IMG/VR virus record: IMGVR_UViG_3300037042_001569
Coordinates: 1-37,307 of that record
DNA: 37,307 nt
Source of the DNA: a virus
Direction: 5' to 3' (one strand)
How positions within the stretch are numbered: the stretch's first letter is position 1; the number at the start of each line of letters is the position of its first letter. Positions 1 to 37,307 of the stretch are shown piece after piece. The notes beneath the pieces were generated by a model. That model was not told where the DNA came from and did not search any database. It saw only the letters and a list, made by a program, of their open reading frames with translations. The translations under genes and the position numbers were made by a program.

Positions 1-443
1 TGCTTGGTTTTGATCCCTTTTCAGAATACCCATTATCTACACTTACAGGTGTTACATTTGCCAGTGTTAGCGGTGTATATGCAACAGGTGAGCTTGGATT
101 AATAACTATAGACGCTGGTGCAGACGCCCCAGTTGTAGGTACAGGCGCACAAGTATATCTAGGAGATGAAACTGTCAACGGGGGTGCTAGTTTCTCTGCG
201 ATTGGTCTACAAGCTACAGCATATCTAGGTATTGTAAATGGTAATGCTACTACAGTAAATTCTTGGGTAGATGTAATAACAAATAATAACGAAACCTACA
301 TAGTTGACGAAGGCCCTATGTTTGGTGCAGCGTCTTTCTCTAGTGTACCTTTCTCCAGTATTACTCTAACAACACATGTTGCTCCTATTTCTAATCAATG
401 GGTTGATGTTGATACAACACAACTTCCTAATTGGAACCCATAA
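1..443 (+). CDS. Phage structural protein, C-terminal part (cut by window edge)
   Basis: An open frame runs in from the left edge (first full codon at base 3) and ends with TAA at 441-443, giving about 146 residues. The protein is rich in Gly, Ala, Ser, Thr and Val with alternating beta-type segments, and has a repeated pattern of the form FGAASFSSVPFSSI near residues 105-120. It has no charged clusters. This composition is usual for phage tail or particle proteins and fits the virion genes downstream. The family cannot be named from this part alone. The HNH gene starts 17 bases after the stop. The start codon and N-terminus lie outside the window. Confidence 0.7.
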   Translation, partial: LGFDPFSEYPLSTLTGVTFASVSGVYATGELGLITIDAGADAPVVGTGAQVYLGDETVNGGASFSAIGLQATAYLGIVNGNATTVNSWVDVITNNNETYIVDEGPMFGAASFSSVPFSSITLTTHVAPISNQWVDVDTTQLPNWNP

Positions 444-460
444 ACTAAACAAGGATATTT

Positions 461-970
461 ATGCCTTTAGAACAAGCTCTTGTTAAAGAACTTTTTTATT
501 ATGTAGATGGTATACTTCACAATAAAGTTACTCGAGGATCAGCTAAAATTAACGCACCTGCTGGTTGTGTTAATAGTTTTGGAAGACATCAAATATGTGT
601 GTATGGTGGTCTTTACAAAACACACAGGTTAATATTTTTACTTCATAATGGTTGGCTACCAAAATACATAGACCATATAGATGGCAATCCGTTAAATAAT
701 AAAATTGAGAATTTACGTCCGGCTACACATTCAGAAAACATGTGGAATGTTGGTGTAAAATCAAACAATAGTTCGGGGGAGAAAGGGATAACTTGGGTGG
801 GAAGCCGTAAAAGATTTGTTGCTTATACATTTAAAAATGGTAAAAAAATATACGCATCACCAGCTTATCATAAACAATTCGAAACAGCGGTATTAGCTGT
901 TAGAGAGTTACGAAAAAGTATTCATGGTGAGTTTTTAAATAATAGTATTAAAGGAGGCTATTTTGCCTAG
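461..970 (+). CDS. HNH homing endonuclease, HNH_3 type, free-standing
   Basis: This 169-aa protein probably nicks or cuts DNA at related phage loci and spreads its own gene. The HNH core is visible at about residues 55-95: THR, then the DHIDGNPLNN segment with D71-H72, then LRPATHSEN. A C-terminal segment at about 100-150 (SGEKGITWVGSRKRFVAY) resembles the AP2-like DNA-binding region that often follows HNH_3 domains. The ATG has an AAGGA site upstream. The 3' end overlaps the next gene by 8 bases and holds that gene's AAAGGAGG ribosome site, so the insertion is neatly fitted into the late operon. It interrupts the structural block and plays no evident virion role. Confidence 0.9.
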   Translation: MPLEQALVKELFYYVDGILHNKVTRGSAKINAPAGCVNSFGRHQICVYGGLYKTHRLIFLLHNGWLPKYIDHIDGNPLNNKIENLRPATHSENMWNVGVKSNNSSGEKGITWVGSRKRFVAYTFKNGKKIYASPAYHKQFETAVLAVRELRKSIHGEFLNNSIKGGYFA

Positions 971-1955
971 TACTTATTCACCTTCCTTACGTCTAGAGCT
1001 TATAGGTGCTGGGGAAAAAATTGGATCATGGAACGTAACGACTAATTCCAATCTTGGAACCTTACTTGAGCAATCTATAGTAGGCGTTGTTGCAGTAACA
1101 ATGATAGACGCAAACTACACGTTAACTAACCTTAATGGTGTAACGGATGAAGCACGGCAGTCAGTTCTTGTTATCGGTGGAACTAATACCGCAGTTAGAG
1201 ATGTTATTGCCCCACTAGTTAAGAAAGTATATATTGTAAAAAATAGTACGATTGGTGGCTTTGCAATTAACATTAGAGCAGCATCAGGCACGTCTGTAAA
1301 TATCCCATCTGGTACTAGGCAAATTGTCTACTGTGATGGTGTTAACTTCAATGCTGTGCTTAATGAGATAAGTGTTTCAGCAGGTGCAGGTATGTCTGTA
1401 AATACAGTTGGTACTGTTGCAACGGTTACTAACGCAGGGGTTAAGACGATAGCCGGCGGAACGGGTATAAACCTTTCAGCTGCAGCTGGTGACGTTACAG
1501 TTACTAATACAGGTGTTACTACTTTAAATGGAGCTACCGGAGCTATTGTGGGCACCTTCTTCCCATCTGGCGGCATTGTCATGTGGTCAGGCTCAATAGG
1601 AAGTATTCCCGCAGGTTGGTTCTTATGTGACGGTCTTAACGGCACACCAAACTTACAAGATAGATTCATTATAGGTGCTGGTAGTAGCTATGCTGTCAAT
1701 GCATTTGGCGGTACAGCAGATGCAATCGTTGTAACTCATACCCATAGCATTATTGACGCAGGTCACGTACATACCTATGATGCAGCATCTGCTACAAGCG
1801 CAATGACTGCTGGTGGTACTAGTACGTTAACAACATTGTCTTCAACTAACACAGGTTCAGTCACTACAGGTATTGTGATTAACTCTGCTGGAACTTCAGG
1901 AACTGGAGCTAATTTACCTCCTTACTTTGCATTAGCCTACATTCAAAAATCATGA
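963..1955 (+). CDS. Tail fibre/receptor-binding protein with phage tail collar domain
   Basis: This 330-aa protein probably forms a tail fibre or collar that contacts the host surface. Residues 1-50 carry a start typical of such fibres (YSPSLRLELIGAGEKIGSWN, then TTNSNLGTLLEQ). Residues about 205-240 match the tail collar domain (IPAGWFLCDG, then GTPNLQDRFIIGAG), followed by a His-rich HTHSIIDAGHVHTY stretch and a Ser/Thr/Gly-rich end finishing in NLPPYFALAYIQK. The start is TTG at 963, chosen because a strong AAAGGAGG lies just upstream and the N-terminal family pattern begins there. The stop overlaps the next small gene as ATGA. The family assignment is firm, but the exact part of the tail is inferred. 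Confidence 0.88.
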   Translation: MPSTYSPSLRLELIGAGEKIGSWNVTTNSNLGTLLEQSIVGVVAVTMIDANYTLTNLNGVTDEARQSVLVIGGTNTAVRDVIAPLVKKVYIVKNSTIGGFAINIRAASGTSVNIPSGTRQIVYCDGVNFNAVLNEISVSAGAGMSVNTVGTVATVTNAGVKTIAGGTGINLSAAAGDVTVTNTGVTTLNGATGAIVGTFFPSGGIVMWSGSIGSIPAGWFLCDGLNGTPNLQDRFIIGAGSSYAVNAFGGTADAIVVTHTHSIIDAGHVHTYDAASATSAMTAGGTSTLTTLSSTNTGSVTTGIVINSAGTSGTGANLPPYFALAYIQKS

Positions 1956-2083
1956 GTGCTATCCCTGAAAACGATGAAGTAATTGAAGCACCTTGTGATG
2001 TTAGTGATACACCCATAGATGAGGTTGTGCAAAATGTAACAATATATGCTGAACCTTTTATATTGTCTGGTGACTTAGGTTAG
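1952..2083 (+). CDS. Small acidic hypothetical protein (43 aa)
   Basis: A 43-residue acidic frame begins with an ATG that overlaps the tail fibre stop (ATGA) and ends 11 bases before the next gene. It is rich in Glu, Asp and Val and has no recognisable motif. The tight fit between two virion genes and the overlap typical of coupled translation support it. In related phages such short frames sometimes sit between fibre and tail genes, but its function is unknown. Confidence 0.5.
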   Translation: MSAIPENDEVIEAPCDVSDTPIDEVVQNVTIYAEPFILSGDLG

Positions 2084-2094
2084 GGGTATAAATT

Positions 2095-4011
2095 ATGGCG
2101 TTAAAAAAACTTGCTCTAGCCCCCGGCCTTAATCGTGAGGGAACTAACTACTCAAATGAAGGCGGTTGGTATGACGGAGATAAGGTTAGATTTCGTTCAG
2201 GTAATCCTGAAAAGATAGGTGGTTGGATTAGGTTATCAAACGATACCTACTTAGGTTTAGCTAGATCGCTGTGGAATTGGATAGACTTAGATGGCACTAA
2301 CTATTTAGGTGTAGGTACTAACTTAAAGTACTACATTGAAAAAGGCTCTGTATATTACGATATCACCCCGCTTCGAGTTATTTATGTAGCACCTGCTACT
2401 ACCAACTGCTTTGCAACAACTGATCTTTTATACACTGTTGTAGTAACTATTGTTGCGCATGGTGCAATACAAAACGATTTTGTAACATTCTCAGGTGCTG
2501 TAGCAGTAGGTGGTATAGCAGCCGCTACGTTAAATGCTGAGTATCAGATAACCTATATTGACGCAAACTCATTTTCTATAACCTCTCCCACTGCAGCAAC
2601 ATCAACAGTAGCAGCGGGTGGTGGTGCAGGTACAGCAGCTGCGTTCCAAATAACAACAGGCCTTGATGTTTATAGCTCTGGTGTAGGTTGGGGAGCTGGC
2701 GGCTGGGGACGCGGTGGTTGGGGTACGGGTGTTGTAAATACATTAGGTATGCAACTTCGTCTATGGAGTAATGACAACTACGGACAAGACCTTGTTATAG
2801 CACCTCGTGGTGGACCGATTTATTACTGGGAAGATGCTGCTGGTGTAGGTATCAGAGCAGTGACTCTTTCAGCTGCATCTACGTTTTATGGATATCCGGG
2901 TACGTATGTCCCTACAGCCACTAATCAAATTCTCTCCTCATCCATACAGCGATTTGTAATAGCCTTTGGTGCAAACCCTTATGTATCGGGAACCCCTGCA
3001 AGTACATTTGATCCTATGTTGGTGCGTTGGTCAGATCAGAATAACCAGTACCAATGGGTGCCTTCAGTTACAAACCAAGCTGGTGAGTTTAGATTAACTC
3101 ATGGTTCTTATATTATGGCGGCGCAAGTAACTCGCCAAGAAACATTAATATGGACAGACTCTGCTTTATACTCAATGCAGTATTTAGGTCCTCCCTATGT
3201 GTATAACTTTCAGGTATTAATGGATAATACTTCCATGATATCGCCTAACTCAGCAATTACGGTCAATAACGTGACGTACTGGATGGGTATTGATAAGTTT
3301 TATTTTTATGATGGGACTGTGCATACCCTGCCTTGTACATTGTGGCAATATGTATATGAAGACTTAAACTTAGACCAATCATTTCAAGTATTCGCTGGTG
3401 GCAATAACGGCTACAATGAAGTATGGTGGTTCTACTGTTCTGAAGATACCTCTGTTATTGACAGATATGTAATTTTTAATTACTTAGACCAAGTTTGGTA
3501 CTCTGGAACAATGGGGCGTACAGCTTGGTTAGATTCAGGTATACGTGCGTACCCTATAGCTGCTAATTATGAAAGCAGGTTGCTCTACCATGAGGCGTCT
3601 GTTGATGACGTATCAGGGTTATTTCCAGTGCCTATCCCTGCGTATGTACAGTCTTCAGATTTTGATATTGAGGATGGGCAGAACTTTGGGTTTGTATGGC
3701 GTATTCTTCCAGATATAAACTTTAACGGTTCTTCTGTTAATAATCCTTATGTGACAATGACAGTTGTGCCTAGAGAAAACGCAGGTGCTTCTTATGGAAC
3801 TGCTGACGCACCCACTGTAACAAGTGCAGATAACTTTGCTCTACCTTACCCACCAAACTCTAGTGTGTATATAGTACAAACATTTACAGGGCAGGTGTAC
3901 ACGCGGTTACGTGGTAGACAGATGAGTTTTAGAATTGATTCAGACGCATTGGGCGTAGCTTGGCAACTTGGTCGCCCTAGAATTGATGTAAAATCTGATG
4001 GCAAAAGGTAA
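2095..4011 (+). CDS. Phage tail/neck structural protein
   Basis: This 638-aa protein starts with a pattern seen in a widespread group of podovirus-type structural proteins: short basic start, APGLNREGTNYSNEGGWYDG, then DKVRFRSGNPEKIGGW. The remainder is beta-rich, with many Trp and Tyr, a glycine/tryptophan run at about residues 194-208 (WGAGGWGRGGWG), and no signal peptide or membrane helix. Members of this group are annotated as tail or hypothetical virion proteins. The precise role (tail tube, nozzle or neck) is not settled by sequence. The stop is two bases before the next start, so the two genes are probably translated together. Confidence 0.7.
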   Translation: MALKKLALAPGLNREGTNYSNEGGWYDGDKVRFRSGNPEKIGGWIRLSNDTYLGLARSLWNWIDLDGTNYLGVGTNLKYYIEKGSVYYDITPLRVIYVAPATTNCFATTDLLYTVVVTIVAHGAIQNDFVTFSGAVAVGGIAAATLNAEYQITYIDANSFSITSPTAATSTVAAGGGAGTAAAFQITTGLDVYSSGVGWGAGGWGRGGWGTGVVNTLGMQLRLWSNDNYGQDLVIAPRGGPIYYWEDAAGVGIRAVTLSAASTFYGYPGTYVPTATNQILSSSIQRFVIAFGANPYVSGTPASTFDPMLVRWSDQNNQYQWVPSVTNQAGEFRLTHGSYIMAAQVTRQETLIWTDSALYSMQYLGPPYVYNFQVLMDNTSMISPNSAITVNNVTYWMGIDKFYFYDGTVHTLPCTLWQYVYEDLNLDQSFQVFAGGNNGYNEVWWFYCSEDTSVIDRYVIFNYLDQVWYSGTMGRTAWLDSGIRAYPIAANYESRLLYHEASVDDVSGLFPVPIPAYVQSSDFDIEDGQNFGFVWRILPDINFNGSSVNNPYVTMTVVPRENAGASYGTADAPTVTSADNFALPYPPNSSVYIVQTFTGQVYTRLRGRQMSFRIDSDALGVAWQLGRPRIDVKSDGKR

Positions 4012-4013
4012 GT

Positions 4014-4673
4014 ATGGCTAATATAAATTCAAAATTAGTAAGACCTTCTAAGGCTCCTAATCTACCTATAGCCTCTGTGGTTTATGATAAACGTGCTGAA
4101 GATATGTACAGTAATATCTTGCGCCTATATTTTAATACTATAGATAACATAATGAGCTCTATCTTGGGTGTTATAGGTATGACATCTTTTAGTGCGCCCT
4201 ATGGCGCGTTTATAGACACGTCTACTATTGCGGCTGTACCTAATGTATCAACAACTGTGCTATTAAATGGGGTTAATACTAATTCAAGTCAGGTGTATAT
4301 TGGCATCCCTACCTCACGTATTTATATAACTAATGCTGGGATATACAACTATCAGTATAGTATTCAAGTTTCTAACAGCGCAGCTCAAATCCATACCTTA
4401 GAAGTATGGATAAGACAAAATGGGGTAGACGTCCCTAACTCATCATCTGCTGTAAATCTACCTGTTAAAAGAGGTAGTGTTGATTCTGAAACTATTTTAG
4501 CTATTAACTACCTTATTTCTGTACAGCCGGGTGACTATATTGAACTTATATGGTTAGCAGATGACGCTGCAGTTTCTCTATCAACAATTCCTGAATCGGT
4601 AGTTGCACCAATACATCCGCAAGCCCCTGCTGTTATTGTAACGGTTACATTTGTATCTGCACTCCCAGCGTGA
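4014..4673 (+). CDS. Virion protein, probable beta-sandwich (219 aa)
   Basis: The N-terminal 60 residues are mostly helical and basic. From about residue 60 the pattern of alternating hydrophobic residues (for example SQVYIGIPTSRIYITNAGIY, LEVWIRQNGVDV, GDYIELIWLADD) suggests a jelly-roll fold like the C1q/TNF type used in phage appendages. No catalytic motif is seen. Its place between tail and cupin-like genes suggests a virion part, perhaps a trimeric tip or decoration protein. A TAAG-separated start follows the previous gene. Family unknown; the fold is inferred by eye. Confidence 0.6.
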   Translation: MANINSKLVRPSKAPNLPIASVVYDKRAEDMYSNILRLYFNTIDNIMSSILGVIGMTSFSAPYGAFIDTSTIAAVPNVSTTVLLNGVNTNSSQVYIGIPTSRIYITNAGIYNYQYSIQVSNSAAQIHTLEVWIRQNGVDVPNSSSAVNLPVKRGSVDSETILAINYLISVQPGDYIELIWLADDAAVSLSTIPESVVAPIHPQAPAVIVTVTFVSALPA

Positions 4674-4706
4674 TAAACTCAGTAGAAACAATACGTAAGG
4701 ATTAAT

Positions 4707-5138
4707 ATGAGCAACTTAGCTGAGCTTGGCACTATGCCTGAAATACTACGCATTGAGAAAGAAATACTACAGCTGCCACAAGTTACACTCCCAGTAGAAC
4801 ATTATCAAGTTGATGGCGTTTATGTACGGAGTATGTTTATACCTGCAGGGACTATATTAACAGGGAAGATACACAATTTTGAAAACATAGTTATTCTAGC
4901 GCAGGGCACTATCCGAGTATCTAACGGTACTGACTCTTATGTCTTAACTTCCCCACATATTATGGTGGACAAACCCGGCGTTAAACGCATTGGGTATGCA
5001 GAAACAGATGTAACATTTATCACCGTACATAAAACAGCCAACACAGAGATTGAAGCTATTGAAAAAGAACTCGCCTCTGATACCTTTGAAGAATATGAAC
5101 AGCAACTGCTGTTAGGAGCACCATCATGGCATTTGTAG
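4707..5138 (+). CDS. Small cupin-like phage protein (143 aa)
   Basis: Residues about 30-110 look like a single-domain cupin: HYQVDGVYVRSMFIPAGTIL, then GKIHNFENIVILAQGTIRVS, then a second set of strands ending VTFITVHKT. The usual metal ligands are only partly present (H66 in GKIHNFEN, H107 in VHKT), so enzymatic activity is doubtful. Similar short cupins are found among podovirus tail genes with unknown roles. The ATG has a TAAGGA site upstream. The 3' end overlaps the next gene by 13 bases and holds its AGGAG site. Confidence 0.65.
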   Translation: MSNLAELGTMPEILRIEKEILQLPQVTLPVEHYQVDGVYVRSMFIPAGTILTGKIHNFENIVILAQGTIRVSNGTDSYVLTSPHIMVDKPGVKRIGYAETDVTFITVHKTANTEIEAIEKELASDTFEEYEQQLLLGAPSWHL

Positions 5139-6832
5139 TATCAGCCGCAGCAACTGCGGCATCAGCAGCAGCGTTTGTAGCGGCAGGTGGGGTGGCGGCA
5201 GGAAGCGCTGCTGTTACAGCTGCGACTGTAGGTAGTATTGTTGGGGGAGGGTTAGCTGCAGGTGCTGTTGGTGCAGGTCTAGGTGCTGTAACTGCGGCTG
5301 CAACGGGCGAAGATGTTGGTAAAGGCGCTCTTATGGGTGGTGTTGGAGGTGTTGTCAGTGGTGGACTTGCTAGTGGTTTAAGTGCAGGATTAGGTGCCGC
5401 AGCAACTGGCACGGGTGCATCTACCGCTATTGGCGCTGCTTCAGGGGCGGCAGGTGGTGCAGCTGGTGCTGCTGCTGGCGGCGAAGACCCACTAACTGGT
5501 GCTGCACTTGGAGGCGCTGCTGGTGGTGTTGGTGGTTACATGAAAGGTGTTGACGCAGTTCCTACAGGTTCAACTGCAGGTTCAACTACAGGTTCAACTA
5601 CAGGTTCAACTACAGGTTCAACTACAGGTGTAACTTCGGCTCCTGTGTCAGATGTAGGTGGATCAACAGCAAACGTAGCTCCTAGTGAGGGGATCAAAAT
5701 AAGTCCAGCTAGGCTTCCTCAAACAGCGTTAGGAGCTGATATCCCTATAGCTTTTGAACCTACACAAATACCTATGTCATCAGGAGAAATGTCGTCAGCT
5801 CTTAGACAACCTATCCCAACTAGCGCACCACCTATGGGTGGGGGATCATATGCTAGTAACACACAAGCTATTAATGATGTAAATAAGATTCCTCAAATAC
5901 CATCAACACCAGAATCACCTTTAAGCACTTTTAAACAATCATTTGATAATTTTACAAGTCATCCAATGGACTCAACACTTAAGTGGGTTAAGGAACATCC
6001 GGGAGATGCAATGATGTTAGGCGGTACAGCTATGTCGTCATTAGGTGGGCAGGGAGATCAAATTAAAGAGTCCCAAAAGCCGGTTTATAACTACGAGCGT
6101 TCAACATACACACCTCCTGAGATTGAGAAATCAAAAGTGCCTCAATATTATATACCAACTTATAGTTTTGCAAATGGAGGATCAGTAACAGGCCAATCAC
6201 AACAACAGGTTCAAATGAATCCAATAGTTGCCGTAGGCATGCAAAAAGGCTTACAAGACAGACAAGCACAAGAGGCACAACAACCTCAACAAATACCTCA
6301 ACCTACACCACCACAAGGTATAATGGGAGCCCAAAAACCTATGGGACAACCTATGGGACAGCCTATGGGACAACCTATGGGACAACCTATGGGACAACCT
6401 ATGGGACAACCTATGGGTCCAGTTGCAGGGGCGTCATTACCAACATTAGGTAACACACCTTTTAATCAACCTGCTGTAGCACCTCCTGTACAGCGACCTA
6501 TGCAAATGGCTGCAGAGGGTGGTATGATGCGAGACAACTTAGGTGGGTACTCACATGGTGGTATTGCAGGTTTAACTAGTGCAGTCGGTTCAGGTGTTTC
6601 AGATGATATTCCCGCTCAAATAGGAACTAGCGGTAAACAACCTGCACGTTTAGCAGCAAATGAATTTGTCATACCTGCAAGGATTGTATCAGAATTAGGC
6701 CAAGGATCATCAGAAGCGGGGGCTAAAATACTTCAAGATATGGTCAATAGAGTTCAGGCTAGACGAAAAAAATCAATAGGAAAAGGGAAAGTTGCTGTGG
6801 ATTCAAAAGCTATGAAAGAATTACCCGCATGA
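5126..6832 (+). CDS. Gly/Ala-rich virion protein with Thr-Gly-Ser and Pro-Met-Gly-Gln repeats
   Basis: The first about 140 residues of this 568-aa protein are almost all Ala, Gly, Val and Thr with glycine-zipper spacing (AAGGVAAGSAAV), which suits a membrane-inserting or self-packing segment. A GSTT repeat follows at about 150-167, then a soluble Pro/Ser-rich region, a PMGQ repeat at about 405-430, and a C-terminal domain with LAANEFVIPARIVSELGQ and a basic end. This last part recurs in phage structural proteins of unknown role. Short SFANGGSV and AAEGGM phrases are shared with the 1226-aa protein downstream. I infer a DNA-ejection or internal virion protein. AGGAG precedes the start, which lies inside the cupin-like gene. 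Confidence 0.65.
   Translation: MAFVVSAAATAASAAAFVAAGGVAAGSAAVTAATVGSIVGGGLAAGAVGAGLGAVTAAATGEDVGKGALMGGVGGVVSGGLASGLSAGLGAAATGTGASTAIGAASGAAGGAAGAAAGGEDPLTGAALGGAAGGVGGYMKGVDAVPTGSTAGSTTGSTTGSTTGSTTGVTSAPVSDVGGSTANVAPSEGIKISPARLPQTALGADIPIAFEPTQIPMSSGEMSSALRQPIPTSAPPMGGGSYASNTQAINDVNKIPQIPSTPESPLSTFKQSFDNFTSHPMDSTLKWVKEHPGDAMMLGGTAMSSLGGQGDQIKESQKPVYNYERSTYTPPEIEKSKVPQYYIPTYSFANGGSVTGQSQQQVQMNPIVAVGMQKGLQDRQAQEAQQPQQIPQPTPPQGIMGAQKPMGQPMGQPMGQPMGQPMGQPMGQPMGPVAGASLPTLGNTPFNQPAVAPPVQRPMQMAAEGGMMRDNLGGYSHGGIAGLTSAVGSGVSDDIPAQIGTSGKQPARLAANEFVIPARIVSELGQGSSEAGAKILQDMVNRVQARRKKSIGKGKVAVDSKAMKELPA
5567..5626 (+). repeat. 12-bp coding tandem repeat (GGTTCAACTACA, 5 units)
   Basis: Five units of GGTTCAACTACA (the first with GCA at the end) encode Gly-Ser-Thr-Thr. 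The unit is a multiple of three, so copy number can vary without breaking the frame. It links the Gly/Ala-rich head of the protein to its soluble part. Confidence 0.9.
6338..6421 (+). repeat. 12-bp coding tandem repeat (CCTATGGGACAA, 6 units plus one variant)
   Basis: Six near-identical units encode Pro-Met-Gly-Gln, followed by one degraded unit (Pro-Met-Gly-Pro). The near identity suggests recent slippage. The repeat forms a flexible Pro/Met/Gln linker within the virion protein. Confidence 0.92.
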
Positions 6833-6903
6833 AGATAATCACATTGCAAGAAGCACGGATGGATAATATAAAAAAGGCTAATAAGTATGAGGTGATAGCA
6901 TGA
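6829..6903 (+). CDS. Very short coupled frame (24 aa)
   Basis: This frame overlaps the upstream stop as ATGA and its own stop overlaps the next ATG as ATGA, so it exactly bridges two virion genes. The peptide is short, basic and has no motif. It may exist only to keep ribosomes running into the GNAT-like gene. Its 3' part contains GAGGTG just before that start. Coding status is uncertain. Confidence 0.35.
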   Translation: MKIITLQEARMDNIKKANKYEVIA

Positions 6904-7325
6904 GTATAAAAGTACAACATGTTGATCCTAAATATATTCATCATGTATGGCATCTTGTTGAACCATGGCTCGCCCCTGTATTTGAAGTTATAGGCGACTC
7001 CTCATACTACACAATAGAAAATCTTAAAGACTATATTATAAGAGGGGAACATGTGTTACTCATAGGTATAGATGAATTAGAAGTAATACGAGGCGCAGTC
7101 ACAGTACAATGGTGCAATTATCCTAATGCTAGAGTCGCGTATGTCTCAGCTTTTGGAGCGTCTGTTGGTAATGAAGTTGAGCATTACAGTGTATTTATAA
7201 AATGGTTAAAAAGTATGGGCACTACTCGTGTTGAATGCACAGCACCACCTACTGTTGCTAGATTATTGCGACAAAAAATGGGGTTTGTAAAGAGCCCACT
7301 AATTACTATGGAGTTAGACATATGA
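6900..7325 (+). CDS. GNAT-like acetyltransferase-fold phage protein (141 aa)
   Basis: The order of strands and helices resembles the GNAT fold: IKVQHVDPKYIHHVWHLVEP, then VLLIGIDELEVIRGAVTVQW, then a helix WLKSMGTTRVECTAP, then the closing RLLRQKMGFVKSPLITMELD. The last part looks like the usual end of GNAT proteins (helix, then a GF turn and a strand). The acetyl-CoA loop (Q/RxxGxG/A) is not clear, so activity is uncertain. Similar proteins occur among structural genes of podovirus-type phages. The start and stop overlap both neighbours by four bases. Confidence 0.6.
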   Translation: MSIKVQHVDPKYIHHVWHLVEPWLAPVFEVIGDSSYYTIENLKDYIIRGEHVLLIGIDELEVIRGAVTVQWCNYPNARVAYVSAFGASVGNEVEHYSVFIKWLKSMGTTRVECTAPPTVARLLRQKMGFVKSPLITMELDI

Positions 7326-10300
7326 TATTAAAACCGAGCACTGTTCGCAAATTCTTTTTATACCTTGTACAAGGGCCTAAATTTTATGGTAAAGCTCCCA
7401 GTACTCCTACTGCAACTACGCAAACAGTAAATCAAAACTCTATTCCTGCGGAGTTAATGCCGTATGCACTGGATGTGTTGAAAAAAGGGCAAGGTTTAAC
7501 TGATCAAACCTATAAACCTTACAGCACAAACATGCAAGACTATATCGCTGGATTTAATCCAACACAGGTACAGGCATGGAGTGATACTAACGCCTTACAA
7601 ACTCCGGGGCAATTTACAACAGCAACGCCAATGGCAATGCAAGCAGGTATGGGTCAACTATACTCAGCTGGACAGGCTCAAAACTATGGCGCTCAAGGCG
7701 CAGGTCTTGGATTAGGTGCCGCACAATCAGCGTCAGGTCAAGCAGGTTCACAGATTGGTCAAGCAGGGGGGTATGGGGCGCAAGGTTCATTCTATGGTGC
7801 ACAAGCTGCAGGTCAAGCAGGCCAAGGATATAATGCGCAAGCTAATTTTGCACAACAAGCAACCAACCCCGGTGATGTACAGGCATACATGTCACCCTAC
7901 ATGCAAAATGTTGTTAATCAACAAGTTGCTGCAGCAAATCGTCAGTATGATATTACTGGTGCTCAAGAAATGGGACAGGCGACCCGGGCTAATGCTTTTG
8001 GTGGTAGTCGTGAAGCACTTATGGCTGCTGAGAATGAACGTGCGAGGAACACTGCAATTGGTGGCATACAAGCTCAAGGTTTACAAAGTGCTTTTGAAAA
8101 TGCTCAAGGACAACAACAGTTCGGTGCAAATTTAGGAATACAAGGTTTGAATGCTGGTACTAATGCAATGCAAGCTGGTATGCAAGGTGCACAAACTGGG
8201 CTTCAAGGTGTACAAGCACAAACTGCAGCTTCTAATATGCAACTACAAGGCGCCCAAGTAGGTCTTCAAGGTATACAAGCAGGGCTCGCAGGTGAGCAAG
8301 GCGCGCAACAAGGTTTTGCAGGTGCATCTAACACTGCTGCTACATTAGGTAATTTAGGTACTGCACAGTTAGCTGCACAAACAAGTAATATAGGCACCAG
8401 ACTTAAAGTTGGAGGGATAGAACAAGCTCAACAACAACAAGCTATAGATCAGTCTATTCTTAATTATCAAAACGCACAGCAATATCCGTATATGCAATTA
8501 GGCTTCATGTCTAATCTTATTCGCGGTACTCCAACAGGTAATACAACTGAAACTAAATACCAAGCTCAACCTAGCACAATGCAGCAAATAGGGGGAGCAT
8601 TAGGTGCAGCAGGTTCATTATATGGTGCAGCCACTGCTAAAGCTGAAGGTGGAAGTATTAAAGACAACAGCTATGCCCAAGGCGGTATCGTAGGATACTT
8701 TGGCGGAGGTTCTGTTGAAGGGAGTATGCGCAGTAAGTTAGAGGATATGACACCTGTTCAGCTGCAAGAAGTTATTAATACTAACCCTAGTAATGAAGTT
8801 AGAAGTATGGCTAAAGAAATCCTTGCGCAAGAAAGTTATGCACGGGGTGGTATAGTTGCGTTTGCTAAAGGGGGTCAATCTCAAGATTGGAAGTCTAGTC
8901 TTGAAAACGTATCTCAAGAAATGACAGCCAAGGATTATAAGTTACACGGATGGACTGATGAAGACATTGCTGATTATAAATCGTCAGGCCGTGTTCCTTT
9001 AGACCCCCAGAAACAATTAGCTCTACGTGCTCCAGAAGCTGAAATTCCATTACCAAATGAAGGTGAAAGCGGGGCTTATAATAGATATGAAGAAATACAA
9101 CGTAATGCAAGGCGTGTTCCAGAATCTCAAGTTATAAACTTAGGGGATGATAACGCAAGAAAACCTAGAGCAAAAACTGAAGCTCGTGTTGAACCTATTG
9201 AAAGAGGTAAAGGCATAGACCAGTTTAGACCTGAAGCTTCTGCTGAAAGAGGTCCGCAAAGAAACTTACCTAGAGGTAGTATTGAAGGTGAGTATGTCCC
9301 TGCATCTAAAGCTACAGCAGGTGGATCACTAGGTGCGCCAGAACAAGAGCCAATTGATAGTCGTAAAATGTATTCTGATGAAACTAAGAAATACAAAGAT
9401 GCAATGGAACAAAGACGGGCAGATATGGCTGCTGGTAAAAAAGCGCCAATGAATGCAGGTATGGAGCAGGAGCAGTTAAAAGCTAGGAAGAAAATGGGAG
9501 CGGAAGCTACTGTTGAACGTCCTACTGGCACTACTGCTGAAACTCCAACTCCTAAATCTACAGCATGGACTGGTGAAGAAGCGCCAGCTGGCGAATTAGG
9601 TAAAAATATTAAGCAAGGTATTAAAGGAGCGGGTGAAAAGATTAAAGGCGCTGGTAAAACTATTGGCAGAGCTTTGATGTCTCCAGAGTTATTAGTACCT
9701 GCTGCTCAAGAATATCGTGCTGAGCAATTTAAAACAGGCGAAGGCGATGCGCTTACTAAAGGTCTTCAAGGTGTCCAAGCCGGACCGGCTGTAGCTCTTG
9801 AAGCATTGCAACGGGCGGTACTAGGTGGTTCTACAGCAGATGAATTTAGAAAGGCAAGTCCAAAGTTAGCAGCCTTTATTGATGAAACTGGAAAGACTGT
9901 TGAAGATAGATTTAATGCTGTTAAAGATTATTTCACAGGTGAACCTTCTTCAGCTCAAGAAGAAGCTGATATTGCAAGAGCTGCTGAATCAACTAATCCA
10001 CCTACAGTTAATGTGGCACAAGGTGGTGGTCAAGGTATACCTCCTCCGGAGCAATTAGGTCAAACTAATCCAGCATCACCTGATGTAGCAAACCCTATAT
10101 ACACACAAGGTCGAAGTAATGGTATTGTGCCTCCAGCTCAACCTGTTGTTCAGCAACAAGGGCAAGGTGGTGCAGGTGCTATGCAACAAGCTCAACCTGC
10201 TGTACAGGTGCCTGTACAAGAACAACCAGCGGATCAGTTTATAGATCAGTCTAAACAACCTGATTCTTATTGGGATAAACAAGTTGCTGAGTCGTATGAT

Positions 10301-11002
10301 AGAGCAGGGCTTGGTGCCAATGCTGAAGCAGCGCAAGCTCGTAAAGAAATTATGGATGAACGTGCTAATGCAAGTGCTGAAAGTAAACGTCAAACATACT
10401 TACGTATGGCTGAGTTCTTTTCACATTGGGGATCAACTCCGGGTGCACCTTTGGCTGCAGGTATGAGATCGTTGATAGAAACAATGCCGGGGTACTTGGA
10501 AGATAAGAAAGAGCAAAAGAAGTTGTCAAATACTTTACGGGAATCTTTATCCAAGTTAAATGAAGCAGATCGGTTAGAAAAAATGGGTATGCATAGAGAA
10601 GCTATGTTGCTTAAAAAGGAAGCTTCTAAAGATGCATTGGATCATAAAGAACTTATGATGAAAGCGACAGAAGGTAAATTAAATCGAGAATCAGAAGAAA
10701 GAATTGCCGCAGCAAACCAAGGTGGTGCTTATTCTAGGGCGCAATTAACTGCAGGGCGATACAATGTTGAAGGTAAATCTGATAATGTGCTAGTTGACAA
10801 TTTGCAAAAACAAGTAGCAATGGATATTAAATCATTAGAAAATTTAGATGAGAGTAGTATAGAATATAAAACCTTAGTAGAAGATATTAATAATAATCGA
10901 GAAAAGTTAAGAATATTAAATAAAACCACTACTGCTGCGCCAATACCCTTAACTAAAGAACAGTCAAAGAAAGAATGGGCCAGACAAAATAACATAGGCT
11001 AA
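7322..11002 (+). CDS. Large internal virion protein, Gln/Ala-rich (1226 aa)
   Basis: Residues about 90-380 are a long stretch of Gln, Ala and Gly with repeats of the type LQGAQVGLQGIQAGL, likely helical. Phrases such as YAQGGIVGYFGGG and YARGGIVAFAKGG (about 455-520) recur in phage virion proteins. A charged central region with many Glu, Arg and Lys follows, and a Pro/Gln-rich region at about 900-970. The C-terminal region at about 1025-1130 has MAEFFSHWGSTPGAPLAAGM and a charged coiled coil, a combination I recall from phage internal proteins. The ATG overlaps the GNAT-like stop as ATGA and has GGAG upstream. I infer a core or DNA-ejection role; no catalytic motif was seen. Confidence 0.65.
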   Translation: MILKPSTVRKFFLYLVQGPKFYGKAPSTPTATTQTVNQNSIPAELMPYALDVLKKGQGLTDQTYKPYSTNMQDYIAGFNPTQVQAWSDTNALQTPGQFTTATPMAMQAGMGQLYSAGQAQNYGAQGAGLGLGAAQSASGQAGSQIGQAGGYGAQGSFYGAQAAGQAGQGYNAQANFAQQATNPGDVQAYMSPYMQNVVNQQVAAANRQYDITGAQEMGQATRANAFGGSREALMAAENERARNTAIGGIQAQGLQSAFENAQGQQQFGANLGIQGLNAGTNAMQAGMQGAQTGLQGVQAQTAASNMQLQGAQVGLQGIQAGLAGEQGAQQGFAGASNTAATLGNLGTAQLAAQTSNIGTRLKVGGIEQAQQQQAIDQSILNYQNAQQYPYMQLGFMSNLIRGTPTGNTTETKYQAQPSTMQQIGGALGAAGSLYGAATAKAEGGSIKDNSYAQGGIVGYFGGGSVEGSMRSKLEDMTPVQLQEVINTNPSNEVRSMAKEILAQESYARGGIVAFAKGGQSQDWKSSLENVSQEMTAKDYKLHGWTDEDIADYKSSGRVPLDPQKQLALRAPEAEIPLPNEGESGAYNRYEEIQRNARRVPESQVINLGDDNARKPRAKTEARVEPIERGKGIDQFRPEASAERGPQRNLPRGSIEGEYVPASKATAGGSLGAPEQEPIDSRKMYSDETKKYKDAMEQRRADMAAGKKAPMNAGMEQEQLKARKKMGAEATVERPTGTTAETPTPKSTAWTGEEAPAGELGKNIKQGIKGAGEKIKGAGKTIGRALMSPELLVPAAQEYRAEQFKTGEGDALTKGLQGVQAGPAVALEALQRAVLGGSTADEFRKASPKLAAFIDETGKTVEDRFNAVKDYFTGEPSSAQEEADIARAAESTNPPTVNVAQGGGQGIPPPEQLGQTNPASPDVANPIYTQGRSNGIVPPAQPVVQQQGQGGAGAMQQAQPAVQVPVQEQPADQFIDQSKQPDSYWDKQVAESYDRAGLGANAEAAQARKEIMDERANASAESKRQTYLRMAEFFSHWGSTPGAPLAAGMRSLIETMPGYLEDKKEQKKLSNTLRESLSKLNEADRLEKMGMHREAMLLKKEASKDALDHKELMMKATEGKLNRESEERIAAANQGGAYSRAQLTAGRYNVEGKSDNVLVDNLQKQVAMDIKSLENLDESSIEYKTLVEDINNNREKLRILNKTTTAAPIPLTKEQSKKEWARQNNIG

Positions 11003-11011
11003 GGACACATA

Positions 11012-14000
11012 ATGGTATTTCGTGATGATTTTTTAAACACAGTTCAATCGTTAGAAAGTGATGGTGTTCAAGGTTTAACTTCCCGTAAAGGGGCCACAGG
11101 GCGAATGCAAACGATGCAAGCAACTCGCACTGACCCCGGCTTTGGAGTTATGCCAGCTAGAGATGATAGCCTTGAAGAAGGTGATCGTGTTGGTAGAGAT
11201 TATGCGTTAGCTTTATTAGATCATTATAAAGACCCTGCAATAGCACTAGCTGCTTATAACGCAGGGCCGGGTGCAGTTAATAAGCATGGGGGGATACCTC
11301 CTTACAAAGAAACTCAGAACTATGTTCGGAAAGGAATGGGCATGTTAGATGAGGCTCAAGCCCCTGTAAATCTAACACCAGAGCAAGATGCTGAATTTGA
11401 AAAGTATTATGCTGCACAACAAGAGGAACAAAAACCTTTAGAGTTAACTCCAGAACAAGAAGCTGAGTTTGAAAAATATTATGCTGAGCAACAAGGCGGT
11501 GCGCCTAAAGAGCAAGAAGGTCGTAGTGCGGGCACAGTACTTAAAGACATAGGTATATCTGCAGAGAAAGGTGGTATCAACGCAGTTCAATCACTAGTAG
11601 GCCTTGCTGACCTTGCTGCTGAACCTTTTGACAAAAGTCCTAGTAAGTACATTGCTGAAAATGTATATGATCTTTCTAAGAAACAGGCTGAGTTAAGCGA
11701 AGAATATTCACCACAACAAAAAGCTGCAAACAAAGCTTTGTCAGAAGCATCTGGAATAGCTGAAAACCTATTGGCAATGAGAGATTACCCAAGTGCTGTA
11801 GGCGCAAGTCTAATGGGTTCAGCCCCTTCAATGGTGGCTGGCGGCCTAATGGGTAAGATAGCTAAAGCGGCTGGCGTTGCTAGTGACTTTATAGCTGCAG
11901 GTGTTGGTGAAGCTACTATTGGCATGGGTGGTGCAGCGTCACAAGCTACAGAACAAGCTCCAGATAAAGAACTAACTACTAAAACAGCTTTAGCTTCATT
12001 AGGATCAGGTGCTGTCACGGGTCTTATCGGTGGGGCAATGGGTAAAGCCACTGTAGCACTAGGTGGTATGGACCCAACACAACTTATCATGGGTAATACT
12101 AGAAGGAAACTTGCAGCTGAGATGGGTGAAGAAGTTGCATCATCACCCGGTGTGTTCAGACAAGTTGTTACTTCAGCTCTCGGTGAAGGCGTGCTTGAAG
12201 AAGCACCGCAGTCTGCTCAAGAACAAATGTGGCAGAACTATTCATCAGGTAGACCTTTAACAGAGGGTGTAGAAGACGCAGCAATCAAAGGTGGGATGTT
12301 AGGTACTATCATGGGTGGTGGCGCGGGCACTATTTCTGCTAGAGGTGACCAACCTGCAGAACAACCTGCTGTAACTCCAAGTGCCCTAGCCCCTGCGCCT
12401 ACTCCTGCACCTACAGCAGAAGAGGGTAAACTTACTGAGGAGGACAAAGTATCTGCACTGTCAGGTATGGGTCTAGCTCCTGAAGAACAGGCGTATAATG
12501 AGTTAGTTAATACAGACATTAACAGCCTTGAAGGATTAGCTAGGGCCGAAGAGATTGTACATGGTCGTGGTGCTAAACTACCTGATAACTTTGATTATGA
12601 ACAGTTTGATAACCTAATAGCCTCACAACGAGATAAGCTTAGTGGTACAACTGCTGAGCCTACACCTGAAGCTACAGCAACTACACCTGAAAACAAATAC
12701 TCAGTTGAACAACAAAAGATATCTGACAGATATCCTGATGCTACGCCAACGCAAAAAGCTAGATTAGATATGCCTTCTACAAAAGCTGTAAAGGTTATAC
12801 CTGAGCTATTAGAGTCAGCTAGAAAAGTAGCTAGAGGTGAGGCAACTAATGCCGATCACCAAGCAGTAATAAATAAGTATAAACCTGTTACACCATACAA
12901 CTATGTACCTACGCCTGAAACAGATGAAAACATGGCATTAGGACTTAAAGAAGTTGACAAAATAGCTAAACTCAATCAACCAATAGCTGAAGGAGAAGTA
13001 GTAGACTCCCGTTTAGATATCCCAGCATATACTAGGGATGAGGAAAAAGGAGAAACCTCGGCATGGGTGCCTACTCTTCATACAAAAGACAGAGGGACAA
13101 TTCATAGAAGCACTGTAATTCTTAACAATTTTACTATGAAAATGCCAGAACAAGGTGCATTAAATATAGCTACTAGGAAAGAAACTATTAATGCTAAAGG
13201 GGAGAAAAGGGTACAGAATAAAGCTCCAATAGCTACTATAAGGGGGGAGTGGGAAAATCATACCCCAGAGCAAGCCTACGCTGAAGCTACAAAAGTTATG
13301 GCTGATTATAATAAAGGTATAGGGAATTGGCGACAAGCAGGTATGGACCCAGATAGACATAGCCATTTTTACGATAGAGAAACCCAACAACCCATTGTTG
13401 GTGGTGATCGGATGATTCAAATTGGTCCGTTAGTGCTTGTTAAAAATCCTATACGTGGTGCAAAAGCTAAAGAAGATTATCTATACTCTGCAGCGCCAAC
13501 AGAAGCTACTACAGGTCACACTACAGCAAGTTTGAGCAAAGCTTTGTCCCCTGAATTAAAACGCCTTGTGGCGTCAGGTAAGGCTGTTATTCATGATACG
13601 CAAGCTACACTGCCGGGTGAGAATCATCCAGCTAATGTAAAGGGTATGACTACAGCCGAAGGGGTTACGCACTACGTTGCTAACAAGCTTACCCCTAGCA
13701 CTATGGAAAGCGTTGCACTACATGAAGTAGGCGTACATGCTGGCATGGAAAAGATGTTAGGTAAAGAGCTTTGGGAAGATGTTAAGAACCAAGCCTTGAA
13801 CGGTCAAGGTAAAGAGTTTGACAGAGCCCGTGCTGCTGTACCTGCAAGTACACCTACTCATTTAAAAGCTGAAGAAACTTTAGCGTATCTTGTTGAGCAT
13901 TCTCCACAGCTTTCATTAGTGCGTAGGATTGTTGCAGCTATACGTAACTTTATGCGCTCTAAGATGGGTATGGGTATTAAACTATCCGAAGCTGACGCTA

Positions 14001-16849
14001 GACAAATGGCTACAGCATCATTGCGTAGAGAAGCTAAGACTGCAGAAAGAACCGCTCGTGAAGAAACGGCATATACTGAAAAAGCTAGATACGCATTAAC
14101 ACCAGAGTCACAAGCATCTTTGACAGAAGCTGAGACTAGACGGGCGGCATCTGAAGCTAAGAGCAATCCTGTAAGACCTAAGAAAAGCTTTGGCAAATCT
14201 ATATCTGATGGGATGACTACTTTTGAAACAGCTGCGTTCTCATATGATGCAGCTTATATTAAGACCTTAAAAGAGCAATTCAAGAAACTCGGTCTGTCTA
14301 ATAAGGCTACAACAGAATTGTTGCTACAAGCCTCACAATCTCAAACTGTACATGCGTCTTCTCTATCTGCGCAAGCTGCAATTCTAGGTAAGCTTGTTAA
14401 GAACCTTGAAACTCAGATGTGGGAAGCTACGTCAGGCGAACATAGTATTGCTAACATACAACCTTTGTTAGATGCTATCGCTAAACAACATGGATTAACA
14501 ACCAAACAAGTGCGTAACCAGTTTGGCGATATCATGGTAGCTAGTCGTATCAAAGAGATACGTGATCAAGTTGGTGAATTAGAATCTATTATTGAAGATA
14601 TTAAAAATGAATTTGGTGGTGCAACCAAAGAGGAAATAGTTAAGCTTGAACGAAGTCTAAAGTATCATGAAAGGAAACTAGTCAAAGCTGAAGAGCTTGC
14701 AGCTAGACCCCAACATATGGACGATGCTCAAGTTGCTACAGCACTTATACCCTTAAAGGATCATCCTGAGTATATGAAACCCCTGCAAGAATGGCAAGAT
14801 GTGCGAAAGTACATGGTTGAGTTCTTAAAGAGCACGGGACGGTACTCAAATGATCAAGCACGGGCATATCTTGATGCGATAGCGTATGTTCCATTCAATC
14901 GTATTATGGATATGAAAGACCCTGATGAAGGATTCTTAACGATGGCAGAAGGGCATGGTACAAAACTTACCAATCTTACTGCTGGTCAGAAAGAATACAA
15001 GATGAAAGGTTCTGCTACACGAGAAGTTGATGACATTGTTACCAATATGGAAAAGTGGGTATACGCCAGTTTTAATAAAGGTATTAATGCTGATAAAGGT
15101 CGTCAGCTTGTTGATCTAGCAAGTACATACTTTTCTAAAGGTACTGTAACTAAACTCCCATCAGGTGCACTTACAGAAGGTGCGGTGCCTATCTATAGGG
15201 ATGGCGTTAAAGAATATTGGCGGTTTGAAGACCCTTTAATGCCGTACGCATTCAATGGTGTTAACCCTGTTGCGTTACCTGCACTGCGATTTGGAGCAAA
15301 GTTTGCTAATAGATTACGTCAATCTATTGTATTGAATCCTTTGTTTACAATATCTCAGTTACCACAAGATACATTCTCAGCCATGTTTTCTTCAGGTTTG
15401 AAGAACCCTTTCATGTTACCTATAGAGACTCTTAAAGAGTTTGTAACAACTCTTACAGGTACATCTAAGACTCATCAATTATTAAAGAATGTAGGTGCTA
15501 CAGGTCAACGTGACCCTATGGATATGTATACTCAAAGTATTCATGACCTTGCTTACAATCAACACACTGATAAAAAAGGTGTTGGTGCAAGTATCATGCG
15601 AGTATTTAATTCTATTGCAGGTGCTGGTGATAATGCACTTCGTCAAGCAGTTTATAATCGTACAGTAAAGGAACTTAAAAATAATCCTAATGCTAAAGCA
15701 ATTGCTCAAGAAAGAGCTTTTGAGATTATTAACTTTCGTAGACGGGGTGCTAGTGCAACAATAGATATGATTCGTCAGATAACACCATTCTTAGGTGCGT
15801 ATCTTCAAGCACAGCGTGTAGCTTTCAATGTGTTATCTTTGCGAGGTATAGCCCCTACAGAGCGTAAAGCTGCTCTAGCAACACTTGCATCAACCACTGC
15901 TCAAGTTATAGCTATGGCGTTCATCTACAACGCCTTATTAGGTGACGATGATGAGTTTAAAAAGAAAGATGCAAGGGATAAAGATACCAGATTATATCCG
16001 TTAGGTTCTAAAACCAATATAACGCTACCTATTCGTCCTGATTTATTCTCATTACCTTTTGTAATGGCAAATCATGCTTATAATTATATAGCTGATAATG
16101 GGGTAGAACATCCTCATATGGCAATGAAGTCTATGCAAGAAGCATTGATAGCCTCTATGGTAGGTATGCCAATGGGCCCTACTATTATTAAACCTGTATT
16201 AGAAGTTAGTATCAATCATGATTTCTTCACTGGTAAAGGTATTATCCCTAGACGTTTAGAAGGACAAGAGAATCAAAACCTATACACAACTAAGACGTCT
16301 GAGATGGCTAAGATGTTAGGTGGTACAGGTTTGGTTGCACCCGTTCTTGTTGATCATTTCATTAAAGGAACAATGGGATACACCGGAAGTGCTGTACTTC
16401 AAGTAACAGATATGGCGCTCAGAGCTGGTCTGGATATCCCTTATGTTGCTAAAGATGTATTAGGTAAAGATGTTAGAGACATTCCGGGAGTACCCTCTCT
16501 TTATACCAATGAGAAAGCAGTTCCTTATATGGATAACTTCTATACTCTAAGTGCAAAAGTTAATGAGAAGTTTAAAACCTTAGCTGGGTTAAAAGCTCTT
16601 AAGAAAACTGAAGACGTAAAGGCGTATAAAGCTGAGAATAAAGTATTACTTAATACAGGGTTGCATAATCAGTTAAATAATATGTCTGAACGTATTAATA
16701 CACTAGAGAAGAAGAAAAGAGTTATTGCTGAAACACCTAATTCAAAGATGTCACCTGATGTTAAACGAGCAAAAATAGATACACTTGATTTAAAGATTGC
16801 TCATGTTATGAAAGGTGTTCCAAGATTAGAGAAGCGGGCGTACAAATAA
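11012..16849 (+). CDS. Giant polyvalent virion protein with N-terminal lytic transglycosylase domain
   Basis: The first about 105 residues of this 1945-aa protein match a soluble lytic transglycosylase: catalytic Glu15 in QSLES, GATGRMQTM, and AAYNAGPGAV with Tyr82-Asn83. It would cut peptidoglycan as DNA enters the host, like the internal virion protein of T7. Two copies of LTPEQxAEFEKYYAxQQ follow, then small-residue-rich helices (about 250-350). A region near 780-820 has RHSHFYDRETQQPIVGGDRM and IQIGPLVL, and HEVGVH sits at 904-909 in a peptidase-like segment. Charged coiled coils follow. The last about 450 residues (ITPFLGAYLQAQRVAFNVLS and beyond) resemble large polyvalent protein-associated regions. 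AAGGA precedes the ATG. It is the last gene of the late block. Confidence 0.85.
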   Translation: MVFRDDFLNTVQSLESDGVQGLTSRKGATGRMQTMQATRTDPGFGVMPARDDSLEEGDRVGRDYALALLDHYKDPAIALAAYNAGPGAVNKHGGIPPYKETQNYVRKGMGMLDEAQAPVNLTPEQDAEFEKYYAAQQEEQKPLELTPEQEAEFEKYYAEQQGGAPKEQEGRSAGTVLKDIGISAEKGGINAVQSLVGLADLAAEPFDKSPSKYIAENVYDLSKKQAELSEEYSPQQKAANKALSEASGIAENLLAMRDYPSAVGASLMGSAPSMVAGGLMGKIAKAAGVASDFIAAGVGEATIGMGGAASQATEQAPDKELTTKTALASLGSGAVTGLIGGAMGKATVALGGMDPTQLIMGNTRRKLAAEMGEEVASSPGVFRQVVTSALGEGVLEEAPQSAQEQMWQNYSSGRPLTEGVEDAAIKGGMLGTIMGGGAGTISARGDQPAEQPAVTPSALAPAPTPAPTAEEGKLTEEDKVSALSGMGLAPEEQAYNELVNTDINSLEGLARAEEIVHGRGAKLPDNFDYEQFDNLIASQRDKLSGTTAEPTPEATATTPENKYSVEQQKISDRYPDATPTQKARLDMPSTKAVKVIPELLESARKVARGEATNADHQAVINKYKPVTPYNYVPTPETDENMALGLKEVDKIAKLNQPIAEGEVVDSRLDIPAYTRDEEKGETSAWVPTLHTKDRGTIHRSTVILNNFTMKMPEQGALNIATRKETINAKGEKRVQNKAPIATIRGEWENHTPEQAYAEATKVMADYNKGIGNWRQAGMDPDRHSHFYDRETQQPIVGGDRMIQIGPLVLVKNPIRGAKAKEDYLYSAAPTEATTGHTTASLSKALSPELKRLVASGKAVIHDTQATLPGENHPANVKGMTTAEGVTHYVANKLTPSTMESVALHEVGVHAGMEKMLGKELWEDVKNQALNGQGKEFDRARAAVPASTPTHLKAEETLAYLVEHSPQLSLVRRIVAAIRNFMRSKMGMGIKLSEADARQMATASLRREAKTAERTAREETAYTEKARYALTPESQASLTEAETRRAASEAKSNPVRPKKSFGKSISDGMTTFETAAFSYDAAYIKTLKEQFKKLGLSNKATTELLLQASQSQTVHASSLSAQAAILGKLVKNLETQMWEATSGEHSIANIQPLLDAIAKQHGLTTKQVRNQFGDIMVASRIKEIRDQVGELESIIEDIKNEFGGATKEEIVKLERSLKYHERKLVKAEELAARPQHMDDAQVATALIPLKDHPEYMKPLQEWQDVRKYMVEFLKSTGRYSNDQARAYLDAIAYVPFNRIMDMKDPDEGFLTMAEGHGTKLTNLTAGQKEYKMKGSATREVDDIVTNMEKWVYASFNKGINADKGRQLVDLASTYFSKGTVTKLPSGALTEGAVPIYRDGVKEYWRFEDPLMPYAFNGVNPVALPALRFGAKFANRLRQSIVLNPLFTISQLPQDTFSAMFSSGLKNPFMLPIETLKEFVTTLTGTSKTHQLLKNVGATGQRDPMDMYTQSIHDLAYNQHTDKKGVGASIMRVFNSIAGAGDNALRQAVYNRTVKELKNNPNAKAIAQERAFEIINFRRRGASATIDMIRQITPFLGAYLQAQRVAFNVLSLRGIAPTERKAALATLASTTAQVIAMAFIYNALLGDDDEFKKKDARDKDTRLYPLGSKTNITLPIRPDLFSLPFVMANHAYNYIADNGVEHPHMAMKSMQEALIASMVGMPMGPTIIKPVLEVSINHDFFTGKGIIPRRLEGQENQNLYTTKTSEMAKMLGGTGLVAPVLVDHFIKGTMGYTGSAVLQVTDMALRAGLDIPYVAKDVLGKDVRDIPGVPSLYTNEKAVPYMDNFYTLSAKVNEKFKTLAGLKALKKTEDVKAYKAENKVLLNTGLHNQLNNMSERINTLEKKKRVIAETPNSKMSPDVKRAKIDTLDLKIAHVMKGVPRLEKRAYK

Positions 16850-16855
16850 AGACTT

Positions 16856-16880
16856 ACCGCATAGTTATGAGCTATGCGGT
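16856..16880. terminator. Hairpin between convergent operons
   Basis: A 9-bp perfect stem, ACCGCATAG and CTATGCGGT, encloses a 7-base loop seven bases after the late operon stop. No long T-run follows in either direction, so it is a weak or factor-dependent terminator. It stands where the rightward structural genes and leftward early genes meet and could serve both. Confidence 0.6.
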
Positions 16881-16896
16881 TAACCTATTAGATTAA

Positions 16897-17148
16897 TTAA
16901 CCTACGTAGTTGTAGAGCCAGAAGATATTAGTAACAAAGAAACCAACACCAAAGAAATAAGCAAACTTTGATAAAGTCATTATTCTTGCAGACGCTGTCT
17001 CCAATGCAAACACTTCAAAATCAAATTCATCTTCTTCACATTCATTACCGTCCTCATCCAAAATTATAAACCCATCAGCAATATGCAATAACCCGTTAAT
17101 AATTTCATTATTAGGCATACCAACTACGTCACTTATCTTTCTACCCAT
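16897..17148 (-). CDS. Small membrane protein, one C-terminal helix (83 aa)
   Basis: The N-terminal half is acidic (EDGNECEEDEFDFEVF) and the last about 25 residues form a hydrophobic segment (FAYFFGVGFFVTNIFWLYNY), so the protein is probably tail-anchored with its acidic part in the cytoplasm. ATG at 17148 is preferred over a TTG at 17160 because GGAG lies six bases before it. It overlaps the ThyX gene end by eight bases. A holin or host-membrane modulator is possible, but the family is not recognised. It is the last gene of the early block. Confidence 0.6.
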   Translation of the reverse strand: MGRKISDVVGMPNNEIINGLLHIADGFIILDEDGNECEEDEFDFEVFALETASARIMTLSKFAYFFGVGFFVTNIFWLYNYVG

Positions 17149-17698
17149 TGTATTCTCCAAAGATGATTGGTGCTATCTGCTGTAGCTCTTTCTCTATTGC
17201 CAAGGCTACTTCACGTACTTCAATTTGAGCTGAGATGCTTGTTCTAAGCTTGATAAAGTCTTTCCAAGCCTGATAGTTGCCTGATACAAAAAGCTCTGTC
17301 TCTTGCGCCTGTGGGAGGATATACCGAGCATCTTGTTTGGAAACACCTGCTTCACGTAATTGTGTATATACTTCTTTAGATAAAGTTAGAAAGTTACTTA
17401 CCGTTTGTTCATGAGGTGCTAATGATTCTGGTATTAACATTAAGGCGTCAGTTTCATCACAGTAACGTGAGCTACGTACTAAATAATCTAAATGCTTACT
17501 ACGAGTTAACTGAGCGAGGCATACTCTGCTAACACCTTCGATACGGAATACAGCGTTACCAAAACGAAGAACAGACAAATGCCCAACCCCAATAATATGA
17601 GACAACCTTTTTTCATTGTTACCTTCTCTACCGTAGCAAATCCCGGCATATTTTCCTAAATTATTAGGGTTCGTATATTCTTCTAATGTAATTTTCAT
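17141..17698 (-). CDS. thyX: ThyX-like flavin-dependent thymidylate synthase, divergent signature
   Basis: ThyX methylates dUMP to dTMP using methylene-tetrahydrofolate, FAD and NADPH. The family is recognised by GHLSVLRFGNAVFRIEGVSR (39-58), AQLTR, the SSRY at 76-79, then a middle RYILPQAQET, and FIKLRTSISAQIEVREVA ending with Arg162. At the position of the RHR(x)7S signature the protein has R66-S67-K68-(x7)-S76. The family Glu-His after HLSVL is Arg45-Phe46, and the Arg of the usual N-x-R is Gln143. At 185 residues it is shorter than typical (about 210-250). It may be altered in cofactor binding, or inactive. It follows a small gene and the HNH gene in one operon. Confidence 0.8.
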   Translation of the reverse strand: MKITLEEYTNPNNLGKYAGICYGREGNNEKRLSHIIGVGHLSVLRFGNAVFRIEGVSRVCLAQLTRSKHLDYLVRSSRYCDETDALMLIPESLAPHEQTVSNFLTLSKEVYTQLREAGVSKQDARYILPQAQETELFVSGNYQAWKDFIKLRTSISAQIEVREVALAIEKELQQIAPIIFGEYNG

Positions 17699-17704
17699 AA
17701 TTGG

Positions 17705-17851
17705 TTATCTCTGATGTTGAATTATGTTATCGCCCCACAGCTCTGACTCTTTATAACACTCAGTGCATATCTTTAAATTAAGAGAGTAATATTGTCGGAA
17801 CCTTGTACATTTGTGAGGGGGTGCAAACCACCCTCTAATTCTTTTAATCAT
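17705..17851 (-). CDS. Small basic protein with CxxC (48 aa)
   Basis: A 48-residue frame overlaps the HNH gene stop as ATGA and ends six bases before thyX. It is basic and aromatic and contains Cys15 and a CTEC motif (Cys29, Cys32), suggesting a small zinc-binding module with too few visible ligands to be sure. Its position implies translation coupled to the HNH gene. No family is recognised. Confidence 0.55.
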   Translation of the reverse strand: MIKRIRGWFAPPHKCTRFRQYYSLNLKICTECYKESELWGDNIIQHQR

Positions 17852-18345
17852 GTGACTTTCTCTTCCCAAAACGTGTGTAGGTCTCTTTTGGCTTTTAAAT
17901 AGGCTTCAGATGCTTGTTCGGCGGTGTTAAAGTGACCTAGGTATTTATCTCTTCCGTTGAGTCTTATTTGCGCTTGCCATTTTTTACAGTCTTTACGCCA
18001 ACTAACACCTAAGTATCCAGATGTACCATTTGATTTTGGACTTGATCTGTTGTGTTGGTTCTCTTGATGTGTAGCCATTCTCAAATTTACAATACGGTTA
18101 TCATCTCGTATCTCATTAATATGGTCTAAAAATTCTTCTGGTAGTTCACCATATATGTATAACCAAACTAACCTATGGGCCATATAATCTTTATAGTCAA
18201 TTTTAATACGGATATATCCGTCATGTCGCCAACCAGCAGTTGTGCCAACCGCACTTGACCCCCTTTGTGTTAGATTGGTGAAGATGCCTGTATCGGGGTC
18301 GTATGATAGTACTTCTTTTAAACGGTCTTGTGTAAGTTCTGTCAT
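17848..18345 (-). CDS. HNH endonuclease with AP2-like domain
   Basis: This 165-aa protein has an HNH_3-type core at about 55-100 (MAHRLVWLYIYGELPEEFLD, then D74-H75-INEIRDDNRIVNLR, then ATHQENQHNR with H93) and an AP2-like region at about 106-155 (SGYLGVSWRKDCKKWQAQI, then LGHFNTAEQASEAYLKAK). It should cut a specific DNA site and may have carried itself into the early operon. Its order of domains is the same as that of the HNH protein in the structural block, but the two sequences differ strongly, so they are not recent copies. AAAGGA lies before the ATG. The stop overlaps the next small gene. Confidence 0.92.
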   Translation of the reverse strand: MTELTQDRLKEVLSYDPDTGIFTNLTQRGSSAVGTTAGWRHDGYIRIKIDYKDYMAHRLVWLYIYGELPEEFLDHINEIRDDNRIVNLRMATHQENQHNRSSPKSNGTSGYLGVSWRKDCKKWQAQIRLNGRDKYLGHFNTAEQASEAYLKAKRDLHTFWEEKVT

Positions 18346-18387
18346 TTGAAAAATTCCTTTAGCATAGAATTATTAAGCGAAAAGTTA

Positions 18388-18434
18388 TGTGGCAACCTTG
18401 CTTAAGGGTGTTCATCTTCGATTGACTAGCCACA
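18388..18434 (-). ncRNA. Candidate structured 5' leader before the HNH-thyX genes
   Basis: On the minus strand a closing stem TGTGGC/GCCACA (18429-18434 with 18388-18393) encloses 35 bases that include a small hairpin CCTT-AAGC-AAGG (18396-18407). It begins about where a transcript from the promoter candidate at 18440-18468 would start. It does not match any riboswitch I know. The structure is short and could be chance. Confidence 0.3.
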
Positions 18435-18439
18435 AAATC

Positions 18440-18468
18440 AGTATACCTTAACTTTAACAGTTTACCAA
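18440..18468 (-). promoter_or_regulatory. Candidate sigma70-type promoter for the HNH-thyX genes
   Basis: On the minus strand TTGGTA (18463-18468) and TATACT (18440-18445) are 17 bases apart, close to TTGACA and TATAAT. It lies in a 139-base gap upstream of the HNH gene, the largest gap in this part of the early block. No experimental support. Confidence 0.4.
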
Positions 18469-18484
18469 ACTTTATCAACGTTTC

Positions 18485-18700
18485 TTAGTTAAGATTCTCA
18501 TTCCTACGTTTTATATGTAAGTCCACACTCTTGTCATACCCTGCAATTTGTTCCGCAGTAGTGGCGAAGGTGGAACGCACGAATTTATACCGATAGGAGT
18601 ATAATTTTAATTCTTCTATCTCAGCTTTCAATTCCAAAATATCCCTCTCTAGGGATTCTATAGTCCATTCTGCAACTTCTAATAAGTTTTCAGCGTCCAT
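18485..18700 (-). CDS. Small coiled-coil protein (71 aa)
   Basis: Residues 5-40 form an acidic heptad-like helix (VAEWTIESLERDILELKAEI), followed by a basic, aromatic tail. The ATG at 18700 overlaps the DUF3310 stop as TGATG with GGAGG just before it; a GTG one codon earlier is less likely. No family is recognised. Confidence 0.6.
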   Translation of the reverse strand: MDAENLLEVAEWTIESLERDILELKAEIEELKLYSYRYKFVRSTFATTAEQIAGYDKSVDLHIKRRNENLN

Positions 18701-19077
18701 CACTCCTCCGAGGCTTCTAAGTTTTTAATTCTTCGATTTAAGTAGTATTGTGCTTTCTTTAAGTCTTCCAGCTTACTTATCTTGTATCCTGCACGAGACA
18801 CATACTTAATAACATTAGCAAGGCAGAAGTCTTTATCTAACCCTTTTGCTTCTATGTAGTCTATCGTCTCAAACCCCCCATGCGTATAATGACTAGGACT
18901 GTTAACAGGGTCGTGCTTAATAGGCCCACTACTCCCTGCCATTATGGTGTTTTCTACCTGCTTATACTTCCATAAAGGTTTCACAGTTGTTTCTTGATTT
19001 ATCATATAGTCCTCGTATTGTTTAGGGTAGCACCAAAGGTTTATAGGGGGGAATATGAAGTCAGCCCATTTCACCAT
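18700..19077 (-). CDS. DUF3310 family protein
   Basis: The core matches DUF3310, a short protein common in phages and of unknown function: DPVNSPSHYTHGGFETIDYI, then LANVIKYVSRAGYK, then EDLKKAQYYLNRRI, at residues about 56-117. Two starts are possible. ATG at 19077 overlaps the preceding stop and gives 125 aa with a Trp-rich head (FIFPPINLWCYP). ATG at 19005 has GAGGA at ideal spacing and gives 101 aa. Both contain the whole domain. I list the longer because the head contains a repeated pattern seen in other phage short proteins, but the shorter may be the main product. Confidence 0.8.
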   Translation of the reverse strand: MVKWADFIFPPINLWCYPKQYEDYMINQETTVKPLWKYKQVENTIMAGSSGPIKHDPVNSPSHYTHGGFETIDYIEAKGLDKDFCLANVIKYVSRAGYKISKLEDLKKAQYYLNRRIKNLEASEE

Positions 19078-19268
19078 CCGTTCCTTTCTGCGTTTTCTGC
19101 ACATTCTTTTGAACACCATCTGCGTCCATCCGATACAGGGGTGTCACATTCCCAACAAACACCTGACTCATTAGGAAATATTTCTAATTTAGCACCTTTT
19201 GCAAGTGCGATCTGCTTATCTAGGATCAACTGAGCTTGTTCGTTAGCAGTATCAATTATGTCACCCAT
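19071..19268 (-). CDS. TraR/DksA-type zinc-finger protein (65 aa)
   Basis: The N-terminal helix (DTANEQAQLILDKQIALA) and the CWEC...WCSKEC zinc site (four Cys) match the short phage TraR/DksA-like group, which binds RNA polymerase's secondary channel in its best-known members. The usual DxxDxA is only loosely present, so an effect on transcription is inference. ATG at 19268 is preferred over a GTG nine bases earlier because AAGGCGAG lies at a suitable distance. It overlaps the DUF3310 start by seven bases. Confidence 0.65.
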   Translation of the reverse strand: MGDIIDTANEQAQLILDKQIALAKGAKLEIFPNESGVCWECDTPVSDGRRWCSKECAENAERNGW

Positions 19269-19332
19269 ATTGTTCACTCGCCTTAAACGGGTTCTTTCGT
19301 TTACGGTTTTTATTACTTGTTTTATTCGCCAT
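19261..19332 (-). CDS. Very short basic frame (23 aa)
   Basis: A 23-residue, Lys/Asn/Arg-rich frame fills the gap between two small genes, starting inside the end of the 45-aa gene and ending on the zinc-finger gene start. Its fit is the same as that of the neighbours, but the ribosome site is weak and no motif is visible. Confidence 0.3.
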   Translation of the reverse strand: MANKTSNKNRKRKNPFKASEQYG

Positions 19333-19459
19333 CATCAGTCTCGTCATTTACATTTTCTGTCTGCGCATCCACATAGCCTAATTTATAGCCTTCTTTTATA
19401 GCCATAACTATATCTGGATACGCACTCCAAATTTCATAACATTCTTTATCAGTCAGCAT
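19322..19459 (-). CDS. Small acidic protein (45 aa)
   Basis: The frame ends in an acidic tail and includes EGYKLGYVDAQ, which resembles the GYYLGFRDAEK and AYDLGFSDAEK phrases of the proteins at 21261, 21520 and 21834. It may be a distant member of that set. The ribosome site is poor, so the start is less sure. No function is known. Confidence 0.5.
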   Translation of the reverse strand: MLTDKECYEIWSAYPDIVMAIKEGYKLGYVDAQTENVNDETDDGE

Positions 19460-19472
19460 GACAGTATACCAG

Positions 19473-19598
19473 TTAGCACAAAGCCAAAACAGTAAAATTT
19501 AGTAACAGAGACATTATTAACAATGCTGTTAGTGCTACAGCAATTGTGCGGTACTTATCTGCACGTTGGTCACTCTCATCACAATTATAGAATCTCAT
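19473..19598 (-). CDS. Short single-helix membrane protein (41 aa)
   Basis: A polar N-terminus of about 18 residues is followed by one hydrophobic helix (TIAVALTALLIMSLLLNFTV). GGGAGA lies before the ATG, and the start overlaps the end of the upstream gene by 14 bases. Short single-helix proteins of this kind may be holins, antiholins or regulators of membrane enzymes. No family is recognised. Confidence 0.5.
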   Translation of the reverse strand: MRFYNCDESDQRADKYRTIAVALTALLIMSLLLNFTVLALC

Positions 19599-19812
19599 CT
19601 TTGTTACTCTCCCGTGCCATAATTTGTAATTCATAAGCTGAGGGCCTACCTACAAGTCTTACCCTACCTTGTAATGCAAGTATCTCATCCATTATTGTGT
19701 AGTATCCACACGCTGCTAAACAAGCCTCATATGAGCCATCATGCGTATGGCTCCAACCGCTACATTGTTCTTTTACAATTTCAGCTTTTGTTTGTAATTC
19801 TTCAATAGTCAT
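19585..19812 (-). CDS. Small protein, paralogue of the gene at 36556
   Basis: This 75-aa protein shares the pattern TIEELxxKA, then SGWSxxxDGSYE, then GYY, with the 57-aa protein at 36556-36729, about 17 kb away in another operon. The rest differs and the C-terminus here is longer and basic. A conserved Trp, Asp, Gly, Ser and Tyr cluster suggests a defined fold. No function is known. It ends inside the short membrane protein gene. Confidence 0.7.
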   Translation of the reverse strand: MTIEELQTKAEIVKEQCSGWSHTHDGSYEACLAACGYYTIMDEILALQGRVRLVGRPSAYELQIMARESNKDEIL

Positions 19813-19814
19813 AA

Positions 19815-20219
19815 CTAGACTCCAGTTGAACCAATACCGTTATCAGACCTGTCAGTATAATCTAAATCATCTGATAATTCCCACTCTACTGTTGGTACAG
19901 GCACGATCATAAGTTGAGCAATACGATCACCAGTGTTTATATAAAAGTTCTCTTCAGTGTGGTTAAATAGATGCACCTTAACCTCACCTCTGTAATTAGC
20001 ATCAATAACACCTGCACCGACTTCAATACCATTCTTTACAGACAACCCACTTCTTGACTTTATGATCCCACAATAACCTTCGGGTATTGCTAGGCGCAGT
20101 CCTGTGCTTATCAGTTCTCTGTCGAGTGCTCGCACAACTGTACCTTTATCAGCCTCAATATCAAAAGCTGCGTCAGATGGATATGCTTTATTTAATTCTT
20201 TTGTTGTTTTAATTATCAT
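19815..20219 (-). CDS. dut: dUTP pyrophosphatase (dUTPase)
   Basis: The 134-aa protein hydrolyses dUTP to dUMP and pyrophosphate, keeping uracil out of DNA and feeding thymidylate synthesis. The five trimeric dUTPase motifs are visible: DAAFDIEA (16-23), KSRSGLS (54-60), GAGVIDANYRGEV (68-80, with catalytic Asp73 and Tyr76), GDRIAQLMI (97-105) and RSDNGIGSTG (124-133), in which the usual GGFGSTG Phe is Ile. Length is normal for the family. ATG at 20219 is chosen because GGAGA lies seven bases upstream and it does not overlap the previous gene; an earlier frame extension is not needed. It complements the ThyX-like gene 2 kb downstream. Confidence 0.96.
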   Translation of the reverse strand: MIIKTTKELNKAYPSDAAFDIEADKGTVVRALDRELISTGLRLAIPEGYCGIIKSRSGLSVKNGIEVGAGVIDANYRGEVKVHLFNHTEENFYINTGDRIAQLMIVPVPTVEWELSDDLDYTDRSDNGIGSTGV

Positions 20220-20220
20220 T

Positions 20221-20517
20221 TTAATATCTCCAAGACCCGTTTTCATTTTTAATAGGTGCTGTACCAATAGAAGTTGTAACTGAAGTACCTCGTGCAAAAA
20301 CTTCGTGTGCAAGGACTTCCTTAGCTTCTACTTCTTTACCATACTCATTCATAAAACATTTAAACGTATCAGCAAAGTCTGAATCTATAGTGCTAACATA
20401 TTTATATATGCCGTGTGCATGTAACTCCCATTCATTGTCATACCATTCTTCTGATTCAGTAGGTAAGGATTTTATATAGGATTTTAAATCTTCTAAATCT
20501 ATTGTTATCTTACTCAT
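20221..20517 (-). CDS. Acidic hypothetical protein (98 aa)
   Basis: It is acidic and rich in Tyr, Trp and Glu, with a conserved-looking DLKSYIKSLPTESEEWYDNE segment. ATG at 20517 gives AGGAG at ideal spacing and overlaps the upstream stop as TAATG; an upstream ATG at 20523 is too close to that site. No domain is recognised. Confidence 0.6.
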   Translation of the reverse strand: MSKITIDLEDLKSYIKSLPTESEEWYDNEWELHAHGIYKYVSTIDSDFADTFKCFMNEYGKEVEAKEVLAHEVFARGTSVTTSIGTAPIKNENGSWRY

Positions 20518-20639
20518 TAACATACTCCTACATTTTCAAGGAAGTAATTAATTATTAGCGTAGTAGTAACTGCAAAAAACAAAACAGCCATATTAAACGT
20601 AAATACTTCACCCATAAGTATGAGCCATTCTTTAATCAT
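20517..20639 (-). CDS. Short membrane protein (40 aa)
   Basis: Nearly the whole sequence is hydrophobic (MAVLFFAVTTTLIINYF as the main helix). It overlaps the previous gene as ATGA and the next as TAATG, so it is embedded in the operon. Function unknown; a holin-like role is possible. Confidence 0.55.
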   Translation of the reverse strand: MIKEWLILMGEVFTFNMAVLFFAVTTTLIINYFLENVGVC

Positions 20640-20797
20640 CGTCTTTCCCTTAGTTCATTACAGATAGCTTTTCTGTTTACAAAAATATAATAAACCATAG
20701 CCCCAGTGCAACATGTACATATAAATAATACACCACCAAGAAGTAATAAAAGGAGAGCCTCTATGCTCCAGTGCACAATCTCTATAAAACTAATCAT
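20636..20797 (-). CDS. Short membrane protein (53 aa)
   Basis: One strong helix (EALLLLLLGGVLFICTCCTG, then AMVYYIFV) is followed by a basic cytoplasmic tail (NRKAICNELRERR). ATG at 20797 has GAGGGGG before it and overlaps the preceding stop by eight bases; a longer frame starting upstream has no support. It is coupled to the 40-aa membrane protein. The pair could act as lysis or membrane proteins; neither has a known family. Confidence 0.6.
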   Translation of the reverse strand: MISFIEIVHWSIEALLLLLLGGVLFICTCCTGAMVYYIFVNRKAICNELRERR

Positions 20798-21068
20798 CTC
20801 TTTTCCCCCTCTCTGCCAGCATTGCATCTGCTTGTTCATAAGACGTAAGTGCGATCCTTCTTGTATCTTCCCAAGTTGGCCTACTTACCACTAACCCCTG
20901 CATCGCCAACCCCGCAAAGTGGTCACGTAGGGTTATTCCTTCTCGTAAATCTTGCTCAGATTGGGCTAGGATTTCTTCAACTTCTTTAAGTAGTTCATTG
21001 CTGATAAAGAAATCACCCCTGTTGTCGCCACTTGCTAATCTTCTTAGTATATCCAGTGCTTTATTCAT
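20790..21068 (-). CDS. Phage hypothetical protein with GITLRDHFAGLAMQG motif (92 aa)
   Basis: The middle has GITLRDHFAGLAMQGLV and the end has RRIALTSYEQADAMLAERG. This combination is common in short phage proteins of unknown function. Residues 20-45 form an acidic helix. ATG at 21068 overlaps the previous stop as ATGA and has AAGGTGGT upstream; a GTG three codons earlier is less likely. Confidence 0.75.
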   Translation of the reverse strand: MNKALDILRRLASGDNRGDFFISNELLKEVEEILAQSEQDLREGITLRDHFAGLAMQGLVVSRPTWEDTRRIALTSYEQADAMLAERGKRDD

Positions 21069-21274
21069 AATGACCACCTTCTTTTTTCTTCTAAATACCT
21101 AATGAACCAGTTTTTTACTAAGCCATGACTTAGTTGTTTTATTTTATCTAATTGAAAATTTAATACTTTATTGCAGTCATAACAGACATGCTTTATATAG
21201 GCAGTTTGGTAACTCTCTAATAAGTTATATAGTTCTTCTTCTGTTTGTTTTAAGCAGGTATCACACTGTTTCAT
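21065..21274 (-). CDS. Small zinc-ribbon-like protein (69 aa)
   Basis: Two Cys pairs, CDTC near the start and CYDC at about residue 32, are set up to bind zinc. The rest is basic and helical (KIKQLSHGLVKNWFIRYLEE). ATG at 21274 lies six bases after GGAG, which is within the coding end of the upstream gene. No family is recognised; nucleic acid binding is possible. Confidence 0.6.
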   Translation of the reverse strand: MKQCDTCLKQTEEELYNLLESYQTAYIKHVCYDCNKVLNFQLDKIKQLSHGLVKNWFIRYLEEKRRWSL

Positions 21275-21527
21275 CATCTACTCCAATGCCGTGTGCTTTT
21301 TCTGCATCTCTAAACCCTAAATAATATCCCGCAATACCTTCATCTGTTATATTAGCCTCAGCAAGTGCATCAAGTTTATCCTCACTCAAAGGCTCTTGTT
21401 TAGGTTGTATTTGTGATGTTAATCTATCTATCTCTATATCGTTTCTTAACAACCATATTGAATATCTTTCCTTACTATCCAATGCTCGTCTTAATTGTTC
21501 CTTCAACAATTCTCTTTCTTTACTCAT
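21261..21527 (-). CDS. Small protein with AEKAHGIGVDDE tail, first of the set (88 aa)
   Basis: A coiled-coil N-terminus (ERELLKEQLRRALDSKERYS) is followed by a C-terminus GYYLGFRDAEKAHGIGVDDE. The tail is shared with the next two upstream genes. The bases for GVDDE contain GGAG and ATGATG, the ribosome site and start of the following gene. ATG at 21527 likewise follows a GGAGTAGATG site. Confidence 0.65.
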   Translation of the reverse strand: MSKERELLKEQLRRALDSKERYSIWLLRNDIEIDRLTSQIQPKQEPLSEDKLDALAEANITDEGIAGYYLGFRDAEKAHGIGVDDETV

Positions 21528-21699
21528 CATCTACTCCAATGCCGTGCATTTTCTCAGCAAACCTAATGCCTTCCACATAGCCGTCCTTGTAGTTAATATC
21601 AACACCTTCACTAAACATTTCTAGCGTAATTCTTCTAGTATCAATAGGCTCAGGTACTTGCATCCATTTTGTATCACCGATATATGTTGTTTCACTCAT
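21520..21699 (-). CDS. Small protein with AEKMHGIGVDDE tail (59 aa)
   Basis: The N-terminus is unlike its neighbours, but the tail GYVEGIRFAEKMHGIGVDDE is nearly the same as in the gene at 21261-21527. ATG at 21699 has AGGTGA at a suitable distance. It overlaps the upstream stop. Function unknown. Confidence 0.65.
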   Translation of the reverse strand: MSETTYIGDTKWMQVPEPIDTRRITLEMFSEGVDINYKDGYVEGIRFAEKMHGIGVDDE

Positions 21700-21841
21700 C
21701 ATTATCACCTAACATTATATTTTTAAGTTCTTCACGCAATTCACGTTCAGATAGACTTGCACCGATACAATCGCTATCTATAATGCTTTTAATCTTGGCA
21801 TCAACCCAAAACATTAAAGCGTTTAGTTGATCTTCATTCAT
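21692..21841 (-). CDS. Small acidic protein (49 aa)
   Basis: A short acidic helical protein (SIIDSDC, then SLSERELREEL). Its start has GGAGG five bases upstream, which lies in the tail of the preceding gene. No motif is recognised. Confidence 0.5.
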   Translation of the reverse strand: MNEDQLNALMFWVDAKIKSIIDSDCIGASLSERELREELKNIMLGDNDE

Positions 21842-22034
21842 TCCCACCTCCAGTTATGCCGTGTGCTTTTTCAGCATCACTAAACCCCAAATCGTAAGCT
21901 TCTAAATATTCGCCTGTGATATAGTCAGGAGCTGTGTAATTAAATATAGGCTCACGTTTCTTAACATATTCAATACCATCAATAACGATTGTATTACCTA
22001 GTTCAGGAAAGCCTTCCAGCTCATTTAGTTTCAT
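21834..22034 (-). CDS. Small protein with AEKAHGI tail, third of the set (66 aa)
   Basis: The C-terminus AYDLGFSDAEKAHGITGGGN matches the two related genes downstream up to HGI and then ends in GGGNE. Its coding bases include GGAGG, the ribosome site of the next gene. ATG at 22034 overlaps the upstream stop as TGATG. The N-terminal half is unrelated to the others. Confidence 0.6.
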   Translation of the reverse strand: MKLNELEGFPELGNTIVIDGIEYVKKREPIFNYTAPDYITGEYLEAYDLGFSDAEKAHGITGGGNE

Positions 22035-22450
22035 CACCTTTTAAACTCCTCAATCTCTTCGTTGGTTAGGGGTGTAACAAGAGTCCGTGAATCAATCCAA
22101 TAAAAAGCTGTTTCATAATCATCTTCATCTTCATTTTTACGGCTGTATATGGTAGCTACTTTCGCAATACCCTCTGGGTTATGTTGTACCCAACACAACA
22201 CCCCATGCTCAGGTATGTTGTCATACCATTTAGGTATTATGTTATCTACTTCTTTTCTTAATACCTCGCTGTCTATTCTTTCGTACACACGCTTTAATAG
22301 ATCATCACGTTCTACTACTTGTTTTGAGAGTATTTTTATTATTCCTTCAAGGCTTTCTATACGGTTCCTCATTGTGTATTGTTCTTTTAAACACTCATCA
22401 ATATCATCAACCCCATACTTTGACTTATCTTCATCTCCACCATTAAACAT
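22034..22450 (-). CDS. Coiled-coil phage protein (138 aa)
   Basis: Residues about 25-70 form a coiled coil (MRNRIESLEGIIKILSKQVV). A C-terminal half has YDNIPEHGVLCWVQHNPEG and TFVTP-like TLVTPLTNEEIEEF, which recalls the short domain of DUF551-like phage proteins. The family is not certain. ATG at 22450 has GAGGAGG seven bases upstream. Confidence 0.6.
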   Translation of the reverse strand: MFNGGDEDKSKYGVDDIDECLKEQYTMRNRIESLEGIIKILSKQVVERDDLLKRVYERIDSEVLRKEVDNIIPKWYDNIPEHGVLCWVQHNPEGIAKVATIYSRKNEDEDDYETAFYWIDSRTLVTPLTNEEIEEFKR

Positions 22451-22613
22451 CACTCACCTCCTCAACATCAGCATTAGCCCCTATGTGCACAAGAGCGTCA
22501 CCTAAATAACACCTAGAGTACATACCATCTATACGCTCAAGCATGAACACAGTGTTGCTATCATCATCCACTAGAGTAAATCTACTATCTCTTGGTAATT
22601 CATATAATTTCAT
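22443..22613 (-). CDS. Small hypothetical protein (56 aa)
   Basis: A beta-like protein (ELPRDSRFTLVDDDSNTVFM), coupled to the DUF1289-like gene by ATGA and overlapping the start of the next gene. No motif. Confidence 0.55.
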   Translation of the reverse strand: MKLYELPRDSRFTLVDDDSNTVFMLERIDGMYSRCYLGDALVHIGANADVEEVSDV

Positions 22614-22726
22614 TTCTTTTTACCTGCCTCTATGATCTCTTCTATTGTTCGTTTGCAGCCTAGGCAAACACCATTCTCTAACCAGCATTTGTTTATACAT
22701 TTCTTAACCAAAGTCTTTACGTCCAT
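22610..22726 (-). CDS. DUF1289-like cysteine-rich protein (38 aa)
   Basis: The spacing of the cysteines and the RT-x-EEI end (CINKCWLENGVCLGCKRTIE) matches DUF1289, a short family of unknown function with four Cys, likely metal-binding. GGGAGG lies eight bases before the ATG. The start lies within the end of the upstream gene (23-base overlap). Confidence 0.6.
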   Translation of the reverse strand: MDVKTLVKKCINKCWLENGVCLGCKRTIEEIIEAGKKK

Positions 22727-23270
22727 TAGTTATCCTCCCATCTAATAGTTGTTTACGTCGTATCTCATCGCAATACTTTATAACTTCTAAATTATTCTTC
22801 ATAAAGGTAACATTCTGTAGGGCAACACCTCTTATTCTTATTAACTTCTTTCTATTTGGAAAGAAAGCAACCGCCTCCTGCATGAATGGTAACCACTCTT
22901 CGATCTCATCACGACAATACAAGTCAGTACCGTCACAACGTGCCATCTTTGGGCTTGGCATATTATAAGTAGGGTTATCTCTTAAAGTCTTTATTACAAT
23001 CTCTTTAACACCCACTAATCTAGAAATAGATTTTAAAGTAATTAACGGGGAGTCTTCTTGTTCCAGCAATTCTTTCTCTTTATTATTTGTGTACCATTTC
23101 TTATTTGTTTCTTTTATCATAGGTTTATTTACTGCGTCCCTAGCTAAACGTTTAAGACGTAAATCATCTTTGTGTTCTTCACGGTATGCTCTATTCGATA
23201 TTGCTTTATTTATTTGTGCATCAGTCTTGACTTTTAGCACCCCTGTGCTACCATCTAGTTGTAATTTCAT
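22704..23270 (-). CDS. Possible DNA-binding protein with helix-turn-helix (188 aa)
   Basis: The N-terminal third is basic and charged (NRAYREEHKDDLRLKRLARD). Residues about 75-125 (LITLKSISRLVGVKEIVIKT, then RCDGTDLYCRDEIEEWLPFM) resemble the arrangement of an excisionase- or MerR-like winged helix. The end is basic. I infer a regulator, but no family is certain. AAGGA lies before the ATG. It is followed, against its direction, by the hairpin at 23303. Confidence 0.5.
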   Translation of the reverse strand: MKLQLDGSTGVLKVKTDAQINKAISNRAYREEHKDDLRLKRLARDAVNKPMIKETNKKWYTNNKEKELLEQEDSPLITLKSISRLVGVKEIVIKTLRDNPTYNMPSPKMARCDGTDLYCRDEIEEWLPFMQEAVAFFPNRKKLIRIRGVALQNVTFMKNNLEVIKYCDEIRRKQLLDGRITNGRKDFG

Positions 23271-23302
23271 GGTTACATCCTTTATTGTTGGGTTGTTTTA
23301 GG

Positions 23303-23334
23303 GGCTGAGTATTAAAACACTCAGCCTTTTTTTT
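23303..23334 (+). terminator. Rho-independent terminator pointing rightwards
   Basis: An 8-bp stem GGCTGAGT/ACTCAGCC with an 8-base loop is followed by eight T on the plus strand. The genes on both sides run leftwards, for which the run of A would come before the stem and no U-run after it. So it should stop rightward transcription, not the operon. Confidence 0.7.
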
Positions 23335-23590
23335 ATTCTAAATAAATGCTGCCGTTTGAATAATCAAACTGACGAAACTCCTGAGGTGGTTGTCCACCGT
23401 TTAATCTTTGATTAACCGCATTGTCTACAATATTTCTGTTAGTTTGTTGCATCAAATACTCATTGTGCTGAGCTTCTTGTTGTTGCTCTAATGAATTGTA
23501 CCCATGATAAGTATACCCATACCCATAGTCGCCTTGTTCAAGTGCACTTGCTGAAGTTGATACTGCTAGTAATATTAATAATCTTTTCAT
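23333..23590 (-). CDS. Small secreted or periplasmic protein (85 aa)
   Basis: It has a clear signal peptide (MKRLLILLAVSTSASA) with cleavage after ASA. The mature part is Gly/Tyr/Gln-rich (GDYGYGYTYHGYNSLEQQQE) and has no cysteine. It may act in the host envelope, for example in superinfection exclusion or lysis timing, but that is inference. It sits directly behind the strong promoter at 23636-23663 and GAGGA precedes its ATG. Confidence 0.65.
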   Translation of the reverse strand: MKRLLILLAVSTSASALEQGDYGYGYTYHGYNSLEQQQEAQHNEYLMQQTNRNIVDNAVNQRLNGGQPPQEFRQFDYSNGSIYLE

Positions 23591-23635
23591 GTTTATTCCT
23601 CAGTTGTGTAATATTATTGTTGTCCTCGGAAAATA

Positions 23636-23663
23636 ATTATACAGCCTGTTTACATAAGATCAA
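23636..23663 (-). promoter_or_regulatory. Strong sigma70-type promoter candidate for the leftward early genes
   Basis: On the minus strand TTGATC (23658-23663) and a perfect TATAAT (23636-23641) are 16 bases apart. It lies in the 103-base gap between the SNF2 helicase gene and the secreted protein gene. A pair of TGTTTAC/GTAAACA half-sites (23649-23655 and 23684-23690) flanks it and could be an operator. Confidence 0.6.
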
Positions 23664-23693
23664 CAGATATTGTGTACAACAGGTAAACAAATA

Positions 23694-25046
23694 TTAAAGT
23701 TCTTTATGTTTCAATGCTTTAAGTAAGTCACTCTGTGTTACATCCTTGGCAGCGAGTGCGGAAATAATTCTTTCATCAATAGTATCTCTTGCTACAATAT
23801 GTACTATACGTACAGGTTTGGTCTGACCTTGACGATGTAGGCGACCATTAAACTGTTGATAATATTCTAAACTCCAATTCAAACAGAACCACACAAGGAT
23901 TGTTCCACCATGTTGTAAATTAATTCCATGCCCGGAAGAGGCAGGGTGTGCTAAAAGTATTGGTATTTCACCATTGTTCCATCTTACGATTGTGTTAGGG
24001 TTCTTATCCAACACTTGTGCTTTAGGGAAACGCTGCTGTAGCCTTTCAAGGTCTGTTTTAAAGTTATAAGCAATAAGTATACACTCGCCCTCGTTCTGCT
24101 CAATTAGGTCAGCTAAGGCGTCTAATTTGACTGTATGAATCTCTTTCCAGTTCTTATGCTCATCTGTATAGACTGCGCCACTGCTGTACTGCAATAGCTT
24201 ATTTGCAAGCACTGCTGCTGTAATTGCTTCTACAACCTCACCTGTATCTAATTCAAGTAACAGCTCTCTTTCAAAATCCTTGTATGTTTGCATAACACCT
24301 ATTGGTAAATCCACATATTCATTAAGGTTAATTCTGTCGGGCAATTCTAAATAGTCACTACCTTTCATTGATAGAACTTTACTAGCGATAGCACTATGTA
24401 TTAATACATCAGCACCAACTCTGGGGGTGTATTTATAACCCATGTAGTCTGCTTCAAAGAAGCGTTGCTTATACGCAGTCATTGTACGGCCTAGTGCCGT
24501 ACCACCATCTAGTAAGTAAATTTGTGACCATATATCAAGCAGGCCATTAGGCACAGGTGTGCCTGTTAATAAGACCATGTAATTAGTAAAAGGCAATATC
24601 TTCTTTAAAGCTTTAAATCTTAGACTGGTAGCGTTCTTAAATGAACTTGACTCATCTATAATTACACAATCAAAAGGCCACTTCTTACCATACTGTTTAA
24701 CTAACCACGGTACATTCTCACGGTTGATTGTATAGATATCAGCATCACGATGAAGAGCTGTGAGTCTTTCTCTTTCAGTGCCTGTACACACTTGTACTTT
24801 AAGATGACGTAGGTGCTTCCACAACTTAACCTCGTGATCCCATACAGAGTTAGCTACACGGAGAGGCGCTATGACTAAGGCTTTATGTATCTCCATTTGG
24901 TCTTGAAGATCAGATACAGCAGTCAAGGTTATTGCACTCTTACCTAATCCTAAATCTAAAAACAAAGCACATCTTTCAGTGCTTTTTATAAATTGAACTG
25001 CACGATCTTGATAGTTATGTAAATCAGTTCTTAAACGCACGGGCAT
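23694..25046 (-). CDS. SNF2-family helicase
   Basis: The 450-aa protein is a DNA-stimulated ATPase of superfamily 2, found in phages beside VRR-NUC nucleases and DNA polymerases. Motif I is DLGLGKSA (31-38), motif II is VIIDESSSF (DE at 131-132), motif III is LLTGTPVPN (159-167), and motif VI is QFNGRLHRQGQTKPV near 405. Length is typical of the short phage form, with no accessory domain. The ATG at 25046 lies immediately after GGAGG; a GTG two codons later has better spacing, so the true start may be there. It overlaps the VRR-NUC gene by 23 bases. Likely task: remodelling or unwinding DNA in replication or recombination. Confidence 0.95.
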   Translation of the reverse strand: MPVRLRTDLHNYQDRAVQFIKSTERCALFLDLGLGKSAITLTAVSDLQDQMEIHKALVIAPLRVANSVWDHEVKLWKHLRHLKVQVCTGTERERLTALHRDADIYTINRENVPWLVKQYGKKWPFDCVIIDESSSFKNATSLRFKALKKILPFTNYMVLLTGTPVPNGLLDIWSQIYLLDGGTALGRTMTAYKQRFFEADYMGYKYTPRVGADVLIHSAIASKVLSMKGSDYLELPDRINLNEYVDLPIGVMQTYKDFERELLLELDTGEVVEAITAAVLANKLLQYSSGAVYTDEHKNWKEIHTVKLDALADLIEQNEGECILIAYNFKTDLERLQQRFPKAQVLDKNPNTIVRWNNGEIPILLAHPASSGHGINLQHGGTILVWFCLNWSLEYYQQFNGRLHRQGQTKPVRIVHIVARDTIDERIISALAAKDVTQSDLLKALKHKEL

Positions 25047-25290
25047 CCTCCAATGTATTAATTACTCGTACGTCACAACCTAATGCTCGTCTACGCTCAT
25101 GATCAAGTTCTTGTAAAGGTGTCGGGTGTTTGTTAGGTGCTTTACACTCAACAAAAATAATTACATTACCGGGAAGTGTTATTAAACGGTCAGGAACACT
25201 ACGTCTCCCCGGAGATACAAACTTTTCAGCCATACCCCCAAGTTCTTTAACTCGTTTTACAAGAGCTTGTTCAATAGTCTTTTCAAGCAT
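25024..25290 (-). CDS. VRR-NUC domain nuclease
   Basis: VRR-NUC proteins are PD-(D/E)xK-type nucleases that act on branched DNA and are often paired with SNF2 helicases, as here. The core is visible: EKFVSPGRRSVPDRLI, then NVIIFVECKAPN, with the PD...ExK triad, and TPLQELDHERRRALGCDV after it. ATG at 25290 (MLEKTIEQALVKR) matches the usual start of the family; an in-frame ATG at 25302 is also possible. The start overlaps the preceding small gene's end by eight bases. Confidence 0.93.
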   Translation of the reverse strand: MLEKTIEQALVKRVKELGGMAEKFVSPGRRSVPDRLITLPGNVIIFVECKAPNKHPTPLQELDHERRRALGCDVRVINTLEDARAFKN

Positions 25291-25447
25291 AATATCTTTC
25301 ATCTCTAAGTTGTCTCATACGATCTCCAAATTGCTGTAAACTTAACTGGTCAGGTAAATGGTAATCAGGGTAGACTTCCGTACTTCGCACACCTTCTAAG
25401 TAGGCGTAATAAAAAAATTCAGGGTCAGTTTCATTATCAGCATACAT
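25283..25447 (-). CDS. Small hypothetical protein (54 aa)
   Basis: This frame fills the gap between the DNA polymerase and VRR-NUC genes, overlapping each by several bases. GGAG lies seven bases upstream of its ATG, inside the polymerase gene. It is rich in Tyr, Asp and Glu, and helical at the end. No family. Confidence 0.55.
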   Translation of the reverse strand: MYADNETDPEFFYYAYLEGVRSTEVYPDYHLPDQLSLQQFGDRMRQLRDERYYA

Positions 25448-27221
25448 AACCTATCTCCAATAACAACTCGTGCGCCATTTGTACGTACACATCATAATCA
25501 ACATCTAAAGGGAAAGACTCTGGTAAAGTCATTAAAGGTTTAGCACCTCCCGACATGGGAACTCGGTTAGAGTTCTTAGCATAATGAATGCATACATCTT
25601 TAGGAACCTCTGTTGAGTAATAGAATCTAACAGCCTTACCTAAGTACGTTGACTCCCATACTGCACCACCTGTAACTCTTCGTACAGTTACGAACTGAGT
25701 GATATCCTTGCAGTTCTTAATGCTTTGCTCAACTGGGATGTTTTTGGCTACACAAAGTGCTACAGCAGATTGGACAATAGAGCAGTTAGGGTTCTTAGCT
25801 AGACCTGTAGAAGTAAAGATACCTTTCCCTTTTATTTTCCCATCTGTCTTTACAGCCAAGTAATTATTGACGTCTCTTGATGCCAATTTCGAATATTCTG
25901 TTTCTTCTAATAAATAGCTTGTATCTAATTCCCAATCAAAGGCAATTCTGTCACAGGCTTCTAATAAGGAGTTGGGCGCATAACAAACAATACCATCTGT
26001 GTTAGCGGATACAATTTCAACACCTTCCGCTTCCATTCTTTCAATGAGCATGAGCAGAGCTAACTGCCCTGTAATGGTAGTTTGTAGTAGCAGGTCAGGT
26101 GCGTAGAGAAGGCTGTACTTAGAACCAAGCTTGCCGAACGAGCCATTCAAAAAAATCTTAAGTGTGTTAGCGACAACATCATCACCTCGCTTCTTAGCAG
26201 CGACACGTTCACTAACAATACCTTTATATAATGTTAAGAAGGGTTGACCCATATTCTTAGGTGACACTTGTTGCTGTAGAATTATACTAGGGTAATAAGA
26301 TACAACATCACGATCTTGCAAGAACCATCCTTCTTTTGCTTCAATGTATTGCTTCTTCTCACATGAGTGCAGTCCACCTATACCCATCTGGTACTTACGC
26401 CCATTGATTACAATAAGTTCTTTCTTTAACCAGTTCGGTAGTGTAAGTGCACCGTTAAGACCTAGAGTAAATTCTTCAGCAATAACCTGCTGTAAGATAT
26501 TGTTTAGTTGTGGTGTTTTAAAAGTGATTATCTTAGGGTCTAAGTATCTGAAAGTTTCGTCAGACTTTACATCAGGTCTTTTCAAATACTTACCTGTTAT
26601 CTTATACAACTCACTAGCAATTACTGCTTCAGCAATCTGAGCATCAGATTTAGAACGTAAGTCAATCTCATACTTCGCTGTCATTGTTTCACGCAGAGTG
26701 ATCTGGGGGAGCAGGGAGTTGTACAGCAGATAGGTTGTGTCTAAGTCGTTCTTACAGTAGGTGACAAGTTCTTGTCTTTGTTCTTGGGATATTGATGAGT
26801 CAGGCGCAATAGGTAAGTCTTGGATAGTAGGTGCTTTTAGTCTGCCACCGTAGATTTTAAGTGAGGCCATACCCGGAGCCACTTCAATAAGATCAATAGT
26901 ATTCCATTTGCGCATGTTTAGGCCGCTGCTTTTATAAATAGCCCACATGCTTGCGTTGGTATTGATAATAGTGTCGCAAAGTCCTTTTAACTTTTGATTG
27001 TCATAGCCAGCTAAGGCTGCAACTATAATAGGTATATCAAATTTGTTTGAATTAAAACCGATGGTTATGTGGTTCTTCATTAACCTTTCAACAAGCTCTA
27101 TATCAAGAGGGTGTCCTTCGTACATTTCTATGTTTATAACTTTACCTGTATCTACTGTCATTGCAGAGAGTAGAAAGTAATCTTGATAAACTTCGGTATC
27201 TATTATTATTTTCTTCTTCAT
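25437..27221 (-). CDS. Family B DNA polymerase with 3'-5' exonuclease
   Basis: This 594-aa protein copies the phage genome. The exonuclease is at 1-170: D8-T9-E10 (Exo I), GFNSNKFDIP (Exo II, D62) and YCKNDLDTTYL (Exo III, D159). Polymerase motif A is DVVSYYPSIIL (D305), motif B is KIFLNGSFGKLG (K355 to G366), and motif C is SANTDGIV (407-410), in which N replaces the first Asp of the usual DTD, as I recall in other phage members. It is short for family B and appears to lack a thumb extension of cellular enzymes. A terminator lies between it and the DUF2815 gene upstream. The stop is overlapped by the next small gene. Confidence 0.93.
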   Translation of the reverse strand: MKKKIIIDTEVYQDYFLLSAMTVDTGKVINIEMYEGHPLDIELVERLMKNHITIGFNSNKFDIPIIVAALAGYDNQKLKGLCDTIINTNASMWAIYKSSGLNMRKWNTIDLIEVAPGMASLKIYGGRLKAPTIQDLPIAPDSSISQEQRQELVTYCKNDLDTTYLLYNSLLPQITLRETMTAKYEIDLRSKSDAQIAEAVIASELYKITGKYLKRPDVKSDETFRYLDPKIITFKTPQLNNILQQVIAEEFTLGLNGALTLPNWLKKELIVINGRKYQMGIGGLHSCEKKQYIEAKEGWFLQDRDVVSYYPSIILQQQVSPKNMGQPFLTLYKGIVSERVAAKKRGDDVVANTLKIFLNGSFGKLGSKYSLLYAPDLLLQTTITGQLALLMLIERMEAEGVEIVSANTDGIVCYAPNSLLEACDRIAFDWELDTSYLLEETEYSKLASRDVNNYLAVKTDGKIKGKGIFTSTGLAKNPNCSIVQSAVALCVAKNIPVEQSIKNCKDITQFVTVRRVTGGAVWESTYLGKAVRFYYSTEVPKDVCIHYAKNSNRVPMSGGAKPLMTLPESFPLDVDYDVYVQMAHELLLEIGYVC

Positions 27222-27259
27222 GGTAGTCCTGTCGGGGGTAGCCCGTATATTTTAGTGAT

Positions 27260-27283
27260 AAAAAAGCCCTCCAAAGAGGGCTT
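27260..27283 (-). terminator. Rho-independent terminator between DUF2815 and DNA polymerase genes
   Basis: On the minus strand AAGCCCTC-TTTG-GAGGGCTT is followed by six T. It lies 18 bases after the DUF2815 stop and 38 bases before the polymerase start, so most transcripts from the promoter at 27901 may end here and polymerase would be made in smaller amounts. Confidence 0.85.
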
Positions 27284-27301
27284 AGTTTAGAGAGGTGTTA
27301 C

Positions 27302-27823
27302 TTATGCGAACATATCATCGTCATCCAACATCTCAAAGTCATTTACATCACCTGTTGAACCATCGGAAAATGGAGTTCCATCTTTAGCAAATTGCACAGC
27401 TAAAAGAGTAGAGTTAACACGTTTACCGTATGCATTGTTTTGAACCCAAAGGTCAATACTTGCATTAACGTAACAACCACCGTAAGGTTTGCCATCATCT
27501 TCAGTTAGTGGTGAACGGTCACGGTCAATAACAATAGGGCGTTTCTTAGTTGAACATTTGATTGAGTAACAACCTGCGTAACCATCATACTCAACTTCAT
27601 CGCCATCACGTAGGCAAAGTTTATCTGCAGGTACTTTTGCACCTTTGAGATTAGTTTTAACTAAATCTGCGATCTGTGCTTTAATTTCAGCGATTGAATC
27701 TGCGTGTTCTTCTTTGTTTAGAAGGAAGGTGCTTTCATATTTAGTCTCTTCACCGTTGAAACTGCCTTTTTTGAAAAGGCTTGGGAAGGATATACGAACA
27801 TTTTTTAGAATTATTTTAGACAT
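27302..27823 (-). CDS. DUF2815 protein, probable single-stranded DNA-binding protein
   Basis: The DUF2815 pattern is clear: KIILKNVRISFPSLFKK at the start, GDEVEYDGYAGCYSIKCSTK in the middle, PYGGCYVNASIDLWVQ, and AVQFAKDGTPF near the end. Like cellular SSBs, it ends in an acidic tail (MLDDDDMFA) that could recruit replication partners. Members of the family are regarded as SSB-like. It is 173 aa, a normal length, with the Lys-rich AAAGGA site before the ATG. It has its own promoter candidates upstream and a terminator after it, so it is likely made in high amounts. Confidence 0.9.
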   Translation of the reverse strand: MSKIILKNVRISFPSLFKKGSFNGEETKYESTFLLNKEEHADSIAEIKAQIADLVKTNLKGAKVPADKLCLRDGDEVEYDGYAGCYSIKCSTKKRPIVIDRDRSPLTEDDGKPYGGCYVNASIDLWVQNNAYGKRVNSTLLAVQFAKDGTPFSDGSTGDVNDFEMLDDDDMFA

Positions 27824-27840
27824 TTTATTTTCCTTTTAGT

Positions 27841-27873
27841 TTTAATTTAAGTTTTGATTTTAATTTAAGTTTT
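27841..27873. repeat. 18-bp A-rich direct repeat in the DUF2815 leader
   Basis: TTTAATTTAAGTTTT occurs at 27841-27855 and again at 27859-27873, within a run of TTTTAG blocks. On the minus strand it forms an unstructured A/C-rich leader before the ribosome site, which could aid translation of DUF2815. Confidence 0.6.
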
Positions 27874-27884
27874 AGTTTTAGTTT

Positions 27885-27930
27885 TTTCTACAGCGTGTTA
27901 AGTATATGTCAATAGTTACTCCTTTGTCAA
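27885..27930 (-). promoter_or_regulatory. Two overlapping promoter candidates for DUF2815
   Basis: On the minus strand two TTGACA hexamers (27925-27930 and 27907-27912) are followed by TATACT (27901-27906, 18 bases) and TAGAAA (27885-27890, 16 bases) respectively. They lie in the gap behind the DUF2800 gene. The first is the better match. Confidence 0.6.
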
Positions 27931-27937
27931 ATTTATT

Positions 27938-29062
27938 TTAATCAAAATCGCTTATGTCCCCAGAAGATATCTCTGGCCTATTGTCGCTCTCAGGAACCAT
28001 TGTGGGTTTACCTTCATGCTTACTTACAAGACCGTCAAGTAAACCTACTTTCTTCTTACCTAACAACTTCTCGGCCTGTGGAGCTGTAATAATTTTCTTA
28101 GGTGCAAATAGAGCTTCACCTAACTCTTCAAATAGAACTTGTTCAGCTTCTTGTGGATCAACCCAACTACGACTGCTTCTACCATGAACCAATTTATAAC
28201 CTGCAAACTCTTCACCTGCACTTAGTTTTTCAAAAGCTACTTCTTCAACACTATCCAACCAACTAATGATTAACTTTTTGTTATCAAGTGCAAAACGTAA
28301 ATCTCGCATTGATAACTTATCAGGTGATTTTGGAGTCACACTCATATCTGTAAAGTCAGCAACAAGTGCACTCTCAGTTAGTCGCATAAGTTCAGGACAG
28401 TTCGGTTTGGCCTTGCACCAGCGACATTGTGATTCACCAGCTACTCTAGGGGCATTTGGCATATCACACATAGCAGCGCGAGTTTTTACGTAGTCCCCCC
28501 ATGCAAGTAAGTCTACAGCAGATATTTCAAAAACTGATATATGGTCTAACCTCGGTTGCATTATGTGCAAGGTGATGGTTTCTATATCATATAGATAGCC
28601 AAAGTCTGCGATAGCACCAAGGGCGTATAACTTAAGTTGAGAGTTATCATCTGCGTCTACTCGGATACCTTGTCCGTACTTTAAATCTATGATATGTAAG
28701 GTTGTATCATTAATTGTAATAATATCAGACGTACCATACGCATCTGGAACCCAAGTGCTGAAGTCAACTTGCACTTCAACCATACGGTTGCCTTTTATAG
28801 ATTCTACATAGTCAATATAACTTTGCACATGCTCCACCATTTCATTATCAACTTTCCAACCCGTCTCAGGGATGATTTGATTAAGGTATGATTTAGCTTC
28901 ACGATTATTAACTAAACAAAGTTCAGCTAACGAATGGGCACTTGTCCCTTCCATTGCAAACTTTGAAGGTTTCTCAACAATATTTTCTTCGGCCTGTATT
29001 GAGCCCGGACAGTTTAACCATTTAGATGCTGAACTTGCGGAAAGTCTAGCGTGAGTTGTCAT
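27938..29062 (-). CDS. DUF2800 family PD-(D/E)xK nuclease-like protein
   Basis: The 374-aa protein matches DUF2800, a Cas4/RecB-like phage family found next to DUF2815. The start (HARLSASSASKWLNCPGSI) carries the first Cys of the cluster. GTSAHSLAELCLV contains the His of the core, VQVDFSTWVPDAYGTSDII then LHIIDLKYGQGI carry the D...DxK motif, and CRWCKAKPNC carries the C-terminal cysteines for an iron-sulfur cluster. Expected to be a DNA exonuclease or end-processing enzyme of replication or recombination. It overlaps the upstream gene's stop as ATGA. Confidence 0.93.
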   Translation of the reverse strand: MTTHARLSASSASKWLNCPGSIQAEENIVEKPSKFAMEGTSAHSLAELCLVNNREAKSYLNQIIPETGWKVDNEMVEHVQSYIDYVESIKGNRMVEVQVDFSTWVPDAYGTSDIITINDTTLHIIDLKYGQGIRVDADDNSQLKLYALGAIADFGYLYDIETITLHIMQPRLDHISVFEISAVDLLAWGDYVKTRAAMCDMPNAPRVAGESQCRWCKAKPNCPELMRLTESALVADFTDMSVTPKSPDKLSMRDLRFALDNKKLIISWLDSVEEVAFEKLSAGEEFAGYKLVHGRSSRSWVDPQEAEQVLFEELGEALFAPKKIITAPQAEKLLGKKKVGLLDGLVSKHEGKPTMVPESDNRPEISSGDISDFD

Positions 29063-29289
29063 TTTGTAACTCCTGATAATAGATTCAAGGCTGCAGGATA
29101 GAGCAGTGCCAACTCTTCGATGTCAATATTTATAGAGCAACCCTCAGTTGTTACAGTGAAATAGTGAGCCTCAGTAGTTTCGTTAAAAACTATACTTATA
29201 GACACATCACTTGATGCTGGTGAATCACTCTTTTTATGTATAGACATAGTGAGTGGCGAGTAACGGCATACGTCAGCATGATTAATCAT
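29059..29289 (-). CDS. Small hypothetical protein (76 aa)
   Basis: A beta-type protein (DVSISIVFNETTEAHYFTVT, then CSINIDIEELALLYP). ATGA overlaps join it to both neighbours. No family is recognised; the position in the DUF2800 operon suggests a replication-associated role. Confidence 0.65.
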   Translation of the reverse strand: MINHADVCRYSPLTMSIHKKSDSPASSDVSISIVFNETTEAHYFTVTTEGCSINIDIEELALLYPAALNLLSGVTK

Positions 29290-29708
29290 TTCAGTTTACC
29301 TTTAAAGACAGTTAGAGAGTCATAGAGAGATGGTATATGTGCATCATCAACCATCTTCAAATGCGTAGCTTTGTACAGGTTAAAGATTGCTTCAATACCT
29401 ACTTTATTCTTCTTATCTGATTGCACCAACTCGCTACACATAGTTCTAATAGTATCTCTCATTTCTAGTACACCCATAGTTACAGCAGGTTGTTCTATAA
29501 GTACATCTGCTGTAGGTGCTGGAGCATCTATAAATACTGGAATAGGTTTTTGCTTTACAGGTTTTACAGTTGGAGTTGGTACTGGCTCATCTTCGAGTAT
29601 ATACTCGGAAGCCATTTTGACACCAGTGTTTTGATTGTATTTTTCAATGGTACTGGTTAATTCTTCAATTGCAGTTGTCAAATCTTTAATGCTATTTTCT
29701 AAACTCAT
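29286..29708 (-). CDS. Phage protein, coiled coil plus proline linker (140 aa)
   Basis: The N-terminus (SIKDLTTAIEELTSTIEKYN) forms a coiled coil. A Pro/Thr/Val-rich linker (about 40-75) follows, then a helical C-terminal part from TMGVLEMRDTIRTMCSELVQ to the end. The whole arrangement recalls a frequent but unnamed phage protein found upstream of DUF2800. The AAGGAAAT site before the ATG starts the leftward early operon; the opposite strand begins the Cro-like gene. Confidence 0.6.
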   Translation of the reverse strand: MSLENSIKDLTTAIEELTSTIEKYNQNTGVKMASEYILEDEPVPTPTVKPVKQKPIPVFIDAPAPTADVLIEQPAVTMGVLEMRDTIRTMCSELVQSDKKNKVGIEAIFNLYKATHLKMVDDAHIPSLYDSLTVFKGKLK

Positions 29709-29803
29709 GATTTTAATTTCCTTGTGTTGGTTTGATTAATTTGTTAAGCTGAGGTCTACATAATACTTGATTTAAAAATTAATACAACAAAAAGGTGAAA
29801 GAA
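29709..29803. promoter_or_regulatory. Divergent control region between early operon and Cro-like gene
   Basis: This 95-base gap separates the leftward early block from the rightward cro/primase unit. On the minus strand TTGTAT (29782-29787) and TATTAT (29760-29765) are 16 bases apart. An imperfect inverted pattern (TTGATT, then AATACAA) at about 29767-29787 overlaps this promoter and may be the Cro site. No clear rightward promoter was found. Confidence 0.5.
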
Positions 29804-29992
29804 ATGAGAATGGACATAGTAAAGTTCTTCGGAAGTAAATCAAAGTTAGCATTAGCGTTGGGTGTGGAGCGTTCAGCAGTTACGCAGTGGATTAGGCGTA
29901 ACGCCATACCTGCAACTAGAGCGGTTCAGATTGAACAATTATCATGTGGGAGGTTCAAGGCATTAGAAGTAATGGCGTACTGGCCTGAATAA
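29804..29992 (+). CDS. Cro-like DNA-binding repressor (62 aa)
   Basis: It has the small helix-turn-helix of the Cro/YdaS type: DIVKFFGSKSKLALALGVER, then SAVTQWIRRNAIPATRAVQI, then EQLSCGRFKALE. It should bind the divergent region just upstream and repress the early operon, its own promoter, or both. ATG at 29804 has AAGGTG six bases upstream; a GTG three codons earlier is less suitable. No CI-type repressor is found opposite it, so it may act in a lytic timing circuit. Confidence 0.85.
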   Translation: MRMDIVKFFGSKSKLALALGVERSAVTQWIRRNAIPATRAVQIEQLSCGRFKALEVMAYWPE

Positions 29993-30011
29993 TTATAATA
30001 TTGGAGTTGCC

Positions 30012-32624
30012 ATGAATTTAGAAGAACAAATATTTCACATAGCGCAGGGCACAGACCTTGGCTATTGTGAAAACAAAGACGTTCGGTGGTCAGTCCTCTG
30101 CTCGCACTTTACCACACACAAAGAATCTTCATCTAAGTCGGGGTCATATTTTGTAGGAGGTTCCTTTAGGTTACCAGAGGGTGGTGATGGTAAACGATGC
30201 GCACGTAGAGATGAGAACCTTATAGATAGATGTCTATTGACATTAGACATTGATGATTCTGGTATGACACTTAATGAGTTGTCGTATGAGTTGGCGATGG
30301 GAGTGGGTGGGGCATTTGTTGCTTACTCTACTTACTCACATACAGCAGATAAACCTAAAATCCGTGTTGTTATACCTTTGAGTCAGGCAGTGACTGCTGT
30401 GCAGTATAGAGCATTGGCTGAGAAGTTTGTAGCAGGTTGGGGTGTTAAGTGCGATCCTTGTTCCTTCAAGCCTAACCAACTTATGTACATGCCTCGCTGT
30501 AAGTTCGGTGAGTTGGGTAATGCGTGGACGATGAAGGTCGATGGTGTGTGTTTAGACGTTAATGCTTTCCTAGCTGTTAGTGCTACAGCAGATTTGCCTA
30601 ATGGCGTCAATGTAACTATACCACCTAGTGTTACAGCAGATGCAGGGTTTGATCTTGATGATATTGATGATGATGTTGCTATACAAGGGTTGATGCTTGC
30701 AGTTGCGTCCGCGCCTTTGGATATAAGTGATTATGAAGTATCCGTGTACTTAGACGCATACCCAGCATTAGGGTCTGATTATCATGATTGGCTTGGTGTT
30801 GGTATGTCCTTGCACCACCAGTACAGTGGAGGGATTGAAGGTTTTGAGCGTTGGTTTGAGTGGTCAAACATAGGTGCCTCCGCACAGGGTGTTGATGTTG
30901 GGTGTGAGGATCTTGAAGATCGTGGGGACTTGTTACGCAAGTACAATGGCTTTGGTGGTCGTAGTAAGCCTCGTACTTTTGCTTCAGTAATCCACATGGT
31001 GAACGAGCAGGGTGGTCTTGATGACTCTGTGCTTGAAGATATACGTAAGGTTGATGGTGGTAGGTTTTACCGTGGGGCTGTGATCTCAGCTAACTCTGAA
31101 GAGTATGACCAGTTGTTGGTTGAGGCCTCTGAAGTTTCTGACATGGAAGGTTACGCTATCTTTAAAGATAAGATGTTGGGTATCAGTACTGTACGCCTAG
31201 GTGGTGACCTTAGAGCATCAATTGCTTCAGAGGTATGTTCTGCGATTGGTAAGAGTAAGGGTATGAGTAAGGCTGAGATAAAGAAGGCGATTACTCCAGC
31301 AGGGGTGGCTAATGGACAGTTGGTTAGTGATGTTGAAGTCGCTGAGTGGTCGATGGATTGGACGTACATAGAGATACAGCGTTTGTTTTATCACAAGCGT
31401 AGGAACTATGGTATTACCCGTGAGGCTTTCAATGCTAAGTTTGATCGCATGGAGGAGTGTGTTTCGGGGGGTATGCAAGCATCGCAGCTTTGTTTGGTGA
31501 TGTATAAGATGGAGACAGTGGTTGATACTATGTATTGGCCTAGTGGCGGTGATGTTATTATACATAATGGGAAGAGGATGTTGAACTCGTATCGTAGGCA
31601 GGGTGTTAAACCTTGCAAAGTGTTGGATAAGGATGGGGATGAATTGGTCGCGTTGTTTTTAGCGCACCTTGAGCATTTGATTGAGGATGCGGTTGAGAGG
31701 GCGATTGTCTTGAACTGGATGGCGTTTATGTATCAGAATCCTGGGAGGAGGGTTAATTGGTCGTTGGTGTTGCAGGGTACGCAGGGGTCAGGTAAGTCTT
31801 ATATTGGTAATGTGATGACGTTGTTGTTGGGCTCTAATGTGCAATCTTTGGATACGGGTACTATCTCAGGTAGGTTTACCTCATGGGCGACAGGTGCAAT
31901 ACTAAATATTGTAGAAGAGATTCGTATCTCGGGGACTAACCGATGGGGGATTATGGATAAGATCAAACCTTACATTACAAATGATCAGGTTATATGTGAG
32001 CGTAAGGGTCGGGATGTTATGACTCTGCCCAACTTTACATCCTATTTATTGTTAACTAATCATAAAGATGCTATCCCAATTGATGGTGAGGATCGTAGAT
32101 ACTGCGTGATCTATTCCAGATTGCAAACATCCGAGCAGTTGCATGATCATTTTGGTGGTGTTAAGGGTGTTTCTGACTACTTTGACACATTATTTAACAA
32201 GACACGGGCAAGACCTGATGCTTTAGCAAGGTTTTTTACAGACTATGTGGTATGCCCATCTTTTGATCCTTTTGGCAGGGCTCCTTATACAGAAGCTAAG
32301 GCTCAAATGATTGATCTTGCCGTGTCTGAACACAGAGACGTGTTGGATGATTTACTATTAAAATATCAGGATTTGCTAATTAATGATGAATTTGTTGATA
32401 TAACATATCTTAATATGCAGTGTGTTTTGAATGGTGACGAACTTCCAAAGACAAGATCACTCTCTTCGATGATGTTAGAAAAAGGGTATCGACCTATAAA
32501 AGGGAGATATTTTTATACTTATACGCCTCAACGAAAACATTACGTTTGGGTAAAAGAGGGGAAAAGTGATAACTATGCGATCAAAAAAGTTAAAGAAGGG
32601 TTGGTAACTTTAAGAATAATTTAA
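30012..32624 (+). CDS. Primase-polymerase/superfamily 3 helicase, VapE/D5-like
   Basis: This 870-aa protein probably primes and unwinds phage DNA. Residues 1-200 look like an archaeo-eukaryotic primase: LTLDIDDSG with D79 and D81, then FVAYSTYSHTADKPKIRVVI. Residues about 210-290 match PriCT-2 (ASAPLDISDYEV, DWLGVGMSLHHQYSGG). The C-terminal half is a helicase with Walker A GTQGSGKS (589-596), Walker B-like AILNIVEEI, and NHKDAIPIDGEDRRYCV. It follows the Cro-like gene by 19 bases. Bases about 30200-32050 use TTG, GTG and GGG codons more than the ends. The end has no separate domain. Confidence 0.9.
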   Translation: MNLEEQIFHIAQGTDLGYCENKDVRWSVLCSHFTTHKESSSKSGSYFVGGSFRLPEGGDGKRCARRDENLIDRCLLTLDIDDSGMTLNELSYELAMGVGGAFVAYSTYSHTADKPKIRVVIPLSQAVTAVQYRALAEKFVAGWGVKCDPCSFKPNQLMYMPRCKFGELGNAWTMKVDGVCLDVNAFLAVSATADLPNGVNVTIPPSVTADAGFDLDDIDDDVAIQGLMLAVASAPLDISDYEVSVYLDAYPALGSDYHDWLGVGMSLHHQYSGGIEGFERWFEWSNIGASAQGVDVGCEDLEDRGDLLRKYNGFGGRSKPRTFASVIHMVNEQGGLDDSVLEDIRKVDGGRFYRGAVISANSEEYDQLLVEASEVSDMEGYAIFKDKMLGISTVRLGGDLRASIASEVCSAIGKSKGMSKAEIKKAITPAGVANGQLVSDVEVAEWSMDWTYIEIQRLFYHKRRNYGITREAFNAKFDRMEECVSGGMQASQLCLVMYKMETVVDTMYWPSGGDVIIHNGKRMLNSYRRQGVKPCKVLDKDGDELVALFLAHLEHLIEDAVERAIVLNWMAFMYQNPGRRVNWSLVLQGTQGSGKSYIGNVMTLLLGSNVQSLDTGTISGRFTSWATGAILNIVEEIRISGTNRWGIMDKIKPYITNDQVICERKGRDVMTLPNFTSYLLLTNHKDAIPIDGEDRRYCVIYSRLQTSEQLHDHFGGVKGVSDYFDTLFNKTRARPDALARFFTDYVVCPSFDPFGRAPYTEAKAQMIDLAVSEHRDVLDDLLLKYQDLLINDEFVDITYLNMQCVLNGDELPKTRSLSSMMLEKGYRPIKGRYFYTYTPQRKHYVWVKEGKSDNYAIKKVKEGLVTLRII

Positions 32625-32639
32625 GTAAAGGGAAAAGGT

Positions 32640-32676
32640 TTAACCTTTAATAAGAAGTTAGCTTATTAAAGGTTAA
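32640..32676. terminator. Perfect 15-bp hairpin between convergent genes
   Basis: TTAACCTTTAATAAG and its exact complement flank a 7-base loop. It follows the primase-helicase stop by 15 bases and is 16 bases from the end of the opposing regulator gene. No T-run follows, and the stem is AT-rich, so it may be a weak bidirectional terminator or an RNA end-protecting element. Confidence 0.7.
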
Positions 32677-32692
32677 TGGTGGTTAAAGAGGA

Positions 32693-33019
32693 CTAATGGG
32701 AGGTATTGGCTAAGGCTTCTTCAGCGTCTTGTTTAGCTATAGCAGCTTCACGCTCAAGGATTTTGGCTTTAATAAAATCTTCCATGTTTATATTCATGAT
32801 AGGGCCATGTAATTTTCTGTTTCTTTCCTCGACACGTATTGCAATCCTCATGCGTAGCAATTCATTATGTTCGTCTACGCATTTAAATTCAGAAGGCCAT
32901 GTGTCTCTTAAAACAGTTTCTAACATAACTTTCATAGACACACCTTGTTCTTTTGCTTTGGCTCTAAGTATATTATGGTAGTGAGTTAAAATACCAACAC
33001 TGCTAAAATCATCGTGCAT
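32693..33019 (-). CDS. Ribbon-helix-helix-like regulator (108 aa)
   Basis: The N-terminal 50 residues have a ribbon-helix-helix pattern (VGILTHYHNILRAKAKEQGV, then SMKVMLETVLRDTW). The rest is a charged helical domain that could mediate binding of partners. ATG at 33019 is preferred over a TTG four codons earlier, although its ribosome site is weak. It follows a second, shorter protein of the same kind. Likely a repressor of the region on its right. Confidence 0.6.
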   Translation of the reverse strand: MHDDFSSVGILTHYHNILRAKAKEQGVSMKVMLETVLRDTWPSEFKCVDEHNELLRMRIAIRVEERNRKLHGPIMNINMEDFIKAKILEREAAIAKQDAEEALANTSH

Positions 33020-33046
33020 ATTATTACCCAATATTTGTGCGTTAGA

Positions 33047-33223
33047 TTAATTAAAAAGGTCGTTATCTTTGTTTTCTATAACCGTGATGAACTCTGATAA
33101 ATGTTCTCTAAGGATAATATCCAAGTAAATACGGGTTGAATATCGGTTTATTTTAGCTTGTTCCTTTAGTATTTTATATACTGTAGGGGTTAAAACTATT
33201 TGGCTTGTAAATTCTTCTAACAT
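33047..33223 (-). CDS. Ribbon-helix-helix-like small regulator (58 aa)
   Basis: This short frame has the same type of pattern as its neighbour: IVLTPTVYKILKEQAKINRY, then STRIYLDIILREHL. AAGGAAG lies before the ATG at proper spacing. It is the first gene after a palindromic operator at 33293-33353, so it may control that site. Both proteins may act as homo- or heterodimers. Confidence 0.6.
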   Translation of the reverse strand: MLEEFTSQIVLTPTVYKILKEQAKINRYSTRIYLDIILREHLSEFITVIENKDNDLFN

Positions 33224-33292
33224 AATATTCTTCCTTTTAAGATACGTAGTAAGTTTAGGATAGATCTAAAATAGAGATAATCTAAACATGTT

Positions 33293-33353
33293 AGATATAT
33301 ATAATAAATATATATCTGTTGTAAAGAATACTCTTTACAAATAGTTTGTAAAG
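33293..33353 (-). promoter_or_regulatory. Operator-promoter region with palindromes
   Basis: AGATATATAT-AATAA-ATATATATCT (33293-33317) forms a 10-bp stem. TTGTAAAG-aatact-CTTTACAA (33319-33340) is a perfect 8-bp inverted repeat, and a third half-site TTTGTAAAG is at 33345-33353. On the minus strand TTTACA within the palindrome lies a normal distance from TATTCT or TATATA. The layout fits an autoregulated promoter for the two ribbon-helix-helix genes. Confidence 0.6.
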
Positions 33354-33409
33354 TTAATTTTAAATAAAGTTAATATGTCATTTTGGGTAAGGTGCGTAGT
33401 TTAGGCAGG

Positions 33410-33663
33410 TTAGGGTGTTGATTTAGCTATCATTGGGGTTTTTTTACCTTTTAGGGTGGGTATTAGGGTGTTAGTTAAGTTATTGTTTTTTATATTCTTT
33501 CTTTCTTATACCACCCTAAAACCTCAAAACCTCAATAAGTAAATCATTCACAGAGAGGCTGTAGAATGAGTATAAATAAAAAGTATATATTAACAATATA
33601 ATCTTTATATACTCATATTATTCCCCCTAAACTGGAGGGGGTAGTGAAAACTTTAGGGTGTTA
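33410..33663. repeat. Interspersed TTAGGGTG repeats (4 direct, 1 inverted)
   Basis: TTAGGGTGTTG at 33410-33420, TTAGGGTGGGT at 33451-33461, TTAGGGTGTTA at 33463-33473 and 33653-33663, and an inverted CCACCCTAAA at 33511-33520. The inverted copy with the 33451 copy forms a near-perfect 14-base inverted repeat. Such a spread is like iterons or regulator sites. Confidence 0.7.
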
Positions 33664-33678
33664 CATTTCTGGGGTGGG

Positions 33679-33796
33679 AATCCTCTGTAGCCCATATGTG
33701 CTGTGGTTTGGAGGGGTTTTTTGTTGGGGTGGTGCAAAGAAACTAAATAGGTATAATCCCCTGTAGCCCATACGGGCCGTGACATATAGGGTTTTT
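33679..33796 (+). repeat. Duplicated 27-base element followed by GGGTTTTT
   Basis: Bases 33679-33705 and 33755-33781 match at 23 of 27 positions; both contain CTGTAGCCCATA and end in GTG. Each is followed by about 8-9 bases and then (A/G)GGGTTTTT. The second copy lies directly behind a TATAAT (33752-33757) and could be at the 5' end of the transcript of the gene at 33828. Confidence 0.75.
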
Positions 33797-33827
33797 ACAA
33801 TGAGGTGTTACCAAAAAGAGGGTTGAG

Positions 33828-34439
33828 ATGGCTAAGCCAATTAAGAGAAAATGTAAGGGAACGAACAAATGGGGAGAGCCTTGTAAAAGGTTTTGTAATA
33901 TTGATTGTATAAATGATCTTTGTAAATATCACGGTGAAGTTATCGTTCCAATTTATAGACCGCCACAACCTAAGTGGGGGAAAGAACCAGCTAAGAATTT
34001 AAACAAGAAAACTGGCTTGTATAGGTTTAAACAGATTGGTGATCGTAATTGGGCGAGGAGATGTCAAGCAACCAGTAAGTGGACAACAGTACAATGTCAA
34101 CGTATGAGTAAGAGAGATTCACCGGGTAGCTTCTGTCGTATTCATGGTGGTACAAGATATAGAGGTAATAAGAGTCCGGCTAGCCTTCCTAAGCTACTTG
34201 AGATGAATGTTTTACTTGTGCATGGTCGTGAGACAGCTGCTATACGTAAAGAACGTGCAATCAATCTTTTAATCGTGCGTTACCACGAAGATGCGTTGCG
34301 TGTGTTAGACGGGTTGGCGTATAAACAAAAGGTTACTACTGAGTTGAAAGGATTTAATCCGTTCCGAGATATAGATGAGGTAAGAGTATATTTAACTAAT
34401 CTAGGCTTCGTAGAGGCTCATAGCGAGGACATAATATAA
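33828..34439 (+). CDS. Protein with two CxxxHGG-type zinc modules (203 aa)
   Basis: Two similar modules occur in the N-terminal half: KCKGTNKWGEPCKR, ending LCKYHG (about 9-36), and RCQATSKWTTVQCQ, ending FCRIHGG (about 78-108). The Cys/Cys/Cys/His spacing recalls the HGG zinc-ribbon proteins that occur near phage replication and packaging genes. The second has the full HGG, the first only HG. The C-terminal half is helical and charged. GAGGG lies before the ATG. The gene overlaps the end of the opposing cell wall hydrolase by 22 bases. Function unknown; a DNA- or RNA-binding role is plausible. Confidence 0.6.
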   Translation: MAKPIKRKCKGTNKWGEPCKRFCNIDCINDLCKYHGEVIVPIYRPPQPKWGKEPAKNLNKKTGLYRFKQIGDRNWARRCQATSKWTTVQCQRMSKRDSPGSFCRIHGGTRYRGNKSPASLPKLLEMNVLLVHGRETAAIRKERAINLLIVRYHEDALRVLDGLAYKQKVTTELKGFNPFRDIDEVRVYLTNLGFVEAHSEDII

Positions 34440-34828
34440 AAGACATGTCTAGCTATTACTTTTACTTTTTTGCCTTGTGAGTGAGGACGAGACCCAGTGT
34501 TCCAACTATCGGCTAGACCTATCACTTTATACTTTGAGAACAAAGCTTTTGCAGCGAGAGTTTTAAAGTAAGGTTGAAGTGCTGTAGGTGGTGATCGTCT
34601 AGTCACACCTTTGATTTTGCAGGTAGATCGGGACGATCGTTTAGCTCTGTTGATACTGGCATGAGCTACTGCCAATTTGCCAAGCTCAGGCTCGCCAGAC
34701 GCTTCACTGTAAATAATGGCACTCAGGCATTGTATTTCTTTTTTAACGTTGTAGTGAGCACCAGCGTGAGCTGAATGAATAGAAGTGAGGATAAGTGTAG
34801 CGGATAAAGCGATTACTGGTAGATTCAT
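34418..34828 (-). CDS. Secreted cell wall hydrolase, SleB/Hydrolase_2 type (endolysin candidate)
   Basis: This 136-aa protein has a signal peptide (MNLPVIALSATLILTSIHSA, cleavage near HA-GA). The mature part matches the SleB-like hydrolase domain: CLSAIIYSEASGEPELGKLA with Glu42 as the probable catalytic acid, AHASINRA, CKIKGVTRR, and LADSWNTGSRPHSQG. SleB-type enzymes cleave peptidoglycan. Export by Sec would allow lysis without a classical holin, which is absent beside it. GGGGGA lies before the ATG. A strong leftward terminator separates it from the Rha gene upstream, so it may be read through or have a separate promoter. Confidence 0.85.
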   Translation of the reverse strand: MNLPVIALSATLILTSIHSAHAGAHYNVKKEIQCLSAIIYSEASGEPELGKLAVAHASINRAKRSSRSTCKIKGVTRRSPPTALQPYFKTLAAKALFSKYKVIGLADSWNTGSRPHSQGKKVKVIARHVFYIMSSL

Positions 34829-34853
34829 AAATAATCCCCCGTATAGTTAAGAT

Positions 34854-34890
34854 AAAAAAAAGGTTACCTAAGTTTCCTTAAGGTAACCTT
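34854..34890 (-). terminator. Strong rho-independent terminator after the Rha gene
   Basis: On the minus strand the stem AAGGTTACCT/AGGTAACCTT, extended by TAAG/CTTA with one bulged base, is followed by a run of at least six T. It ends the Rha transcript 33 bases after the stop. The cell wall hydrolase gene begins 26 bases farther left. Confidence 0.9.
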
Positions 34891-34922
34891 ACGGCATTAG
34901 CCAATGAGCACATCTTAGGATG

Positions 34923-35600
34923 TTAGTTTAATCTTGCCCAGCTAACAGAGTAAGCGTATTGTGTGACTTTATCTTTAGCAAAAATATAAATTTCTTTATA
35001 ATGCAAATTGTCAAGCATACCTTTTTGTATTGCTGTTGAGGCTATATTCTCAGCGACTTGTAAGAAACCTATCTGCATTAGGTCTAATGTATCTCTAAAG
35101 TTTCCAGATGATTGTTTGCTTTGTTCTAAAATGTCTAACGCTTTATATTCCATCTTTGTTAAATTGGCATAATACATTTTAGCATTTACACTACCTTGAG
35201 CGGTTGCGTACTGTATAAAATCTTGAATTGTATCTGTTGTATTTCTTCTTACAGCTTTCCCTTGAAGCCTCGCAGCTTTCCAATCTAAGTTTGATCGTTC
35301 ACGTATTAACTCACTTTCCATAGCGTTGAATGCTGTTAAGAACCTTAACTTCCACGACATTGCTTTTTTACCTGTAAACCCCATTGCCAAAATTGTAAAA
35401 CCATCACGAGTTATTACATACTCTTTGTATGTTCGACCTTTAGAATCTTGAAAATCAATCGGCTTAAAATTCAGCAGATTAAATTCTTCACCACAATCTA
35501 AATTCTCGATTGTCTGTAATACGTTCCTATGAGCTTTGCCAAAATATTCGGCAATAATTCTTGACGTTGTAGTCATTTCTTTAGTTACTAAATCATTCAT
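34923..35600 (-). CDS. rha: Rha family phage regulatory protein
   Basis: The first 100 residues match the Rha domain (Phage_pRha): TTSRIIAEYFGKAHRNVLQT, GRTYKEYVITRDGFTILAMG, then FTGKKAMSWKLRFLTAFNAM. Rha proteins regulate temperate phage gene expression; the best known represses growth of phage in cells lacking IHF. The remaining 125 residues contain helices (RRNTTDTIQDFIQYATAQGS, then LTKMEYKALDILEQSK) that could be a second DNA-binding part; this fused tail is not part of the core domain. Length is in the usual range. The promoter candidate at 35644 and its palindrome precede it. Confidence 0.92.
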   Translation of the reverse strand: MNDLVTKEMTTTSRIIAEYFGKAHRNVLQTIENLDCGEEFNLLNFKPIDFQDSKGRTYKEYVITRDGFTILAMGFTGKKAMSWKLRFLTAFNAMESELIRERSNLDWKAARLQGKAVRRNTTDTIQDFIQYATAQGSVNAKMYYANLTKMEYKALDILEQSKQSSGNFRDTLDLMQIGFLQVAENIASTAIQKGMLDNLHYKEIYIFAKDKVTQYAYSVSWARLN

Positions 35601-35627
35601 ATCTGTTCCAACTTAATGTTATAAAGT

Positions 35628-35674
35628 GATATCATATCATACTATTATAATTTAATAGTTAAAATTAAGGTCAA
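35628..35674 (-). promoter_or_regulatory. Rha promoter and operator candidate
   Basis: On the minus strand TTGACC (35669-35674) and a perfect TATAAT (35644-35649) are 19 bases apart, longer than usual. A perfect palindrome GATATGATATC lies at 35628-35638, where the transcript would start, and could bind Rha or another repressor. Confidence 0.45.
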
Positions 35675-35677
35675 GTT

Positions 35678-35917
35678 TTAGTCATCCAAGATGTAATCCT
35701 CTGTAACAAGAACACCATCACCTTTGTAAGTAATGTAGATTTTAACCTCTCCTGCTACGATCTGATAATACTGGGCGGTTCTGGTAATCAACTTACCTGC
35801 TTCAGTCTTGAGTGTAATGTGATCCTTACGACCGAATTCATCTAAGTAACACCAACGAATATCGCCTAATAACTTTACTTTTGTATGGGTTTTGTTATTG
35901 ATTATTGTTGTGTTCAT
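35678..35917 (-). CDS. Small hypothetical protein (79 aa)
   Basis: A beta-type protein with many Tyr and Lys (VKLLGDIRWCYLDEFGRKDH, then AQYYQIVAGEVKIYITYKGD). AGAGGAAA lies before the ATG. It starts the small-gene set upstream of Rha. No family. Confidence 0.65.
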   Translation of the reverse strand: MNTTIINNKTHTKVKLLGDIRWCYLDEFGRKDHITLKTEAGKLITRTAQYYQIVAGEVKIYITYKGDGVLVTEDYILDD

Positions 35918-35929
35918 CTCTTTTTCCTC

Positions 35930-36136
35930 TTACCTATCTCGTTCGGCTTCAAGTTCAGTTATACGTTTCTCTAAGTCTGCCACGTAGTTAATCGCAATGA
36001 GTAGATGTGTGCCTATACGCCATGCTACTGCTCGTGACTTCAATCGTTTTCGTACGTCTTCATGAAAGCAATTCTTATCTACCCATGCCATAGCTTCATC
36101 AATCGTTATTGAGCGGTAATCTATTTCTTTTTTCAT
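35930..36136 (-). CDS. Small hypothetical protein (68 aa)
   Basis: The N-terminal part (ITIDEAMAWVDKNCFHEDVR) and a C-terminal coiled coil (VADLEKRITELEAERDR) make a helical protein. The start overlaps the previous stop as ATGA. No family. Confidence 0.65.
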   Translation of the reverse strand: MKKEIDYRSITIDEAMAWVDKNCFHEDVRKRLKSRAVAWRIGTHLLIAINYVADLEKRITELEAERDR

Positions 36137-36285
36137 TCTGTCACCTCAATAATTATAATACCAATCTCTTCAATGTTGCATGGGTCAGCCTCACCTGAAT
36201 AAACTCGTGCCATAGCCTCGTCTTCATTTTCTGCTTCAATATAATAAGTTTCTTCCACTATCTGTGTTATTCTGTATTTTTTCAT
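36133..36285 (-). CDS. Small acidic protein, DpnD/PcfM-like pattern (50 aa)
   Basis: The frame (MKKYRITQIVEETYYIEAEN, then EDEAMARVYSGE) resembles the short DpnD/PcfM-like domain, whose function is unknown. ATGA overlaps join it to both neighbours. The match is by eye only. Confidence 0.5.
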   Translation of the reverse strand: MKKYRITQIVEETYYIEAENEDEAMARVYSGEADPCNIEEIGIIIIEVTE

Positions 36286-36533
36286 TTGAATTCAATCTCG
36301 TTGCTATCATTTTGGAATGATTTTTTGTTGGTTGGAAGTTCAAGAACTTCATAAATCTTAGCCTCAGCTTTGCCTTTACCCATGGTGTTCACGGTATCAT
36401 CTACGATAAACATCCCTGATCTAGTCTTATGGATCGTAAACTTACCATTATCCTGCTGGCCTGTGGCATATCCAACACCAAAGCCAAACAACATTGAAAT
36501 TGTGATACATGCAAGTACATTCGCGTTATTCAT
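36282..36533 (-). CDS. Membrane-anchored small protein (83 aa)
   Basis: The N-terminus (NVLACITISMLFGFGVGYAT) is a membrane helix or uncleaved signal. The rest is soluble and basic (KFTIHKTRSGMFIVDDTVNT, then GKAEAKIYEVLELP). The likely topology is N-terminus in, C-terminus in the periplasm. No family. Confidence 0.6.
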   Translation of the reverse strand: MNNANVLACITISMLFGFGVGYATGQQDNGKFTIHKTRSGMFIVDDTVNTMGKGKAEAKIYEVLELPTNKKSFQNDSNEIEFK

Positions 36534-36555
36534 GGTTATTCTCCAGTTATATTGT

Positions 36556-36729
36556 TTAAATAATTGTTAAAACTTCTTGTTCCAGCTCTTTTATATCTCT
36601 TAATAATTTGTAATAGCCAATGCTATCTAACGCCATCTCATAGCTACCATCTGTGCTAGTACTCCAACCACTTTGACTTGATCTTAATTTATCGGCCTTG
36701 GCCTTGAGTTCTTCAATCGTTTTATTCAT
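36556..36729 (-). CDS. Small protein, paralogue of the gene at 19585 (57 aa)
   Basis: It shares TIEELKAKADK, SGWSTSTDGSYEMAL and GYYKLL with the 75-aa protein of the early block. ATG at 36729 is preferred; a TTG farther upstream would overlap the preceding gene. Function unknown. Confidence 0.7.
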   Translation of the reverse strand: MNKTIEELKAKADKLRSSQSGWSTSTDGSYEMALDSIGYYKLLRDIKELEQEVLTII

Positions 36730-36745
36730 TTTCTTAACCCCTAGG

Positions 36746-36976
36746 TTAATAATCAAAATTACAGTTTCTTTGATCTTCTAATTGATCTTCAATTGCTTCT
36801 AAAGTTTCTTCATTTAATACAAGTATTAAATCAACACCATTCAATTCAACACTATGAATCTCGTATAGTCCAATATCACCATATATGGCACTAATACCAT
36901 TTGGCGCATCATAGGTAAAAGATACTTGCATATCAACACCAGCTACAACGCAATTGGTTTTATTTAAGTCAATCAT
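36746..36976 (-). CDS. Phage hypothetical protein (76 aa), first gene of this operon
   Basis: A beta-rich start (DLNKTNCVVAGVDMQVSFTY), then YEIHSVELNGVDLILVLNEE and an acidic helical end. Similar small proteins are frequent in phages without a known function. ATG at 36976 has GAGGTGAT upstream, and it is the first gene after the promoter at 37028-37057. Confidence 0.65.
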   Translation of the reverse strand: MIDLNKTNCVVAGVDMQVSFTYDAPNGISAIYGDIGLYEIHSVELNGVDLILVLNEETLEAIEDQLEDQRNCNFDY

Positions 36977-37002
36977 TTTTATCACCTCGTGATCTAATCG
37001 TC

Positions 37003-37057
37003 TTGAGACAATCTCAAAACATGGTCTATTTTAATCTATTTGTTTACACTATGTCAA
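37003..37057 (-). promoter_or_regulatory. Promoter and operator for the leftward right-end operon
   Basis: On the minus strand TTGACA (37052-37057) and TAAAAT (37028-37033) are 18 bases apart. A perfect palindrome TTGAGA-caa-TCTCAA (37003-37017) lies just after the expected transcript start, a usual place for a repressor. Confidence 0.65.
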
Positions 37058-37074
37058 CATATATTTATAATTAT

Positions 37075-37307
<233 letters not shown>

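Follow-up and report, generated by a model that had tools for sequence, protein, structure and literature searches.

ThyX, the flavin-dependent thymidylate synthase, is a studied antibacterial target, and its RHR motif is treated as defining and cofactor-binding. The Mycobacterium tuberculosis enzyme (Mtb; PDB 3gwc/3hzg) binds dUMP through Arg87, Arg95, Ser105, Arg107 and Arg199 (PMC6514825), with Arg172 as a further ligand (PMC9571937). According to a review of crystal structures, the RHR residues form hydrogen bonds to the AMP phosphate of FAD and to its ribityl and phosphate parts, Ser71 and Arg190 of the neighbouring subunit bond to the same parts, and Arg95 additionally contacts the isoalloxazine ring (PMC6514825). 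In the Thermotoga maritima enzyme (Tma) H53 stacks on flavin or folate (PMC11940539); for Mtb E74, the Glu that follows the H-x-S-x-x stretch, our literature search found no source stating a role. Departures from the typical enzyme have been described within the fold. PolB, the UMP methylase of polyoxin biosynthesis (PDB 4p5a/4p5b), is a ThyX-fold enzyme with a shifted function; its specificity was changed via loops around the substrate, and FAD is still bound (PMC5003785). Similarly, ThyX of Corynebacterium glutamicum NCHU 87078 (PDB 3fnn/3ge9) is structurally atypical according to its depositors, although its sequence, unlike ours, has RHR and Glu-His. Neither a phage ThyX that lacks RHR nor a ThyX that uses FMN was seen among the papers found.

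The window, a virus record of 37,307 bases, encodes a family B DNA polymerase, a Gp2.5-like single-strand binding protein, an exonuclease, a helicase and a primase, as well as a 185-residue protein that an earlier note, made from the letters alone, had read as ThyX-like along its whole length but with a broken signature motif. The open reading frame exists at the coordinates noted, on the minus strand (Table 1), and the full-length likeness is upheld by family matches, by alignment with Mtb ThyX and by a fold match. The protein scores 139.1 bits against Pfam Thy1 (PF02511; curated cut-off 24.8, E 2e-40) and 110.8 bits against NCBIfam thyX (TIGR02170; curated cut-off 87.9), and judged by these scores, both above the curated cut-offs, it is a genuine member of the ThyX family. 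An AlphaFold2 model based on 53 aligned viral sequences reached a mean pLDDT of 92 and a pTM of 0.86. The closest solved structure to this model is that of Mtb ThyX (Foldseek E 3.5e-17), with which (3gwc) it superposes over 185 of 185 residues (Z 19.1, rmsd 2.4 A); the ThyX fold is therefore predicted for the protein. Around thyX we found no repeats of note and no excess of promoter-like sites over shuffled sequences. On the opposite strand lies an open reading frame of 1945 residues that probably encodes a large virion protein and in which transglycosylase SLT and LPD38 domains are recognised.

Table 1. Positions in the window of the thyX-like gene, of its retained and replaced residues, and of neighbouring genes.
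Feature	Position	Strand	Basis or remark
thyX-like gene (RSK-type ThyX), 185 aa	17141..17698	minus	ATG at 17698, stop at 17141; family matches, AlphaFold2 model, fold match
R45-F46, replaces Glu-His (Mtb E74-H75, Tma E58-H59)	17561..17566	minus	alignment; invariant in 42/42
R58, retained dUMP phosphate ligand (Mtb R87)	17525..17527	minus	alignment; role PMC6514825, PMC9571937
R66-S67-K68, replaces RHR motif (Mtb R95-H96-R97)	17495..17503	minus	alignment; 42-member comparison
S76-S77-R78-Y79, retained dUMP-binding loop (Mtb S105, R107, Y108)	17462..17473	minus	alignment; roles PMC6514825
R125, retained dUMP phosphate ligand (Mtb R172)	17324..17326	minus	alignment; role PMC9571937
N141-Y142-Q143, replaces NxR (Mtb N188-R190)	17270..17278	minus	alignment; 42-member comparison
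R152, retained dUMP pyrimidine ligand (Mtb R199, Tma R174)	17243..17245	minus	alignment; role PMC9571937
87-aa ORF, overlaps thyX 3' end by 20 bases	16897..17160	minus	directly after thyX in several relatives
HNH endonuclease gene	17848..18345	minus	directly upstream of thyX
DUF3310 protein, related to phage nucleotide kinases	18700..19119	minus	commonest shared neighbour of RSK thyX
dUTPase	19815..20312	minus	same strand as thyX, ~2.1 kb upstream; in 3 of 19 records
1945-aa ORF	11012..16849	plus	transglycosylase SLT and LPD38 domains

Alignment with Mtb ThyX confirms the three substitutions that had been noticed by eye, namely RHR to RSK, Glu-His to Arg-Phe, and the Arg of NxR to Gln, and no canonical RHR occurs elsewhere in the 185 residues. 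In Mtb numbering the replacements are E74R, H75F, H96S, R97K and R190Q, to which H194D (D147 of the phage protein) is to be added. Every dUMP-binding residue is present (Mtb R87, R95, S105, R107, Y108, R172 and R199 being R58, R66, S76, R78, Y79, R125 and R152), including the lid tyrosine Y79, and so are His40 (Tma H53) and Ser42 (Mtb Ser71). Read against the published structures, the altered part is the diphosphate/AMP end of FAD plus the neighbouring E74, and that part only. The suggestion of an altered site is likely to be right for this end of the cofactor; nothing indicates a change in the binding of dUMP.

Three scans of IMG/VR produced 42 full-length members of what we call the RSK type, including the window protein, of which 38 are distinct and the most divergent is 54% identical to it. 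The relatives share the changed residues nearly without exception. R45, F46, S67 and D147 are invariant, so that the position of Mtb E74 is Arg throughout; Q143, at the position of the FAD phosphate ligand R190, is Gln in 40 members and His in two; and in place of the RHR(X)7S signature the group has RSK(X)7S, with Lys at position 68 in 35 members and Val, giving RSV, in seven. The retained residues H40, S42, R58, R66, S76, R78, Y79, R125 and R152 are invariant or nearly so. Invariant replacements are written with several synonymous codons, five at R45 and both Ser codon sets at S67, which indicates that it is the amino acid itself that is kept, and pairwise dN/dS lies mostly between 0.07 and 0.26, with a maximum of 0.35. 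The absence of the canonical motif might be taken for that of a decaying gene whose motif residues are drifting, yet the replacements are fixed as far out as the most divergent relative at 54% identity, dN/dS values are low and all 42 full-length relatives have uninterrupted reading frames; this explanation is ruled out, its probability being negligible, and by these patterns the replaced residues are not a product of decay. Position 68 covaries with position 71: K68 is always accompanied by Asp or Glu and V68 always by Ser, a pairing which suggests that residue 68 is part of a local pair and not a ligand of the phosphate.

The RSK type appears confined to phages. A search of bacterial and archaeal genomes, 84,980 species in all, for its conserved peptides turned up no member, no relative above 37% identity was found among isolated phages, and no annotated isolate carrying the type was found. 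The changes belong to a strongly supported, phage-only clade, and the earlier note's alternative of a new subgroup is supported.

For comparison we assembled non-redundant samples of canonical phage ThyX and of a second aberrant form, the K type, in which RHR is KHQ or KHK; both were fetched by patterns that included KH[QK] or RHR among others, which biases position 97 and leaves positions 74 and 190 unbiased, and with that proviso the canonical sample keeps E74 and R97 in 77/77 sequences each and R190 in 74/77, the K type keeps the three residues in 0/81, and the RSK sequences keep them in none. Otherwise canonical phage sequences do contain H75F (4/77), His96 changed to Ser, Thr or Tyr (3/77) and a lost R190 (3/77); since there are such precedents for these changes and none at E74 and R97, what distinguishes the RSK type is E74R and R97K/V, followed by R190Q, and H75F and H96S would carry less meaning, occurring sporadically in canonical sequences. 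The K type is very common in IMG/VR, where at least 598 stretches proved to be related to a K-type query (examples are L066-L145), and it is found in the phiEco32-like phage FS2B, Salmonella phage 7-11, Erwinia phage Faunus, roseophages CRP-13 and CRP-403 and phage KZY1; isolates such as L052, L053, L058, L061, L064 and L065 are annotated plainly as thymidylate synthase. Like the RSK type it is without E74, R97 and the NxR arginine, and some members likewise have Arg at 74; unlike the RSK type it has Lys for the first Arg of RHR, keeps the central His and mostly has SxY, SxD or TxM in place of NxR. A further variant, seen in L231 and L237, is a long ThyX-like reading frame in which an extra N-terminal region precedes canonical motifs.

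A first tree, without bacterial references, did not reject a single clade of RSK and K types (AU p 0.79). When ThyX of T. maritima and of T. thermophilus were added as references, the K type joined these two bacterial sequences (support 100), and the RSK type joined the Mtb/actinophage branch (support 87); the single clade was rejected (AU p 0.0044), and the rejection held when a different alignment was used and the motif columns were masked (p 0.030). The actinobacterial-type and actinophage enzymes (among them those of Streptomyces phage TG1 and Mycobacterium phage Badger), which form the nearest branch to the RSK type, share with it the fold, the dUMP ligands, the lid tyrosine and the GHxS and SR motifs, but they keep E74, R97 and NxR, are only some 30-36% identical to it, and measure 234-258 residues against 185. 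In the tree, Arg at position 74 appears in the RSK type and again inside the K type. The losses of E74, R97 and R190 in the two types seem to have separate origins, with the long stems a reason for caution, and it seems that phages have lost the Glu/RHR/NxR set on at least two occasions and that such loss is common among them.

The reading we favour, and which we regard as somewhat probable, is that the RSK type is a working flavin-dependent phage thymidylate synthase with the ThyX fold, the usual binding of dUMP and of the flavin ring, and a rebuilt flavin clamp. The nucleotide and ring would be bound as in other ThyX and methyl transfer would proceed as usual, the flavin tail being anchored by an alternative fixed set made up of R45, S67, K68 or V68, and Q143. 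In the AlphaFold2 model Arg45 falls in a predicted helix, three positions on from the conserved Ser42, the counterpart of the phosphate ligand Mtb Ser71; one helical turn away from that serine, it may take over part of the phosphate contact. The idea of a straightforward substitution of lysine for arginine is weakened by Val68 in seven of the 42 members, in which the R97 position is uncharged. Throughout the sets compared E74 and R97 are kept or lost together, a pattern which suggests that the two form a functional pair spanning the interface between subunits. The product would be dTMP.

Within this favoured reading, it is quite possible, at a little under even chances, that FAD is still the cofactor, and improbable that a shorter flavin such as FMN has taken its place. 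A definite form of the latter, in which the same reaction proceeds with FMN, the flavin without the AMP half, and the fixed Arg45 binds its terminal phosphate, would explain why only residues in or close to the diphosphate/AMP end were lost (PMC6514825), those contacting isoalloxazine and dUMP having been retained, and why the same loss arose separately in the K type, some of whose members also have Arg at position 74. However, all 42 members retain N141 (Mtb N188), a neighbour of the FAD-binding stretch, and the Thermus enzyme, in which the NxR arginine is absent, keeps RHR and Glu, so that a single loss does not by itself call for another cofactor; we consider this form unlikely.

Two further explanations concern function itself. 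As a pseudoenzyme, the protein would bind dUMP and no flavin, and would act through mixed tetramers or competition with host ThyX, or as a sensor of dUMP. Replacement of the FAD-clamp residues speaks for this, and mixed tetramers would be of consequence because three subunits contribute to each ThyX active site (PMC9931769); yet Tyr79, His40, R66 and S76, which a binder of dUMP only does not obviously need, are conserved no less strictly than the dUMP ligands, and a host ThyX to pair with is hypothetical, which leaves the idea rather improbable. Alternatively, the chemistry or substrate may have changed, another pyrimidine nucleotide being used or a group other than methyl added for DNA base modification, given that a ThyX relative such as PolB can shift its substrate to UMP (PMC5003785) and that thymidylate synthases participate in modified-nucleotide synthesis in phages (PMC9931769). 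Against this, the ligands of the dUMP pyrimidine and phosphate are kept, the changes sit at the cofactor, and no base-modification genes were recognised among the scanned reading frames of the window; we think it very unlikely.

The genomic setting is in keeping with a functional synthase. Among 19 records carrying an RSK gene, ThyX is present in one copy in 19/19 and ThyA or any second thymidylate synthase was detected in 0/19, although most of these records are fragments and this absence is no proof. Inactivity, which the earlier note had put forward, is not favoured in view of the purifying selection, the intact dUMP pocket and this standing of ThyX as the sole thymidylate synthase detected in all 19. 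A DUF3310 gene occurs in 14 of the 19, often just upstream of thyX on the same strand, which is weak evidence given that DUF3310 is widespread in phages generally. The kinase gp1.7 of T7 adds a phosphate to dTMP and dGMP; with such an activity the DUF3310 protein would fit a dTMP pathway, and might be handed the product of the RSK enzyme. The dUTPase, which had been proposed as a supply of dUMP, does lie on the same strand in the window, but the connection is weak generally: present in 3/19 records, it is rejected as a functional partner for the subgroup.

This dUTPase is 100% identical over 134 residues to that of L001, most neighbouring genes being less alike, and reflects either recent exchange or strong constraint. 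The 87-residue reading frame that follows thyX, acidic and with a hydrophobic C-terminal stretch, has no match in PHROG and is 98% identical in L001 and L002, whose ThyX proteins are 84% and 79% identical. HNH genes similar to the one beside thyX in the window flank thyX in L012/L043 and L040, a pattern suggestive of homing in the vicinity of this locus. Overall, the genes flanking thyX differ widely among relatives, and from this variability the RSK gene, alone or with the kinase gene, is probably mobile among phages.

The textbook signature of ThyX is not universal. For specialists in the enzyme, the surprise is the repeated and common loss of the Glu/RHR/NxR set in phages, and the label 'FAD-dependent thymidylate synthase' on many phage proteins assumes the cofactor, a warning for databases. 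It is conceivable, albeit doubtful, that a ThyX blind to the AMP half of FAD, using FMN or a transiently bound reduced flavin, has arisen in phages on two or more occasions; were that true, the RHR signature would be dispensable. The RSK and K lineages, one of them very common, have retained the pocket for the substrate and exchanged the FAD clamp; they amount to a natural mutagenesis experiment on the parts of the flavin site that ThyX needs.
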